Shown one piece after another: positions 1 through 64,000 of a DNA stretch of 64,000 nt (its first letter is position 1; each line of letters begins with the position of its first letter). Made by a program: the position numbers and the translations under genes. The stretch comes from [Actinomadura] parvosata subsp. kistnae (lineage in GTDB: Bacteria > Actinomycetota > Actinomycetes > Streptosporangiales > Streptosporangiaceae), in NCBI RefSeq assembly GCF_900323885.1, contig NZ_OOHJ01000018.1:930001-994000 (forward strand). The letters are read 5' to 3'. The notes beneath the pieces were generated by a model. That model was not told the origin of the DNA and did not search any database. It saw only the letters and a list, made by a program, of their open reading frames with translations.

Positions 1-1
1 G

Positions 2-808
2 TTCAAGGCGGCCGACCCGAAGCGCAAGGTCGAGGTGTTCAACGTGCCGGGCGCCGGCGGCACGATCGGGCTGGCGCAGCTGGCCGGCGAGAAGGGCAAC
101 GGCAACCTGCTGATGACGATGGGCCTGGTCATGGTGGGCGCCATCGAGCAGAACAAGTCGAAGGTCACGCTCGCCGAGACCACGCCCATCGCCAAGCTGA
201 CCGAGGAGTACGAGCTGGTCGTGGTGCCGGCGCAGTCCCCGTACAAGTCGCTGGCCGACCTGGTGGCGGCCTGGAAGGCCGACCCGGCGAAGGTGTCGAT
301 CTCGGGCGGCTCGGCGGGCGGCACCGACCACATCGTGGCCGGGCTGATGGCCAAGGCCGCCGGCGTCGACCCCAAGCGGGTCAACTACATCGCCCACTCG
401 GGCGGCGGCGAGGCGCTGAACGAGCTGCTCGGCAACAAGGTCAGCGTGGGCATCTCGGGCGTGGCCGAGTTCGCGGAGCACGTGAAGTCGGGCAAGCTGC
501 GCGCCCTGGGCGTCACCTCCGCCGAGCGGGTGCCCGGCCTCGACGCCCCCACCCTCAAGGAGGGCGGCCTGGACGTCGAGCTGGCCAACTGGCGCGGCTT
601 CGTCGCCCCCGCCGGCCTCTCGGAGGCCGACAAGAAGGCGCTGACGGACGCGGTCACCAAGATGCACGACTCCCAGCCGTGGAAGGACGCCGTGACCAAG
701 AACGGCTGGATCGACTCCTTCCAGACCGGGCAGCAGTTCGCCGACTTCCTCGGCGCCGAGCAGACCCGGGTCAAGGGCATCATCGCCGAGATGGGGCTCG
801 TCTCCTGA
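2..808 (+). CDS. tctC: Tripartite tricarboxylate transporter substrate-binding protein TctC (5' partial)
   Basis: Extracytoplasmic solute-binding component of a TTT-family carboxylate importer. The frame is open from base 2, so the signal peptide and N-terminus lie outside the window; the first visible GTG is internal. Visible family features are a [12 protein letters not shown] segment, an [11 protein letters not shown] region and a C-terminal helical part. About 268 residues remain of a typical 300-330. The stop TGA overlaps the ATG of tctB (ATGA), and tctA follows, giving the classic C-B-A order. The actual ligand (citrate or another dicarboxylate) cannot be read from sequence. A lipoprotein anchor is expected from the family but is not visible here. 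Confidence 0.93.
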
Positions 809-1290
809 TGATCGGCCGTTGGTGGCGGCCCGAGCTCGGGCTGGCGGTCGTCGTGCTGGTGCTGGGCGTGCTCGTCGTGGTCGGCACGCTCGACGTGTCC
901 GCGGCGGCCTCCCAGCTCGGCATCGGGCCGCGCTTCTTCCCCATGCTGGTGGGCGGCGCGATGGTGGTCGTCGGCCTGTTCTACGTGGCCGACGTGCTGC
1001 GCGGCGGCCACGGCGACCCCGAGGAGAGCGAGGACGTCGACGCCGAAGCCCCCGCCGACTGGCGCAGCGTCGGCCTGGTCAGCGGCATCTTCCTGGCCTT
1101 CGCCGCGCTCCTCGACCTGCTCGGCTGGATCATCGGCGCGAGCCTGCTGTTCTTCGCCCTGTCGATCGTGCTGGGCGCCGAGCACCGGCTGCGGGCCGCC
1201 GTGGTCGCGGTGGTGCTGGGCCTGGTTACGTACCTGCTGTTCGTCAAGGGCCTCGGCGTGAGCCTGCCCGGCGGGGTGCTGCCGCTATGA
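808..1290 (+). CDS. tctB: Tripartite tricarboxylate transporter small membrane subunit TctB
   Basis: 160-residue small integral membrane subunit that pairs with TctA in proton- or sodium-coupled carboxylate uptake. Four hydrophobic segments are visible: near residues 8-27, 38-55, 88-110 and 125-150. The acidic loop after the second one ([13 protein letters not shown]) is presumably cytosolic. I chose the ATG at 808 because it overlaps the tctC stop and starts directly before the first membrane segment. TctB sequences are poorly conserved, so the identification rests on length, topology and position between tctC and tctA. Confidence 0.9.
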
Positions 1291-2804
1291 CCTCGCTGCA
1301 GCTCCTGCTCGACGGCTTCGCCGCCGCGCTCACCCCCGTCAACCTCCTGTACGCGCTCATCGGCGTCACCCTCGGCACCCTCGTCGGCGTGCTGCCCGGC
1401 ATCGGGCCCGCGATGACCGTGGCGCTGCTGCTGCCGATCACGTTCACGGTGCCGCCGGCCAGCGCGTTCATCATGTTCGCCGGCATCTACTACGGCGGCA
1501 TGTACGGCGGCTCCACCACCTCCATCCTGCTCAACACGCCCGGCGAGTCCTCCTCCATGATCACCGCGCTGGAGGGCAACAAGATGGCCCGGCGCGGGCG
1601 CGCCGCCCAGGCGCTGGCCACGGCCGCCATCGGCTCGTTCGTGGCCGGCACCATCGCCACGGCGCTCCTCGTCGTGGCGGCGCCCGCGGTGGTCAGCTTC
1701 GCGATCGCGTTCGGCCCCGAGGACTACTTCGCGCTGGCCATCCTCGCCTTCACCGCCGTGTCGTCGGTGCTGTCCCGCTCCATCGTGCGCGGCCTGGCCT
1801 CGCTCGGCCTCGGCCTGGTCATCGGGCTGATCGGCATCGACCAGCAGACCGGGCAGGCCCGGCTCACGATGGGCATCCCGCAGCTCCTCGACGGCATCGA
1901 CGTGGTGATCGTCGCGGTCGGCCTCTTCGCCCTCGGCGAGGCGCTCTACGTCGCCTCCCGGCTGCGCCACGCGCCGCCCGAGGTCGTGCCGGTCGGCCGG
2001 GCCTGGATGGGCCGCTCCGACTGGCGCCGCTCCTGGCTGCCCTGGCTGCGCGGCACCGCCCTGGGCTTCCCGTTCGGGGCGCTGCCCGGCGGCGGGGCCG
2101 AGATCCCCACGTTCCTGTCGTACGCGGCCGAGAAGCGCCTGGCCCGCGGCGTGGCCCGCGAGGAGTACGGCAAGGGCGCCATCGAGGGCGTCGCCGGCCC
2201 CGAGGCGGCCAACAACGCCTCCGCCGCCGGCACGCTGGTGCCGCTGCTCACGCTCGGCCTGCCCACCTCGGCCACGGCCGCGATCCTGCTGGCCGCCTTC
2301 CAGCAGTACGGCCTGCAGCCCGGCCCGCAGCTCTTCGACCACAACCCGGCACTGGTCTGGGGCATGATCGCGTCGCTGTTCATCGGCAACACGATGCTGC
2401 TGGTGCTGAACCTGCCGATGGCCCCGCTCTGGGCGCGCGTCCTGCGCATCCCCCGGCCGTACCTCTACGCCGGGATCGTCCTGTTCGCCGCCCTCGGCGT
2501 CTACGCGCTGAACGGCAGCGTGGTGGACCTGTTCGTCCTGTACGTGCTCGGCCTGCTCGGCTACGCCATGCGGCGCTTCGGCCTGCCCGTCGCGCCCGCC
2601 GTCATCGGGATGATCCTCGGCCCGATGGCCGAGATCCAGCTCCGCCGGGCCCTGGCCATCGGGGCGGGCGACGTGAGCGTGCTGGTGCGCAGCCCGATCG
2701 CGGCCGTCCTGCTCGCGCTGTCGGCGCTGGCGCTGCTCGCGCCCGTGCTCAGGAAGCTCCTGGCCCGCCGCGGCCTGGCGCCCGCACCCTCGAACGACGA
2801 GTAA
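1287..2804 (+). CDS. tctA: Tripartite tricarboxylate transporter large permease TctA
   Basis: 505-residue channel subunit with about ten to twelve membrane segments. Hallmarks are the N-terminal glycine-rich stretch [20 protein letters not shown], the [20 protein letters not shown] loop, and a second inverted half with [16 protein letters not shown] and [18 protein letters not shown]; together these are diagnostic for the family. The ATG overlaps the tctB stop (ATGA), implying translational coupling. Length is typical (about 500). It ends 43 bp before a strong hairpin terminator. No regulator such as a TctDE two-component pair is present downstream. Confidence 0.95.
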
Positions 2805-2847
2805 CGCGCGCCCCGGCGGGGAATCCCCCGGGGTGGTTCTTGGCTGA

Positions 2848-2881
2848 CGGCCCCGCCGATCTGTCCGGATCGACGGGGCCG
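2848..2881. terminator. Bidirectional hairpin terminator between tctA and gatB
   Basis: A 14-position stem with one C/A mismatch and a six-base loop (TGTCCG at 2862-2867). The outer arm is CGGCCCCG pairing with CGGGGCCG and the inner arm CGATC with GATCG. It lies between two convergent genes and has no T-tract, as is usual for actinobacterial terminators. It can serve both directions. Confidence 0.8.
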
Positions 2882-2916
2882 CAGGGGGTGCGTGGCGGGG
2901 CTTTGGAAAGGTCACC

Positions 2917-3008
2917 CGCTCGCTTGCTTACTCGCTGACCGCTCGCTTGCTCACTCGCTGACCGCTTGCTTGCTTACTCGCTGACCGCTTGCTTGCTTAC
3001 TCGCTGAC
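2917..3008. repeat. Four tandem 23-bp repeats covering the gatB 3' end
   Basis: Copies at 2917-2939, 2940-2962, 2963-2985 and 2986-3008 differ by only one to three bases. The unit includes TTACTCGCTGAC, which on the minus strand is the last three gatB codons plus stop (V-S-E-stop). The fourth copy is the real gene end; the other three lie downstream of the stop. Since 23 is not a multiple of three, the array is not extra coding sequence. Confidence 0.92.
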
Positions 3009-4502
3009 GCCGAGCTTCTCCAGGATGAGCTGCCGGGCCCGGGCCGCGTCCGCCTTGCCCTTGCTGGCCCGCATGACCCCGCCGACGAGCGCCCCGGCGG
3101 CGGCGATCTTCCCGGAGCGCACCTTCTCGGCCGCGTCGGCGTTGTCGGCCAGCACCTGGTCGATGATCGCCGACAGCTCGCCCTCGTCGTTGACGATCTT
3201 CAGCCCGCGCCGCTCGACCACCTCGTCCGGGGTGCCCTCGCCGGCCAGCACGCCTTCGAGCACCTCGCGCGCCAGCTTGTCGTTGAGCGCGCCCGACGCC
3301 ACCAGCTCGGTCACCCGGGCGATCTGCTCCGGCGTGATCGGCAGGTCGGCCAGCGGCGTGCCGCTCTCGTTCGACTTGCGCGCCAGCTCGCCCATCCACC
3401 ACTTGCGCGCGTCGGCCGCCGGCGCGCCCGCCGCGACCGTCGCCTCGACCAGATCGATCGCGTCGGCGTTGTGCATGGCCTGCATGTCGAGGTCGGACAG
3501 CCCCCACTCGGCCTGCAACCGCTTGCGCTTGACCGACGGCAGCTCCGGCAGCGCCGCCTTCAGCTCCGCCACCCACGCCGGGTCGGGCGCGATCGGCACC
3601 AGGTCGGGCTCGGGGAAGTACCGGTAGTCCTGCGCCTCCTCCTTGGACCGCCCCGACGTGGTGGTGCCGGTGTCCTCGTGGAAGTGCCGGGTCTCCTGCG
3701 TGATCGTCCCGCCGCCGGCCAGCACCGCCGCCTGCCGCTCGATCTCGCTGCGCACCGCCCGCTCGACGCTGCGCAGCGAGTTGACGTTCTTCGTCTCCGT
3801 ACGGGTGCCCCACTCGGACGAGCCGCGCGGCATCAGCGAGACGTTCACGTCACACCGCAGCGAGCCCTCCTCCATGCGCACGTCGGACACGCCCAGCGAG
3901 CGCATGATCTCGCGCAGCTCGGTGACGTACGCCCTGGCCACCTCCGGCGCCAGCCGGTCGGCGCCCGGGATGGGCTTGGTCACGATCTCGACCAGCGGGA
4001 TGCCCGCGCGGTTGTAGTCGACGATCGAGTAGTCGGCCCCGTGGATCCGCCCGGTCGCGCCACCCACGTGCGTGGACTTGCCGGTGTCCTCCTCCAGGTG
4101 CACCCGCTCGATCTCGATCCGCACGGTCTTGCCGTCGACCTCGACGTCCACGTAGCCGTCGAAGCAGAGCGGCTCGTCGTACTGCGAGATCTGGTAGTTC
4201 TTCGGCATGTCCGGATAGAAGTAGTTCTTCCGGGCAAAGCGGCACCACTCGGCGATCGAGCAGTTGAGCGCCAGGCCGATGCGGATCGTCGACTCGATCG
4301 CCTGGGCGTTGGCCACCGGCAACGCGCCGGGGAAGGCCAGGCAGGTCGGGCAGACCTGCGTGTTGGGCGGAGCGCCGAAGGTCGTCTTGCAGCCGCAGAA
4401 CATCTTCGACCTGGTGCCCAGCTCGACATGCGTCTCGAGGCCGAGCACCGGCTCGAACCGCTCGAGCGCTTCGTCGTACGGCATGATCGTGCCGGCAGTC
4501 AT
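2997..4502 (-). CDS. gatB: Asp-tRNA(Asn)/Glu-tRNA(Gln) amidotransferase subunit B
   Basis: 501-residue tRNA-binding and kinase subunit of the GatCAB complex. The complex converts mischarged Glu-tRNA(Gln) and Asp-tRNA(Asn) to the correct amide forms. The N-terminal catalytic cradle shows [13 protein letters not shown] and CPTCL with the paired cysteines typical of the zinc site. [18 protein letters not shown] and the C-terminal YqeY-like helical tail ([20 protein letters not shown]) follow. Length is standard. It lies 44 bp after gatA on the same strand, as third gene of gatC-gatA-gatB. Its 3' end is embedded in a tandem repeat array. Confidence 0.97.
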
Positions 4503-4546
4503 GGTGAGGTCCTTCGTTCAGATCGTTGCAGCATGTGCGGATCGCC

Positions 4547-6037
4547 CTAGAGCTGAGGGGCCTTGGACAGCAGGCTGCCGCCCCAGCGGCTCTCCAGGGC
4601 CTGCTCCACGGCCGCCCCGACCCGGTAGCAGCGGTCGTCGGCCAGCACCGGGGCCATGATCTGCAGGCCCACCGGCAGGCCGTCCTCGTCGGCCAGGCCG
4701 CACGGCACCGACATGGCCGCGTTGCCCGCCAGGTTGGACGGGATCGTGCACAGGTCGGCGAGGTACATCGCCATCGGGTCGTCGGCGCGCTCGCCGATCG
4801 GGAACGCCGTGGTGGGCGTGGTCGGCGACACCAGCACGTCGACCTGCTGGTAGGCGGCCTCGAACTCGCGCGCGATGACCGTGCGCACCTTCTGGGCCTG
4901 GCCGTAGTAGGCGTCGTAGTAGCCGCTCGACAGCGCGTACGTGCCGAGCATGATGCGGCGCTTGACCTCGGGGCCGAACCCGGCGGCCCTGGTCAGCGCC
5001 ATGACCTCCTCGGCGCTGCGGGTGCCGTCGTCGCCGACGCGCAGGCCGTAGCGCATCGCGTCGAAGCGCGCCAGGTTGGACGAGCACTCCGAGGGCGCGA
5101 TCAGGTAGTAGGCGGGCAGCGCGGTCGTGAACGACGGGCAGGAGACCTCGACGACCTTGGCCCCGAGCGACTCTAGGAGCTGCACGGCCTCGTGGTAGCG
5201 GGCCAGCACGCCGGCCTGGTAGCCCTCGCCGGCGAACTCCTTGACCACGCCGATGCGCATGCCGGCCACGTCGGGGTTCTTCGCGGCCTCGACAACGGAG
5301 GGGACGGGCGCGTCGATGGAGGTGGAGTCCATCGGGTCGTAGCCGGAGAACGCCTCGTGCAGCAGCGCCGCGTCGAGCACGTTACGGGCGAACGGGCCCG
5401 GCGTGTCGAGGGAGCTGGCGAAGGCGATCAGGCCGTAGCGGGACGAACCGCCGTAGGTGGGCTTCATGCCGACGATGCCGGTCACGGCGGCGGGCTGCCG
5501 GATCGAGCCGCCGGTGTCGGTGCCGGTGGACAGCGGCGCCTCGTACGCGGCCACCGCCGCGCTCGAACCGCCCGAGGAGCCGCCGGGCACCTTCGTCAGG
5601 TCCCACGGGTTGTGGGTCGGGTGGTAGGCGGAGTTCTCCGTGGAGGAGCCCATGGCGAACTCGTCGAGGTTCGTCTTGCCGAGGATGACCAGCCCGGCCT
5701 CGCGCAGGCGGGCGGTGACGGTCGCGTCGTACGGGGGACGCCAGCCCTCAAGGATCTTGGAGGCGGCCGTCGTCGGCATGTCGCGCGTGGTGAAGATGTC
5801 CTTGTGCGCGATCGGCACGCCGGCCAGCGGCCCCAGCTTCTCGCCGGCCCGCAGCCGGGCGTCGACGGCGCGCGCCTGCTCGAGCGTGACCTCCCGATCG
5901 ACGTGCAGGAACGCCTGAACCTTGGGCTCCACCTCGGCCATGCGGTCGAGGTGCGCCTCGGCGACCTCCACGGCCGACACCTCGCCGGCCGCGATCATCG
6001 AGCCGAGCTCGGCGGCGGTCTTGCGGATCAAGCTCAT
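4547..6037 (-). CDS. gatA: Asp-tRNA(Asn)/Glu-tRNA(Gln) amidotransferase subunit A
   Basis: 496-residue glutaminase subunit of GatCAB and a member of the amidase-signature family. It releases ammonia from glutamine and channels it to GatB. The Ser-cisSer-Lys triad is intact and falls at Lys79 (PIAHKD), Ser154 (in GGSSGGSS) and Ser178 ([11 protein letters not shown]), the same numbers as in well-studied GatA proteins. The ATG at 6037 overlaps the gatC stop as ATGA. The frame continues open upstream, but that segment lies over gatC and lacks amidase features. Confidence 0.97.
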
Positions 6038-6333
6038 GCCTCCTCCCCGAGGATGCGCGGCACCCGGAAGCGGTCGTCCTCGACGGCGGGGGCGCCGCCG
6101 AGCGCCTGGTCGGGCGTCAGGGACTGTCGCACCTCGTCGGCACGGAAGACATTGGTCAGCGGAAGCGCGTGCGACGAAGGCGGCACGTCCTCGGCGGCGA
6201 CCTCGGCCACCTTCGCGACCGACTCGATGATGGCATCGAGCTGGGTGGCGTAGTGATCGAGCTCGTCGTCGGTGAGCGCCAGCCTGGACAACCGGGCCAG
6301 GTGCGCGACCTCGTCGCGGGTTATGGCGGACAT
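6034..6333 (-). CDS. gatC: Asp-tRNA(Asn)/Glu-tRNA(Gln) amidotransferase subunit C
   Basis: 99-residue stabilising subunit that wraps around GatA and GatB. The N-terminal [22 protein letters not shown] segment and the [20 protein letters not shown] linker are typical. First gene of the gatCAB operon, with a four-base stop/start overlap to gatA. No clear Shine-Dalgarno is visible before the ATG. A possible -10 (TAGGAT, minus strand 6383-6378) lies 45 bp upstream without a recognisable -35. Confidence 0.96.
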
Positions 6334-6432
6334 GAGTCGTTGAACCCGTTTCGTGGATGGAGTCTTTGGACACTGCCATCCTAGGGGGCTTGACCTGGCA
6401 GCCCCGAACGCATTATCCCGCCGGGTACGTCC

Positions 6433-7872
6433 TCACCCGTAGAGCTCTCCGAGCCCCACCGTGCGCACATCTCCTTCATGGGCCAGTGAGGCGTCGAATC
6501 CCGTGCCGCTGTAGCACGTCAGGACGGTGTCGCTCACGTCGTACCCCTTGGCGTCGAGCAGGTCCCTGGCCCTCCTGAGCCGGGCGACGTGCCCGGATCC
6601 CATGGTCCTGCCCCATTTGGCCTCGCCGAGCGAGAGGACGCGGCGCCGCTCGCCGGGCATGGCGGGCGCGAAGACGGCGACGTCGATCTGGATCTGCTCA
6701 CGACGTACGGGGTCGGTGACGACCCCTGAGCCGACCTCACCGGGCAGGTCATCGAAGAACTCGGGTTCGAGCATGACGAACTGGCGGCACATCTCCTCGA
6801 AGTGGGGGCCGAGAACCTGATCGCTGAACCTGGCTCGCGAATCGGCCCACACGTTGCGCGCGAGACCGCTCTCCAGCAGCCCCCAGCGTGGCCGCATGAT
6901 GACCTCATAGAAGTGGATCAATGGCTCGCAAACGCGGAAGACGGAGCGCGAGGGCCGGAAGACGTCGGGCTCCCTCCGCAGGAGGTGACAGTCCTCCAGC
7001 ACGTTGAGGTAGTGCCCGATGTCCGTGACCTTGCGGCCGACCTGAGAGGCGATCGCGCCCCTTGTGCAGTTGCCGGTGGCCACCGCCGCGAGGACCGACT
7101 GGTACATCGCCTTGTCCCGTGCCTCCACCTCCTCCCCCAAGAGATAACGCGCCTCCCTGAAGAGGGTCTTGTTGGGATTGAGCACCGTGCGCCGCACCCA
7201 GTCGTCGAAATCGTCGAGCCCCTCGCACACGTCGCCCTCCACGAAGGGCAGGTAGGCGGGAGTGCCGCCCAAGATCGCGTGGGTCATCGCCGCGAGCCGC
7301 CGGTCGGTCGCACCCCAGTAGTCGGCGGTGAGCCGGAAGTCGAAGGGCCGCAGCACCATCTCCAGCACCGCCCGTCCGCGCAAGGGAGCGTTGCCCGCGA
7401 GGAGGCGGCCCATGACGGACATCGCCGACCCGCACAACAGGAGGGAGACAGGCGCGTTGCTGGACACCGCGCGGTCGAACTCCCGCTGAATGATCGAGGG
7501 AAGATCCGGTGAGACGTTGCTCAGGTAGGGGAACTCGTCGATCACGATCAGTTCTCGCCGCTCGGCGAAGATGACGAAAAGCTGCTTGATCGCCGAATCC
7601 CAGCTCTCGAAGCTGAACGGCGCGGCGGCCCCGATGTGCTCGGCGAGAGCCGCCGAGAACAGGGTCAGCGCATCCCTTTCCACGGCCTGCGTCGCACCGA
7701 AGTAGAAGGCACCCGACTGCTGAGCGAGCGAGACCAGCAGGAAGGTCTTGCCTTGACGACGTCTCCCGCTGACGATGCCCAGCTTGGGGCGGGTGCCGGT
7801 GCGCTCGGCGAATCTGGCCAGATACTGCCATTCGTCGTCGCGGGCGAAGATCTCTGAAGGCTTTGACAGCAC
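6433..7872 (-). CDS. DUF234-type AAA ATPase (archaeal-ATPase-like), function unknown
   Basis: 479 residues. The N-terminal P-loop domain has a Walker A (SGRRRQGKTFLL, about residues 35-46), a Walker B (LIVIDEFPYL, about 110-119) and a sensor-like LLLCGSAMSVM. It is followed by a winged-helix-like middle and a C-terminal DUF234 region with LGEAKWG, which resembles the E-x-K of restriction-like nuclease folds. The family is common in archaea and scattered in bacteria, and its role is unknown. Start is GTG with AGGGG five bases upstream. The gene separates gatC from the GGDEF-EAL gene and is preceded by a large inverted repeat, suggesting insertion into a conserved block. Codon use looks less GC-biased than its neighbours. 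Confidence 0.8.
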   Translation of the reverse strand: MLSKPSEIFARDDEWQYLARFAERTGTRPKLGIVSGRRRQGKTFLLVSLAQQSGAFYFGATQAVERDALTLFSAALAEHIGAAAPFSFESWDSAIKQLFVIFAERRELIVIDEFPYLSNVSPDLPSIIQREFDRAVSSNAPVSLLLCGSAMSVMGRLLAGNAPLRGRAVLEMVLRPFDFRLTADYWGATDRRLAAMTHAILGGTPAYLPFVEGDVCEGLDDFDDWVRRTVLNPNKTLFREARYLLGEEVEARDKAMYQSVLAAVATGNCTRGAIASQVGRKVTDIGHYLNVLEDCHLLRREPDVFRPSRSVFRVCEPLIHFYEVIMRPRWGLLESGLARNVWADSRARFSDQVLGPHFEEMCRQFVMLEPEFFDDLPGEVGSGVVTDPVRREQIQIDVAVFAPAMPGERRRVLSLGEAKWGRTMGSGHVARLRRARDLLDAKGYDVSDTVLTCYSGTGFDASLAHEGDVRTVGLGELYG

Positions 7873-7886
7873 GGCCGCCCCTGATC

Positions 7887-7934
7887 ACGTAAGTACGTTC
7901 CTAAGAAGTCTACTTCTAAGAAACGTACTTACGT
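7887..7934. promoter_or_regulatory. 48-bp near-perfect inverted repeat upstream of the DUF234 ATPase gene
   Basis: Arms 7887-7909 and 7912-7934 match at 21 of 23 positions around a two-base centre. The outer 13 bases (ACGTAAGTACGTT and its complement) are perfect. The element is markedly AT-rich for this genome and ends 14 bp before the GTG start, just upstream of the ribosome-binding site. It could be an operator, a cruciform, or a terminator for the gene upstream; it could also be the footprint of an element. Confidence 0.8.
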
Positions 7935-7954
7935 ATGAAGAACGCTACAGAGCG

Positions 7955-10027
7955 TCAGGCTGAGCTGCTGACCTCGTACTCGACCTCGGCCCCCATCCTC
8001 TCCCGCAACCACGCCGCGGCGTCCGGTGCCGGCATCGGGTGGCAGAAGAGCCAGCCCTGCCCCACGTCGCACCCCATTTCCGCCAGCCGCAGCGCCACGT
8101 CGTCCGATTCGACGCCCTCGGCGACCGAGCGCAGGCCGAGGGAGCGGACGAGGTCGACGATGGAGCGGACGATGCGGTAGTCGTCCTCGGACTCGGCGAT
8201 GCGGCGGACGAAGGAGGCGTCGATCTTGACCTCGGACACCGCGAGCCGCTGGAGGCGGATGAGGGAGGAGTAGCCGGTGCCGAAGTCGTCGAGGGCCAGG
8301 GGGACGCCGAGCGTGGCCAGGGCCTTGATGGTCTCCTGGGTGTAGGCCTGGTCGCCGGTGAGGATGCGTTCGGTGACCTCGAGCTGGATCGCGGCGGGCG
8401 GCAGGCCGTACCGGGCCAGGCCGACTTCGAGCTGCTCAGGCAGGGCGGAGGCGAGCAGGTCGCGGGCGGAGATGTTGACGGAGATCTGCACCCGCAGCCC
8501 GGTGCGCCACCAGGCGGCGGCCTGTTCGAGGGCCTCCTCGATCACGTACGCGGTGAGCTGCCGCATCAGGTACGACTGCTCGGCCAGCGGCACGAACTCC
8601 GACGGCGCGATCATGCCGTGCACGGGGTGCCGCCAGCGCAGCAGCGCCTCGACGCCTTGGACGTCGCCGCCGGCCAGCCCGACCTTGGGCTGGTAGTGCA
8701 GGCGCAGCTCGCGGTTGTCGATGGCGCGGCGCAGGTCGCCGAGCAGGGTGAGGCGTTCGGGCGAGTTGCGGTCTTTGTCGGCCTGGTAGAGCTCGACGCC
8801 GGTGCGGCCCTCCTTGGCCAGGTACATGGCCACGTCGGCGCGCTGGAGCAGCAGCTCGAAGTCGGGTGCGTGGTCGGGGTAGAGGGCGATGCCGACGGAG
8901 CCGTCGAGGTCGAAGGTCATGCCTTCGAGGCGTACGGGCTCGGTGAGCGCCGCCCGCAGCCGGGCCGCGACCTCCCTGGCGGCGTGGGCGTCCCTGATCG
9001 AGGGCAGCAGCACGGCGAACTCGTCGCCGCCGAGCCTGGCCACGACGTCGCCGGGGCGTACGGAGTGAGTGAGCCGATGCGCGATGAGCTGCAGCAGCCG
9101 GTCGCCGACGGGGTGCCCCAGCGTGTCGTTGACCTCCTTGAACCGGTCGAGGTCGAGCAGGAACAGCCCGACCCGCTCGTCCTGGCGCGCCTCGGCCAGC
9201 GCCTCCTCGGTGCTGACGATGAGCATCTTGCGGTTGGGCAGGCCGGTCAGCTCGTCGTGCAGGGCCTGGTGGTCGCGGCGCATGGACAGCGTGGCGGTGA
9301 AGTAGACGGCGGCCAGCGGGGCGACGAACAGGGGCACGAGGCCGGGCGAGTGGCTCATGACGACCACGACCAGGGGCGCCAGGCCGAGCAGGCCGGTGTA
9401 GACGAGGCCCTGCGGGCCGACGGTGACCTTCAGCACGCGCACGATCGAGCGCCGCTCGTGCAGCGCGACGGCGCCGCTGACGAGGGTGGCCCTGGTGACG
9501 AAGTACGCGATGCCGGCCAGCGCGATGGCCAGCAGGTCGTTCCCGGCGGGCACCCAGGGCGCGGCGGGGCTGGGCACGATGCCGAACGTGCCGAGCACGA
9601 CGGCCGCGGCGGTGAGCGCGAGCGTGGACTGGGCGATGTTGAACATGACCCGGTGCCAGGACTTGCGCGTGACCACCCCGTTGATGATCACGGCGACGGC
9701 CTGCATGAGCACGGCCACGGGCAGCCCGAGGTGGAGCAGCACGGCGAAGGTGAACATGGTGGAGGGATAGGTGCCGCCCACGGCCGTCGCGGACGAGACC
9801 ATGACGGGCCGCAGCTCCCCCAGGACCACCAGGACCGCGAGCACCCAGAACAGCGGCGTGCGGGCGAGCCCCGCCACCCCGGTCGCGTCGAGCCTGAGCA
9901 TGGCCACCACCAGGGCGGTGAAGCCGATCACAGTGATGCCCGCGAGGTATCCCCACAAGGGCGTGCCGACGCGTGGTCCGGTGTCGCGGGTGTCGGTTGG
10001 GTCAGTCATCGGTAACAGAACCCCCAT
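7955..10027 (-). CDS. Membrane-bound GGDEF-EAL protein (cyclic-di-GMP synthesis/degradation)
   Basis: 690 residues from the ATG at 10027; a second ATG at 10009 gives 684. The N-terminal ~250 residues hold about eight hydrophobic segments. The GGDEF domain has an intact RLGGDEF motif (333-337), preceded by a canonical RxxD product-inhibition site (RPGD, 324-327). The EAL domain begins near 440 with EALLRW (from 460) and continues through DDFGTGYSSL, so both activities may be retained. CATAGT lies six bases before 10027, suggesting a leaderless start there. Position beside ligA matches a conserved Streptomyces locus carrying a GGDEF-EAL gene. Confidence 0.92.
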   Translation of the reverse strand: MGVLLPMTDPTDTRDTGPRVGTPLWGYLAGITVIGFTALVVAMLRLDATGVAGLARTPLFWVLAVLVVLGELRPVMVSSATAVGGTYPSTMFTFAVLLHLGLPVAVLMQAVAVIINGVVTRKSWHRVMFNIAQSTLALTAAAVVLGTFGIVPSPAAPWVPAGNDLLAIALAGIAYFVTRATLVSGAVALHERRSIVRVLKVTVGPQGLVYTGLLGLAPLVVVVMSHSPGLVPLFVAPLAAVYFTATLSMRRDHQALHDELTGLPNRKMLIVSTEEALAEARQDERVGLFLLDLDRFKEVNDTLGHPVGDRLLQLIAHRLTHSVRPGDVVARLGGDEFAVLLPSIRDAHAAREVAARLRAALTEPVRLEGMTFDLDGSVGIALYPDHAPDFELLLQRADVAMYLAKEGRTGVELYQADKDRNSPERLTLLGDLRRAIDNRELRLHYQPKVGLAGGDVQGVEALLRWRHPVHGMIAPSEFVPLAEQSYLMRQLTAYVIEEALEQAAAWWRTGLRVQISVNISARDLLASALPEQLEVGLARYGLPPAAIQLEVTERILTGDQAYTQETIKALATLGVPLALDDFGTGYSSLIRLQRLAVSEVKIDASFVRRIAESEDDYRIVRSIVDLVRSLGLRSVAEGVESDDVALRLAEMGCDVGQGWLFCHPMPAPDAAAWLRERMGAEVEYEVSSSA

Positions 10028-10206
10028 TAGGTCACTATGGGAGGGTACGACCTTCACCCCACTTCGCGAAACCAAGCGCGTACGGTCCGTAGTTCTAGTC
10101 TCCAGACATATACCCAAAAAGCACCCTCAGTAGCAAACCGAGCACACAACGCCGAAGGGGCCCGCCCGCACACCCTCCGCGGACGAACCCCTCCCGGCTC
10201 CAGACG

Positions 10207-13459
<3,253 letters not shown>

Positions 13460-13466
13460 GGGCACA

Positions 13467-13476
13467 AGCGTAGGCT
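13467..13476. promoter_or_regulatory. Divergent leaderless promoters with overlapping -10 boxes
   Basis: Minus-strand TACGCT (13472-13467) and plus-strand TAGGCT (13471-13476) share the central TA. Each is exactly seven bases from its ATG (13459 and 13484). The two transcripts would start at their start codons from melting of nearly the same DNA, so simultaneous firing should be impossible. Confidence 0.75.
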
Positions 13477-13483
13477 CTGCCGA

Positions 13484-14116
13484 ATGAAGCTCACGAAATT
13501 CGGCCACGCCTGTGTGCGCGTGGAGAAGGACGGCAAGGTCCTCGTCATCGATCCGGGCTCGTTCACGCAAGACCCGGTGCTCGACGGCGCCGACACGGTG
13601 CTCATCACCCACGAGCACTTCGACCACGTGGACGTCGAGAAGCTGAAGGCCGCCTCACCCGACCTGGAGATCTGGACGTGCGAGGCCGTCGCGGCGGGGC
13701 TGAGCGAGGTGCCGGGCAAGGTGCAGGTCGTGCGGCACGGTGACGACTTCGAGACGGCCGGTTTCCAGGTGAAGGTGTTCGGCGAGTGGCACGCCAAGAA
13801 CCACCCCGACGTGCCCGTCGTGCAGAACGTCGGCTTCCTGGTGGACGACGAGCTGTTCTACCCGGGTGACGCGTTCACCGTGCCGGCCGCGGAGGTGGGC
13901 ACGCTGCTCGTGCCGACCGGCGCGCCGTGGCTGAAGATGGGCGAGGTGGTGGAGTACCTGCGCGAGATCCGGCCCGCGCGGGCGTACTCCACCCACGACG
14001 CCCTCTACAGCGAGATCGGCTACCGGCTGGTGGACGGCTGGCTGAAGATCGAGGCGGACAAGCAGGGCACCGACATCCGCCGGCTCAAGGTCGGCGAGTC
14101 GACCACGCTCAGCTAG
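13484..14116 (+). CDS. MBL-fold metal-dependent hydrolase
   Basis: 210 residues in the UlaG/YtnP-like branch of metallo-beta-lactamase folds. The metal motif THEHFDH (about residues 46-52), FGEWH near 100 and DAFTVP and STHDALY near the end supply the usual His/Asp ligands. No signal peptide is visible, so it should act in the cytosol; the substrate is unknown. Leaderless start as described for the shared promoter. Its 3' end overlaps convergent mnmA by 8 bp. Confidence 0.85.
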
Positions 14117-15167
14117 CCGAGACGATGGTCGCCGAGCCGATCACGGTGGCGCCGGAGTAGAGCACGGCCGCCTGGCCCGCCGCGACGCCCGTGGCGGGCC
14201 GGTCGAGCTCGATCGTCAGCCCGCCCGCGCGCTCCTCGAACCGGCACGGGTAGACCTCGCCGTGCGCCCTGAGCTGCACGGTCAGGTCGTCGCGGCGCGA
14301 CGGCCCGTTCCAGACGGGGGCGCCGCACGTGATCGTGGTGACCTCCAGCGCCGAGCGCGGCCCCACCGTCACCGTGTTGGACACCGGCTCGATGGACAGC
14401 ACGTAACGCGGCCTGCCGTCGGGCGCCGGCCGGTCGATGCGCAGCCCCTTGCGCTGCCCCACCGTGAACCCGTGAGCCCCCTGGTGGCTGCCCACGACCT
14501 CGCCGCTCTGGTCGACGATCGGCCCCTCGGCCGAGCCGAGCCGCTTGGCCAGGAAGCCGCGCGTGTCGCCGTCGGCGATGAAGCAGATGTCGTGGCTGTC
14601 GGGCTTGTCGGCCACGGTCAGGCCGCGCCGGGCGGCCTCCTCGCGCACCTCGGCCTTGGTGGACTCGCCCAGCGGGAACATCGCGTGCCCCAGCTGCTCG
14701 CGGGTGAGCACGCCCAGCACGTAGGACTGGTCTTTGGCCTGGTCGACGCTGCGCGACAGCACCCCGTCGACCAGCTTGGCGTGGTGGCCGGTGGCGACGG
14801 CGTCGAAGCCCAGCGCCAAAGCCCGGTCGAGCACCGCCGCGAACTTGATCTTCTCGTTGCAGCGCAGGCAGGGATTGGGGGTGCGGCCCGCGGCGTACTC
14901 GGCCACGAAGTCCTCGACGACGTCGCGCTGGAAGCGCTCGGCCATGTCCCAGATGTAGAAGGGGATGCCGATGACGTCGGCGGCGCGCCGCGCGTCGCGC
15001 GAGTCTTCGATCGTGCAGCAGCCCCTGGCCCCCGTGCGGTGCGATTGGGGGTTGGCGGAGAGCGCGAGATGGACACCAGTGACGTCGTGACCGGCCTCGG
15101 CGATCCGAGCGGCGGCCACGGCGGAGTCGACGCCGCCCGACATGGCGGCAAGCACACGCAGTCCCAT
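14109..15167 (-). CDS. mnmA: tRNA-specific 2-thiouridylase MnmA
   Basis: 352 residues. It activates U34 of tRNA(Lys/Glu/Gln) by adenylation and inserts sulfur supplied by a cysteine desulfurase. The PP-loop SGGVDS is at residues 10-15. The catalytic disulfide pair is Cys100 (NPCLRC) and Cys195 (HDICF), and the TGHHAK and [10 protein letters not shown] motifs are present. A minus-strand TACGCT nine bases before the ATG suggests a near-leaderless transcript. The cysteine desulfurase encoded 1.1 kb away on the same strand is the likely sulfur donor. Confidence 0.96.
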
Positions 15168-15233
15168 GACCGTTCCAGCGTACTGTCCGGCGGGGAGTGC
15201 ACGACCTCGCCCCCGGTCTGGGAGTATGCGAGC

Positions 15234-16286
15234 ATGCGACTGTTCGGGCGCAAGGACGCCGACGAGGAGGCCGGCGGGCCGGCCGAGGCCATCGCCGGAT
15301 TCTGGACGTGGTGGCAGGAGGCCAGGCCCCGGCTCGACGCCCTGCTGGGCGCGGGCGACGCCGAGGAGGTGGAGAAGCTGCTCACCCCGGCGGTCGCCGC
15401 GATCCACCCCGGGCTGGTCTACGAGGTCGCCCCCGGCAAGGAGGCCGCGCACGCGCTGGTCGTGACCGCGGCGGGCGACGCCGAGCTGCGCTCGCTCGCG
15501 CACCGCTGGGCGAAGGCGGCGCCGACGCCCGACCTGCTGTGGGAGTTCCACCCGTCGCGGCAGGCCAACCCGATGGCCCTGGAGGTCACGCTCGACGTCG
15601 GCGGCTACGCGTTCGCTCTCGACAAGCTCACGCTGGGCCTGCGCGTGCCGCGCAACCAGCCGCGCGTCGACGTGGCCGCCTACCATCCGATCTTCGGCGA
15701 GCTCGACGACGACACCCGCATGGAGACCACGCTGCTGGCTCTCGACTGGCTGCTCGGCGAGGACGACGTCGCCCGCTGGGTGGGCGAGATCACCGCCGTC
15801 ACGTTCGAGCCGATCGACGCCGTCGCGGCCGTGCACCTGCCCGCCGTGGTAGCCGACGTGGCCTCCAGTTACTCCGAGGAGGAGTGGGTGCTCATGGAGG
15901 GCCAGACCGGCACGGGCGCGCCGCTGGTCGCCACCGCCCGCCACCCGCTGCGCCCGGTCGACCACCCGCTCTTCGACCAGCACATCGCGATCACGCTCCC
16001 CTACGCGCACCGCGACGAGAGCGGCCTGCCGGTCGGCGACTCCCTGGCCGCGCTGCGCGACTTCGAGGAGCGCCTGGCCGCCCGCCTGCTCAAGCTGCGC
16101 GACGACGCCGTGCTGGCCGCCCACCTCAGCGCGGAGGGGCACCGGATCATCCATGTCTACGCCGACCCCACGAGCGAGGCGGCGATCCACGCCAAGGAGC
16201 TGATCGTGGGGTGGGAGGAGGGCGAGCCCCGGGTGGACGTCTCCGCCGACCCGGCCTGGACCGCGGTGGCGCCGTTCCTGACCTGA
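15234..16286 (+). CDS. DUF695-family protein
   Basis: 350 acidic residues without signal peptide or membrane segments. The central part ([27 protein letters not shown], then [21 protein letters not shown]) matches what I know of DUF695 proteins. The C-terminal part resembles the partner domain often fused to it. No catalytic motif is evident. GGAG lies nine bases before the ATG. Divergent from mnmA and convergent with the cysteine desulfurase gene; a role in the same pathway is not supported by sequence. Confidence 0.7.
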
Positions 16287-16349
16287 GTGCGGCTTGGCCG
16301 AGGCCGGCGCGGCCCTGACCTGGGTGCGGCTAGCCGAGGCCGGCGCGGC
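16278..16349. repeat. Tandem 36/35-bp duplication spanning two convergent gene ends
   Basis: Copy 1 (16278-16313) begins in the last codons of the DUF695 gene. Copy 2 (16315-16349) covers the last codons of the cysteine desulfurase. The copies share CTGACCTG-GTGCGGCT and CCGAGGCCGGCGCGGC, with a one-base length difference. One copy is therefore a downstream duplicate of a gene 3' end. Confidence 0.8.
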
Positions 16350-17493
16350 GGGCGCGCTCGACGGCGGCCGGCAGTACCTCGATGAGCCGGTCGACGTCCT
16401 CGCGCGTGGAGGTGTGCCCGAGCGTGAAGCGGAGCGAGCCGCGCGCCGCCGCCGCGTCGGCGCCCATCGCGAGCAGCACGTGGGACGGCTGCGCCACCCC
16501 CGCCGAGCAGGCCGACCCGGTGGAGCACTCCACGCCCTTGGCGTCGAGCAGCATCAGCAGCGCGTCGCCCTCGCAGCCGGGGAAGGAGAAGTGCGCGTTG
16601 CCGGGCAGCCGGTCGACGGGGTCGCCGTTGAGCACCACGTCGGGCACCGCGTCGCGGACGCGCCGGATGAGCTCGTCGCGCAGCGCCACCAGCCGCCGCT
16701 CCAGCGCCTCCTGCTCGCGCACGGCGGTGCTGACGGCGGCGGCCAGGCCCGCGATGGCGGGCGCGTCGAGCGTGCCGGAGCGCACGTCGCGCTCCTGCCC
16801 GCCGCCGTGCTGGACGGAGACCGGCGTCAGCCCCCTGGCCAGCAGCAGCGCCCCGGCGCCCATCGGCCCGCCGATCTTGTGACCGGTGAGCGTGAGCGCG
16901 TCGGCACCCGAGCCCGAGAACGACACGGGCAGCTGCCCCACCGCCTGCACCGCGTCGGTGTGGAACGGGATGCCGTGGTCGTGCGCGATGGCGGCCAGCA
17001 CGTGGACCGGCTGGACGGTGCCGACCTCGTTGTTGGCCCACATGACGCTGATCATGGCGACGTCGTCGGGGTCGCGCTCGATGGCGGCGCGCAGCGTCTC
17101 GGGGTGGACGCGGCCGTGCTCGTCGACCTCCAGCAGCTCCACCTCGGCGCCCTGGCTCTCGGCCAGCCAGTGGGCGGGGTCGAGCGCGGCGTGGTGCTCG
17201 ACCGAGCTGATCAGCACGCGCTTGCGGGGACGGCGCGCCCAGTAGAGGCCCTTGATCGCGAGGTTGTCGGCCTCGGTGCCGCCGGAGGTGAACACGACCT
17301 CGCTGGGCCGGGCGCCGAGCGCGGCGGCGATCGTCTCGCGGGACTCCTCGACCACCCTGCGGACCTGACGACCGGCCGCGTGCAGGGAGGAAGCATTTCC
17401 GACGCGTTTGAGTTGAGCCGTCATGGCCTCGATCGCTTCGGGGAGCATGGGGGTGGTCGCCGCATGATCAAGGTAGGCAGACGGTCTGGTCAC
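16330..17493 (-). CDS. Cysteine desulfurase (IscS/NifS type, class V aminotransferase)
   Basis: 387-residue PLP enzyme producing persulfide sulfur and alanine from cysteine. PLP lysine is Lys206 in TGHKIGGP; the active-site cysteine is in STGSACSAG (Cys329). YLDHAATTP and [10 protein letters not shown] are also present. The GTG at 17493 is preferred because minus-strand TACCCT lies six bases upstream (leaderless); a TTG at 17517 also starts the frame. The promoter region is overlapped by a palindrome belonging to the divergent tetR. Likely sulfur source for MnmA. Confidence 0.93.
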
Positions 17494-17518
17494 GTGCTCA
17501 GGGTATCTCGCTTGCAAC

Positions 17519-17538
17519 TGTACCGTCCGGACGGTACA
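17519..17538. promoter_or_regulatory. 20-bp perfect palindrome, probable TetR operator
   Basis: TGTACCGTCCGGACGGTACA is fully self-complementary. It overlaps the tetR -10 box (TACAGT, 17535-17540, six bases before its ATG). It also covers the -35 position of the divergent cysteine desulfurase promoter, whose -10 TACCCT is at minus-strand 17505-17500. Binding here should repress both genes. Confidence 0.82.
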
Positions 17539-17546
17539 GTAGAGGC

Positions 17547-18062
17547 ATGCGAAGGGACGAGCTGTTGGACGCGGCGGAGGATCTGCTCTGCGACCAGGGC
17601 TCGGCCGCGCTCACCCTGGCGGCCGTGGCCGACCGGGCGGGCGTGAGCAAGGGCGGCCTGCTCTACCACTACGGCTCCAAGGAAGCCCTCATCAAGGGCA
17701 TGGTGGAGCGGTTGATCGAAGACTTCGACGCACTGCTGGCCGCTCAGCCCGGCGACACCTATACCGAGCGCTACCTGGCCGCCACCCTGGCGGCCGTCCG
17801 CTCCGGGCGGCTGCGACGATGGGCGGTCGTCACGGGGGCGTCGGGCAACCTCTTCCTGCTCGCGCCGCTGCGCGAGGCCATGACCCGATGGCATCGCGAG
17901 GGGCTGAGCGAAGAGCCCGACCCGGTGGCGTCGCAGATCGTACGGCTCGCTTGTGAGGGGCTCTGGGACGTCGCCAGCCACGACCCGGAGCTGAACACGG
18001 AGGCCGACCTCCAGGCCCTGGAGCGGCGCCTCAAGGCGCTCATCAAACCCTCGCCCGCCTGA
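17547..18062 (+). CDS. TetR-family transcriptional regulator
   Basis: 171 residues. The N-terminal helix-turn-helix ([31 protein letters not shown], ~22-52) is canonical; the all-alpha C-terminal domain is short and its ligand unknown. The leaderless promoter overlaps its own palindrome, so autoregulation is likely. It is divergent from the cysteine desulfurase. The MFS exporter 408 bp downstream on the same strand is another plausible target, although I see no second copy of the palindrome there. Confidence 0.92.
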
Positions 18063-18228
18063 CCGGCCGGCCTCGTCCGTGCCGCGTGCCCTGCTCTTTC
18101 GGTACGGCACCGACGACGCCCTGGACCACTCGACCGGCAGCCGATCGGCCTGAACCGATCGCGCACCGGCCCCTGAACCGGTCGCGCCCCACCGATGGGC
18201 AGGCACGCCTCCGGGCCGGGATCCCCGA

Positions 18229-18346
18229 CGGACGGTAGCGCTTCCCGGCGGACGGTAGGGCTTTCCGGCGGACGGCCGGGATGTGCGACGTGGCCGGGAT
18301 GTGCGACGTGGCCGGGATGTGCGACGTGGCCGGGATGCGCGACAGG
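18229..18346. repeat. Two adjacent tandem arrays (20-bp x2 and 18-bp x4) in the tetR-MFS gap
   Basis: Two 20-bp copies (18229-18248, 18249-18268) containing CGGACGGTAG-GCTT-CCGG. Three identical 18-bp copies of GCCGGGATGTGCGACGTG follow (18275-18292, 18293-18310, 18311-18328), plus a degenerate fourth to 18346. The whole 18063-18470 gap has no supported gene beyond a tiny leader ORF at its end. Confidence 0.9.
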
Positions 18347-18447
18347 CGGCGCACGCGTGCGTGCGTTCGGCCTGGCACCCCCGCCCTCAGCACCGTTCCC
18401 TCAGCACCCCCACCCACCCCCCTTTGCCCGATTTATCCACATAAAGC

Positions 18448-18474
18448 ATGAAACTCAGTGAGGTGGCCTTATGA
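18448..18474 (+). CDS. Possible 8-residue leader peptide coupled to the MFS gene
   Basis: ATG AAA CTC AGT GAG GTG GCC TTA TGA encodes MKLSEVAL. Its stop overlaps the MFS start as ATGA, and the MFS Shine-Dalgarno (GAGGTGG) lies inside it. A perfect DnaA-box-like TTATCCACA is at 18433-18441 just upstream. Translation of so short a frame is unproven. Confidence 0.3.
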   Translation: MKLSEVAL

Positions 18475-19658
18475 CCCGCGAGCTGAGGAGTGCCCGTTAC
18501 GGGGCGGTCCTCACCTTTGTCCTTGCCGGCCTGATGGTGGGCACGATGACCGTGCGCATCCCCGCCCTGACCGACAAACTCGGCCTGTCCGAGGCCATGG
18601 TCGGGACGATCCTGCTGGTGTGGGGCCTGGGCGCTCTGGTGACGATGCAGTCCATGCGCCGCGTCATGGCGCGCCTGGGCAGCCGGACGCTCCTGCGGGC
18701 AGGCGGCCCCCTGACGGCCCTCGGCCTCCTCGGCGTGGCCCTCGCCCCCGACCTTCCCCTGCTCATGGTGGCCGTGGCGCTCTTCGGCATGGCCTTCGGC
18801 ACCGTGGACGTCGCCATGAACGCCCAGGGTTCCGCGGTCGAGCAGGCGTACGGGCGCCCGCTGATGAACGGCATGCACGCCGGCTGGTGCGTCGGCGCCA
18901 TCTCGGCGGGCGGGCTGGGCAGCCTGGCGATCGCCGTCGGCCTGCCCTTCACGGCGAACGTGGCGCTGGTCGCGCTCGTCTCGCTGCCCGTCATGGTGCT
19001 GCTCGGCCGCACGTACCTCCAGGAGCGCCCGGCGGCCGAGACCGCGCGGAAGGGGCGCAAGCGCATGCCGCCGATCGTCTACCTGCTCGGCACCATCATG
19101 TTCTTCGCCTTCATGGTGGAGGGCACGGTGGCCGACTGGAACGGCCTCTACATGCGTGACGAGCTCGGCGCGCCCGAGGCCGTGGCGGCGCTCGGCTACC
19201 CGGTGTTCGAGGTGGGCATGCTGATCGCCCGGCTCACGGGTGACCGGCTGCGCGTCCGGTTCGGGGTGCGCGGGATGCTGACCGTGTCCGGGGTGGCCAC
19301 GGCCGGGTTCTTCGCGGTCGTGCTGCTGGCGCCGGCGGCGCTGGTGGCGGTCTCGGCGATGTTCTTCGTCGGGCTCGGCGTGGCGACGATCTCGCCGCTC
19401 ACGCTGTCGCTGGCGGGCACCGCGACGGACGCGCCAGGCCCGGCGATCGCCCAGGCCGGCGCCATGGGTTACGCGGGGCTGCTGCTCGGGCCCGTCGTGA
19501 TCGGCTTCCTGTCGGACGCGACCTCACTGCGCACGGCGCTCGGCATCGGCGTCGTCCTCGGCGTGCTGATCGCCCTGGCGGGCCGCCTGCTCCCCCGCCG
19601 CGAGCCGGCCGAGCTCACCTCCCTGCCCGCCCGCGAGGCCGTGGAGGCCGCGGCCTGA
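18471..19658 (+). CDS. MFS transporter
   Basis: 395 residues with twelve predicted membrane segments. The cytoplasmic loop 2-3 is RRVMARLGSRTLLRAGG, a degenerate version of the MFS signature, and a mid-protein basic loop (ETARKGRKRMPP) separates the halves. FGTVDVAMNAQGSAVEQAYGRPLMNGMHAGW is typical of the YbjJ/FucP-like MFS branch in actinomycetes. Substrate unknown; sugar or drug export are both possible. Shine-Dalgarno GAGGTGG precedes the ATG. It may belong to the upstream TetR regulon. Confidence 0.88.
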   Translation: MTRELRSARYGAVLTFVLAGLMVGTMTVRIPALTDKLGLSEAMVGTILLVWGLGALVTMQSMRRVMARLGSRTLLRAGGPLTALGLLGVALAPDLPLLMVAVALFGMAFGTVDVAMNAQGSAVEQAYGRPLMNGMHAGWCVGAISAGGLGSLAIAVGLPFTANVALVALVSLPVMVLLGRTYLQERPAAETARKGRKRMPPIVYLLGTIMFFAFMVEGTVADWNGLYMRDELGAPEAVAALGYPVFEVGMLIARLTGDRLRVRFGVRGMLTVSGVATAGFFAVVLLAPAALVAVSAMFFVGLGVATISPLTLSLAGTATDAPGPAIAQAGAMGYAGLLLGPVVIGFLSDATSLRTALGIGVVLGVLIALAGRLLPRREPAELTSLPAREAVEAAA

Positions 19659-19670
19659 CACCATCGGATC

Positions 19671-20168
19671 ATGGATCCCGATGGGAAAGTGCCGTTCGAC
19701 GTGGCCGCCTATGTGGAGCGGGTGAGGTCGCGCCCCTGCTTCATCTGCGCGATCGTGGCCGGCGACCCCGCCTACTCCCTCGAACGCATCGTCTACGAGG
19801 ACGCGGAGCACGTGGCGTTCCTGGCCCGCTACCCCACCCTCCCCGGCTACGTGCTGGTCAGCCCCAAGCGGCACGTCGAGCACGTCGTGCGGGACCTCGA
19901 CGAGGACGCGTTCCACGCGATCATGGGCGTGGTCAGGAGGGTGGCGCTGGCCGTGGAGGCGGTGGTGCCGTCGGAACGCACGTACGTGCTCTCGCTCGGC
20001 AGCCAGCAGGGCAACGCGCACCTGCACTGGCACGTCGCCCCGCTGCCGCCCGGCGTCCCGTACGAGCGGCAGCAGTTCCACGCGCTGATGGCGGAGAACG
20101 GCGTGCTGCCCTGGGACGAGGAGCAGGCCGGGGAGCTGGCCGCCCGTCTCAGGGCGGCGCTGTCCTGA
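19671..20168 (+). CDS. HIT-family nucleotide hydrolase/transferase
   Basis: 165 residues with the histidine triad in GNAHLHWHVAPL (about 120-131). An N-terminal FICAIVAGD segment carries the usual cysteine pair start (CFIC). Family members cleave nucleotide phosphoramidates or dinucleoside polyphosphates. It starts 12 bp after the MFS stop and may be co-transcribed with it. No signal peptide. The physiological substrate cannot be inferred. Confidence 0.9.
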   Translation: MDPDGKVPFDVAAYVERVRSRPCFICAIVAGDPAYSLERIVYEDAEHVAFLARYPTLPGYVLVSPKRHVEHVVRDLDEDAFHAIMGVVRRVALAVEAVVPSERTYVLSLGSQQGNAHLHWHVAPLPPGVPYERQQFHALMAENGVLPWDEEQAGELAARLRAALS

Positions 20169-20288
20169 GACGTTCCTGTGGATCCGGGGCGGGCCCCGCC
20201 GCCCGCCCCAGGTGGGGGCGCCCGCGCTCACAGAGAACTCACAGAACCGCCCAGAACGCTTCCAACCAGCCGCCGCACGCTGGACGTC

Positions 20289-21188
20289 ATGATCCAGCTC
20301 AGCGGACTGACAAAACGTTACGGCGACCGGCTCGTCGTGGACGACCTCACCTTCACCGTGCGGCCGGGCCTGGTCACCGGCTTCCTCGGCCCGAACGGCG
20401 CGGGCAAGAGCACGACCATGCGCATGATCCTCGGCCTCGACCGGCCCACCGCCGGCCAGGCCACGATCGACGGCCGCCACCACCACGAGCTGCCCCGCCC
20501 GCTGCGGGTGATCGGCTCGATGCTGGAGTCGCAGGCCGTGCACCCGCGCCGCACCGCGTACAAGCACCTGCTCTACCTGGCGCAGACGAACGACCTGCCC
20601 GCCTCCCGCGTGCACGAGGTGCTGGACACGGTCGGGCTGGCGGACGTGGCGGGCCGGCCGGCGGGCGGGTTCTCGCTGGGGATGAGCCAGCGGCTGGGCC
20701 TGGCCGCCGCGCTGCTGGGCGATCCGCCGGTGCTGCTGCTGGACGAGCCGGTCAACGGGCTGGACCCGGAGGGGGTGCGGTGGGTCCGTACGCTGATCAG
20801 GGGGCTGGCGGCGGAGGGCCGCACGGTGCTGGTCTCCAGCCACCTGATGGCGGAGATGGCGCTGACCGCCGACCGGCTGGTGGTCATCGGCAAGGGGCGG
20901 CTGATCGCGGAGGGCGAGCTCGGCGCGTTCACCGAGACGGGGGCGGCCGTGATCGTCAGGACGCCCGGCGCGGCGGCGTTCGGGCGGCGGCTGGAGCGCG
21001 CCGGCGCCCGCGTGCGGGCGGGTGAGGGCGGCGAGCTGCTGGTCACCGGGCTGAGCATGCCCGACGTGGGACGGCTGGCCTGCGCGGAGAGCGTGCCCCT
21101 GGAGGAGCTGAGCACGCGGCGCGGCTCGCTGGAGGAGGCGTTCATGGAGCTGACCGGCGACGCCGTCGAGTACGGAGCGGCCCGATGA
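20289..21188 (+). CDS. ABC transporter ATP-binding protein (exporter, DrrA/BcrA-like)
   Basis: 299 residues. Walker A is GPNGAGKST (34-42, Lys40), the signature SLGMSQR, Walker B VLLLDEP with catalytic Glu, and the switch histidine is in SSHLMAEM; all are intact. The C-terminal ~80 residues form the extra domain typical of DrrA-like exporters. The stop overlaps the permease start (ATGA). Together with the downstream two-component system, this resembles drug- or peptide-responsive efflux modules. CACGCT seven bases before the ATG may be a leaderless -10. Confidence 0.93.
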   Translation: MIQLSGLTKRYGDRLVVDDLTFTVRPGLVTGFLGPNGAGKSTTMRMILGLDRPTAGQATIDGRHHHELPRPLRVIGSMLESQAVHPRRTAYKHLLYLAQTNDLPASRVHEVLDTVGLADVAGRPAGGFSLGMSQRLGLAAALLGDPPVLLLDEPVNGLDPEGVRWVRTLIRGLAAEGRTVLVSSHLMAEMALTADRLVVIGKGRLIAEGELGAFTETGAAVIVRTPGAAAFGRRLERAGARVRAGEGGELLVTGLSMPDVGRLACAESVPLEELSTRRGSLEEAFMELTGDAVEYGAAR

Positions 21189-21949
21189 TCGAGATGGGCG
21201 TGCTCAGGGCGGAGTGGACGAAGTTCTCCAGCATCAGGGCCACCATGGTGCTGTCGCTGGTGACCGTGGCCGTGTCGGGGCTGTTCGGGTGGATGTTCGG
21301 CAACGTGAGCGCCACTGAATACGCCGCGACCTCGGCTCAGGAGCGGCTCGGCTTCCAGCCGCTGGACATGGGGATGCGCGGGGTGTTCATCGCCCAGCTC
21401 CTGATCGCGGCCCTGGGGGTGCTCGTCGCCTCCTCCGAGTACGGGTCGGGCACGATCCGGGCCAGCCTGGCCGCCGTGGGCGGGCGCGGCCGACTGCTGG
21501 CCGCCAAGGCGGGGATGACGGTGCTGACCGCCCTGCCGGTGAGCGTGGCCGCCATCTGGGTGATGTACGCGGTCAGCCAGGTGACGCTGGCCGCGGGCGG
21601 GGCCCCGTACCTCATGCCGGGCGATCCGGCCGCGTCGCGCATGCTGCTGCTCGGGCCGGTCGTGCTGACCATGCTGGCGCTGTTCGGGCTGGCGCTGGGG
21701 TTCCTGCTGCGCACCACGGCCGCCGCGGTGAACGCCGGGACCGCGTTCCTCCTGCTGCCCGTCCTGGCCTCCGCCTCGCCCGCCCCTGTGCGGGACTTCA
21801 TCCAGAACTTCTGGCCGAACACCACCGCCTTCCAGGCCCTGTCGGGGACCTCCGCGTTGCCGCCGGTCGTGGCGTACGGGCTGTTCGTGGGGTTCGTCGC
21901 GGTCATGATGATCGGGGCTTTCGTCCGGTTCGACCGCCAGGACACCTGA
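21185..21949 (+). CDS. ABC transporter permease (ABC-2 type)
   Basis: 254 residues with six hydrophobic segments. The N-terminal VLRAEWTKFSSIRATMVLSL and the ASSEYGSGTIRASLAAVGGRGRLLAAKAG loop are characteristic of ABC-2 permeases working with DrrA/BcrA-type ATPases. Translationally coupled to the ATPase. The response regulator begins 29 bp downstream, so all four genes probably form one transcript. Substrate unknown. Confidence 0.92.
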   Translation: MIEMGVLRAEWTKFSSIRATMVLSLVTVAVSGLFGWMFGNVSATEYAATSAQERLGFQPLDMGMRGVFIAQLLIAALGVLVASSEYGSGTIRASLAAVGGRGRLLAAKAGMTVLTALPVSVAAIWVMYAVSQVTLAAGGAPYLMPGDPAASRMLLLGPVVLTMLALFGLALGFLLRTTAAAVNAGTAFLLLPVLASASPAPVRDFIQNFWPNTTAFQALSGTSALPPVVAYGLFVGFVAVMMIGAFVRFDRQDT

Positions 21950-21978
21950 TTACGCTGGACACCGGGGAGGTGGCGCAC

Positions 21979-22680
21979 TTGGGCGAGCGGCTGCTCGTGG
22001 TCGACGACGAGCCCACCGTCAAGGAGCTGCTGTCGGCCACGCTGCGCTTCGCGGGCTTCACCGTCAGCTCGGCCGACAGCGGCGCGCAGGCGCTGGAGTC
22101 GGCCCGGCGCGACCCGCCCGACCTGGTGCTGCTCGACGTCATGCTGCCCGATCTCGACGGCTTCGAGGTGCTCCGCCGCCTGCGCGGCCTGCCACGGGCG
22201 GGGGGACGCCCCGGCCCGGTGCCGGTGCTGTTCCTGACGGCCCGCGACGCCACCGCCGACAAGATCAACGGGCTGCGGCTCGGCGGCGACGACTACGTGA
22301 CCAAGCCGTTCGACCTGGAGGAGCTGCTGGCCCGCATCCAGGCGATTCTGCGGCGCACCGGCGCGGTCCCCGACGACCGCACGCTCGTCGTCGGGGACCT
22401 GGAGGTCGATCCCGACGCCCACCAGGTGCTCAGGGCGGGCCGGCCGGTGCGGCTGTCGCCCACCGAGTTCAGGCTGCTGCACCACCTCGTGCTGAACGCC
22501 GGGCGCGTGGTGCCGAAGGCGCAGATCCTGGAGCACGTCTGGCGCTACGACTTCGCCGGCGACACCAGCATCGTCGACACGTACGTGAGCTACCTGCGGC
22601 GCAAGCTCGACACCACCGGCCCCAAGCTGATCCACACCGTACACGGGGTCGGCTACCTGCTGCGCAGGCCACGCCCATGA
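21979..22680 (+). CDS. OmpR/PhoB-family response regulator
   Basis: 233 residues from the TTG at 21979, which has GGGGAGG eight bases upstream; a GTG at 21970 overlaps that ribosome site and is less likely. The receiver has acidic pocket DDE (9-11), phospho-acceptor Asp53 (LLDVMLPDLDG) and the KPFDLEEL lysine. The C-terminal winged helix has EFRLLHHLVLNAGRVV and TYVSYLRRKLD. The stop overlaps the kinase start (ATGA). It probably controls the adjacent ABC exporter. Confidence 0.94.
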   Translation: MGERLLVVDDEPTVKELLSATLRFAGFTVSSADSGAQALESARRDPPDLVLLDVMLPDLDGFEVLRRLRGLPRAGGRPGPVPVLFLTARDATADKINGLRLGGDDYVTKPFDLEELLARIQAILRRTGAVPDDRTLVVGDLEVDPDAHQVLRAGRPVRLSPTEFRLLHHLVLNAGRVVPKAQILEHVWRYDFAGDTSIVDTYVSYLRRKLDTTGPKLIHTVHGVGYLLRRPRP

Positions 22681-24140
22681 GGCTCTCGCTGCGCGCCCGG
22701 CTGCTGTCGATCACGGTGGCGCTGCTGGTCGTGGGCCTGGTGGTGATCAGCTCCGTCGTCGTACGGCAGCTCGAGCACCAGCTCATGACCCGGGTGGACG
22801 CCCAGCTCGCCCCCATGGGCCGGGCGCTGACCGCGGTGCCGCCCGAGCTGCTGGCCGTGATGCAGGCCCACGCGGGCGGCCAGGCGCCGGTGGACCCGCT
22901 CGACCTGATCACGGCGGGGTACGCGGCCTACCTGTCCGCCGACGGCACCGTGCTGCGCTCGTTCGGCGACGGGGCGGGCCCGAGCCTGCCCCGGCTCGAC
23001 ACGGCCGCTGTGACGGCCCATGCCGGGCGGCCCTTCACCGTGGAGGGCGCGGACGGGCAGGAGTGGCGGGCGGTGGCCCTTCCGTCGAACGGCGCGGGCG
23101 GCGTGGGTGGCCCAGGCGGCGCGGGCGGTCGCTCGGCCGTGGTCGCGGCGGTGTCGCTGGAGGCCCTGCACGCGACCGTCGGCCGGGTGCGCCTCGCCTG
23201 CCTGGTGGCCGGCTCGATCCTGCTGGCCGTGCTGGCGCTGGCGGGTGGCATCGCGATCAGGGCCGGGCTGGCGCCGCTGCGCCGCGTGGAGGAGACGGCG
23301 GCGGCCATCGCGGACGGCGACCTCAGCAGGCGCGTGCCCGAGCCCGCCACCCCCGGCACCGAGGTGGGGCGGCTGGCCCGCTCGCTCAACAAGATGCTCG
23401 CCCAGATCGAGCAGGGCGTGGCGGCGAAGGTGGAGTCGGAGGCCAGGATGCGCAGGTTCGTCGCCGACGTCAGCCACGAGCTGCGTACCCCGCTGTTCGG
23501 GATCAAGGGCTTCTCCGAGCTGTACCGCATGGGCGGCACGGAGGCGGCGCCCGCGATGGCCCGCATCGAGAGCGAGTCGGGCCGCCTGGCCAAGCTGGTG
23601 GACGACCTGCTGCTGCTCGCCGGGCTCGACGAGAGCGACGGCCCCGCGCTCGACCTGACCCCCATGGACCTGCGTACGCTGGCCGCCGACGCCCGCCACG
23701 ACTTCGCCGCCCTCGACCCGGCCAGGCCCATCGCCTTCACCGGCCCCTCCGGCGGGCCGGCCGCCAGCGCCCCCGTGCTCGGCGACGAGGCCCGGCTGCG
23801 GCAGGTCGTCAGCAACCTCGTCGGCAACGCCGTCACCCACACGCCCGCCGGCACCCCGGTCAGGGTCGGGGTGGGCACCGACGGCGGGGAGGCGGTGCTG
23901 GTGATCGCCGACGAAGGGCCCGGGCTCGCGCCCGAGGAGGCGTCCCGGGTCTTCGACCGCTTCTACCGCGCCGACGGCTCCCGCGCCCGCGCCACCGGCG
24001 GGGCCGGTCTGGGGCTGGCCATCGTACGGTCGATCGTGGCCGCGCACGGCGGGCGGGTCGAGCTGCGGTCGGCGCCCGGCCGGGGCGCCGCCTTCGAGAT
24101 CAGGCTCCCCGCCCACCCTCCCCTGGAGCAGCCGCGCTAG
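22677..24140 (+). CDS. Sensor histidine kinase
   Basis: 487 residues. Two membrane helices (~11-30 and ~172-193) flank an extracytoplasmic sensor of about 140 residues; a glycine-rich stretch (GAGGVGGPGGAGG, ~139-151) lies just before the second helix. HAMP follows, then the dimerisation motif FVADVSHELRTP with phospho-His267. The ATP domain has the N box (VSNLVGNAVTHT), G1 (DEGPGLAP) and G2 (GGAGLGLAIV). Signal unknown; linkage to an ABC exporter suggests envelope or antibiotic sensing. Confidence 0.94.
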   Translation: MRLSLRARLLSITVALLVVGLVVISSVVVRQLEHQLMTRVDAQLAPMGRALTAVPPELLAVMQAHAGGQAPVDPLDLITAGYAAYLSADGTVLRSFGDGAGPSLPRLDTAAVTAHAGRPFTVEGADGQEWRAVALPSNGAGGVGGPGGAGGRSAVVAAVSLEALHATVGRVRLACLVAGSILLAVLALAGGIAIRAGLAPLRRVEETAAAIADGDLSRRVPEPATPGTEVGRLARSLNKMLAQIEQGVAAKVESEARMRRFVADVSHELRTPLFGIKGFSELYRMGGTEAAPAMARIESESGRLAKLVDDLLLLAGLDESDGPALDLTPMDLRTLAADARHDFAALDPARPIAFTGPSGGPAASAPVLGDEARLRQVVSNLVGNAVTHTPAGTPVRVGVGTDGGEAVLVIADEGPGLAPEEASRVFDRFYRADGSRARATGGAGLGLAIVRSIVAAHGGRVELRSAPGRGAAFEIRLPAHPPLEQPR

Positions 24141-24141
24141 C

Positions 24142-24217
24142 GCTCAGCCTGTCGGAGAAGTCGCGGTAACGCTCAGCCTCTCGGACAAGCTCAGCCTTCT
24201 TTGGAGAAGTCGCCGTA
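24142..24217. repeat. Partial duplicates of the RibD-like gene 3' end
   Basis: GCTCAGCCT...GGAGAAGTCGC-GTA occurs at 24189-24217, where it is the end of the RibD-like gene (Y-G-D-F-S-K-E-G-stop). It recurs at 24142-24168, past the stop, and a truncated copy lies at 24171-24188. Confidence 0.75.
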
Positions 24218-24808
24218 GGTGGGCCTGCCCGCCGGCCGGTAGACGCTCAGCACGCAGCCGCTCCCCGTCGGCCGGGTCTCGACCAGGCGCATCGCCGTCG
24301 GCGTGCGCCCCGGCTCGAACAGCCGCATGCCGCTGCCCAGCACCACCGGGTACGTCCACAGCCGCAGCTCGTCGATCATCCCGTGGTCGAGCAGCGTCCT
24401 GGCGAGGGTGCCGCTGCCGTGGATCTGCAGCTCGCGGCCGGGGCGGGCGCGCAGCTCGGCGACCTCCTTCAGCACGTCCGAGCCGATGATCGTCGTGTTG
24501 TGCCACTCCGCCCGGCCCAGGGTCGTCGAGACGACGTACTTGGGCAGGGTGTTGAGGCTGGACGCCACCACGTTGTCCGGGTCGGTGACGGTCGGCCAGT
24601 AGGCCGCGAAGATCTCGTACGTCCTGCGGCCCAGCAGGAACGCGTCCGCCTCCGCGAACCAGCGGTCCGTGTAGGTCTCCAGCTCCTCGTCGGCGTAGGG
24701 GAACTGCCAGCCGCCGTGCTCGAAGCCGCCGCTGGTGTCCTCGGTCGGCGTGCCGGGCGCCTGCATGACGCCGTCCAGCGACAGGAACGTCGCCAAGGTG
24801 ATCTTCAT
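24191..24808 (-). CDS. Dihydrofolate reductase-fold protein (RibD C-terminal family)
   Basis: 205 residues. The family motif ITLATFLSLDGVMQAPG at the N-terminus, AFLLGRRTYEIFAAYWP (~55-71) and LQIHGSGTLARTLLDHGMIDELRLW (~127-151) match the YyaP/RibD-like reductases, whose substrate is usually unknown. GGAGG lies seven bases before the ATG. It is not part of a riboflavin operon here, so a role in flavin synthesis is unlikely. Confidence 0.88.
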   Translation of the reverse strand: MKITLATFLSLDGVMQAPGTPTEDTSGGFEHGGWQFPYADEELETYTDRWFAEADAFLLGRRTYEIFAAYWPTVTDPDNVVASSLNTLPKYVVSTTLGRAEWHNTTIIGSDVLKEVAELRARPGRELQIHGSGTLARTLLDHGMIDELRLWTYPVVLGSGMRLFEPGRTPTAMRLVETRPTGSGCVLSVYRPAGRPTYGDFSKEG

Positions 24809-24923
24809 GTCCGTGCCTCCATCGGTGGTCGGCGGGGTCCGTGCCCATACAGACCCCGCCCGACCCCGGAACTCATCGCCGGCCAGATCAGCGTCGAGGC
24901 AGCCTGGCGGATCAGCTCGCCGA

Positions 24924-25685
24924 TCAGCTCGCCTGGCCGGTGGGCATGATGGTGACCTGCTGGAGGTTCGCCCGGGGCGGCAGGCTCGCCACGAACCCGA
25001 CCGTCCGCGCCACGTCCTGCGGCGTCAGCCACTCCATCTCCTGCTTGGAGCCCTCCAGCCAGGCCAGCGCGCCCTCGTCGGTGACGTGGCTCTGCAGCTC
25101 CGTGCCGACGATGCCCGGCTCGATCGCCGAGACCCGCACGTTCTTGGGGCCGAGCTCGGCCCGCAGGTGCCGCGACAGGTGCGTGACGAACGCCTTGGTG
25201 CCGGAGTAGACGGCGAAGTTCGGGAAGATGTTCTGCGCCGCGATCGAGGAGGTGTTGATCAGGTCGGCCACGCCGCGCTCGCCCGCGGCCTGCACGAGCT
25301 GCGGGACGAACGCGCCGATCACGTTCATCAGGCCCGTGACGTTGAGGTCGATCTGACGCTGCCACTGGTCGGCGGCCAGCTCCTCGATCGGGGCGGGCAG
25401 CATGACGCCCGCGTTGTTGAACAGCAGGTCGGCGCCGCCCAGCTCGGACGCCACCCGCGCGGCCGCCGCCCGCATCGCCGCCGCGTCGGTGACGTCGGCC
25501 GCCAACGCCAGCGCCCGGCCGCCGGCCTTCTCGATGCGGGAGACCAGGCCGTCCAGCCGCTCCGCGCGGCGGGCCAGCACGGCGACCCGCGCGCCCAGCT
25601 CCGCCAGGTGCTCGGCAGTGGCCTCGCCGATCCCGCTGGAGGCACCGGTGACGACGGCGACGCGGCCAGAGAGGGAAGTGATCAT
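24924..25685 (-). CDS. SDR-family NAD(P)-dependent oxidoreductase
   Basis: 253 residues of the classical short-chain type. Cofactor motif TGASSGIG (14-21), NNAG (~91-94), catalytic Ser in NTSSIA and YSGTK (Tyr/Lys about 160-164) are all present. An arginine pair after the second strand (LARRAER) suggests NADP(H) preference. Divergent from an MmyB-type XRE regulator that probably controls it, an arrangement I know to be frequent in actinomycetes. GAAAGG precedes the ATG. Substrate unknown. Confidence 0.92.
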   Translation of the reverse strand: MITSLSGRVAVVTGASSGIGEATAEHLAELGARVAVLARRAERLDGLVSRIEKAGGRALALAADVTDAAAMRAAAARVASELGGADLLFNNAGVMLPAPIEELAADQWQRQIDLNVTGLMNVIGAFVPQLVQAAGERGVADLINTSSIAAQNIFPNFAVYSGTKAFVTHLSRHLRAELGPKNVRVSAIEPGIVGTELQSHVTDEGALAWLEGSKQEMEWLTPQDVARTVGFVASLPPRANLQQVTIMPTGQAS

Positions 25686-25688
25686 CGG

Positions 25689-25803
25689 TGTACGCCTTTC
25701 AAGTGTGTCGCTCGCAGGGTGTGTGCCTTGATGTGGCCTTGCGGCCTGCGTGGCTTGCAGGATGTGGGCTCACAGGCTGTGTGCCTTTCAAGGTGTGGCG
25801 CGG
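25689..25803. repeat. Three imperfect copies of a TGTGTGCCTT-type motif in the SDR/XRE divergent region
   Basis: Related segments start at 25689 (TGTACGCCTTTCAAGTGTG), 25719 (TGTGTGCCTTGATGTGG) and 25779 (TGTGTGCCTTTCAAGGTGTG). The first sits over the SDR ribosome-binding region. They may be repeated operator sites for the divergent regulator. The intergenic region 25686-25956 holds no gene. Confidence 0.55.
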
Positions 25804-25956
25804 CTGTCCGCCGCGCTCCTCCATAAGCACACCAGGGATCACCCCGCCCTCGGGGTGCCCGAGCAGGCCCTGACCAGGCGGGTAACGGCGAGGCAGGTAC
25901 TGCCAGGGCCACCCCCGCGACCTCGCGGGCCCGTCAGACGAGCCACACTGGACAAC

Positions 25957-26799
25957 ATGGACCGCAGCCGCGAGCTCGCCGACTTCCTGCGCTCACGCCG
26001 AGCCCGGATCACGCCCGACCGCACCGGCCTGCCCGCCGACGGCCGCGCCCGCCGCGTGCCCGGCCTGCGGCGCGACGAGGTGGCCCGGCTGGCCGGCGTC
26101 AGCACCGAGTACTACACGCGCCTGGAGCAGGGCCGCGCCGGCAACCCCTCGCCCGAGGTCACCGAGGCGCTCGCCCGTGCGCTCCAGCTCGACCCCGCCG
26201 AACGCGAGCACCTCACCGACCTGCTGACCCGCCCCAGCCGCCGCGCCCCCATCACCCCGCAACGCGTCCGGCCGGGCCTGCACCTCATGTTGCAGACCCT
26301 CGACCATGTGCCCGCGTTCATCCTCGGCCGCCGCACCGACGTCCTGGCCAGCAACCGCCTGGCCCGCGAGGTGCTGACCGACTTCGAGGCCCTGCCCGTG
26401 CCCCAGCGCAACCTGGCCCGCTACTACCTGCTCGACCCCGAGGCCCGCACCCGTACCGGCGAGTGGGAGCGCATCGCCTCCGAGACCGTCGCCATGCTGC
26501 GGTTGGAGGCCGGCCGCTACCCCGACGACCGCCGCCTCGCCGACCTCGTCGGCGAGCTCACCCTGCGCTCGCCCGAGTTCAGCACCTGGTGGAACGACCA
26601 CCGCGTGCTGCGCCGCACCCACGGCAGCAAGCACTACCACCATCCGCTGGTCGGGGAGCTGCACTTCTCCTACGAGTCCCTCCAGCCGCCCGGCGACCCC
26701 GACCAGACCCTGTGCGTCTACAACGTCGAGCCCGGCTCCCCCACCGCCGACGCCCTCCGCCTCCTCACCAGCTGGACGGCACCCGCCGCCTCTTCCTAG
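25957..26799 (+). CDS. XRE-family regulator with MmyB-like ligand-binding domain
   Basis: 280 residues. An N-terminal helix-turn-helix (RRDEVARLAGVSTEYYTRLEQGR, ~33-55) is followed by the MmyB-like PAS-type domain (FILGRRTDVLASNRLAREVLTDF, then HHPLVGELHFSYESL), which binds hydrophobic ligands in this family. It is divergent from the SDR gene, its likely target. Its stop codon shares CTAG with the stop of the convergent exported protein gene. Confidence 0.93.
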   Translation: MDRSRELADFLRSRRARITPDRTGLPADGRARRVPGLRRDEVARLAGVSTEYYTRLEQGRAGNPSPEVTEALARALQLDPAEREHLTDLLTRPSRRAPITPQRVRPGLHLMLQTLDHVPAFILGRRTDVLASNRLAREVLTDFEALPVPQRNLARYYLLDPEARTRTGEWERIASETVAMLRLEAGRYPDDRRLADLVGELTLRSPEFSTWWNDHRVLRRTHGSKHYHHPLVGELHFSYESLQPPGDPDQTLCVYNVEPGSPTADALRLLTSWTAPAASS

Positions 26800-27191
26800 T
26801 CGTCGATCGGCGTACAGATCACGTGGACCTCGACGGGGGTCGTCCGCTTCTTGTCGTTGACGAAGAAGAAGGTCCAGGCGTTCGTCGGGTCGTCCGGCTC
26901 GCCGCTCGTGTTGCTCGGCGCGCTGATCTCGGCGATCACCGGATGCTCCTGCTGGTGCTCGCCGACATGCGCGAACCCGCCGCCGATGGCCTGCTGCCCC
27001 TCGGGGCAGACCACGTTCGTGGACAGGTAGCCCGGCGGGATCGTCCTGTTCTCCTTGACGTACGTGACCTTCGGGCTGCTTCCCGGAAGCCCGTCCGCCA
27101 GCGCCACCCCGGCCCCGACGAGTGCCGCGCCCGCCAGCGCGCCCGCAACGACCAGCCCTGTCGTCCTGCCGACCGGCGAAGATTTGTCCAC
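26796..27191 (-). CDS. Small exported protein of unknown function
   Basis: 131 residues. The N-terminal basic stretch and hydrophobic core (GLVVAGALAGAALVGAGVALADG, ~12-34) form a signal peptide or single anchor. The mature part has two cysteines (NVVCPEG and VHVICTP) that could form a disulfide. No family recognised. GTG at 27191 with AAGGG seven bases upstream is preferred to the GTG at 27197. Flanking TGATCAC/GTGATCG motifs upstream may be regulatory. Confidence 0.6.
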   Translation of the reverse strand: MDKSSPVGRTTGLVVAGALAGAALVGAGVALADGLPGSSPKVTYVKENRTIPPGYLSTNVVCPEGQQAIGGGFAHVGEHQQEHPVIAEISAPSNTSGEPDDPTNAWTFFFVNDKKRTTPVEVHVICTPIDD

Positions 27192-27417
27192 GATCACACC
27201 CTTCGTGACTGTTTGTGATCACGGTAGGTGGGGGTGCTTGACGATCACTTGCAGGTGCCGCGCGGGCGGCGGGCGGCGCCGTCCGGCGAGCCCGAACGCC
27301 TCCAGCCGTCCGCCGGATCCGCATCGCTTCGGCCGTCGGCCCGGTCCACGCGGCTTCCACCATCCACCCCGCCCACACAGCTCGACCGGCCAGCCGGTGG
27401 GGACGGGTCGGGTCGGG

Positions 27418-28200
27418 TCAGGCGCGTTGGCGCAGGATCTCGGCCGTGGCCTCGTCGGCCGGCAGGAACGCTTCGAGCCGCAGCTCGGACAGCGTGACGT
27501 CCACGGCGGTCGCGAACGACGTCAGCGTGGTGATCAGCCGCAGCTCCCCCTCCGGCACCCGCAACCGCAGCGGCACGGCGAAACCGAGGTGCTCGGCCGG
27601 CGGGTCCAGGTCCGGCAGGTACCCGTCCAGCTCGGCGACGAACCCGTCGAGCTCCGGATCGGGGCTGCGCGACGCCTGCTCGCGCAGGCTGCCGGTGATG
27701 TGCCGGCCCCATTCGGCGAGGTTCTGCACCCGCCGCGCCATCCCGTCCGGATGCAGGGCGAGGCGCAGCACGTTGATCGGCGGCTTCAGCAGCGCCGGCG
27801 CGACCCCCTCGCACAGCACCCCGAACGCCGCGTTCGCCGCCACCAACTCCCCGTACGGCCGGACCACGACCGCCGGGTAAGGCAGGTGCCCGTCGAGAAC
27901 GCGTTCCAGCGCCTCCCGCACCGGGCTGAGCTCGGGGGCGTCCAGGCTCGACTCGGCGTAGACCGGGGCGAAACCGGCGGCGAGCAGCAACGCGTTCCGC
28001 TCCCGCAACGACAACCCCAGCGACTCGGCCAGCCGCACCACCATGGCCCGCCCCGGCCGGGAACGGCCCTGCTCCAGGAAGCTCAGGTGGCGCTGGGTCG
28101 TGTCGGCCCTGATCGCCAGGTCGAGCTGGCTGAAACGGCGGCGCGTCCGCCAGCGGCGCAGTTCCCGCCCGAACCGGTCAGGTTTCGTCGCGACCGTCAT
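27418..28200 (-). CDS. XRE-family regulator with MmyB-like ligand-binding domain
   Basis: 260 residues. The N-terminal helix-turn-helix (FSQLDLAIRADTTQRHLSFLEQGRSRPG, ~23-50) is followed by an MmyB-like domain (YPAVVVRPYGELVAANAAFGVL, NVLRLALHPDGMARRVQNLAEWGRHI). Divergent from the NTF2-like/cupin pair. The ATG at 28200 directly follows a tandem repeat array; an upstream in-frame ATG at 28212 is an alternative start, falling inside that array. Confidence 0.9.
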   Translation of the reverse strand: MTVATKPDRFGRELRRWRTRRRFSQLDLAIRADTTQRHLSFLEQGRSRPGRAMVVRLAESLGLSLRERNALLLAAGFAPVYAESSLDAPELSPVREALERVLDGHLPYPAVVVRPYGELVAANAAFGVLCEGVAPALLKPPINVLRLALHPDGMARRVQNLAEWGRHITGSLREQASRSPDPELDGFVAELDGYLPDLDPPAEHLGFAVPLRLRVPEGELRLITTLTSFATAVDVTLSELRLEAFLPADEATAEILRQRA

Positions 28201-28203
28201 CCC

Positions 28204-28405
28204 CTCACCCATCCCAACCCCGCCCGACCGATGCGGTCTTGCCCTCATTCATTTCAGCCCGGCTCGGCCAACGCGGCCTTGCCCCTCACTCATCCCAGCC
28301 CGGCCCGGGGAACGCGGTCTCGCCCTCACCCATTTCAGCCTGGCTCGGCCAACGCGGCCTTGCCCCTCACTCATCCCAGCCCGGCCCGGGCAACGCGGCC
28401 TTGCC
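28204..28405. repeat. Five tandem ~40-bp repeats upstream of the XRE gene
   Basis: Copies at 28204-28243, 28244-28283, 28285-28324, 28325-28364 and 28366-28405, with a degenerate sixth. The unit runs CTCA-CCAT--CAGCCCGGC to AACGCGG-CTTGCC. Alternate copies are more alike, giving an 81-bp higher-order period. The array abuts the XRE start codon, so it forms that gene's leader or promoter region. No gene is supported in 28201-28551. Confidence 0.9.
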
Positions 28406-28495
28406 CTCCCCCAACCCGCCTCGGCTCCACCAACATCCACAGGACCCCCATACGAGGGCCGTCATGCCCCATTTCATACCGCACGCCCGCAACTG

Positions 28496-28519
28496 CGCGA
28501 TTCCTTGGAGGGAATCGCG
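28496..28519. promoter_or_regulatory. Perfect 9-bp inverted repeat upstream of the NTF2-like gene
   Basis: CGCGATTCC and GGAATCGCG flank a six-base spacer, 32 bp before the ATG at 28552. Position and symmetry suggest an operator for the divergent XRE regulator. Confidence 0.6.
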
Positions 28520-28551
28520 GGACCACACCTCCGGCCCGCACACTGCTCGCC

Positions 28552-28986
28552 ATGAGCAACACCTTCGATGTCAAGCAGTGGGCCGACCGTTACGTGGCCC
28601 AGTGGAACGAGCCGGACCCGGCGACGCGCGGCGCCCTCGTCCGTGACCTGTGGGCGAGCGACGCCGTCCACGTCCTCATCGACCCGCCTGAGGCGATCCG
28701 CGACGCCGCCGCGGCGATCGCGTTCCCCGCGCCGCCGCTGGAGGTGCGCGGTCACGACGCCCTGGAGGCGAGGGTGCGGCGCGCGTACGAGATGTTCGTG
28801 GCACCCGGCGAGCACGTCTTCGAGGCGGCGGGGGAAGCGGTCCTGCTCCTGCCGCGCGTGGTCGGCGTCCGGTGGTCGATGGTGTCCACCCGCACGGGCG
28901 AGGCGGTCGGCGGCGGCCTTGACGTCCTCGCCCTGGACGAGGACGACCGCATCCGCACCGACCACCAGTTCATCGGAGGGAGCTGA
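28552..28986 (+). CDS. NTF2-like/SnoaL-fold protein
   Basis: 144 residues with the alpha+beta cone pattern of the NTF2-like superfamily: N-terminal WADRYVAQWNEPDPATRGALVRDLWASDAVHVL, a central helix (EARVRRAYEMFVAPGEHVF), and strands ending DVLALDEDDRIRTDHQFI. Members act as small-molecule isomerases, cyclases or binding proteins. Its TGA overlaps the cupin ATG (TGATG), so the two are co-translated. Substrate unknown. Confidence 0.82.
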   Translation: MSNTFDVKQWADRYVAQWNEPDPATRGALVRDLWASDAVHVLIDPPEAIRDAAAAIAFPAPPLEVRGHDALEARVRRAYEMFVAPGEHVFEAAGEAVLLLPRVVGVRWSMVSTRTGEAVGGGLDVLALDEDDRIRTDHQFIGGS

Positions 28987-29345
28987 TGCGTTTCACGAGG
29001 ATCGTCCGCACGGAGGACGGCGGGTCCGCGTTCGAGGACGGGGAGCTCGCGCTCGAACAGCGGCAGGTCGCAGAGGGGGTGCCGCCGATGGCGGTGGGCG
29101 CGCTGCCGTCCCGGGACGGCGTGCAGTTCCTGCGCAGCGCCGCCTTCGACAGCAGCGCCCATCCCGCTCCGCGGGAGCAGTGGGTGGTGATGGTGAAGGG
29201 GATGATCGAGGTGGTGGTGAGCGACGGGAGCCGGCGGCGGTTCGGGCCGGGCGATCTGGTGCTGGCCGCCGACACCAGCGGGAAGGGGCATGTCACGACC
29301 GGGGTGGGCGAGCCGCCGTTCGAGGCGCTGTTCATTCCGGTGTGA
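28986..29345 (+). CDS. Cupin-domain protein
   Basis: 119 residues forming one small beta barrel. The second cupin motif is visible as GDLVLAADTSGKGHVTT, with the conserved His, and the first motif is degenerate (SSAHPAPREQWVVMVKGMIEVVV). It may bind a metal or simply a ligand. Coupled to the NTF2-like gene under probable XRE control. Confidence 0.8.
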   Translation: MRFTRIVRTEDGGSAFEDGELALEQRQVAEGVPPMAVGALPSRDGVQFLRSAAFDSSAHPAPREQWVVMVKGMIEVVVSDGSRRRFGPGDLVLAADTSGKGHVTTGVGEPPFEALFIPV

Positions 29346-29492
29346 GCGGTTTGCCGGGGATCGGGTAGGGCTTGGCCGCGCGACTGGCAGCCGCCGACCG
29401 GACGCGGCAACCGGGGTTGCGACCGGTGGCGCCTCGGTAAGTGAACCTTCGTGGCCTTGTCGGCCGGCGCAGGGGCGCAGCGGCTTGTGAGC

Positions 29493-29737
29493 GGGGGTTT
29501 GGGGGGCCGCGCCCCCCAATGTCACAGCCCGAACCCCCATGCGCGAAGCGCCCCACGGGAGGACCATGCTTGTGGAGCTGGGGGTTTGGGGGGCGGTGCC
29601 CCCCAATGTCACAGCCCGAACCCCCACGCGCGAAGCGCCCCGCGGGAGGACCGAGCCCTGGGAATGGGGGTTTGGGGGGCGGTGCCCCCCAATGTCACGG
29701 CCTGAGCCCCGTGCGCGTAGCGCCGATGGGGAAGACC
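29493..29737. repeat. Three REP-like hairpin units between the cupin gene and etfA
   Basis: Units at 29493-29565, 29580-29652 and 29666-29737 (period 87 and 86). Each contains a perfect hairpin TTGGGGGGC-NNN-GCCCCCCAA (29499-29519, 29586-29606, 29672-29692). An outer GGGGGTT/AACCCCC pair and a GCGCGAAGCGC-type stem follow. The region 29346-29751 has no supported gene and separates convergent genes, so these may act as terminators. Confidence 0.92.
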
Positions 29738-29751
29738 TTGCTTTGGTTCCC

Positions 29752-30705
29752 CTACTTGCGCTTGTTGATCTCTTCGGTGAGCTGGGGTACGACCTGGTGG
29801 AGGTCGCCCACCACGCCGTAGTCGGCCAGCTCGAAGATCGGGGCCTCCGGGTCCTTGTTGATGGCCACGATCGTCTTGGCCGTCTGCATCCCGGCCCGGT
29901 GCTGGATGGCGCCGGAGATGCCGGCCGCGATGTAGAGCTGCGGCGACACCGTCTTGCCCGTCTGGCCGACCTGGAACTGGTGCGGGTACCAGCCGGCGTC
30001 CGTGGCGGCGCGGGAGGCGCCGACGGCGGCGCCGAGGGCGTCGGCGAGGCCTTCGATGACGGAGAAGTTCTCGGCGGAGCCGACGCCGCGGCCGCCGGAG
30101 ACGACGATGGCGGCTTCGGTCAGTTCGGGGCGGGCGCCCTTCTCCTGCTTGACGCGTTCGACCACGCGGGCGGCCTTGGCGGCGTCGGAGAGGGTGACGG
30201 TGATCTCCTCCTCCGTTCCGGCGCCGGCGGCGGCGACGGGGGCGGTGGAGTTGGGGCGGACGGCGACGATGGGTGTGCCCTTGCGGACGCGGGAGTGCAC
30301 GTTGATGCCGCCGCCGAAGATGGACTGGTCGGCGACGAAGCCTTCGCCGAGGCCGACGGCGTCGGTGATGACGCCGGAGTCGGTCTTGATGGCGAGGCGG
30401 CCGGCGACTTCCTTGCCTTCGGCGGTGGCGGCGACGAGGACGGCCGCGGGCGACTTGGCGGCGACGAGCTGGGCGAGCAGCTCGGCCTTGGGGGCGACGA
30501 CGTATTCGACGATGTCGTCGGCGCCGGCGACGTAGATCTTCTCGGCGCCGTATTCGGCGAGGCGGGCCTTGGCGTCGGCGGTGATGCCGGGGCCGGCCCA
30601 GACGGCGGCGGGCGTGCCGAGGGTGCGGGCGAGGGTCAGGAGTTCGAGGGTGACCTTCTTGACTTCGCCTTCGGCGTGGTCAACGAGAACGAGAATTTCC
30701 GACAT
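29752..30705 (-). CDS. etfA: Electron transfer flavoprotein subunit alpha
   Basis: 317 residues, FAD-binding subunit of ETF, which carries electrons from acyl-CoA and other dehydrogenases to the quinone pool. The C-terminal FAD region shows [40 protein letters not shown] and [14 protein letters not shown]. Downstream of etfB by 20 bp on the same strand. The ATG at 30705 lacks a clear Shine-Dalgarno. Confidence 0.97.
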
Positions 30706-30725
30706 TTCCGTATTAACCCCCGTTC

Positions 30726-31505
30726 TCAGATGAACTTCTTGGACGCCAGGAAGTCGGCCGCCTTCGCGCCGCCGTCACCCTCGTCCTTCACGATCGTGCC
30801 GGCCGCACGCGGCGGAGCCGCGGCGAAGTCGACCACCTCGGACCAGGCGGCGGCCAGGCCCACCTGCCCGGCGTCGATGGAGGCGTCGCCGATGGCGAGC
30901 GTCTCGACCGGCTTCTTCTTGGCCGCCATGATGCCCTTGAAGGACGGGTAGCGCGGCTCGTTGATCTTCTCCACCACGGAGACGACGGCGGGCAGCGTGG
31001 CCTCGACCCGGTCGAAGCCGTAGTCGGTCAGGCGCTGGATCCTGATCGAGGAGCCCTCGACCTCGACCTTGTTGGCCAGCGTGAGCTGCGCGGTGCCGAG
31101 CCGCTCGGCCAGCATCGCGGCCAGCACCCCGGTGCGCGCGTCGGTGGACTCGGAGCCCAGGATGACCAGGTCGAACCCGATCTTCTTGAGCACCTGCGCC
31201 ATCGCGTACGAGGTGGACAGCGCGTCGGAGCCGTGCAGCGCGTCGTCGCTGAGGTGGACGGCCTTGTCGGCGCCCATGGCCAGTGCCTTGCGGATGGTGT
31301 CGGTCGCCTTGCCGGGGCCCATGGTGAGGACGGTCACCTCACCGCCGTGGGCCTCCTTCAGCTTCAGCGCCTCTTCGACCGCGTACTCGTCAAGCTCGTT
31401 GACCACGCCGTCGGCGGCGTCGCGGTCGAGCGTGTTGTCATCGGACCGCAGCTTGCGCTCGGTCGCCGTGTCGGGGACCTGCTTCACGCAGACGACGATG
31501 TTCAT
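30726..31505 (-). CDS. etfB: Electron transfer flavoprotein subunit beta
   Basis: 259 residues, AMP-binding partner of EtfA. Visible family segments are NIVVCVKQVPDTATERKL, ELDEYAVEEALKLKE and VEKINEPRYPSFKGIMAAKKKP. The conserved AADFLASKKFI forms the C-terminus. It leads the etfBA operon; the ATG is chosen because the upstream extension has no family similarity. Confidence 0.97.
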   Translation of the reverse strand: MNIVVCVKQVPDTATERKLRSDDNTLDRDAADGVVNELDEYAVEEALKLKEAHGGEVTVLTMGPGKATDTIRKALAMGADKAVHLSDDALHGSDALSTSYAMAQVLKKIGFDLVILGSESTDARTGVLAAMLAERLGTAQLTLANKVEVEGSSIRIQRLTDYGFDRVEATLPAVVSVVEKINEPRYPSFKGIMAAKKKPVETLAIGDASIDAGQVGLAAAWSEVVDFAAAPPRAAGTIVKDEGDGGAKAADFLASKKFI

Positions 31506-31697
31506 GGCCGGTGGCCGACCTCCCGTAGCTCGCGTGCGCCCCCGCCTCGCTGCGAGGGGCGCCCATGCATCTGTCAAGACTGCCAGGTGCCCTGGGGGCA
31601 TCCGGCAGAGGGTCTGCCGATGGTTTCGCCGTTATGTTACCCATGAGTAGGTTCGGCACAAAAGCAGGCCCTCGGTACCACTGTCGATCCCCACCAT

Positions 31698-31714
31698 ACC
31701 GAACTTTATTCGGT
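31698..31714. terminator. Hairpin downstream of the kinase operon
   Basis: ACCGAA and TTCGGT pair around CTTTA, six bases past the stop of the membrane protein gene on the minus strand. Small and lacking a U-tract, but well placed as the end of the kinase operon before etfB. Confidence 0.5.
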
Positions 31715-31719
31715 CGCCT

Positions 31720-32109
31720 TCACGCGGACAGCAGGAACACGATCCCCACGACCAACGCCGTACCCGCGAACAACGCCAGCGTGAACGTGCTGAACAGCGC
31801 CGCCAGCCCGAAGCACAGCCCCACCGCCCCCGCCACGCTGACCGCGTCGGCGACGATGCGGCCGCGCCGGTAGAGGCCGCGCGAGAACATGGCCACCCCC
31901 GCGTCGGAGACGACCCCCAGCGCGTACGCCGCCAGCAGGAACAGCGACACCTCGGGCAGCGGCTCCCGGGCGGCCGCCGCCAGCAGCGACACGAACAGCC
32001 CCGAGCCGATCAGCCAGCGCCTGCGCACCTTCTCCCGGTGCCGGGCCCTCGACTCCTCCACCGAACGGCGGTGCCGCTCCTTGCCGGGCCGCCACTCCCT
32101 GGTGCTCAC
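31720..32109 (-). CDS. Small membrane protein at the end of the kinase operon
   Basis: 129 residues: a charged N-terminal tail (STREWRPGKERHRRSVEESRARHREKVRRR) then four hydrophobic segments. The GTG start overlaps the stop of the reading frame that completes the upstream kinase (GTGA), supporting translational coupling. It may supply in trans the membrane domain that the other two kinases of the operon carry at their C-termini. No family name recognised. Confidence 0.65.
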   Translation of the reverse strand: MSTREWRPGKERHRRSVEESRARHREKVRRRWLIGSGLFVSLLAAAAREPLPEVSLFLLAAYALGVVSDAGVAMFSRGLYRRGRIVADAVSVAGAVGLCFGLAALFSTFTLALFAGTALVVGIVFLLSA

Positions 32110-32926
32110 GTCGTCGCTGGCCGGCCGGACCCGGGGGCCGGCCGGGGAGCGGCGCGCGGGACGGGCGCGACGCCCAGCCGGGCGCAGAGCTGCGCGGCCG
32201 TGGGCCGGGCGGCGGATCGGTGTCGAGGCACTCGCGTAACAACGGCTCCAGCCACTCGGGGACGCCCTCCAGGTCGGGCGGGTGGTGCACGACCCGGTAG
32301 GCGACCGCGGAGGCCGGCCCCTGCCCGTACGGGTGCCGCCCGGTGGCCGCGTACGCCATCGTCGCCCCGAACGCGAACACGTCGGCCTCCGTGCCCACGG
32401 CCCGCCCTTCGAGCACCTCGGGGGCCAGGTAGCCGGGCGTGCCGACGACCGCGCCCGAGGCGGTGACCGACAGCGAGTCGAGCGCGCTGGCGATGCCGAA
32501 GTCGATCACGACCGGCTCGCCCTCGGTCATCATCACGTTCGCGGGCTTGAGGTCGCGGTGCACGACCCCGGCCTCGTGCATGGCGTGCAGCGCGTCGGCC
32601 AGCCCCGAGGCCAGCCGCCGCAGGTCGGCCACCGGCAGCGGGACGGAGCTGAGCGGGCGGCCCTGGACGTACCGGGTGACGAGGTAGGGCCGGCCGCCCG
32701 TCAGCGAGGCGTCGAGCACCTCGGCCACGTGCGGCCCGCCGACCATGCGCATGGTCTCCACCTCGCGCGCCAGCCGCGCCAGCGCGCCGCCGTCGGCGGC
32801 GACGTGCGGATGCAGGACCTTGACCGCGACCGTACGGCCCTCAGGGTCGAGCGCCAGGTGCACCTCGCCGAACCCACCGGCCCCCAGACGGGAGAGAAGC
32901 TCGTACGGGCCGAGGCGCTCGCTCAT
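32106..32926 (-). CDS. Serine/threonine protein kinase, apparent frameshift near its C-terminus
   Basis: All core kinase motifs are intact: glycine loop LGAGGFGEV, Lys36, HRDLKPAN with Asp125, DFG at 142-144 and GYLAPEV. At residue ~238 (CLDTDP; bases 32211-32215) the literal frame changes to low-complexity sequence and runs on to 31706. The frame one base over instead gives AARPTAAQLCARLGVAP, the expected end of a kinase C-lobe, and stops at 32106 in a GTGA overlap with the next gene. A single missing G (CCGCCGCC for CCGGCCGCC) explains it. Either a sequencing error or a true lesion; coordinates given are for the restored frame. Confidence 0.75.
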
Positions 32927-32961
32927 ACCTCATCTCTCCCCAGAGGGGACACGGCAGACAC

Positions 32962-34770
32962 TCAGGACCAGGGATTCAGCCACCCCAGCCCCAGACGGTC
33001 GAGCAGATCGCCGATCAGGCCGGTGATCAGGCCGATCGTGCTCTGCCTGGCGTCGCTCGCCAGGTCGTTGATCACCGATTCGGGGGCCCGCCATGGCGCC
33101 CACGTCGGGTCCTGGCCGAGCGCGAACATCACCGCGAACAGCGCCGCCGTGCCGACCAGCACGACCGCGACCAGGGCGGCGCCGGGGCTGCGCAGCACGC
33201 CGGTGAGCGTGCGCGTGACGGCCTTGCGCGGCGCGCCCCCTCCGGGCAGCACGAACAGGCCGGCGGCGAAGGCGCCCGCCGCGTACGCCGCGGCCTCGTT
33301 GACGCCCATCTTCCCGGCCCAGTAGAGCACGCCCCAGACGCAGACGCCGAACAGCAGCGACAGCGGCACGTGCACCGCCGTGACCAGCGCGGACTTGACC
33401 AGCGCCCATGGCGTGCCGACCAGGGCGAGCAGCGGGTCGGCGGCGCTGCTGCCGCGTGTCTGGCGGCGTTTGACGAGGTCGCCGAAGAGGTATTCGCCGA
33501 GGCGCAGCACGAGCGCGAGCGCGACGGCCACCGCGCCGGCCATGACCGGCATCATGACGGTGACCGCGACGAGCGTGACGAGCAGCAGCAGCCCGACGAC
33601 CTGGCTGCCGAACAGGTAGCGCTTGCGTTCGGACGGCGGGGTGTACTGCGGCGGCGGCGTGTAGGGCCGCACCTGCGACGGCGCGGTGGGCTTGGGGACC
33701 AGCCGCCGGTCGGGCGGCGGGTGGCCGGCCACGCGCTGGTCGGGGTGGGGTGCGGGCCTGGCCGGCATCGGCGCGGGCACGTAGGGCGGCGGCCGCTCCT
33801 CGCGCCGCGCCGGCCGCTCCTCCTGCCGGGTCGGCGTGGGCGACGGTGCCGGCGGTGGCGGCGCGGCCTGGCCGTACTCGACCGGCGGCAGCAGGTCGGA
33901 GAACGTGTCCATGGTGCGGGTGCGGGGCACGATCCGCTTCGTCCCGGTGGGCCCTTCGTTGAACGTGGTGACCGCCGGGTCGAGGGCCTTGGCCAGCCGC
34001 AGCAGCTCTTGGGCGCCGGGCCGCAGCGACGGCTCGACCTGGAGCGCCCGGGTGAGCCAGCCGCGCAGCCACGCGGGCGCCTTGTCGATCTGCGCCCGCC
34101 CTTCCATGATGTTGAAGCAGACCGACTCGAACGTGCCGGTGCCGAACGGCGGCGCCCCGGTCGCGGCGAAGAACACCGTGGAGGCCAGCGCGTGCACGTC
34201 GGCCGCCTGGGTGATCTCGGAGTCGCGGATGATCTCGGGCGCCAGGTAGCCCGGCGTGCCCACGAACATCCCGGTCTGGGTCAGCCGGGTCGCGTTCACC
34301 AGGTGGGCGATGCCGAAGTCGATGACGAGGGGCCGCCCGTCGACGAGCATGACGTTGGACGGCTTGAAGTCGCGGTGGATCACGTCGGCGGCGTGGATGG
34401 CCACCAGCGCCTGGCAGAGCCCCTGGGTGAGCTGGATGACCTGGCGGGCCTCCAGGGGGCCCTCGGACAGCACGGTGTCCTCCAGGGTGCGCCCGGGGGC
34501 GAAGCGGGTCACCACGTACGGCTGGCTGCCGACGAGCTCGGCGTCGATGACCTCCGCGACGAACGGGCTGCGTACCCGGCGCATCGTCTCGACCTCGCGG
34601 GTGAGCCGGTCGCGCGCCTTGAGGTCGGCGGCCACGTGCGGGTGCAGCACCTTGATGGCGACTTCGCGGCCCTCACCGTCGAGGCCGAGGTGGACGACCC
34701 CCATGCCGCCCTCGCCGATCTTCCTGACCAGGCGGTACGGGCCGAGGCGTTCTGGTGCCTGGGTGCTCAT
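32962..34770 (-). CDS. Serine/threonine protein kinase with C-terminal membrane domain
   Basis: 602 residues. Hanks-type domain (~8-265) with IGEGGMGVV, VAIKVLH, HRDFKPSN (Phe replaces the usual Leu), DFGIAH and GYLAPEI. A proline-rich linker (~300-375) follows, then about five hydrophobic segments. There is no extracellular PASTA or similar sensor. ATG 34770 has GGAAGG five bases upstream. Middle gene of a three-kinase array; the HPHVAAD and VETMRRVRS stretches are shared with its neighbours, showing recent duplication. Confidence 0.93.
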   Translation of the reverse strand: MSTQAPERLGPYRLVRKIGEGGMGVVHLGLDGEGREVAIKVLHPHVAADLKARDRLTREVETMRRVRSPFVAEVIDAELVGSQPYVVTRFAPGRTLEDTVLSEGPLEARQVIQLTQGLCQALVAIHAADVIHRDFKPSNVMLVDGRPLVIDFGIAHLVNATRLTQTGMFVGTPGYLAPEIIRDSEITQAADVHALASTVFFAATGAPPFGTGTFESVCFNIMEGRAQIDKAPAWLRGWLTRALQVEPSLRPGAQELLRLAKALDPAVTTFNEGPTGTKRIVPRTRTMDTFSDLLPPVEYGQAAPPPPAPSPTPTRQEERPARREERPPPYVPAPMPARPAPHPDQRVAGHPPPDRRLVPKPTAPSQVRPYTPPPQYTPPSERKRYLFGSQVVGLLLLVTLVAVTVMMPVMAGAVAVALALVLRLGEYLFGDLVKRRQTRGSSAADPLLALVGTPWALVKSALVTAVHVPLSLLFGVCVWGVLYWAGKMGVNEAAAYAAGAFAAGLFVLPGGGAPRKAVTRTLTGVLRSPGAALVAVVLVGTAALFAVMFALGQDPTWAPWRAPESVINDLASDARQSTIGLITGLIGDLLDRLGLGWLNPWS

Positions 34771-34786
34771 CGCCACCTTCCCCGCG

Positions 34787-36790
34787 TCATCCCCCGGAAT
34801 TCCCCCCTAGCTGGTCGAGTTGCTCCGTCACTGGTTCGACGTTCAGCGGAGTCCATACGCCCCCCCTTGGATTGTCCCCGAACGTGCCGTAAGCGAGGAT
34901 CAGCGAGAGCGCGGCACCCGCCGCGAGAACTCCCGCCATCACCATCGCCGCTGTTCTCGAGGGTACGAGGGATGCGAGCGTTCTGCGCATCTGTTTGCCG
35001 GGGCCTTCGACTCCGGGGCCCGCGCAGACCGTCCACAGCGCGATCGCCGCGCCCCAGGCCAGGGCATTGGCGGAGTTCATCCCGGCCACCACGGTGAGCA
35101 GCAGCGTCACCGGGAGCCCCAGGATCAGCGCGTAGAGCACGAGGGCCAGCGTGATGCCGGCCGACTTGGCCAGCGCCGCCGGGTAGGCGAACACCCTGAC
35201 CACGTCGAGCGCCGCCGCGCCGGCCGCCCTGCGGGCGGCGAGCTGGGGCTGGGCCAGGTCGGCGGCGCGCAGCAGGATCGCGATCGGCAGCGCCACGACC
35301 GACACCAGCACGGGCGCGAGCACGGCGGCCACGATCAGCAGGACCAGCAGCATGGCACTGGCCACGCCGTAGGCCCGGGAGCGCTGCAGCGGCTTGCCCG
35401 GCTGCGCGCCCGGAACGTACGGCTCCCGCTTGGTCAGCCGGTCGGGCTGCGGCGGCGGGAACTGCGGCGGGATGTAGGGCGGCGGCTGCACCGGGATGGG
35501 GTTGGGCCGCCCGTAGTCGGGGGCCTGCGGGCCGGACTGCGGGCCGGACTGCGGGCCCGAGTTCATCCGGAGGCCGGCGGCCGAGTCGGGGCGTACCCGC
35601 CTGGTGGGCACGTCGGTCTCGCCCGGCGGGACGGCGGGGCCGTTCCCGGTGGCCGGCGCGACCGGCACGGACGGCGCGGCGGGCGCCGCGGGCCCGGCCG
35701 AGGCGGCGGGCGGCGGCTGCGGCGGGTAGACGCCGGCCTCGCGCTGGATCTGCCGCAGCTCCTCCGGCGACACCCTGCGGGTCGGCCACGGGTCGGGCTG
35801 GTTGGGCAGCAGCGAGACGTACTTCTGGTCTTGGGGCTGCTGCGGCGGCACCGGCTGGTCGTGGCCTTCGAGCAGCCGCTTGGGCGTCACCGGCGGCGTC
35901 GAGATCTCGTAGGACGGCCGCTCGGTCACCTTCGGCGGCGGCGCGACCGCGTCGGGCCTGGGCACCGTGGAGATCTCGTCGGGCGAGGACGGCTGCGCCG
36001 ACTTCGGCAGCATGCGGGCGAGCTGCTCGGCCAGCTCGGCCGCCTTGGGCCGCTTGGCCGGGTTGCGCTGGAAGGCGGCCTTGAGCAGCGGCTGCAGCTC
36101 GGCCGGGGCAGCGCTGATGTCGGCCTTGCCCGCGGTGATGTTGTAGAAGATCATCTCCAGCGTGCCCTTGCCGAAGGGCGGCTGGCCCGTGCCCGCATAG
36201 AGCAGCGTGCCGGCCCACGCGTGGATGTCGACCTCCGGCCCCGCCTCCTGGCCCTCGATGATCTCGGGCGCCAGGTAGCCGGGCGTGCCGATGAACATGC
36301 CCGTCTGCGTCAGCCGCGTCGCGTCGACCGCCTGCGCGATGCCGAAGTCGATCAGCACCGGCTCGCCGTCGAGGATCAGCACGTTGCCCGGCTTGAGGTC
36401 GCGGTGGATCACGCCCACCGAGTGCACCACGGCCAGCGCCGCGGCCACCCCGTGCGCGACCCGCAGCAGCGCCGGCAGGTCGAGCGGCCCGTCGTTCTTG
36501 ACGATCTCGTCGAGCGGCGGACCGGCCACGTAACGCGTGACGATGTAGGGACGATGACCGGTGACGTCGGCGTCGAGCACCTCGGCGATGTACTTGCTGC
36601 GCACCCGGCGCATGGTCTCGACCTCGCGCGAAAGCCGGCGCCTGGCGACCTCGTCACCGGCGACCTCTCCACGCAGGACCTTGATCGCCACCTGCCGCCC
36701 CTGAGGGTCGACAGCGAGGTGGACAACGCCCATCCCGCCTTCACCGAGCCGCCTGAGCAGCCGGTAAGGGCCTAGTCGGTCATCGTTCAT
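34787..36790 (-). CDS. Serine/threonine protein kinase with C-terminal membrane domain
   Basis: 667 residues. Kinase domain (~6-265) with LGEGGMGVV, VAIKVLRG, HRDLKPGN, DFGIAQ and GYLAPEI, all intact. A long Pro/Ala linker includes a short SGPQ triplet repeat, followed by several C-terminal membrane segments. First gene of the array. TATGGT (minus strand 36806-36801) lies ten bases before the ATG, so the leader would be only a few bases. Signal and substrates unknown. Confidence 0.93.
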   Translation of the reverse strand: MNDDRLGPYRLLRRLGEGGMGVVHLAVDPQGRQVAIKVLRGEVAGDEVARRRLSREVETMRRVRSKYIAEVLDADVTGHRPYIVTRYVAGPPLDEIVKNDGPLDLPALLRVAHGVAAALAVVHSVGVIHRDLKPGNVLILDGEPVLIDFGIAQAVDATRLTQTGMFIGTPGYLAPEIIEGQEAGPEVDIHAWAGTLLYAGTGQPPFGKGTLEMIFYNITAGKADISAAPAELQPLLKAAFQRNPAKRPKAAELAEQLARMLPKSAQPSSPDEISTVPRPDAVAPPPKVTERPSYEISTPPVTPKRLLEGHDQPVPPQQPQDQKYVSLLPNQPDPWPTRRVSPEELRQIQREAGVYPPQPPPAASAGPAAPAAPSVPVAPATGNGPAVPPGETDVPTRRVRPDSAAGLRMNSGPQSGPQSGPQAPDYGRPNPIPVQPPPYIPPQFPPPQPDRLTKREPYVPGAQPGKPLQRSRAYGVASAMLLVLLIVAAVLAPVLVSVVALPIAILLRAADLAQPQLAARRAAGAAALDVVRVFAYPAALAKSAGITLALVLYALILGLPVTLLLTVVAGMNSANALAWGAAIALWTVCAGPGVEGPGKQMRRTLASLVPSRTAAMVMAGVLAAGAALSLILAYGTFGDNPRGGVWTPLNVEPVTEQLDQLGGNSGG

Positions 36791-36800
36791 GGCATGAAGC

Positions 36801-36806
36801 ACCATA
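36801..36806 (-). promoter_or_regulatory. Probable -10 element of the kinase operon
   Basis: TATGGT on the minus strand, ten bases upstream of the ATG at 36790. It fits the actinobacterial TANNNT consensus; no convincing -35 is visible. Confidence 0.45.
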
Positions 36807-36921
36807 CCGGCTTAATCCCCGCCCACGAGATGAACCATGAGGCCACATTCCCACTCGTACAACGTCCAGAACGGCCTCATCGGTTTCCCATCCAACGGTC
36901 TCGAATCGGCCTCGATTTCGT

Positions 36922-37434
36922 TCAGCCGGCCAGCGAGAGGACCTCGGCCCTCTTCAGCCCGGCCAGCGCGGCGCCGGAAACGGCCAGCTTCGACCTGCGC
37001 ACGCCGCTCCCGATCACCACTCTCGCGTGCTCCGCCACGTGCGTGTCGACCAGGATCGGCCACTCCTCGGGCAGGCCGAGGGGCGTGATGCCGCCGTACT
37101 CCATGCCGGTCAGCTCGACCGCCTCCGCCATCGGGGCGAAGCTGGCCTTGCGGGCGTCGAGGTGCCTGCGCACCACGCCGTTCACGTCGACCCGCATCGT
37201 CGCGAGCACCATGCAGGCGGCGTAACGCGTCTCGCCGCCCCGCTTGGCCGCCACGACCACGCAGTTGGCCGACTCGTCGAGGGTCACGCCGTACTTCTCG
37301 CAGAACGCGGCCGTGTCGGCGAGATCGGGATCGATCTCGGCCACCTCGGCGCCCTCCACGTCACGCACGGCACGGGCCACCGGATCGGCCAGCAGGTCGG
37401 TACGTTCGGCGGCGGGCACCCATTGCAACGTCAT
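36922..37434 (-). CDS. YbaK/EbsC-family aminoacyl-tRNA deacylase-like protein
   Basis: 170 residues. The family core is seen in ANCVVVAAKRGGETRYAACMVLATMRVDVNGVVRRHL (with a lysine in the expected substrate pocket) and GMEYGGITPLGLPEEWPILVD. Homologues hydrolyse mischarged tRNA such as Cys-tRNA(Pro) or act on other aminoacyl-tRNAs. It lies 61 bp after the amine oxidase on the same strand and could be the last gene of that operon. Confidence 0.88.
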   Translation of the reverse strand: MTLQWVPAAERTDLLADPVARAVRDVEGAEVAEIDPDLADTAAFCEKYGVTLDESANCVVVAAKRGGETRYAACMVLATMRVDVNGVVRRHLDARKASFAPMAEAVELTGMEYGGITPLGLPEEWPILVDTHVAEHARVVIGSGVRRSKLAVSGAALAGLKRAEVLSLAG

Positions 37435-37495
37435 TCCATCTCCTCGATCGCCTCTCCCAGGAGCCTACTTGCGCTCCCGCGAGCAGCGGGCGGCG

Positions 37496-39055
37496 TCACG
37501 GAGACTGCAGGACTCTCCTGTGCAGTTGCGTGACGGCGCCACGGGCGGACTCCATGGCGCCCGCCTGCCACGCGATCAGGTGGGTGAGCCAGTCGCCCGC
37601 GAAGTAGACCCTTCCGGCGGGGCGTTGCAGAAGAGTGAAGGACGAATCAAAGGACGGCCAGCGCATCCAGCCGCCCTGGATGTGCTCCTGGCGTTCCCAG
37701 GCGATGGAGACGCTGGACAGCAGGTTCTGGCGGTACTTCTCGCCGTGGATCTTCTTGCCCTGGGTGAGCGCCCTGCGCCTCCTGTCCTCAGGGGTGAGCG
37801 CGCCGTAGAGCTCGGCGACGCGCTCGGTGTTGTAGTAGCCGACGAGCAGGCCGCGCTCGGCGTGGTAGTCGTGCGAGGGGTACCAGATGTGGGTGATGTC
37901 GAGGTCGGTCTCGGTGACGCCGCCGTAGATCCGGTCCTCCATCTCCCACCAGCGCCGGCCGTACTCCAGGCCGATCTTGCCGGCGGCGATCGGGACGGGC
38001 GTGGCGAGCGCGGCGGTGACGCGGGCGCCGAGGTTGTGCGGGATCTTGGCGAGGAGGTGGGGCGGGAGGGTGGCGATGCAGTAGTCGGCCTTGATCGTGC
38101 CTCCGGTGTAGGCGACCTCGACGCCGTCGTCCAGAGTCGTGATCTTGGTGACCTTGGCGTTCGTCCTGATGCGCTCCTGGCCGACGGCCTGCTGGAGCTT
38201 GGTGACGATGGCGTCCATGCCGCCGACGGGCTGGAACATGGGGGTGGCCTGCTCGTAGCCGAAGTCGTTGGTGATGGCGCGGCCGGTGCCGGCGGCGAGG
38301 ACCTGGTGGAGGGTGCCGGGGGCGGGCATGGGGGTCCCGCCGTCGAGGGCGGGGAACTTGGTGAAGCCGCGGCGTTCGGTGCCCTCGTAGTCGAGCTTGG
38401 GGCCCAGGTCGCCGAAGCGTCTGAGGAACTCCAGCAGGCGTTCGCGGTCGTCCTTGGTGAGGGTTTTGTCCAGGGCGCCGACGTTCGTGGCCTTGGCCAG
38501 CAGCTCGGCGACGTATCCGTACATGTCGGCTCTGGCCGTGCGGGCTCTGACCGTCTGGCCGTTCGTATGAACGTAGGCCGAGGCGTTGTTGTTGATGAAC
38601 GTCTCGATGGGGATGCCCAGCTCGCGGCAGTAGTCGAGGGTCACCATCCACTGCGCGATGCGGCCGGGGCCGGCGTTGAAGTAGACGCCCGCGCCGAACC
38701 GCACGTCCTGCGCCGGGCCGTTCAGCTCCGTCAGGCGGTCGCCGCCGCGCAGCGTCAGGTTCCGGCCGCCGGCCTTCTGCCGGGCTTCGAGCAGCGTGCA
38801 GTCGTAGCCGGCCTTGCCCAGCTCGTACGCGGCCGTCAGCCCCGCCACGCCCGCGCCCAGGATCACCACCTTGGCCGAGGCCCGGCCGCTCAGCGTGAAG
38901 TCGCCCTGGCGCGGCGGGGTGTACTTCTTGTCCTGCCCGGTGGGGGCCAGGCCGAGCGCGCCCATGGCGGCGTACATGGCGCCCGCGCCCCCGGCCGCCC
39001 CGATCCCGACGAGCAGCCCCCGCCGGGTCAGCGCGGCGCCCTTCCCGTCACCCAT
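37496..39055 (-). CDS. Tat-exported flavin monoamine oxidase-family protein
   Basis: 519 residues. The N-terminus carries a Tat signal (LTRRGLLVGIGAAGG, twin arginines at ~11-12), then an ADP-binding motif VVILGAGVAGLTAAYELGKAGYDCTLLEAR with a KAGGR flavin contact. The C-terminal FAD motif is VYFAGDWLTHLIAWQAGAMESAR. Relatives oxidise amines, L-amino acids or tryptophan with H2O2 release. Start ATG overlaps the M55 gene stop by eight bases. Last of four overlapping genes; substrate unknown but plausibly an amino acid released by the M55 enzyme. Confidence 0.88.
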   Translation of the reverse strand: MGDGKGAALTRRGLLVGIGAAGGAGAMYAAMGALGLAPTGQDKKYTPPRQGDFTLSGRASAKVVILGAGVAGLTAAYELGKAGYDCTLLEARQKAGGRNLTLRGGDRLTELNGPAQDVRFGAGVYFNAGPGRIAQWMVTLDYCRELGIPIETFINNNASAYVHTNGQTVRARTARADMYGYVAELLAKATNVGALDKTLTKDDRERLLEFLRRFGDLGPKLDYEGTERRGFTKFPALDGGTPMPAPGTLHQVLAAGTGRAITNDFGYEQATPMFQPVGGMDAIVTKLQQAVGQERIRTNAKVTKITTLDDGVEVAYTGGTIKADYCIATLPPHLLAKIPHNLGARVTAALATPVPIAAGKIGLEYGRRWWEMEDRIYGGVTETDLDITHIWYPSHDYHAERGLLVGYYNTERVAELYGALTPEDRRRRALTQGKKIHGEKYRQNLLSSVSIAWERQEHIQGGWMRWPSFDSSFTLLQRPAGRVYFAGDWLTHLIAWQAGAMESARGAVTQLHRRVLQSP

Positions 39056-39890
39056 AGGGGCCGCTGCCGCAGGCGACCTGCCCCGCGATGCTCGCGAACA
39101 GCCCGAACAGGGCCATGATCTGGGTGAAGTCGTCGGTGCTGAACTCCGTGTGCCGCGCGCCCGCCGCCTTCACGCCCGGGATCAGCGACACGGCCGCGGC
39201 GATGGCGGTGGAGTTCCACTCCACCCCGAGCGTGTACGGCGCCTCCACGACGTACGGCGTGAAGTCGTTCAACCGGCCCAACGCGCGGGCCATGGCCTCA
39301 CGGGTGCGGGACTGGGCGACGACCGGCGGCAGCAGCTCGGCCGAGAACTTGTCGATCCCCTTCTTCACCGCGACCGTCTCGACGTCGCCGAGCAGTTCCC
39401 GGGCCTCCTCGCCCACGGCCTCGTCCCCGGTCACCAGCACCACCGGCACCCCGTGGAACCCCGCGCAGGCCGCGACCAGCCTCGTCTCGCCGCACAGCTC
39501 GCCGTTCAGGTAGACGTTCTGGATCTCCTTGCCCATCCACGTGTGGTTGAGCACCCCGTGCGGGACGCCCGCGCGGGCGTGGTAGCCCACGAAACCCGCC
39601 GCCTGGAATGAGCCGTCCAGCCCGTGCGCCATCCGCTGCGCCTTGCCCGGGCCCCTGATCAGGCTCGCCCGGGGGTCCAGCAGGTCGATGCGGAGATTCT
39701 TCGTCGAGCCGTGGGCGTCGTTGACCAGCACCCCGCTCGCCCCGCCGGCGAACGCGCCCTCGATCGCGGCGTTCGCGTCGGCCGTCATCAGCTCGCAGCC
39801 GCGCTCGTACCCGCGCTTGCCCGCGTGCATCTCCTCCGGGTCCGTCAGACCCGTCACGCCCTCCATGTCCACCGACAGATAGACCTTCAC
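39048..39890 (-). CDS. M55-family (DppA-like) D-aminopeptidase
   Basis: 280 residues. Zinc ligands of the DppA family fall at conserved positions: Asp8 and Glu10 (SVDMEGV), His60 (VNDAHGS) and His104 (GYHAR), with a likely catalytic His116 in LNHTWMG. DppA-type enzymes cleave D-Ala-containing dipeptides and act in the cytosol; no signal peptide is seen. GTG start overlaps the PP-loop gene stop (GTGA). Coupled to a PP-loop ATPase rather than the usual dipeptide transporter, which is unusual. Confidence 0.9.
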   Translation of the reverse strand: MKVYLSVDMEGVTGLTDPEEMHAGKRGYERGCELMTADANAAIEGAFAGGASGVLVNDAHGSTKNLRIDLLDPRASLIRGPGKAQRMAHGLDGSFQAAGFVGYHARAGVPHGVLNHTWMGKEIQNVYLNGELCGETRLVAACAGFHGVPVVLVTGDEAVGEEARELLGDVETVAVKKGIDKFSAELLPPVVAQSRTREAMARALGRLNDFTPYVVEAPYTLGVEWNSTAIAAAVSLIPGVKAAGARHTEFSTDDFTQIMALFGLFASIAGQVACGSGPYG

Positions 39891-41098
39891 GCGCTCCCCC
39901 ACGACTCGACCTTGCGCACCTCGGACTCCGTCATCAGCCCCACGTTCGCCTCGACGAACGCCGCCGCCTCCGCCCGCCACCGCTCCGGGATCTCCTCCAG
40001 GGCCGGCGGGTAGCAGTGGTCCAGCCAGCTCGTCGACTCCTCCGAGACGTCGAAGTAGTCGAGCGCCGGGGCGAACAACGTGTTCTCGATGCCCGGCACG
40101 CGCGCCAGCCCGTACTGGATCATCTCCTGACCCCCGTACGGCGGCTTCTGCAGGTACTTGCGGGCCACGGAGCGGTCGGCGGTGATCGGCGTGTCCAGCG
40201 GGCGGCGCTCCACGGCGGCCTGGATCAGCTCCTTGTACAGGCACTTGCCGCAGTTGCGGCACGGGCCGTCCGTGCCGCGCAGGCACCAGCGGACCTGCTC
40301 CTTGAGCGGCGAGCTCAGCGCCAGGCGCATGGTGACCGCCTCGCTCACGCCGCCCACGGGCAGCACGATGTGCACGCCCGCCGCTGCGAACAGCCGGCCC
40401 CACCGGCCGTGCGGCGCCCACATCGGGTTGTCGGGGGTGAACCGCCACAGGTAACGCCCGCCGCCCAGCCAGCGGGAGCCCATCTCGTACCCGAAGCCCA
40501 GGCCGCCCAGGTCGAGCCGGTCGGCCAGCAGCAGCGCGCCGGCGGCCACCGCGTGGTGCTCCGGGTAGCCGGGGCGCGGCTCGGCCAGCGTGTACTCCAG
40601 GTCGGAGGTGACCACGCTCAGCTCGCGGCCGGTCTTCGCGGCCAGCTTGGCCAGGACGTCCGAGCGGTAGTGCGGCCAACGGTTCGGGACGCGCGGGTGC
40701 GCCACCCGGCGGAAGTGCACGAACGGCGCCTCAGAGAAGATCGTGGCCGCCGCCACCGAGTCCGCGCCGCCGCTGTAGGAGATCGCCAGTCTCGTGCCCG
40801 GCCGGCGCGGCTCCGCGCCCACCGGGCCCGCCTCGACGCCCCAGCCGTCGTGCAGCGCCTGCGCCAGCTCCGCCGACACGGCCCGGTCGAACGTGATCCG
40901 CCGCCTCGTCCACGGCGCCACGATCGTCCAGGCGGCCACGGCGAACAGGTCGGGGTGCGCGTCGTCCGGGACACCGCCGATTGAGCACGAGTTGATGGCC
41001 AGCTTGATCGGGTACTCGTCGGAGGCCCGGCCGGTGATCTCGTCCTCCGCGTCCAGGCGGAAGGTCAGGTGCCCGCCGGCGCTCCAGGTCACGCGCAC
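39887..41098 (-). CDS. PP-loop ATP pyrophosphatase-like protein with QueC-type zinc motif
   Basis: 403 residues. N-type PP-loop SYSGGADS (107-114) after an ~100-residue N-terminal domain of unknown fold. Four cysteines at 272, 280, 283 and 286 (spacing x7-x2-x2) resemble the zinc site of QueC. PP-loop enzymes adenylate a carbonyl or carboxylate before amination, thiolation or ligation. GTG 41098 has AGGAG five bases upstream; GTG 41092 is an alternative with a GTGA overlap. No queuosine genes are near, so the substrate must be different. Confidence 0.75.
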   Translation of the reverse strand: MRVTWSAGGHLTFRLDAEDEITGRASDEYPIKLAINSCSIGGVPDDAHPDLFAVAAWTIVAPWTRRRITFDRAVSAELAQALHDGWGVEAGPVGAEPRRPGTRLAISYSGGADSVAAATIFSEAPFVHFRRVAHPRVPNRWPHYRSDVLAKLAAKTGRELSVVTSDLEYTLAEPRPGYPEHHAVAAGALLLADRLDLGGLGFGYEMGSRWLGGGRYLWRFTPDNPMWAPHGRWGRLFAAAGVHIVLPVGGVSEAVTMRLALSSPLKEQVRWCLRGTDGPCRNCGKCLYKELIQAAVERRPLDTPITADRSVARKYLQKPPYGGQEMIQYGLARVPGIENTLFAPALDYFDVSEESTSWLDHCYPPALEEIPERWRAEAAAFVEANVGLMTESEVRKVESWGSA

Positions 41099-41460
41099 GG
41101 CTGCTCCTCGGACCTGCCCGGCTCGTCGAGCTTCGCGCGGAGCTCGTCGATGGCCTGCCAGACCAGCACCTCGTTCTGCAGCACGCCGTCCAGGGCCTTG
41201 GCCGTCTCCTGCGCGAGCCGGTGGGCATCGTCCGCCTTCGCCTTCAGCGCCGGATCCGGCTTGGGCGCCGCCGCCGCCGGGCGGGCGTTACGCAGCCGCT
41301 CGACCTCGCTCTGCAAGGTCGCCATCTCCCGCCTCAAGGTCTGGACCTCCCAGAGCGCGTCCCGGATGTCCTGACGATGGTCGGCGATGGAGATGTACCG
41401 GGAGTCGAACCAGGTGCGCACGGCCCTTCTGAGCCGGGCAGGGACGGGGACGCGCATCAT
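41089..41460 (-). CDS. Small coiled-coil protein, first gene of the PP-loop/M55/oxidase operon
   Basis: 123 residues. A basic N-terminus (RVPVPARLRRAVRTWFDSRYISIADH) precedes a heptad-rich region (IRDALWEVQTLRREMATLQSEVERL). An Ala/Pro/Lys linker and a second helical part (AHRLAQETAKALDGVLQNEVLVWQAIDELRAKLDE) follow. No family recognised. TATGGT lies eight bases before the ATG (leaderless). Its end overlaps the PP-loop gene start, so expression is coupled. Confidence 0.7.
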   Translation of the reverse strand: MMRVPVPARLRRAVRTWFDSRYISIADHRQDIRDALWEVQTLRREMATLQSEVERLRNARPAAAAPKPDPALKAKADDAHRLAQETAKALDGVLQNEVLVWQAIDELRAKLDEPGRSEEQPCA

Positions 41461-41468
41461 GAAACGCC

Positions 41469-41474
41469 ACCATA
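41469..41474 (-). promoter_or_regulatory. Leaderless promoter of the four-gene operon
   Basis: Minus-strand TATGGT with eight bases to the ATG at 41460, matching TANNNT and leaderless spacing. The only promoter candidate seen for the operon 41460-37496. Confidence 0.6.
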
Positions 41475-41615
41475 GTGGCAAACCCCCATCGGAACGGACG
41501 ACCCTGACCGAATGCGTTGACTTCTCGTTGCACCGGGCACTCCAGACCGATTCGTTAGGCCCGATTCGCCCAATGCGCGGGCACGCCGCGTACATGGCTG
41601 CTAACGTTCCGCGAC

Positions 41616-42443
41616 ATGCCCTCCTCCGTGCATGAGGCGTTGAACGCCTTGTTTCGGAACCGGCCCTCCCTCGCCGTCGACCTGCTCTGCGACGTGTTCG
41701 ACATCGATCTGCCCTCCGACACCCTCGTCGAGGTGGCCCCGCACGGCCCCGCCACCCTGGCGCCGGCCACCTGGCGCCAGGCCGCGCACGGCGTCATCGT
41801 GGAGCTGCAGCACACCGTGTCCGAGGAGGACCGGCAGAGCTGGGCGCGCCGCAGCGCCGCCCTCTGGCTGCTGCTCAGGCGCCCCGTGCTCGTGCTCGTC
41901 CTCGCCCCCGACGCCGGCATCTGCGACTGGGCGGCCCAGCCCGTCGTCACCAGCCTGCCCGGGTACGTCCTGCACCCGCTCGTCATCGGCCCCGACCAGG
42001 TGCCCCCCATCTCCGACCCCGCGCAGGCCGCCGAATGCCTGGAACTCGCCGTCCTGTCCGTCCTGTCCCACGGGGACGACGAGGCCGTCGTCGGCACGTT
42101 CCTGGACGCGCTGGCCAAAGCGGAGGAAAGCCACGGGGCCCGCTACTACGAGTACGCCTACCGCCTGGCGTCCACCGACGTCCGGCGCGTCCTGGAGGAG
42201 ACCATGGCGTCCACCACGTGGCCGGTCTACAGCCCGTTCGCCCGCGAGCACTACACCAGGGGCCGCTTCGCCGGCCTCTCGGAAGGCAAGGCCCGGGCCG
42301 TCCTGGCGGTGCTGCGGGCGCGCGGCGTCACCATCACGGACGACGCGCTGACGGCCATCACGTCATGCGCCGACCAGGAACAACTGGACGAGTGGGCCCA
42401 CCGCGCCGCCACCGCCCTCACCATCGACGAACTCTTCGTCTAA
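41616..42443 (+). CDS. Rpn-like PD-(D/E)XK nuclease/putative transposase-related protein
   Basis: 275 residues. The N-terminus MPSSVHEALNALFRNRPSLAVDLL and the strand GVIVELQHTVSEEDRQSWARRSAALWLLLRRPVLVLVLAPD recall the multi-copy actinobacterial family related to Rpn recombination-promoting nucleases. VELQ would supply the E-x-Q of the nuclease core and an earlier Asp the metal ligand. The C-terminal part is helical. TAACGT eight bases before the ATG suggests leaderless transcription. The fold assignment is inference. Confidence 0.5.
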   Translation: MPSSVHEALNALFRNRPSLAVDLLCDVFDIDLPSDTLVEVAPHGPATLAPATWRQAAHGVIVELQHTVSEEDRQSWARRSAALWLLLRRPVLVLVLAPDAGICDWAAQPVVTSLPGYVLHPLVIGPDQVPPISDPAQAAECLELAVLSVLSHGDDEAVVGTFLDALAKAEESHGARYYEYAYRLASTDVRRVLEETMASTTWPVYSPFAREHYTRGRFAGLSEGKARAVLAVLRARGVTITDDALTAITSCADQEQLDEWAHRAATALTIDELFV

Positions 42444-42588
42444 CCACCTCGCCCTCCGCCTCTGGCACGGCAGCGCCACCGCATCGGCCCTTGGGCGTCG
42501 GAGTGCGGCGGGCCGCCGTACTCCTCCTCCCTCAAAGGACAGCACCGGAGTACGGCGGGTGAGGGGCGTGGCGGCGGCGCGCCCAGGG

Positions 42589-43362
42589 CTATCGGCCGGT
42601 GAACTTGGGCTTGGACTTCTCCGCGAACGCCCGCAACCCGATCTTGGCGTCCTCCGTGGCGAACAACCCGGAGAACTGCAGCCGCTCGATCTCCAGCCCA
42701 GTGTCCAGGTCCGTCTCCAGCCCCCGGTCCACGGCCTGCTTGGCGGCCCGCAACGCCACCCCTGGCCCGCCCACGAAGGTGGCCGCCCATTCGAGGGCGG
42801 CGGTGTAGACCTGCTCGTCGGGCACCACCCGATCCACCAGCCCGATGGCCAGCGCCTCGGCGGCGGCCACGTGCCGTCCGGTGTAGATGAGGTCCTTGGC
42901 CCGGGCCGGCCCGACGAGGCGGGGCAGCCGCTGGGTGCCGCCGGCGCCGGGGATGATGCCGAGCTGGATCTCCGGCTGCCCCAGCTTGGCCGACTCTCCG
43001 GCGACCCTGAAGTCGGCGCAGAGCGCGAGCTCGCAGCCGCCGCCGAGGGCGTAGCCGGTGACCGCGGCGATGACCGGCTTGCCGATCTTCGCGACGGCGG
43101 TGAAGCAGGCTTGGAGGGTGCCGGAGTGAGCGGCCATGTCGGCGTACGACATGTCGGCCATCTCCTTGATGTCCACGCCGGCGGCGAACACCCGCGGCCC
43201 GCCGTACAGGATGACCGCCTGCACCTGCGGGTCGGCGTCCACGAGCCCGGCCGCCTCGGCCAGCTCCCGCTGGGCCTGGCCGTTGAGGGCGTTCATCTTC
43301 GGACGGTCGAGACGGATCGTGGCGATCTGGTCGGCCACCTCGACGCTCACAAACTCACCCAT
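42589..43362 (-). CDS. Enoyl-CoA hydratase/isomerase (crotonase) family protein
   Basis: 257 residues. Both catalytic glutamates of true hydratases are present: Glu111 (GGGCELAL) and Glu131 (GQPEIQLG). The oxyanion-hole glycines (FAAGVDIKE and YALGGGC) and the C-terminal KFTGR are typical. Probably acts in fatty-acid beta-oxidation. Minus-strand TAGGTT (43375-43370) is seven bases before the ATG, so the message is leaderless. No other beta-oxidation gene is adjacent. Confidence 0.93.
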
Positions 43363-43383
43363 GTGATCGAACCTAACAGGTGC

Positions 43384-44058
43384 TCACCGGCCCGCCGCCG
43401 CGGATCTGACCGCGTCCGCCGACTTCTTGCTGCGCGAGACCCGCACCAGAGCGGCCGACAGGCGGGCCAGCTCCGCGCCGGAGTGCGCCAGCTCCGCGAG
43501 CGGGCCGGCCTGGCGGGGCAGCCCGAGCTTGGCGGCGCCGTCCAGCACCCTACGGTCGAGGTGCGGCGCGACCTGCGGCCAGACGGCCTGCACCTCGCGC
43601 AGGAAGATGTCGGCCCCCGTCGGCCCGATGCCGGGGAACTCCATCAGCAGGTCCGCGATCCGCCGCTCGTCGCCCCCCGCCTCGTCGCGCAGGCGGCGCA
43701 GGTCGCCCTTCCAGCGGTCCATCGCCAGGGCGGCGCCGTCGCCGAGCATCGTGGCGGTGCGCTCGTCGTAGCGGCGGTAGTGGCCGCGGCCCAGCGCGTC
43801 CACCCGGTCCTGCCAACTCGCCTCACGCATGCCCTTCGGCGTGCCGTACCCCGCCGCGAACAGCTCCTTCGCCGCCGCCACCGCCACCTCCGCCGAGATG
43901 CGCGCGCTGAGCAGGGTGGCCAGGACCAGCAGCTGGTAGAGCGGTTTCGGCTGGTCGGCCAGCTTGATGCCGGCCTCCGCCGCATACGTACGTCCGTAGC
44001 GGTCGAGCAGCACATCCAGCACGGCCGCGTCCTCTTCGCCTGCACCGTTCTTGGCCAT
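43384..44058 (-). CDS. HhH-GPD DNA glycosylase-like protein without the lyase lysine
   Basis: 224 residues, short for endonuclease III-like enzymes. The helix-hairpin-helix is FPGIGPTGADIFLREV and the catalytic aspartate candidate is in APHLDRRVLDGA. The lysine that endonuclease III carries in this hairpin is replaced by Thr, and the C-terminal four-cysteine iron-sulfur loop is absent. It could be a monofunctional glycosylase or a non-catalytic DNA-binding relative. Start ATG at 44058 has only a weak ribosome site. Confidence 0.75.
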   Translation of the reverse strand: MAKNGAGEEDAAVLDVLLDRYGRTYAAEAGIKLADQPKPLYQLLVLATLLSARISAEVAVAAAKELFAAGYGTPKGMREASWQDRVDALGRGHYRRYDERTATMLGDGAALAMDRWKGDLRRLRDEAGGDERRIADLLMEFPGIGPTGADIFLREVQAVWPQVAPHLDRRVLDGAAKLGLPRQAGPLAELAHSGAELARLSAALVRVSRSKKSADAVRSAAAGR

Positions 44059-44159
44059 GCCGCTGCGCCTACCCGCAGCTCGGCCGGGCATGCCGGGGCG
44101 GTGTTTGGGCTCGTGGACGAGGGGGAGGCGAAGGTCTCACGCTAGTGAAGGAGCAGGTC

Positions 44160-44444
44160 GTGCTGACATTGACCGACAACGCCGTGGAGGCCATCCGTGA
44201 CCTCATGGTCGGGGAGGACGTACCCGCCGACGCGGGCCTGCGCATCTCCCCCAAGCCCGACGAGGCGGGCACGCTGGAGGTCGCGCTCGCGAGCACGCCG
44301 CAGGCCGGTGACCAGGTGGTGGAGAAGGAGGATGTACGCGTGTTCGTGGCTGAGGAGGCGGTGCCGATCCTCGACGACAAGTCCCTGGACGCCCAGCCCG
44401 GCACCCCGGGCCACCCGACGTTCCGCCTCGACCGCGTGACGTGA
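44160..44444 (+). CDS. HesB/IscA-like protein lacking cysteines
   Basis: 94 residues from GTG 44160, which has AAGGAG six bases upstream; an in-frame GTG at 44145 would add five. LTLTDNAVEAIRDLM and the beta-rich middle match the HesB/IscA fold. There is not a single cysteine, so the three ligands used by A-type Fe-S carriers are missing. Such actinobacterial versions are therefore unlikely to carry clusters. Role unknown. Confidence 0.75.
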   Translation: MLTLTDNAVEAIRDLMVGEDVPADAGLRISPKPDEAGTLEVALASTPQAGDQVVEKEDVRVFVAEEAVPILDDKSLDAQPGTPGHPTFRLDRVT

Positions 44445-44587
44445 ACCCGGACAACCCGCCCTACCTGGACACCCAGCCGGGCACACGCCAGGATGCCGGA
44501 CGCTCGGCCACGACCGCCGAACCTGAACGCGGACAACCCGCCCCACCTGGGCACACCGGACACCGGACGCTCGGCCTCGACTGCCGC
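44388..44587. repeat. Diverged tandem copies of the hesB-like gene 3' end
   Basis: Copy 1 (44388-44467) begins in the last ~18 codons of the gene. Copy 2 (44468 to ~44548) repeats GAC-CCCAGCC-GGCAC...GGACAACCCGCCC-ACCTG past the stop. A partial third runs to about 44587 and keeps CCGGACGCTCGGCC. Copies are clearly related but diverged. Confidence 0.65.
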
Positions 44588-44713
44588 ACCGGGAGCCCCC
44601 GCATGCGATCACAAGCGCCGGCCTCGGCGATCGGCCCTGAGGCCGAACGCCGTCCTTGAGCACGGTCTCGGCCGCTGCCAGCCTGGGGCTATGCACCTCC
44701 GAGGGTGGGCCGT

Positions 44714-44811
<98 letters not shown>

Positions 44812-44977
44812 CGAGCAGCATCGGACCTCGGACCTCGGCCGTCGGCTCCGGCGGGGTGAGCACCATCGGGCCTGGGCCATCTTGCTCCGGTCGAGTGAGC
44901 ACCATCGGACCTGAGTCGAGAACTGCGGCCTGCACCCTTGGCTGCGGCTTTGGGCAGGCAGCCTGGGATCGGGCGGG

Positions 44978-45664
44978 TCAGCCCTGGTCGGAGTCGTTCT
45001 CGGGTGGGCGGGTGTCGCCGAGGCCGAACAGGCCCACCAGCGTGCCGTCCACCTGGGCGACCACCACATGGTCGACCTTCGCCCGGTCCATGCGCTCGAC
45101 CAGCGGGCCGACCTCCTCGCTCGGGCGTACGGTGGTGGCGCCGACCCGCATGACGCTCTCGGCCGTGCCGTCGAGGTCGGCGCCCTTGAGCTCGCGGGAG
45201 CCGATGACGCCCTGGACGACGTCGTCCCCGTCCACCACGACGGCCATCCCGGCCGGGTCGGCGATGACGCGCTCGGTCAGCGTGTCCAGAGCATCGTCGA
45301 GGGAGGCGGTCACCGGGTCTCTGCGCAGGTTTCTCGACACCAGGGCGGCATGGCCGTCGTACGGCAGGTCCGCGGACAGCCAGTCCATCTTGCCCACCCC
45401 GTAGTCGTACACCTCGCCGAAGCCCAGCCGTTCGAGCCGGTGCGCCGCCCGCGGGCTCAGGTCGCAGAGCCAGTCGTGGCAGTACACGATGACCGGCCGC
45501 CCCCGCTCCAACGGCAGCGCGCCGTCGAGGCGGCCCAGCGGCAGGTTGACGGCTCCGGGGAGGTGGGCCCACTCGTACTCGCGCTCCGGCAGCACCTCGA
45601 CGAGCTGCGCCTGCCGGGTGGCCAGCAGGTCGTGCACGGCCCCGCGGTCGATGATGTGCGTCAT
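44978..45664 (-). CDS. Rhodanese-CBS fusion protein
   Basis: 228 residues. The N-terminal rhodanese (1-~100) has the active loop VIVYCHDWLCDLSPR (Cys ~62), long as in sulfurtransferases, plus WAHLPGAVNLPLG. The C-terminal half (~110-215) holds two CBS motifs (DPVTASLDDALDTLTERVIADPAGMAVVVDG and PSEEVGPLVERMDRAKVDHVVVAQVDG), which usually bind adenosyl ligands. The combination suggests nucleotide-gated sulfur transfer or a simple sensor. Cytosolic. Confidence 0.9.
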   Translation of the reverse strand: MTHIIDRGAVHDLLATRQAQLVEVLPEREYEWAHLPGAVNLPLGRLDGALPLERGRPVIVYCHDWLCDLSPRAAHRLERLGFGEVYDYGVGKMDWLSADLPYDGHAALVSRNLRRDPVTASLDDALDTLTERVIADPAGMAVVVDGDDVVQGVIGSRELKGADLDGTAESVMRVGATTVRPSEEVGPLVERMDRAKVDHVVVAQVDGTLVGLFGLGDTRPPENDSDQG

Positions 45665-45780
45665 GACCTGCCCGTACCCAGACGCAGGTCAGGAGCTGCC
45701 CTGCCCAGGCTCAGGTCATGGCCTCCCCGTACCTGCACGAAGGACCGGATCCATGCCCGCGGCGGCGACCGTCGGATCGG

Positions 45781-45911
45781 GCCGAGACGGGCACAGGCGT
45801 CGGGTCAGGCCGAGACGGGCACAGGCGGCGCATCGGGCCATCACCGGCGCGCCGCCCGCTCAGGCCGGGATGGGCTGAGGCGTCGAGGTCAAGCCGGGAT
45901 GGGCACAGGCG
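45781..45911. repeat. Four imperfect 19-bp repeats upstream of the rhodanese-CBS gene
   Basis: GCCGAGACGGGCACAGGCG at 45781-45799 and 45809-45827 (identical), with degenerate copies at 45864-45882 and 45893-45911. The gap 45665-45944 shows nothing else. Confidence 0.75.
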
Positions 45912-45944
45912 GCATATCCGACCCTCTCCGGCACACCGCCCCGC

Positions 45945-46394
45945 TCAGGCTCGATCGATCGTCTGCAGGTGGGCGGTCGCGGTCGCCACGGCGACCGGCT
46001 CGCCGTCGGGGCCGAGCAGCTCGCCGGACATGAAGCACACCTGACGCCCCCGCCGCACCACCCTGCCCCGCCCCACTAACCGGCCGGGACGCGCCGGGCG
46101 GAGAAACTGCACGTGCAGGTCGAGCGTCGGCGCGAACTGCCCGGGCGGCAGCGTCGCGACCAGCGCCGGCCCCAGCGTGTCGTCGAGCATCGCCGCCAGG
46201 AACCCGCCCTGGATCACGCCCACCGGGTTCGTGAAGCTCTCGTCGGCCTTGAACGCCACCTCGATCGTCCCCTGACCTGGATCGACGTGCAGCAGCTCCC
46301 AGCCGAGCGTGGCGGCGGCGGGAGGCGGCGGCAGCCGGCCCGCCAGCACGTCCCAGAACGGGCCCTCGCGCGTCGGTGTTTCCATGCGGGCCAT
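45945..46394 (-). CDS. PaaI-family hotdog thioesterase
   Basis: 149 residues from ATG 46394; the ATG at 46385 is possible. Hotdog core: FTNPVGVIQGGFLAAMLDDTLGPAL with the catalytic Asp in the expected helix, then TLDLHVQFLRPARPGRLVGRGRVVRRGRQV. Related enzymes cleave aryl- or acyl-CoA thioesters. No phenylacetate genes are nearby, so the substrate is open. Confidence 0.88.
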   Translation of the reverse strand: MARMETPTREGPFWDVLAGRLPPPPAAATLGWELLHVDPGQGTIEVAFKADESFTNPVGVIQGGFLAAMLDDTLGPALVATLPPGQFAPTLDLHVQFLRPARPGRLVGRGRVVRRGRQVCFMSGELLGPDGEPVAVATATAHLQTIDRA

Positions 46395-46526
46395 TGAACT
46401 CGACGGCACCGACAGTTCCCGGACATCCGCCCTGACCTGCGGGAAGCCGCCTTCGCACACCCCGGGTTAGGCTGCTGTGAGCAAGCCGATGTCCGAGCAT
46501 CCGAGCAGAGGAAGGCGGCTGACCGC

Positions 46527-47006
46527 ATGAGCGCGCCGGGCCATCTGACCGCGCAGACCGGAGCAGACCAGGAGGCCGCACTGGCCGACCAGGCGAATCG
46601 CATGATCGCGCTGGCGGAGGAGGCCCAGTCGGAAGAGACCTGGGCTTTCGACGCACTCAGCCGGTTCGTGACGGGGTGCGCCGGGCAGGGGCTGGATCCG
46701 CTCGCGGCGGTCGAGGGCGCGGGAGTGTCCCGCTCGGCTCGTGAACGTCTGCTGGGGGTGCTCGAAGAGGTCGTGCGGGCTGGGCACGACGAAGGTGCGC
46801 TGCGTCCGGACGTCGGCGTGGGCGACGTGGTAGGCATCGTCGGGCTCGTCGTCCGCGGCCTGCCCACGGTGCCCGCGGGGGTGGGCGAGGAACTGCGGGA
46901 GCGGGCCGCCCGCCTGGTCCTCTCCGGCCTACGCACCCACCCCGCCCCTGCCCCGCCGGGGATGGCGCTGACGGGGGAGGAACTGGTGCGGCGCATCTCC
47001 GGTTAG
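46527..47006 (+). CDS. TetR C-terminal-like domain protein without DNA-binding region
   Basis: 159 residues. The sequence ETWAFDALSRFVTGCAGQGLDPL ... EGALRPDVGVGDVVGIVGLVVRGLP ... ARLVLSGLRTHPA looks like the ligand-binding half of a TetR regulator. No helix-turn-helix precedes it in this or another frame: only about 60 bp of free sequence lie upstream of a normal-looking ATG. Either a truncated gene or a stand-alone sensor/dimerisation module. Confidence 0.6.
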   Translation: MSAPGHLTAQTGADQEAALADQANRMIALAEEAQSEETWAFDALSRFVTGCAGQGLDPLAAVEGAGVSRSARERLLGVLEEVVRAGHDEGALRPDVGVGDVVGIVGLVVRGLPTVPAGVGEELRERAARLVLSGLRTHPAPAPPGMALTGEELVRRISG

Positions 47007-47517
47007 GGACGGGCATCCTTTCGGGTACGGGCTGGGGCGCCCATCTTGCGTAGGGCACCGGCGCGTCTCGGGGTACGGGCTCGGGCGCCATCTCGGGTAC
47101 GGGCACGGGTGCCGTCTCTCGCTGGGTACGGGCGCCGTTTCTCGTACAAGCTCGGGCGCCGACCGCGTTGCGCCGAGCCGCACCCCACAGCGACCCACCG
47201 ACCCGGCGCCGGGACACGCACGTGCCGCCACCGCCGCGCCATGCTGGCGCCGCCGTGCGCAGGCACCCGGCTGCCGGGGCCAGGGGCGCGTAGGCGATGC
47301 GTGCCAGCGTCGTGAGCTTGGGCGCCGACCGCGTTGCGCCGGACCGCGCCGCACGACGACCCGCCGACCCGGCGCCGGGACACGCACGTGGCGCCACTGC
47401 CGTGCCGCCACCAGCGTGCTGGCGCCGCCGTGCCGCCACCGCCACGCGCCCCGCCAGGGCCCCGTCGGTGCCTCCGGCAGTGCGGCTCGCCGGTGGGGTT
47501 GGCGGGGCAGGGCGGGG
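47007..47517. repeat. Gene-free region with degenerate GGTACGGGC repeats and a ~105-bp duplication
   Basis: 47024-47160 holds about six degenerate ~25-bp units (GGGTACGGGC-CGGGCGCC-TCTC). A longer imperfect direct repeat follows: 47154-47258 against 47320-47433, both starting GGGCGCCGACCGCGTTGCGCC. I see no convincing coding sequence here; the open frames encode only Ala/Arg/Pro-rich sequence. Confidence 0.75.
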
Positions 47518-47787
47518 TCAGGTGGGTGGGAGGCCGGTGGGGAGGCCGTGGCGGATTGCTTGGACGATTTTCTGGTGGAGACAGGGGCCGGAGGTCGTGG
47601 GTGGAGGCATAGGGCTGCCCTGTAGCTCGTACCACTCGTCCGCGTTCAGGTACTGGATCCGTATCGAGACCTGGTCGCCGGCCACGACGGTGCGGACTGT
47701 CAGTTCGCCGGTGATGATGCCGACGTCCTCGGTCATCACTCCGCCGGGGCCGGCGAGGACGGTGGTCTCGTAGGTTTCGGGGGTCAC
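47518..47787 (-). CDS. Small protein of unknown function following the HNH nuclease
   Basis: 89 residues beginning at a GTG directly after the nuclease stop (TAA-GTG, no gap). The middle (GIITGELTVRTVVAGDQVSIRIQYLNADEWYELQGSP) looks beta-rich; the C-terminus is Pro-rich. No signal peptide. The coupling suggests a partner of the nuclease, perhaps inhibitory, but there is no sequence proof. Confidence 0.5.
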   Translation of the reverse strand: MTPETYETTVLAGPGGVMTEDVGIITGELTVRTVVAGDQVSIRIQYLNADEWYELQGSPMPPPTTSGPCLHQKIVQAIRHGLPTGLPPT

Positions 47788-48473
47788 TTAGGAGCCGGTG
47801 GATCCGTAGCAGGTGGCGATCATTTCTTCGAGGGCGTCGCGTTCGGGGGCGGTGACGGTGAGGTCGTAGCGGGACTTGATGTCGATCCAGGCGCGGCTGT
47901 ACGTGCACCAGTACGACCGCAGCGGCGGCTTCCACTGGTCGGGTGACTGGTCGCCCTTGGAGCGGTTGGAGGAGGCGGAGACGGCGATGAGTTGCGGGCC
48001 TTCTAGGTCGTTGGCGAATCGGCGGCGCTGGGCGTCGGTCCATTCGTCGGCGCCCGAGCGCCACGCCTGGGCGAGGGGCACCATGTGGTCGATGTCGAGG
48101 TCGGAGGCGCTGGTGAAGTCCTTGCCGTCGTACACGCTGTGCCAGGTGCCGCTGATGGCGCGGCAGTTCTCGTCCTGTTTGACGTCCTCGCCGTCGCGGG
48201 CGAGGACGGTCTCGCGGGTGTCGCAGGAGTGGCCCTGCTGGACCCAGTGGGGGAAGCGGGCGCGGCTGTAGCCGGTCATGGGGCGGGGCTCGGCGGTGGC
48301 GAGCTGGTGGAGCTGGGCGTGGGCGGCGGGGGCGGAGAGGGTGGGCGGGAGTTCGGTGGGAGAGGCGGCGTTCGCGCCTGCCGCGGGGCCAGGCCAAGGG
48401 GCAGGGTGAGGGCCAGGAGGGACGCCGTCGCGGCGCTCGCCGTGCGGGCGGGCCATGATCGCATGGAGAACAT
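47788..48473 (-). CDS. Secreted HNH (DUF1524-type) endonuclease, apparent frameshift after the signal peptide
   Basis: The nuclease domain is clear: DLDIDHMVPLAQAWRSGADEW with the metal/general-base histidine, then NDLEGPQLIAVSASSNRSKGDQ, as in the actinobacterial HNH family. In its own frame the N-terminus is Pro/Arg-rich with no signal. One frame over, an ATG at 48473 opens a textbook signal peptide (MFSMRSWPARTASAATASLL then LALTLPLGLAP). Joining the frames at about 48381-48390 gives ...GLAPAAGANA-ASPTELPP, a good cleavage site. One missing base would explain it. Coordinates follow the restored product. Confidence 0.7.
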
Positions 48474-48551
48474 GGCCCACGACTACAGGTTCGGTTACGG
48501 TGAGTAATCGAAGACACGCGTCACCTGTCACTTAGAGTGACGGCGGTGGGG

Positions 48552-49439
48552 TTAGCTTGACGGAGTAGTGCCTGAGAGGCGTTCGACGACCCGCAGGAGG
48601 GCCGAGTGGTCGAGGGCGCCGTCGCCGGCCGCGTTCGCCGACGCCACGAGCTGGGCCACCAGGGCGCCGAGCGGCAGCACGACCCCGGCCTCGCGGGCGG
48701 CCGAGGTGACGATGCCCAGGTCTTTGTGGTGGAGTGCGAGGCGGAAGCCGGGCTCGAAGGAGTGCCCGGTCAGGTTGGCGCGCTTCTGGGTGAGGACGGC
48801 CGAGCCCGCCAGGCCGCCGCCGAGCACGTCCAGCGCCGCCTCCAGATCCACCCCGTACGCCCGCAGGAACACCACCGCCTCCGCCACCGCCTCGATGTTG
48901 GCCGCCACGATGAGCTGGTTGGCCGCCTTGACCGTCTGGCCGGAGCCGCTCGGCCCGACGTGCACGACGGTCCTGCCGACCGCGTCGAAGACCGGCCTGG
49001 CCGCCTCGAACGCGTCGGCCTCGCCGCCGACCATGATCGAGAGGGTCGCGTTCCTCGCGCCCGCCTCGCCGCCCGAGACGGGGGCGTCGAGGTAGCGCAG
49101 GCCCCGGCGGCCCGCCTCGGCGGCCAGGTCGCGGGTGACGTCCGGGCGGATCGTGGAGAAGTCGATGATCAGGGTGCCGGGTGCGGCGTGCTCGAAGACG
49201 CCGTCCGGCCCGGTCAGTACGTCCTGGACGTCCGGCGAGTCCGGCACCATGAGCGCCACGACCTCGGCGCCGGTCACGGCGTCGGCGATCGACTCCGCCG
49301 CCCGCCCGCCGGCCGCCACCAGCGGCCGGGCCTTCTCGGGGGTGCGGTTGTAGCCGGCCACGGCGTGCCCGGCCTCGACCAGGTGGACAGCCATGGGGCT
49401 GCCCATGATGCCGAGGCCGATGAAGGCGATGGCGGTCAC
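48552..49439 (-). CDS. Tartronate semialdehyde reductase-like beta-hydroxyacid dehydrogenase
   Basis: 295 residues. N-terminal Rossmann IGLGIMGSPMA, substrate motif YLDAPVSGGEAGA, and catalytic Lys in GSGQTVKAANQL (about residue 170) followed by the N of the family. Homologues reduce tartronate semialdehyde to D-glycerate. The hydroxypyruvate isomerase gene lies 120 bp upstream on the same strand, which supports that reaction over 3-hydroxyisobutyrate oxidation. GTG start with AAGGAA upstream. Confidence 0.87.
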   Translation of the reverse strand: MTAIAFIGLGIMGSPMAVHLVEAGHAVAGYNRTPEKARPLVAAGGRAAESIADAVTGAEVVALMVPDSPDVQDVLTGPDGVFEHAAPGTLIIDFSTIRPDVTRDLAAEAGRRGLRYLDAPVSGGEAGARNATLSIMVGGEADAFEAARPVFDAVGRTVVHVGPSGSGQTVKAANQLIVAANIEAVAEAVVFLRAYGVDLEAALDVLGGGLAGSAVLTQKRANLTGHSFEPGFRLALHHKDLGIVTSAAREAGVVLPLGALVAQLVASANAAGDGALDHSALLRVVERLSGTTPSS

Positions 49440-49559
49440 GTCCGAAGTTCCTTCCGTGTGTGTGGTGTCGTGTCGGGTAAGGTCGCCGCCCCGGGGGCGT
49501 GGACGGTCTCGGCGCCGCGGGTGTCCGGTGGACGTCACGCGGACGGTCGCTGTCGGAGG

Positions 49560-50339
49560 TCACGCGGAGGGTCGTTGCTCCCTGGGTAGCCAGGCGAACG
49601 GGTCCGGGCCCGTCGCGAGGTATTCGAGGCCGACATACCCGTCGTACCCGGCGGCCTCCAGGTCGTCGAGCCACTGCCGCAGCGGCAGCTCACCGCTTCC
49701 GGGCGCGCCCCTGCCCGGCGCGTCGGCGATCTGCACATGGGCGACGCGCGATCCGTACCGCTCGATGGCGGCCGGCACGTCGTCGCCGTTGACGGCCAGG
49801 TGGTAGAGGTCGGCGAGCAGCCCGGCACCGGGGACGCGGTCGAGCACGGCCACGGCGTCGGCGGCCGTCAGCAGGGGATAGCGCGGCGCGCCGCTGACCG
49901 GCTCCAGCAGCACCGTGCCCGCCACGCCCGCCACGCAGGCGGACAGCATCTCGACGGCCAGCTCGTCCTGCTCCTCGGCGGAGGCTCCGTCGACGCGGTT
50001 GCCGTACAGGGCGTTGAAGGCGCGGCAGCCCAGCCGCTCGCCGATGGCCGCCACGACGGGGATGTTGTCCAGCAGCTCGCGGGAGCGGCCCGGCCACGAC
50101 ACCACGCCGCGGTCGCCGCCGGGCATGTCGCCGGCGAAGAAGTTGAGCCCGGTGAGCCGCACCCCGGCGTCCTCGATCGAACGGACGAACGCGTCCACGT
50201 CGCGGTCGTCCGGCACCGCCACCGGCCACGGCCACCAGAACTCCACGGCCGTGAACCCGTCGGCCGCCGCCGCGGCGGGGCGTTCGAGCAGCGGCAGGCC
50301 GGTGTAGAGGATGGAGCAGTTCGCCGTCCACTTGGTCAC
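49560..50339 (-). CDS. hyi: Hydroxypyruvate isomerase (Hyi-like TIM barrel)
   Basis: 259 residues. It interconverts hydroxypyruvate and tartronate semialdehyde in glyoxylate assimilation. Features: MTKWTANCSILYTGLPLLERPAAAAADGFTAVEFWWPW at the start, catalytic Glu in TVLLEPVSG, LADLYHLAVNGDD, HVQIADAPGRGAPG and YDGYVGLEY. Operon with the downstream reductase; no glyoxylate carboligase is present in the window. Xylose-isomerase-like barrels look alike, but the two-gene context favours this call. Confidence 0.87.
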   Translation of the reverse strand: MTKWTANCSILYTGLPLLERPAAAAADGFTAVEFWWPWPVAVPDDRDVDAFVRSIEDAGVRLTGLNFFAGDMPGGDRGVVSWPGRSRELLDNIPVVAAIGERLGCRAFNALYGNRVDGASAEEQDELAVEMLSACVAGVAGTVLLEPVSGAPRYPLLTAADAVAVLDRVPGAGLLADLYHLAVNGDDVPAAIERYGSRVAHVQIADAPGRGAPGSGELPLRQWLDDLEAAGYDGYVGLEYLATGPDPFAWLPREQRPSA

Positions 50340-50461
50340 GCGGGCCTCTTCCTGGGGTTGGGGTCGGCGACTCCGAGTATGGCGCCGGACTGGTGGAAGG
50401 CGTCCATCGGGGCGGCGTGGGACGGGTGTGTCGTGCGGGCAACATGAAGCCGCAGCGGGTC

Positions 50462-50467
50462 TATGAT
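50462..50467 (+). promoter_or_regulatory. Near-consensus -10 for the unknown/ImmA operon
   Basis: TATGAT, 30 bp before the ATG at 50498, followed by a GGAGG ribosome site. The -35 (GCAACA at 50439-50444, 17-bp spacing) is weak. Unlike many promoters here it yields a normal leader. Confidence 0.55.
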
Positions 50468-50497
50468 GTTGGAAAGTAAAGCGGCTGGAGGTCGGGC

Positions 50498-51256
50498 ATG
50501 CGCATGTCCCAGTGGGCCCAGGAGACGTTCGGGCAGCGGGTTCCCCTGATCAGACAGGGTGTGGCCGAGGCGCTGGCGGTCGCGCTGGAGAATGCGCTCG
50601 ATGCCCAGAAGGTGGCGCAGACCGATCATTTGCACCCGTTCGGGTTCACGCTCATGTCGCGCAAGTTCGAGGCGCTGGCCGAAGCGTTCGAAGACCTCGG
50701 CGACGTGCGCATCATCAAGCCCGGCGGCTCGCAGCACGAGCTGGTGGTGCTCGACGGCAAGCTGCTGTTCCCGTTCCGCTACGCCAAAGACCGCTCGGTC
50801 AACGTCATGAGCGCCCGCATCGGCGACGGGCGGCCGTCCGCGCTGGTGCAGGCGCTGTTCGACCGGTTCGGGCCCGAGCCGCGCATGCGTCAGCTCGCGC
50901 TGCACGAGGTCGCGCCGCACGCCGTCCCGGTCGCCGAGGCGCTGGGCGAGCTGCCCGACGACACCCGGCTGGTGCTCATCGCCTACGCCTGCAACGCCCA
51001 CTCCGGGCTGCTCGACGCCTGGTGGGGCGAGGCCGAGCTGCTCGACCGCACCGGCAGCCTGCGCTGGCACCACTGCGAGGAGATCCCGCTGGTCCAGGAG
51101 AGCGCGGTGCCGGCCGGGCGGGAGGGCGAGGCGGCCGCGTTCGACCAGGGCGTGCCGCCCGCGCCGCAGCTCAACCCGCGCACCGGCGCCGCCAGGCTCG
51201 GGGCGCCGGTCGCCGAGCCGCTGCCGTTCGGGCCAGAAGCCGCCAGCGGTGCGTGA
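50498..51256 (+). CDS. Unknown protein coupled to an XRE-ImmA metallopeptidase
   Basis: 252 residues, no signal or membrane segment. An N-terminal helical part (VPLIRQGVAEALAVALENALDAQK) is followed by ELVVLDGKLLFPFRYAKDRSVNVMSARIG and VLIAYACNAHSGLLDAWWGEAELL. The alternating strands, with conserved-looking E, D and K residues, could fit a nuclease fold, but I recognise no family. The gene has a good promoter and GGAGG, and its stop overlaps the next start by eight bases. The tail after ~215 is low complexity. Confidence 0.72.
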   Translation: MRMSQWAQETFGQRVPLIRQGVAEALAVALENALDAQKVAQTDHLHPFGFTLMSRKFEALAEAFEDLGDVRIIKPGGSQHELVVLDGKLLFPFRYAKDRSVNVMSARIGDGRPSALVQALFDRFGPEPRMRQLALHEVAPHAVPVAEALGELPDDTRLVLIAYACNAHSGLLDAWWGEAELLDRTGSLRWHHCEEIPLVQESAVPAGREGEAAAFDQGVPPAPQLNPRTGAARLGAPVAEPLPFGPEAASGA

Positions 51257-52415
51257 CTCCGGCACCGGGCGGCGGCCTTCGCGTGACCCGGGCGGGCCGA
51301 GCCCGCAGGCCGTCGCCGACGCGTTCGACGCCACCCGCCTCACCCAGGCCCGCCACCTGGCCGCGCTCACCAAGAAGGAGGTCGCCGAGCACCTCGGCGT
51401 CTCCCCCGCCGCCGTCGGCCAGTACGAATCCGGCGTCACCCGGCCACGCCCCGACCTGATCCCCCGGCTGGCCGAGGTGCTGTCGGTGCCGATGGCGTTC
51501 TTCCTGCCGGGGCGCCCGCACGGCAAGCTCGACGGCTCCATGGCGCACTTCCGCAGCCTGCGCTCCACCCGCGCCTACCAGCGGGCCAAGGCCGTGGCCT
51601 TCGTCGAGCAGGTGTGGGAGCTGACGTACGCGCTGGAGAAACGCGTCCAGCTCCCCGCCGTCGACCTGCCCGGCTTCGCGGGCGGCGAGATGCACTCCGA
51701 CCTGCCGCGCGACCCGGCGGGCGCGGCCCGCGCGCTGCGCGCCCACTGGGGGCTGGGCACCGGGCCGATCGGCCACCTCGTACGCCGCATGGAGGCGCAC
51801 GGCATCGTCGTGGCCTTCCCCCGCCACGACCCCGACGCGGTCACCGTCGACGCCTTCTCCACCTCCAGCCTGCCCCGGCCGATCGTGGTGCTGACGCCCA
51901 ACCGGTTCGACGACATCTACCGGCACCGCTTCACCGCCGCCCACGAGCTGGGGCACCTGGTGCTGCACGGCGACACGGCGGCGGGCGACACGCAGCAGGA
52001 GCGCGAGGCCGACGCGTTCGCCGCCGAGTTCCTCACGCCGCGCGACAGCATCCTGCCGCAGCTCCCGCTCCGCGCCGACCTGCGCCGGCTCGCCGAGCTG
52101 CGCCGCACGTGGGGGGTGTCGGTCGACTCGCTGCTCTACCGGTGCAGGGAGACGGGGCTGCTGTCCGACTCCGCCGCCGGCCGCGCCTACCAGCGGCTGG
52201 CCGCGCTGCGCGACCAGCCGGGCTTCACCAACGAGCCCGTCTCCGGGTATCCGGGCGAGCAGCCGGTGCTGCTGGCGCGGGCGTTCGAGCTGGCGGGGCG
52301 GGAGAGCGGGCTGAGCGCCGCCACGCTGGCTCAGGAGCTGGCCTGGCCCATTGCGCGCGTACGGGAGCTGATCGGCCTGCCCGACCGGCGCCCGTCCCTG
52401 AAGCTCGTCCCCTGA
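51249..52415 (+). CDS. XRE-ImmA/IrrE regulator-metallopeptidase fusion
   Basis: 388 residues. The N-terminal helix-turn-helix (LTKKEVAEHLGVSPAAVGQYESG, ~40-62) precedes a long linker. The ImmA domain has HELGH at 232-236 and a downstream EREADAFAAEFL (third ligand about 253-255). Proteins of this type cleave a phage-like repressor or serve as the antitoxin/regulator side of two-gene modules. GTG start overlaps the upstream unknown gene. The C-terminal ~100 residues are helical and may recognise the partner. Confidence 0.88.
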   Translation: MRDSGTGRRPSRDPGGPSPQAVADAFDATRLTQARHLAALTKKEVAEHLGVSPAAVGQYESGVTRPRPDLIPRLAEVLSVPMAFFLPGRPHGKLDGSMAHFRSLRSTRAYQRAKAVAFVEQVWELTYALEKRVQLPAVDLPGFAGGEMHSDLPRDPAGAARALRAHWGLGTGPIGHLVRRMEAHGIVVAFPRHDPDAVTVDAFSTSSLPRPIVVLTPNRFDDIYRHRFTAAHELGHLVLHGDTAAGDTQQEREADAFAAEFLTPRDSILPQLPLRADLRRLAELRRTWGVSVDSLLYRCRETGLLSDSAAGRAYQRLAALRDQPGFTNEPVSGYPGEQPVLLARAFELAGRESGLSAATLAQELAWPIARVRELIGLPDRRPSLKLVP

Positions 52416-52425
52416 AGCTCGTCCC
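52398..52425. repeat. 14-bp tandem duplication at the immA stop codon
   Basis: CTGAAGCTCGTCCC occurs at 52398-52411 (last codons) and 52412-52425. The stop TGA lies in the second copy. Confidence 0.85.
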
Positions 52426-52465
52426 CTGATCCAGGCCCGCCCCTGACCCGCACCCCAGCGGCGGT

Positions 52466-53104
52466 TCAGCGGTCTTCCGGACGTGGGTCGGCGGTGAGGG
52501 TGAGGCTGCCGGGCAGGGCGGCGACCGCGGCGTGGAAGCGGGCCGCGAGGTCCGGCACGGACGGCGGGTCGCCCGCCTCGGCCGCCCACCCGCCGGCCGC
52601 GACCCGCCACGCCGCCACCAGCATGTCCCCCGCGAGCCTTGTGCGGGGGTCGTCGGGCAGGTCGAGGCGCCGGTGCAGCACCTCCATCACGGTGCCCAGG
52701 GTGCTCTCGCAGAAGTGCAGGTTGTAGGCGTCCATCGAGGACGTCTCCTGCGACAGGCGGTAGCTGAGCGCGGCCCGCCCGGCCCACGCCGGGTCCGCCA
52801 CCCGTTCCAGCGCGGCCAGCAGCGTCGCCTCCATCAGCTCCATGAGCGGGCGCCCGTCGGCGGGGATCGTCTCCAGCTCCTCCAGAAAGGCGCGCCACAT
52901 GTCGTGCAGCGGCGCCATGGCGACGTCCTCCTTGCCGGTGAAGTAGCGGAAGAACGTGCGCTTGGAGACCTCCACCTCCTCGCACAGCTCGTCGAGCGTC
53001 ACCCCGCCGAAGCCGCGGCTGCTGAACAGGCGCAGGGCGGTGTCGATCAGTGCCTGCCTGGTGCGCTGCTTCTTGCGCTCGCGCAGCGGCGATGCGGTGG
53101 TCAT
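52466..53104 (-). CDS. TetR-family transcriptional regulator
   Basis: 212 residues. Helix-turn-helix GVTLDELCEEVEVSKRTFFRYFTGKEDVAM at ~34-63; the C-terminal domain resembles the MftR-like actinobacterial group. Minus-strand TACACT lies seven bases before the ATG (leaderless). Divergent from a zinc-binding dehydrogenase, with a palindrome in the 97-bp gap, so it probably represses that gene and itself. Confidence 0.92.
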   Translation of the reverse strand: MTTASPLRERKKQRTRQALIDTALRLFSSRGFGGVTLDELCEEVEVSKRTFFRYFTGKEDVAMAPLHDMWRAFLEELETIPADGRPLMELMEATLLAALERVADPAWAGRAALSYRLSQETSSMDAYNLHFCESTLGTVMEVLHRRLDLPDDPRTRLAGDMLVAAWRVAAGGWAAEAGDPPSVPDLAARFHAAVAALPGSLTLTADPRPEDR

Positions 53105-53146
53105 GGCACGAAGTGTACGTGAGAGGCGAACGCCACTTGCGAGCGA

Positions 53147-53163
53147 ATGCCACTCAGTGGCAT
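53147..53163. promoter_or_regulatory. 17-bp perfect palindrome in the TetR/dehydrogenase gap
   Basis: ATGCCACTCAGTGGCAT, symmetrical about C53155. A related half-site, CGAACGCCACT (53128-53138), lies 17 bp upstream of CGAATGCCACT (53145). Likely TetR operator with an auxiliary site. Confidence 0.72.
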
Positions 53164-53201
53164 AAAGGAGCCGTTGTCCCGTCCAAGGAAGGCGCGAACC
53201 C

Positions 53202-54131
53202 ATGCGTGCTCTGCTCATCGACCACTCCGCCCCGTCCGGCCTGCGCCTCGGCGAGAGCGCCGACCCCGTGCCCGAGCCGCACCAGGCCCTCGTCCGCGTC
53301 CACGCCACCTCGCTCAACTTCGGCGAGGTCAGGCACGGCATCGAGAGCGCCCCCGACGGCTCCGTGCTCGGCTGGGACGCCGCAGGCGTGGTGGAGCGGC
53401 CCGCCGCCGACGGCTCGGGTCCGGCCGCGGGCACCCCCGTGATCACCGTCGGCCTCGACGGCGCGTGGGCGGAGCTGCGCGCCGTGGACACCTCGACGCT
53501 GGGCGTCGTCCCCGCCGGCGCGGACCTCGGCGCGATCAGCACCGTCCCGGTGGCGGGCGCCAGCGCGTTGCGCGCGCTGCGCCGCGTCGGGCCGCTGCTG
53601 GGCAGGCGCGTGCTGGTGACGGGCGCCACGGGAGGCGTCGGACGGTACGCCGTGCAGCTCGCCCGCCAGGCCGGCGCGCACGTCATCGCCTCGACCGGCA
53701 ACCCCGCCGAGCACGGCGACACGCTGCGCGCCCTCGGCGCCCACGAGGTGGTCGCCCACCCCGGGCAGGCCGGCGGCCTGGTGGACGGGGTGGTGGACAA
53801 CGTGGGCGGGCCGCAGCTCGTGGCCGCGTTCGACAAGCTGGCGCCGCACGGCACGCTCGTCGCCGTCGGCCACGGGACGGGCGAGGCGGAAACGTTCCCG
53901 TTCGGCGCGCTCTTCGGCAACGAGGGGCGGCACGACCGCTCCCTCGTCACGTTCTACCTGCTCGACGGCGGGGACCTGGTGCCCGACCTGACCTGGCTGG
54001 CCGCCCGCGTCGCCGCCGGCGACCTCGACCCGGGCATCTCGTGGCGCGGCCCGTGGCAGCGGGCGGACGAGGCCATCGCCGCCCTGGTCGAGGGCCGGTT
54101 GCACGGCAAGGCGGTGCTGGACATCGACTGA
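53202..54131 (+). CDS. MDR-superfamily zinc-type dehydrogenase/quinone oxidoreductase
   Basis: 309 residues, short for the family. NADP-binding motif [23 protein letters not shown] (~137-159); the N-terminal GroES-like domain has [10 protein letters not shown] and lacks catalytic zinc cysteines. This fits a zeta-crystallin/quinone oxidoreductase-type enzyme reducing quinones or enones. Divergent TetR and palindrome imply inducible expression by a small molecule. Confidence 0.88.
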
Positions 54132-54138
54132 CGACTTG

Positions 54139-54158
54139 ACCTCAATAATGCTTGAGGT
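54139..54158. promoter_or_regulatory. SoxR-type operator
   Basis: ACCTCAA-TAATGC-TTGAGGT: perfect seven-base arms with a six-base centre, matching the CCTCAA/TTGAGG halves of the known SoxR site. It overlaps a TTGACC -35 (54136-54141), with a CACCCT -10 candidate 19 bp downstream (54161-54166), the long spacing expected for MerR-family activation. It precedes a quinone oxidoreductase gene. Confidence 0.82.
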
Positions 54159-54161
54159 TGC

Positions 54162-54231
54162 ACCCTCGTAGGGAGCACGACCTACGGGAGGACACCCCTC
54201 GTAGGAGCCACCGACCTACGGGAGAAACACC
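54162..54231 (+). repeat. Two tandem ~35-bp hairpin units in the dehydrogenase leader
   Basis: CCCTCGTAGG-AGC--CGACCTACGGGAG occurs twice before the ATG at 54232. Each unit folds as CGTAGG/CCTACG with the GGGAG ribosome-like motif at its end. The second copy supplies the actual Shine-Dalgarno. Confidence 0.75.
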
Positions 54232-55209
54232 ATGCACGCCGTCGTCCTGCACGCCTTCGGCCCCGCCGAGAACCTCAGCTACGAGACCGTCCCCGACCCC
54301 GAGCCCGGCCCCGGCCAGGTGCGCATCGCCGTCAAGGCGGCCGGCGTCCACCTGGTGGAGACCATGCTGCGGGCCGGCCGGGCAAGCGACTCGCTGCCGC
54401 CCCAGCCGGAGCTGCCCACCATCTTCGGCGGCGAGGTGTCCGGCCGGGTGGACGCCGTCGGCCCTGATGTGGACCCGGAGTGGATCGGACGCGACGTCGT
54501 GACGGCCGGCGGGCAGCCGGGCGGCTACGCCGAGCTGGCCGTGGCCGACCTCAGCAGGGTGCACCGCCTGCCCGACGGCCTCAGCCACGAGGCCGCCGTG
54601 GCGATGATCGTCACGGGCGGCACCACCCTGCAGTTCCTCGACGTGGCCCAGCCCACCCCCTCGGACGTGCTCCTCGTCACCTCCGCCGCGGGCGGCATCG
54701 GACGGCTGATCGTCCAGTACGCCCGCCGCCTCGGCGCCACCGTGATCGGCGCGGCCGGCGGCCCCGGCAAGGTGGCGGCCGTCCGCGAGCTGGGCGCCGA
54801 CTTCGCCGTGGACTACGACCTGCCTTCCTGGCCGGAGGAGGTCGCCTCCTGGCTCGGCGGCAGGAAGGTCACCGCCCTGCTCGACGGCGTGGGCGGCGAC
54901 AAGGCGCGGGCGGCGTTCGGCCTGCTGGCCGACGGCGGCCGGTACGTCACCATCGGCAACGCCTCCCAGGGCGACTTCACGCCCGACCCCGAGACGGTGC
55001 GGGAGCGCGGCCTCACCGTCACCAACGCCCTGCTCCAGCTCATCGCCCAGCCGGAGACGCGGCCGGAGTACGAGGTCAGGGCGCTGGCGGCGGCGGCCGA
55101 GGGCGCGCTGGTGCCGGACGTGCAGACGTTCCCGCTGTCGCAGGCCGCCGCGGCCCACGCCGCGCTGGAGTCCCGGCAGACCACGGGCAAGGTCGTCCTC
55201 ATCCCATAA
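54232..55209 (+). CDS. Zinc-binding dehydrogenase / quinone oxidoreductase, SoxR-box controlled
   Basis: 325 residues of the quinone oxidoreductase branch of MDR enzymes. AVKAAGVHLVETMLRAG, GGEVSGRVDAVG and the nucleotide motif VTSAAGGIGRLIVQYARRLGA are present, and no zinc ligands. Under SoxR control such enzymes remove redox-active quinones. The leader carries two tandem hairpins. No soxR gene is in the window, so regulation would be in trans. Confidence 0.9.
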   Translation: MHAVVLHAFGPAENLSYETVPDPEPGPGQVRIAVKAAGVHLVETMLRAGRASDSLPPQPELPTIFGGEVSGRVDAVGPDVDPEWIGRDVVTAGGQPGGYAELAVADLSRVHRLPDGLSHEAAVAMIVTGGTTLQFLDVAQPTPSDVLLVTSAAGGIGRLIVQYARRLGATVIGAAGGPGKVAAVRELGADFAVDYDLPSWPEEVASWLGGRKVTALLDGVGGDKARAAFGLLADGGRYVTIGNASQGDFTPDPETVRERGLTVTNALLQLIAQPETRPEYEVRALAAAAEGALVPDVQTFPLSQAAAAHAALESRQTTGKVVLIP

Positions 55210-55252
55210 GCGCCGTAGCGGCCCTCCCCACGGAAGCGGACTCTCCGCTCAA

Positions 55253-55258
55253 TAGGGT
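55253..55258 (+). promoter_or_regulatory. Leaderless promoter of the ABC exporter pair
   Basis: TAGGGT seven bases before the ATG at 55266. It shows that the ABC genes can be transcribed independently of the dehydrogenase 57 bp upstream. Confidence 0.6.
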
Positions 55259-55265
55259 GCGATAC

Positions 55266-57098
55266 ATGGCGGATCCGACGATGAACCCGGGCACCCCTGA
55301 CTGCCGCAGCGCCGGACGGTACCTGTGGTGGCTCGTCACCCGGCAGCGCCGCCGGGTCCTGGCCGGCGCCTGCCTCGGGACCGCCTGGATGGTGTGCCTG
55401 ACGCTGCCCCCGTACTTCCTGTCGCGCGCCATCGACGACGGCCTCGCCACGCGACGCTGGCCCGTGCTCGCCGGCTGGGCCGCCGCCGTCTTCGGCACCG
55501 GCGTGCTGAACGCGTGGCTGGCCATCATGCGCCACCGGACCATGACCCGGGTGCGCATGGACGCCGCGTTCCGCTCCGTCCAGGTGGTGGCCCTCCACGC
55601 GGCCCGGCTCGGCGCCGCGCTGCCGCGCAAGGTGAGCGCTGGCGAGGTCGTCACGATCGGGTTCGGCGACGCCGCCATGATGAGCGGCACGCTCACCGTC
55701 ACCGGGCCCGGCGTCGGCGCCGTGCTCGCCTACATCGTGATCGCCGTGCTGCTGCTGGCCGTCTCCCCGCTGCTGGCCGCCGTGGTGCTGCTGGGCGTGC
55801 CGCTGCTCGTCGTCCTGCTCGGCCCGCTGCTCGGCCGGCTGCGCGGCGCCGAGACCGCCTACCGCTTACGGCAGGGCGAACTCGCCGCCCGCTTCGCCGA
55901 CATCGCGGGCGGCCTGCGGATCCTGAACGGCATCGGCGGCAAGGACGTCTACGCCGCCCGCTACCGGCGGGAATCCCAGGAGCTGCGGGAGCAGGGGTAC
56001 CGGGTCGGGGCCGTGACGAGCTGGATCCACGCCCTCGGGGTGGGGCTGCCCACGCTGTTCCTGGGCGCGGTGACGTGGCTGGCGGCCCGGATGGCCGTGC
56101 AGGGGGACATCACGGTCGGGGAGCTCGTCGCCGTGTACGGGTACGCCGCCGTGCTGGTGGTGCCCGTCTCGTTCTTCGTCGAGGGCGGCTACGACATCGG
56201 CCGCGGGCTGGTCGCCGCCCGCCGGGTCGTGCACTTCCTGACCCTCGCCCCCGACACGCCCGGCGGCGACCAGGCCCCGCCACCCGGGCCCGCCCCCTTG
56301 CGCGATCCGGCGTCCGGCGTCGAACTCGCGCCCGGGAAGCTGACCGCGCTGGTCAGCGCCCGGCCGTCGGAGGCGGTGGCGGTGCTGGACCGCCTGGGCG
56401 GCTTCACCACCTCGGACGCCACCTGGGGCGGGATACGGCTGCGCGACATCGACCCGGTACGGCTGCGCGAGCGCATCCTGGTGGCCGACAACGAGGCCGA
56501 CCTGTTCGCGGGCACCGTGCGCTCGGTCGTCGCGGGCCGCCTGGACGCCCCACCCGAGTCGCACGCGACCGACGCCGGCCGGGCGCGCTCGTTGGATGAG
56601 GCCGTCGCGCGGGCGATCCACGCGGCCATGGCCGACGACATCGTGCAGGCGCTCCCGAACGGGCTGGACTCGCTCATCGCCGCCCAGGGCCGCAACCTGT
56701 CGGGCGGGCAGCGGCAGCGCCTCCGGCTGGCCCGGGCGCTGCTGGCCGACCCGGAGATCCTGCTGGCCGCCGAGCCCACCTCGGCCCTGGACGCCCACAC
56801 GGAGGCGACGGTGGCCGCCCGGCTGCGTGCCGCCCGCGCCGGCCGCACCACGGCGGTCACCACCACCTCGCCGCTCGTCCTGGACCACGCGGACACGGTG
56901 CACTACCTGGTGGACGGCGTGGTGGCGGCCTCGGGCAGCCACCACGCCCTGCTGCGCGACGAGCCGGGCTACCGGCGGCTCGTCGCGCGAGACGCGGACG
57001 ACGCGGACGACGACGGGGGCGGCGGCGCGGGCGACGACATGGGCGACGACGGGGAGGCGCCGCGCGGCGGGGTCGTGGCGGAAGGGGGTGTCCGGTGA
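55266..57098 (+). CDS. ABC exporter half-transporter with degenerate nucleotide site
   Basis: 610 residues: six-helix membrane domain (~15-325) and NBD (~345-575). The NBD keeps the signature NLSGGQRQR (477-485) and the catalytic Glu503. Its Walker A slot reads ALVSARPSEAVAVL (361-374) with no GKS/T, Walker B is ILLAAEP (Ala instead of Asp), and the switch histidine is Ser535 (TTTSPL). It cannot bind ATP canonically. The Asp/Gly-rich tail (580-610) is unusual. Forms a heterodimer with the next gene (GTGA overlap). Substrate unknown. Confidence 0.92.
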   Translation: MADPTMNPGTPDCRSAGRYLWWLVTRQRRRVLAGACLGTAWMVCLTLPPYFLSRAIDDGLATRRWPVLAGWAAAVFGTGVLNAWLAIMRHRTMTRVRMDAAFRSVQVVALHAARLGAALPRKVSAGEVVTIGFGDAAMMSGTLTVTGPGVGAVLAYIVIAVLLLAVSPLLAAVVLLGVPLLVVLLGPLLGRLRGAETAYRLRQGELAARFADIAGGLRILNGIGGKDVYAARYRRESQELREQGYRVGAVTSWIHALGVGLPTLFLGAVTWLAARMAVQGDITVGELVAVYGYAAVLVVPVSFFVEGGYDIGRGLVAARRVVHFLTLAPDTPGGDQAPPPGPAPLRDPASGVELAPGKLTALVSARPSEAVAVLDRLGGFTTSDATWGGIRLRDIDPVRLRERILVADNEADLFAGTVRSVVAGRLDAPPESHATDAGRARSLDEAVARAIHAAMADDIVQALPNGLDSLIAAQGRNLSGGQRQRLRLARALLADPEILLAAEPTSALDAHTEATVAARLRAARAGRTTAVTTTSPLVLDHADTVHYLVDGVVAASGSHHALLRDEPGYRRLVARDADDADDDGGGGAGDDMGDDGEAPRGGVVAEGGVR

Positions 57099-58840
57099 GC
57101 GCCACCGGGCACCTGCCCGTCGCCGAGCCCGCGGCGACCCGGCGGGCCGCTCTGCGCCTGATCCGGATGGACGGCCGGGCCTTCGCGGGCATGCTCGTCC
57201 TCAACGGCCTGGCCGCGATCGCGGGCCTGGCCGCGCCGTGGCTGCTGGGCCGCATCATCGACGAGGTGAAGGCGGGCGCGTCCCTGGCGACGGTGGATCG
57301 GCTGGCGCTGGCCATCCTGGTCTGTGCCGTGGCGCAGGCGCTCCTGTCCAGGTATGCGAGCTATGTCGGGCACCGCTTCGGGGAGCGGACGCTGGCCCGG
57401 ATCAGGGAGCGGTTCACCGAGCGGGTGCTGGCGCTGCCGTCGTCGGCGGTGGAGCGGGCCGGCACCGGTGACCTGACGACCCGGGGCACCACCGACGTGG
57501 CCTCCGTCGGGGCGACGCTGCGGGACGCCGGGCCGGACGTGGCCATCGCCGCCGTGCGGGCGCTGTTCGTCCTCGTCGCCGTCTTCGTGCTGGATCCGCT
57601 GCTGGGCGCGTGCGGGCTGCTGAGCCTGATCGGGATCTGGTTCGCCTCCCGGTGGTACCTGCGGCGGGCGATGGTGGCGTACCTGGAGGAGGGCGCCGCG
57701 AACTCGGCGCTCGCGGAGGAACTGGCCTCGACCACGGGCGGCGCCCGCACGATGGAGGCGCTGCGCCTCGAACGGCGGCGGCTCGAAGCCTGCCGGCGGG
57801 CGATCGAGGAGTGCCGCCGCACCCGGCTCAAGACCCTGAACCTGCGCAGCGTGCTGTTCCCGGCGGTGGACGTCTCGCACGTGCTGCCGGTGACCGCCGT
57901 GCTGCTGCTCGGCGGCGCGCTGCTGATGCGCGAGCCGAGCCCGGTGACGCTGGGCACGGTGGTGGCCGCCGCCCTCTACCTGAGCCGGCTCTCCGAGCCG
58001 CTCAACACCATCCTGGAGCAGCTGGAACTCCTGCAGAGCAGCTCCGCGTCGTTCGCCCGCGTGGAGGGGCTCGCACTGGCCGAGCAGCCCGCCGGGGTCT
58101 CCCCCGTGCCGGTCGACGACCGGATCGAGGTCTCCGGGGTGCGCTTCGCCTACGACGGCGGGCCCGACGTCCTGCGCGGGGTGGACCTGCGGGTACGGCC
58201 GGGCGAGCGGCTGGCGATCGTCGGGCCCTCCGGGGCGGGCAAGACCACGCTGGGCAGGCTGCTGGCCGGGATGGACGTCCCGAGGGAGGGCTCGGTCACG
58301 GTGGGCGGGGTGCCCGTGGCGGATCTCGACCCGGCCCAGCTCCGCGAGCGGGTCGTGCTCGTCACGCAGGAGCACCACGTGTTCCTCGGCACCGTGCGCG
58401 AGAACCTGCGCATCGCCGCCCCCTCGGCCTCCGACGCCGAGCTGCGCGCGGCCCTGAAGGCGGTGGGCGCGGACTGGGTGGACGACCTGCCCGACGGGCT
58501 GGACACCGACCTGGGGCACGGCGCCCACCGGCCGGACGGCGCCCGGGCCCAGCAACTGGCGCTGGCCCGCGTGGTGCTGGCCGACCCGCACACGCTGATC
58601 CTCGACGAGGCCACGGCCCTGCTGGACCCGCGCACGGCCCGGCACACGGAGCGGGCCCTGGCCGCCCTGCTCCAGGGGCGCACGGTGATCGCCATCGCGC
58701 ACCGGCTGCAGACGGCGCACGACGCGGACCGGGTGGCGGTGATGCAGGACGGGCGGCTCACGGAGCTGGGGACGCACGACGAGCTGGTCGCGGCCGGGGG
58801 AACGTACGCGGCGCTCTGGCACTCCTGGCAGGCTGCTTAG
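57095..58840 (+). CDS. ABC exporter half-transporter with intact Walker motifs and degenerate signature
   Basis: 581 residues: membrane domain (~20-320), then NBD. Walker A GPSGAGKTT (377-385, Lys383), Walker B TLILDE with Glu505 and switch His536 are intact. The signature slot reads RPDGARAQQ (479-487) in place of LSGGQ. Paired with the upstream protein, this gives one composite site of all good motifs and one of all bad ones. Translationally coupled through GTGA. Such heterodimers export lipids, peptides or drugs. Confidence 0.93.
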   Translation: MSATGHLPVAEPAATRRAALRLIRMDGRAFAGMLVLNGLAAIAGLAAPWLLGRIIDEVKAGASLATVDRLALAILVCAVAQALLSRYASYVGHRFGERTLARIRERFTERVLALPSSAVERAGTGDLTTRGTTDVASVGATLRDAGPDVAIAAVRALFVLVAVFVLDPLLGACGLLSLIGIWFASRWYLRRAMVAYLEEGAANSALAEELASTTGGARTMEALRLERRRLEACRRAIEECRRTRLKTLNLRSVLFPAVDVSHVLPVTAVLLLGGALLMREPSPVTLGTVVAAALYLSRLSEPLNTILEQLELLQSSSASFARVEGLALAEQPAGVSPVPVDDRIEVSGVRFAYDGGPDVLRGVDLRVRPGERLAIVGPSGAGKTTLGRLLAGMDVPREGSVTVGGVPVADLDPAQLRERVVLVTQEHHVFLGTVRENLRIAAPSASDAELRAALKAVGADWVDDLPDGLDTDLGHGAHRPDGARAQQLALARVVLADPHTLILDEATALLDPRTARHTERALAALLQGRTVIAIAHRLQTAHDADRVAVMQDGRLTELGTHDELVAAGGTYAALWHSWQAA

Positions 58841-58869
58841 CGGATCCTCAAGCGTTAACGGCTGAAAAA

Positions 58870-58897
58870 TATCTTCGCAAAGATCTCGCCTGCGAAG
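58870..58897 (+). promoter_or_regulatory. Promoter/inverted repeat before the amidase gene
   Basis: TATCTT (58870-58875) fits a -10. CTTCGCA (58873-58879) and TGCGAAG (58891-58897) form a perfect seven-base inverted repeat over the start region. The stretch is AT-rich compared with its surroundings. Probably an operator at the transcription start. Confidence 0.5.
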
Positions 58898-58953
58898 GAA
58901 AATGTTGAGACGCTGAACTGCACAACGCGCCCCCCAGCCCCGAGGAGTGGTCC

Positions 58954-60867
58954 ATGCGCAGACTACTGGCGATCTCCCTGGTCGCCGTACTCCCCTTAAG
59001 CAACATCAGCGCCGCTCACGCCCAGGAGCCCGCCGACCGGCAGCAGGCGTTCGCGGCGGCGGCGCAGGAGTTCCAGGTGCCGCAGAGCGTGCTGCTCGGC
59101 GTCTCCTACCTGGAGTCCCGCTGGGACGCCCACGCCGGGCAGCCCTCCAGCGACGCCGGGTTCGGGCCGATGCACCTGACCGACGCGGCCGCGTTCACCG
59201 CAGGAAACCACCACAATGAGGGTGAGGAGGACGCTCGCGGCGACGAGAGCCGGCCCCTGCCCGCACCCACCGAGCAGCCCGCGCCCGCCGACATCCCCGC
59301 CTCGCTGCGCACGCTGGAGCGGGCCGCCGAGCTGACCGGGGAGAGCCGCGAGAAGCTGCGCGCGGACGACGCCGCGAACATCCGCGGCGGCGCCGCGCTA
59401 CTGGCCGACTACCAGAAGGCGCTCGGCGCGCCGCTCAGCGACGACCCCGGCGAGTGGTACGGCGCCGTCGCCCGGTACTCGGGCGCTGAGGAGGCCGGCG
59501 CGGCCAAGTTCTTCGCCGACGAGGTCTTCTCGGTGATCGAGGAGGGCGTCACCCGCACGACCGACGACGGCGAGCAGGTCGCGCTCAAGGCCGTGCCCGG
59601 CCTGGAGAAGATCGAGAAGTGGCTGGAGAAGCTGGGCCTGCGCCGCACCCGCCCCGACGGGGTGGAGTGCCCGGCCTCGATCTCCTGCGAGTGGATCCCG
59701 GCCGCCTACCAGCAGCTCCCGGACGACGACTACGGCCACTACGACCTGGCGAACCGCCCGTTCAGCCAGAAGGTCGACTACATCATCATCCACGACATGG
59801 AGGGATACTTCCTGCCCTCCATCCGCCTCAACCAGGACCCGAACTACGGCGCGAGCTGGCACTACTCCATCCGCTCCAGCGACGGCCACATCGCCCAGCA
59901 CATCAAGACCAAGGACGTCGGCTGGCAGGCCGGCAACTGGTACATCAACGCCAAGTCCATCGGCCTCGAACACGAGGGCTTCCTCGCCGAGGGCGGCACC
60001 TGGTACACCGAGGCGATGTACCGGTCGAGCGCCCGCCTGGTCCGCTACCTGGCGCTGCGGCACGGCGTGCCGCTGGACCGCGCCCACATCCTCGGCCACG
60101 ACAACGTCCCCGGCACCCTGCCGACGACCGTGCGCGGCATGCACGAGGACCCCGGGCCGTTCTGGGACTGGGCGCACTACTTCCAGCTCATGGGCGCCCC
60201 GCTGCACCAGTTCGGCGGGCCCGGCGCCGGCTCCGTCATGATCAAGCCGGACTTCGCCACGAACAAGCCGTACTTCTACGGCTGCGACCGCAAGAACCCC
60301 GAGGCCGCCTGCCCGCCGCTGCCGGCCAGCACGGTCTGGCTGCGCACCGAGCCCCGCGCCGACGCGCCGCTCGTCAAGGACATCGGCAAGCACCCCACCG
60401 GCGACTCCCTCTACAGCGTGTACGACCACAGCGCCCGCGCCACCACCGGCCAGCGCTTCGCCGTGGCCGACCGCCAGGGCGACTGGACGGCCATCTGGTA
60501 CCTGGGGCAGAAGGCGTGGTTCCACAACCCGGCGAGCGCGCCGACCGCGGTGCCGTCGATGGGCCTCGTCGTGACGCCGAAGCCGGGCAAGGCGACCGTC
60601 CCCGTGTACGGCAGGGCGTACCCGGAGCAGGAGGCCTACCCCGAGGGCATCCCGTACCAGGCGGTGACGCCGCTGCAGTACACGTTCTCCGCCGGCGAGA
60701 AGTACACGCTCGCGGGCCCGGCCGCCACCGAGTACTACCGGGCGGTCACCTTCAACCTGGAGGACCACAAGGTGGTCCGGGGCAGGACGAAGTACCTGGA
60801 GATCCAGTTCGGGCACCGCGTGATGTTCGTCAAGGCTGACGACGTGCAGGTGACGTTCTCCGGGTGA
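58954..60867 (+). CDS. Secreted N-acetylmuramoyl-L-alanine amidase with N-terminal lytic-type domain
   Basis: 637 residues. Signal peptide 1-~23 (cleavage after AHA). A lysozyme-like region (~30-85, VLLGVSYLESRWDAHAG with a candidate catalytic Glu) is followed by a linker. An Amidase_2 domain (~270-420) shows zinc ligands in YIIIHDMEG and HILGHDNVPG plus GLEHEG. An SH3-like beta-rich C-terminus (~460-637) may bind the wall. It cleaves MurNAc-L-Ala bonds in peptidoglycan. GAGGAG precedes the ATG. Its last 38 bp overlap a convergent regulator gene. Confidence 0.9.
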   Translation: MRRLLAISLVAVLPLSNISAAHAQEPADRQQAFAAAAQEFQVPQSVLLGVSYLESRWDAHAGQPSSDAGFGPMHLTDAAAFTAGNHHNEGEEDARGDESRPLPAPTEQPAPADIPASLRTLERAAELTGESREKLRADDAANIRGGAALLADYQKALGAPLSDDPGEWYGAVARYSGAEEAGAAKFFADEVFSVIEEGVTRTTDDGEQVALKAVPGLEKIEKWLEKLGLRRTRPDGVECPASISCEWIPAAYQQLPDDDYGHYDLANRPFSQKVDYIIIHDMEGYFLPSIRLNQDPNYGASWHYSIRSSDGHIAQHIKTKDVGWQAGNWYINAKSIGLEHEGFLAEGGTWYTEAMYRSSARLVRYLALRHGVPLDRAHILGHDNVPGTLPTTVRGMHEDPGPFWDWAHYFQLMGAPLHQFGGPGAGSVMIKPDFATNKPYFYGCDRKNPEAACPPLPASTVWLRTEPRADAPLVKDIGKHPTGDSLYSVYDHSARATTGQRFAVADRQGDWTAIWYLGQKAWFHNPASAPTAVPSMGLVVTPKPGKATVPVYGRAYPEQEAYPEGIPYQAVTPLQYTFSAGEKYTLAGPAATEYYRAVTFNLEDHKVVRGRTKYLEIQFGHRVMFVKADDVQVTFSG

Positions 60868-61726
60868 ACTCGTTGACGGCGCGCCTGGTGCTCGCCAGCG
60901 CCTGCTGAGAAGAGTCGAACGTGCGCTGGGCGACACCGACGAACACGCAGTCGACCACGAGGAGCTGGCTGATCCGGCTGGCCAGGGCGCCGGGACGGAA
61001 CTCCGTCTCGCGCCCGGCCGAGATCAGCACGTGCTCGGCCAGCTCCGCGATGGACGACCGCGGATTGTTCGTGATCGCCACCGTCGTGGCCCCGGCCTCC
61101 TTGGCCCGGGTCAGCGGCTCGATCACGTCGGGAGTCTCGCCCGAGGTGCTGATGCCGATCGCGACGTCGCCCTCGCGCAGCAGCACCGCGCTGGTCAGCG
61201 CCAGGTGCGCGTCCTGAAAGGCGTGACTGGACAGGCCGATGCGCAGCAGCTTCTGCGCGACGTCCTCGGCGACCAGGCCGGAGGCGCCGACCCCGAACGC
61301 GTCGATGCGCCGGGCGCCGACGATCGCGTCCACGACCAGGCCCAGCCGCTCGGAGGTGAGCTGGGCGACGGTGTCGTTGATCGCCTCCGACTCGGCCCGC
61401 GCCACCTTCTGGATCACCTCCGACAGGGGGTCGTCGGGGGCCAGGTCACCCGGCACCAGCCGGTCGGGCTGCGCGGCCGCCGCCGCCAGAGCCAGCCTGA
61501 GCTGGGGATATCCGGCGAAGCCGAGCAGCCTCGCCGTGCGTACGATCGTGGCCTCGCTCGTGCCCGAGGCGGCGGAAAGCTCCGTGATGGTGCTCCTGGC
61601 CACCGTCGCGGGGTCCTCCAATATGAGGCGGGCGACGGTCTGGGCGGCAGGCGTCAGGGACGGCAGCACACCGCGGACCGTGGCCACCAGAGTGTCAGCC
61701 CGCAGGCCGTTCCCACTGTCGTCCAC
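60830..61726 (-). CDS. RpiR/MurR-family transcriptional regulator (HTH-SIS)
   Basis: 298 residues. The N-terminal helix-turn-helix (ARSTITELSAASGTSEATIVRTARLLGF) precedes a SIS phosphosugar-binding domain (IDAFGVGASGLVAEDVAQKLLRIG, AIGISTSGETPDVIEPLTRAKEAGATTVAITNN). GTG 61726 is preferred because CATAAT lies six bases upstream (leaderless). MurR-type members sense MurNAc-6-phosphate. The convergent, 38-bp overlapping amidase gene makes a link to peptidoglycan turnover plausible. Confidence 0.92.
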   Translation of the reverse strand: MDDSGNGLRADTLVATVRGVLPSLTPAAQTVARLILEDPATVARSTITELSAASGTSEATIVRTARLLGFAGYPQLRLALAAAAAQPDRLVPGDLAPDDPLSEVIQKVARAESEAINDTVAQLTSERLGLVVDAIVGARRIDAFGVGASGLVAEDVAQKLLRIGLSSHAFQDAHLALTSAVLLREGDVAIGISTSGETPDVIEPLTRAKEAGATTVAITNNPRSSIAELAEHVLISAGRETEFRPGALASRISQLLVVDCVFVGVAQRTFDSSQQALASTRRAVNEFTRRTSPARRQP

Positions 61727-61793
61727 GCCCCGATTATGCCGCCTGCGCACGATCCGCGCCGTCCCCGCCGCCCCTGATCGCTTCTCCGGAGTG

Positions 61794-61819
61794 ACCGTCC
61801 TCGACGGTGATCGATCACC
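61794..61819. promoter_or_regulatory. Overlapping palindromes upstream of the RpiR gene
   Basis: ACCGTC-CTC-GACGGT (61794-61808) overlaps a perfect 14-bp palindrome GGTGATCGATCACC (61806-61819), 68-93 bp before the GTG. Candidate operator sites, possibly for autoregulation. Confidence 0.55.
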
Positions 61820-61906
61820 CCTACAAGCTTTGGGGAACCCCCACGGGCGGCCGCCGTCATGCGTGTCGGAGACCCGCTGCGCTCGCCGTAGCTCACGCAC
61901 CGGTTC

Positions 61907-61923
61907 CCGCCGCACGACGGCGG
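61907..61923 (-). terminator. Hairpin downstream of glgP
   Basis: CCGCCG and CGGCGG around CACGA, five bases past the glgP stop on the minus strand. Short but GC-rich, as usual for this genome. Confidence 0.5.
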
Positions 61924-61927
61924 CTCT

Positions 61928-64000
61928 TTAGCGCAGCGTTCCGTTCGTCATGCCTGCCGGCTCCTCTGGGACGGCGATCAGGCCCAGTTCGGCCGGGGTG
62001 GCGAGCAGGGGGTGGGCGGGGACTACGCGGACCGTGTAGCCGAAGGCGCCCGTGCGGTCGAGGGGGACCGTGCCCGTGTAGTGGGCGCGGCCGTCGTCGT
62101 CCACCGAGCGCACCGTGAGCTTCGCGTACGACGGGTGCACCAGCTCGTCGTGCGGCCCGACCTTCCCGTACGCGGCCTCCACCAGCACGTCGTCGGCCTC
62201 CAGGTCGCCCAGCGCGATGGTGGCGTGCAGCTCGGCGGTGGCGCCGACCTCCGGGGTGTCGCCCACGCCGGCCGCCTCCACGTGCTCGACCCGCACGCCC
62301 GGCCAGGCCCTGGTGACCCGGACCCGCCAGGCGGCGAACGTCTTGGCGGGGGCGTAGGCGTCGGCGCTGAGCGCGCGGGCGGAGGCGGCGGCCGGGTTGT
62401 AGAGGTCGACGACGTAGTCGCGCAGCATGCGCCCGGCCAGGACCTTCGGCCCGAGTGAGGTGAGCGTGTGCTTGACCATCTCCAGCCAGCGCCGCGGCAG
62501 CCCGTCGAGGGCCCGGTCGTAGAACCGGTCGGACACCTCGTGCTCGATGAGGTCGTACAGGGCGGCGGCCTCCAGCTCGTCGCGCCGGTCGGGGTCGTTG
62601 ACGCCGTCGGCGGTGGGGATGGCCCAGCCGTTGGTGCCGTCGTACCACTCGTCCCACCAGCCGTCGCGGATCGACAGGTTGAGGCCGCCGTTCAGGGCGG
62701 ACTTCATGCCGGACGTGCCGGACGCCTCCAGGGGGCGCAGCGGGTTGTTCAGCCACACGTCGCAGCCCTGGACCATGAGCTGGCCGAGCGCCATGTCGTA
62801 GTCGGGCAGGAACACGATCCGGTGCCGCACCTCGGGGCGGTCGGCGAACTTGACGATCTGCTGGATGAGCTTCTTGCCGCCCTCGTCGGCGGGGTGCGCC
62901 TTGCCGGCGATGACGATCTGGACCGGCTTGTCGGGGTCGAGCAGCAGCTCGGTGAGCCGTTCGGGGTCGCGCAGCATGAGCGTGAGCCGCTTGTACGACG
63001 GCACCCGCCGGGCGAAGCCGATGGTCAGCACGCCGGGGTCGAGGGCGTCGTCGATCCAGCCCAGCTCGGCGTCGGAGGCGCCGCGCTCGCGCCACGAGCG
63101 GCGCAGGCGTTCCCTGGCTCCTTCGACGAGCCGGCGGCGCAGCACGCCGCGGATCTCCCAGATGTCGGCGTCGGGGATCTTCTGGATGGCGTCCCAGCCG
63201 CGGGCCCGCTCGAGGAGGGAGGGCACCTCGCGCCCGGCCAGCTCCATGAGCTCCCTGCCGACCCAGGTGGGAGCGTGCACGCCGTTGGTGATGGAGCCGA
63301 TCGGCACCTCGTCGAGGTCGAATCCCGGCCAAAGATTCTTGAACATCTCCCGGCTGACCTCGCCGTGGAGCTGGGACACGCCGTTGACCCGCTGGGCGAG
63401 GCGCATGCCCATGACGGCCATGTTGAAGCGGCCGGGGTCGGCTTCGGCGCCCAGCGCGAGGATGCGCTCGACCGGGACGGTCGGCCAGGCGTTGGCGCCG
63501 CCGAAGTGCCGCTCGATCATGTCGATGGGGAAGCGGTCGATGCCGGCGGGCACGGGGGTGTGGGTGGTGAAGACGGTGCCGGCGCGGACGGCCTCCAGGG
63601 CCTCGTCGAAGGTCAGGCGGGCCTCGGTGAGCTCGCGGATGCGTTCGAGGCCGAGGAAGCCGGCGTGGCCCTCGTTGGTGTGGAAGACCTCGGGCTCGGC
63701 ATGGCCGGTGATCTTGCAGTAGGCCCTGATGGCGCGCACGCCGCCGACGCCGAGCAGCAGCTCCTGCATGAGCCGGTGGTCGGTGCCGCCGCCGTAGAGG
63801 CGGTCGGTGACGTCGCGGGCGGCGGCGTCGTTGTCGGCCACGTCGGAGTCGAGCAGCAGCAGCGGGACGCGCCCGACCTGCGCCACCCACACCTGCGCGT
63901 GCAGGACGCGCTCGTCGGGCAGGGCGATGCGGATCTTGACGGGGGCGCCGTCGGCGTCCTTCAGCAGGCTCAGCGGCAGCCCGCCCGCGTCTAGAGACGG
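61928..64000 (-). CDS. glgP: Alpha-glucan phosphorylase GlgP (5' partial)
   Basis: About 690 residues remain; the frame stays open to the window edge, so the N-terminus is missing. Glycogen/maltodextrin phosphorylase of the bacterial alpha-glucan type, releasing glucose-1-phosphate with PLP. The PLP lysine is in EASGTSGMKSALNGG, phosphate and glucan contacts include HTNEGHAGFL, GSITNGVHAPTW and GFARRVPSYKRLTLML. The C-terminal ~170 residues form a beta-rich tail seen in actinobacterial members. Likely acts in glycogen or trehalose-linked glucan metabolism. Confidence 0.94.
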   Translation of the reverse strand, partial: PSLDAGGLPLSLLKDADGAPVKIRIALPDERVLHAQVWVAQVGRVPLLLLDSDVADNDAAARDVTDRLYGGGTDHRLMQELLLGVGGVRAIRAYCKITGHAEPEVFHTNEGHAGFLGLERIRELTEARLTFDEALEAVRAGTVFTTHTPVPAGIDRFPIDMIERHFGGANAWPTVPVERILALGAEADPGRFNMAVMGMRLAQRVNGVSQLHGEVSREMFKNLWPGFDLDEVPIGSITNGVHAPTWVGRELMELAGREVPSLLERARGWDAIQKIPDADIWEIRGVLRRRLVEGARERLRRSWRERGASDAELGWIDDALDPGVLTIGFARRVPSYKRLTLMLRDPERLTELLLDPDKPVQIVIAGKAHPADEGGKKLIQQIVKFADRPEVRHRIVFLPDYDMALGQLMVQGCDVWLNNPLRPLEASGTSGMKSALNGGLNLSIRDGWWDEWYDGTNGWAIPTADGVNDPDRRDELEAAALYDLIEHEVSDRFYDRALDGLPRRWLEMVKHTLTSLGPKVLAGRMLRDYVVDLYNPAAASARALSADAYAPAKTFAAWRVRVTRAWPGVRVEHVEAAGVGDTPEVGATAELHATIALGDLEADDVLVEAAYGKVGPHDELVHPSYAKLTVRSVDDDGRAHYTGTVPLDRTGAFGYTVRVVPAHPLLATPAELGLIAVPEEPAGMTNGTLR

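What the first reader, a model, noticed from the sequence alone, without database searches (positions are those of the whole stretch)
37496..41460. Four-gene overlapping operon: coiled-coil protein, QueC-like PP-loop ATPase, M55 aminopeptidase, Tat-exported amine oxidase
All four genes overlap (10, 4 and 8 bp) behind one leaderless promoter. A PP-loop enzyme with a C-x7-C-x2-C-x2-C zinc motif suggests activation of a carboxylate or peptide. A DppA-type enzyme would process D-residue peptides, and an exported flavin oxidase could act on released amines. I know no described pathway combining these. It may be a small peptide or amino-acid modification system; the coiled-coil protein could be a scaffold or substrate carrier. 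The YbaK-like gene 61 bp downstream may belong too.
Basis: partly seen in the sequence, partly recalled or inferred. Interest (0 to 1): 0.72.

Follow-up and report, generated by a model that had tools for sequence, protein, structure and literature searches.

The report
QueC-fold enzyme with coiled-coil partner
A conserved actinobacterial operon holds a never-studied relative of the queuosine enzyme QueC, whose distant relatives mostly sit in gene clusters that build cell-surface sugars; its one firm partner here is a small coiled-coil protein, while the two amino-acid enzymes beside it come and go.

Summary
In detail: four minus-strand genes overlap by 10, 4 and 8 bp behind a conserved leaderless promoter, in a block kept across much of Streptosporangiaceae. 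The PP-loop protein is DUF6395 (PF19932); its predicted fold is QueC-type, nearest QatC, Cap9 and QueC, with an invariant PP-loop and four invariant cysteines. M55 is DppA-like. The oxidase resembles the Rhodococcus opacus L-amino-acid oxidase and has a Tat motif.

One obligate four-enzyme pathway is not supported: M55 and the oxidase are lost separately while PP and the coiled coil stay, and both survive where PP is lost. The coiled coil is the firm partner: full length in 102 of 103 loci with PP, cut back or gone where PP is lost (two events at most).

Elsewhere DUF6395 mostly lies with glycosyltransferases (9 of 12 genomes, 0.68 expected), in four loci in one frame with one. No glycosyltransferase was found near 67 core loci, so the glycan link here rests on relatives.

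Best reading, inferred: an ATP-dependent carboxylate- or amide-activating enzyme for envelope glycans or precursors, held by the coiled coil. Substrate unknown. Deazaguanine chemistry is unlikely: 12 of 19 congeners lack a QueD-type match.

The parts
41461..41482 (-). Leaderless promoter block TTTGCCACTATGGTGGCGTTTC: -10-like TATGGT inside an inverted repeat GCCAC-TATG-GTGGC, directly before the coiled-coil ATG
   Evidence: TAT(G/C)GT at this place in 31 of 31 core loci that passed the start pattern (of 67), fuller block in 20 of 31; consensus sigma-70 scan finds nothing
41089..41460 (-). CC: small coiled-coil protein; N-terminal basic helix with D-x-R-Y, C-terminal motif ETAxALDxVLQNEVLxWQAID
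   Evidence: no Pfam family above cut-off; full in 102 of 103 PP-bearing core loci. Helix and coiled-coil nature read from the sequence
39887..41098 (-). PP: DUF6395 (PF19932) PP-loop protein with QueC-type predicted fold, four-cysteine motif, N- and C-terminal extensions
39048..39890 (-). M55 D-aminopeptidase, DppA-like
   Evidence: PF04951 314 bits; 1hi9 DppA 165 bits; D8, E10, H60, H104 in 110 of 110 aligned rows (that these are metal ligands is recalled)
37496..39055 (-). L-amino-acid-oxidase-like flavoprotein, Rhodococcus opacus type, with Tat motif
   Evidence: 2jae 425 bits (its host species is recalled); PF01593; twin-arginine motif before the FAD motif in 83 of 89 distinct core homologues by pattern
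36922..37434 (-). YbaK-like aminoacyl-tRNA editing domain protein; conserved next gene
   Evidence: PF04073 78 bits; TIGR00011 43.7 bits, below cut-off 153; synteny
34787..36805 (-). Serine/threonine-kinase-like gene, conserved next gene of the block (not claimed as part of the module)
   Evidence: Synteny; kinase identity read from the sequence, not scanned

Best explanation
The operon is a vertically kept Streptosporangiaceae block that contains one tight two-gene module, CC plus PP, and dispensable neighbours. PP is a QueC-fold PP-loop protein of the uncharacterised family DUF6395. It most likely binds ATP, adenylates a carboxylate (or amide) on a cell-envelope glycan, sugar or glycan-linked precursor, and completes an amide- or amidine-type bond. 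CC most likely holds PP at the membrane or a larger assembly through its basic N-terminal helix and coiled coil, and binds PP through its C-terminal helix. M55 and the exported oxidase are amino-acid/peptide enzymes that share the transcript without being needed for PP. Shown by computation: operon, predicted fold, motifs, CC-PP co-retention, glycan context of most distant relatives. Inferred: substrate class, chemistry, CC-PP contact, membrane holding.
For: Fold: model pLDDT 92.9, pTM 0.91; best PDB matches QatC Z 13.0 (267 aligned, rmsd 4.3), Cap9 Z 10.6, QueC Z 10.4 and 9.9. Motifs: S[GSA]GxDS and four cysteines in 38 of 38. 5 of 38 weakly match PF06508, best E 0.012. Glycan context: a PF00535 glycosyltransferase inside the fetched locus in 9 of 12 genomes with distant relatives, 0.68 expected, P about 7e-10; counting one of each closely similar pair (L084/L085, L086/L087, L093/L100), 7 of 9, 0.51 expected, P about 4e-8. 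UDP-sugar dehydrogenase in 5 of 12, 0.15 expected. DUF6395 and a glycosyltransferase in one open frame in L100 and L086, L087, L093. Successive sister branches of the core clade are Acrocarpospora, Halomonas and Moranbacteria copies, each in a glycosyltransferase locus, branch values 97-99. Module: CC full in 102 of 103 core loci with PP; cut to its N-terminal half in 6 of 6 loci of two genera without PP there; gone in L068, where PP is a remnant; the Acrocarpospora copy in a glycosyltransferase cluster has its own overlapping full CC. M55 and oxidase lost with PP and CC kept. Not deazaguanine-dependent: PTPS/QueD in 7 of 19 same-genus genomes, full QueC (E<1e-40) in 2 of 19, PP in all 19.
Against: None of 67 core loci has a glycosyltransferase within about 9 kb by a home-made profile, so the glycan role here rests on relatives; 3 of 12 distant loci lack PF00535 too (L084, L085, L089). 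Foldseek alone gave no PDB match at E<=0.001. The N-terminal domain folded alone gave only weak matches (best Z 5.1), QatC not among the rows listed. The two genera with cut-back CC are sisters (branch 84), and one deletion across the CC end and PP would give the same picture; L068 is the only other event. A second PP copy in one genome (L055, same as L102) has neither CC nor glycosyltransferase nearby, and the distant relatives other than L091 have no CC by the profile. The root of the tree is a midpoint, for drawing only, with long branches flagged. No substrate is known.
Confidence: 0.5

Rival explanations
1. CC-PP works like QatB-QatC or CdnD-Cap9: PP modifies its small protein partner CC, as a housekeeping protein-modification pair.
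For: Closest fold is QatC, then Cap9; tight CC-PP pairing with overlapping genes and co-loss. QatC forms a complex with QatB and its N- and C-terminal extensions are needed for defence (PMC12424860, Results part 1 and Discussion read).
Against: No MG near the start in 95 distinct CC regions, whereas QatB and CdnD have an N-terminal glycine motif. PADLOC matches nothing in PP at E<=1. QatC cysteine variant C-x19-CGxCxxRR in 0 of 38. CDG precursor genes patchy. Distant PP relatives other than L091 have no CC by the profile.
Confidence: 0.12
2. One reading: one pathway of all four enzymes that makes or modifies a small peptide or amino acid.
For: Overlapping genes, one transcript likely; 82 of 117 core loci (not de-duplicated) carry all of CC, PP, M55, oxidase and YbaK.
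Against: M55 and oxidase lost separately with PP and CC kept; M55-oxidase kept without PP. The oxidase has a Tat motif while M55 opens MKVYLSVDMEG without a visible signal. M55 and oxidase not adjacent in the 8 genomes outside the family listed with both.
Confidence: 0.12
3. PP is a WbpG-like sugar amidotransferase that makes acetamidino sugars.
For: WbpG is a QueC-superfamily enzyme of O-antigen synthesis (PMC13329287 section 8; the acetamidino product is recalled); DUF6395 shares the PP-loop, a cysteine motif and the glycan context.
Against: No NCBIfam amidotransferase match for PP at E<=1; no glutaminase among the neighbour proteins scanned (30 proteins, not exhaustive).
Confidence: 0.12
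4. The locus is only frozen synteny: each gene has its own unrelated role and PP has no partner.
For: The block also carries kinase-like genes and an enoyl-CoA hydratase that look separate; genes are gained and lost singly.
Against: CC-PP co-retention in the core loci, and the same overlapping pair inside an unrelated glycosyltransferase locus of Acrocarpospora.
Confidence: 0.14

Closest known systems
QatC of qatABCD anti-phage defence (PDB 9y01, 9y02)
   Same: QueC core with N- and C-terminal extensions, about 400 aa, four cysteines, neighbouring gene for a small helical partner; best fold match (QatC features)
   Different: No PADLOC match; QatC cysteine spacing absent; partner without an MG start; no QatA or QatD in the operon; a core-genome or glycan-locus gene
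QueC, 7-cyano-7-deazaguanine synthase (PF06508)
   Same: PP-loop, C-x7..9-CxxCxxC, core fold (Z 10.4)
   Different: Motifs YxQxHxxE, VPxRN and YPDC in 0 of 38; window protein without PF06508 match; genus mates without a QueD match keep PP
Cap9 of type IV CBASS
   Same: QueC fold (Z 10.6)
   Different: About 185 aa, without extensions; no CD-NTase in this operon
WbpG / N-acetyl-sugar amidotransferases
   Same: QueC-superfamily PP-loop enzyme of surface glycans
   Different: Different cysteine pattern; no NCBIfam match; no glutaminase among scanned neighbours
L-amino-acid oxidase 2jae and DppA 1hi9
   Same: Oxidase and M55 gene products are clear relatives
   Different: Adjacent to each other only in this family among the matches listed

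Membership tests
DUF6395 (PF19932) | Match over Pfam gathering score | tested here: met
   Window protein 225 bits against 25; 38 of 38 aligned relatives match at E<=1
QueC (PF06508) | Match over Pfam gathering score | tested here: not met
   Window protein no match at E<=1; 5 of 38 relatives weak, best E 0.012
QueC (PF06508) | SGGxDS PP-loop and C-x8-CxxCxxC-type cysteines | tested here: met
   S[GSA]GxDS 38 of 38 (SGGxDS 31 of 38, window included), cysteines 38 of 38 with spacing 7 to 9
QueC (PF06508) | YxQxHxxE, VPxRN, YPDC motifs (from PMC13329287) | tested here: not met
   0 of 38 each
QueC (PF06508) | QueC core fold | tested here: met
   Predicted model: 3bl5 Z 10.4, 175 aligned, rmsd 3.2; 2pg3 Z 9.9; Foldseek alone gives no E<=0.001 in PDB
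QatC | PADLOC profile | tested here: not met
   0 families for PP at E<=1
QatC | C-x19-CGxCxxRR cysteine variant | tested here: not met
   0 of 38
QatC | QatC-type N-terminal extension | tested here: inconclusive
   Whole-model alignment spans 1..344; domain alone best Z 5.1 to other folds, QatC not among rows listed
QatC | Partner with N-terminal glycine motif; QatA and QatD neighbours | tested here: not met
   0 of 95 CC regions with MG near the start; operon neighbours are M55, oxidase, YbaK
Cap9 / type IV CBASS | CD-NTase next to it | tested here: not met
   None among the eight genes of the locus scanned
WbpG-type sugar amidotransferase | NCBIfam model match | tested here: not met
   Only an unrelated weak match for PP
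M55 DppA-like aminopeptidase | PF04951 and conserved acidic/histidine residues | tested here: met
   314 bits; D8, E10, H60, H104 in 110 of 110. The stricter equivalog NF058634 is not met: 207 bits against 430
L-amino-acid oxidase | Closest solved relative is an LAAO; activity | tested here: inconclusive
   2jae E 3e-126; activity not testable here
YbaK Cys-tRNA(Pro) deacylase | TIGR00011 cut-off | tested here: not met
   43.7 bits against 153; PF04073 domain met

The most novel reading that the evidence does not exclude
DUF6395 is a further kind of QueC-fold activating enzyme, found in bacteria, archaeal assemblies and viral contigs, which builds amide-type links on surface glycans; in Streptosporangiaceae it became a core, membrane-held CC-PP complex that installs an unknown amide or conjugate on an envelope precursor, possibly with CC itself as acceptor.
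Probability: 0.3. Interest if true: 0.75.

Novelty: new variant of a known kind. Interest (0 to 1): 0.5.

Why it matters
QueC-fold enzymes were recently shown to modify proteins as well as nucleobases (abstract). A QueC-fold family tied to surface glycans, whose names DUF6395 and PF19932 occur in no paper of the library searched, points to an unknown ATP-dependent envelope modification. The Streptosporangiaceae form has one strong match in each of 36 same-genus genomes searched and a defined partner, so a two-gene deletion and a pull-down can test it directly.

Tried and rejected
Deazaguanine chemistry for the core PP: rejected as general, since 12 of 19 same-genus genomes have no PTPS/QueD match and 17 of 19 no full QueC match; uptake of a precursor is not excluded.

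Sequence route to solved structures: profile searches with 8 and with 38 sequences gave no match better than E 0.12; the second list does include QueC 2pg3 (E 0.75), TilS (0.81) and Cap9 (9). Foldseek against PDB gave none at E<=0.001; against viral models the best named hits are phage 7-cyano-7-deazaguanine synthases.

N-terminal domain alone: weak matches to integrase and reverse-transcriptase domains, Z 4 to 5, Foldseek E about 1; no conclusion drawn, and QatC's absence from that list proves nothing.

Defence reading: no PADLOC match for CC, PP, M55, YbaK or the upstream gene; the oxidase matches only a flavin desaturase-type model. Dropped.

CC ending -PCA as a functional tail: it is forced by the overlap with the PP start codons, so dropped.

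M55-oxidase as a general pair: not seen outside the family; only the matches listed at E<=1e-40 and E<=1e-80 were compared.

Counting notes: 'in the locus' was read by eye from coordinates and typed into; contigs were matched to loci by position and frame length; the list was capped. L084 (another glycosyltransferase family), L085 and L089 count as misses. The home-made profile finds 11 of 16 distant loci, but six of those (L083 through its copy L063, L086, L088, L090, L092, L100) lent its seeds. One search used by-eye counts over 50 bits. A control of UDP-sugar dehydrogenase at other glycosyltransferase loci was only glanced at and is not used. L093 and L100 hold nearly the same cluster under different taxon labels, so one label may be wrong.

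Row handling: one search used 144 loci, many genomes twice under two sources (103 PP core loci, 89 distinct PP). L184 was cut before its PP and CC and falsely counts as PP-less; it was left out of the CC count, but inflates the PP changes (4). That tree used 64 of 103 rows (every odd one, every second regular one); 20 of 61 inner branches are drawn open. In one search six of 89 oxidases failed my pattern; all 16 rows printed, these included, show an RR-x-LL motif.
Full report
What is there. The window lies in a 13.6 Mb genome. On the minus strand four genes overlap by 10, 4 and 8 bp: a coiled-coil gene (CC, 41460-41089), a PP-loop gene (PP, 41098-39887), an M55 gene (39890-39048) and an oxidase gene (39055-37496); a YbaK-like gene follows after 61 bp. 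PP matches only PF19932, DUF6395 (225 bits); M55 matches PF04951, the oxidase PF01593, the YbaK-like gene PF04073; CC has no family above cut-off. The closest solved relatives are the L-amino-acid oxidase 2jae (425 bits) and DppA 1hi9 (165 bits). A twin-arginine motif precedes the FAD motif in 83 of 89 distinct core oxidases by pattern; all 16 rows printed, failures included, show it.

Promoter. Of 67 core loci 31 passed a start pattern; 31 of 31 have TAT(G/C)GT 8 nt before the first ATG and 20 of 31 the fuller block TTTGCCA(C/G)TAT(G/C)GTGGC. In the window the block is 41461-41482. It fits a leaderless start; the consensus scan found no promoter.

Spread. PP is in 36 of 36 same-genus genomes and 0 of 23 others of that call, in 112 of 297 family genomes (two of these, G383 and G444, are short pieces) and, by PF19932, in 1 of 296 phylum genomes, the window's own. 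A scan of named genomes found 105 relatives, 80 kept: 70 Streptosporangiaceae by title and 10 others (Arthrobacter 2, Glycomyces 2, two archaeal, Rhodobacteraceae, Moranbacteria, Halomonas, a gammaproteobacterial assembly); 4 viral contigs carry it. Both Arthrobacter loci, the archaeal assembly UBA486 and one viral contig have two copies.

Fold. The model of PP has pLDDT 92.9 and pTM 0.91. The second-look aligner ranks QatC first (Z 13.0, 267 residues, rmsd 4.3), then Cap9 (10.6) and QueC (10.4, 9.9), with TilS, TtuA and others at 8 to 9. Foldseek alone was weak. The PP-loop, E253 and the four cysteines are invariant in 38 of 38 apart from an S/G/A exchange in the loop, while the QueC motifs and the QatC cysteine variant given in PMC13329287 (sections 7 and 8 read) are absent in 38 of 38. 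So the fold is QueC-type and the substrate pocket probably not QueC's. The N-terminal domain alone gave no clear match.

Where relatives live. In 9 of 12 genomes with a distant relative a PF00535 glycosyltransferase lies in the fetched locus, 0.68 expected from genome density; with one of each similar pair, 7 of 9 against 0.51. The misses are L084, L085 and L089. A UDP-sugar dehydrogenase lies in 5 of 12, 0.15 expected. Of 30 neighbour proteins scanned, matches include glycosyltransferases of several families, UDP-GlcNAc 2-epimerase, UDP-sugar dehydrogenases, DUF6270, a sulfotransferase, an ABC-2 transporter, polysaccharide deacetylase, arabinofuranosyltransferase-like and mannosyltransferase-like proteins. 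One open frame holds DUF6395 and a glycosyltransferase in L100 and in L086, L087 and L093. On the tree the core copies are nested inside Acrocarpospora, Halomonas and Moranbacteria copies, each in such a locus, with branch values 97 to 99; the root is a midpoint and several long branches are flagged. Against this, none of 67 core loci has a glycosyltransferase nearby by my own profile.

What belongs together. Full CC accompanies PP in 102 of 103 core loci; the exception, L068, has only a 65-residue PP match and no CC. In two sister genera without PP at this locus, CC is cut to its N-terminal half in 6 of 6 loci, and that half is still conserved. The Acrocarpospora copy in a glycosyltransferase locus has its own overlapping full CC. 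M55 and the oxidase are lost separately while CC and PP stay: 3 and 5 changes on the tree. Both, with YbaK, persist without PP. Outside the family, the 8 genomes listed with both never have them side by side. The PP losses with CC damage are two events at most, and one may be a single deletion.

Chemistry. A CDG-based reaction would need the precursor; PTPS/QueD is in 7 of 19 same-genus genomes and full QueC in 2 of 19, PP in all 19. No CC region has MG near its start (0 of 95), unlike the glycine motifs of QatB and CdnD described in PMC12424860 (Results part 1 and Discussion read; abstract only of PMC11996544). I therefore favour activation of a carboxylate or amide on an envelope glycan or precursor over protein deazaguanylation. 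This step is inference.

In print. DUF6395 and PF19932: 0 papers each; DUF6270: 0; 'QueC-like' or 'peptidase M55': 16 papers, listing of 15 seen; a QueC-glycan term set: 70 papers, 12 listed; 'deazaguanylation': 4 papers, 3 listed. The library holds openly licensed papers only.

Noticed in passing
41466-41479: The -10-like TATGGT lies in an inverted repeat GCCAC-TATG-GTGGC, kept in many of the loci printed, which may be an operator.
   Followed up: partly
L190 (window genome C4:839448-840071) with a PTPS match at C4:838958-839392: A PTPS/QueD-like gene next to a full QueC gene: a patchy 7-deazaguanine cluster in the window's own genome, also seen in genus mate G013.
   Followed up: no
L179 (window genome C26:676097-677665): A second, 60% identical oxidase with a twin-arginine motif stands elsewhere without the other operon genes; similar ones in related genera.
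   Followed up: no
41616-42443: Divergent 275-residue gene directly upstream of CC without any Pfam match; found again in 1 of 40 loci (L071).
   Followed up: no
L084, L085, L100, L166: Two DUF6395 genes in one locus, in Arthrobacter, an archaeal assembly and a viral contig, suggesting paired or successive reactions.
   Followed up: no
L084:6774-7514, L100:10035-10754: DUF6270, another family named in no paper of the library, near DUF6395 in unrelated genomes.
   Followed up: no
L163, L164, L165, L166: DUF6395 on viral contigs; in L164 beside a glycosyltransferase and a methyltransferase-like gene.
   Followed up: partly
L093, L100: Nearly the same cluster in assemblies labelled gammaproteobacterial and archaeal, so one label may be a binning error.
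   Followed up: no
44609-44935: Low-complexity PEPEPE run in a minus-strand frame near the flanking genes.
   Followed up: no
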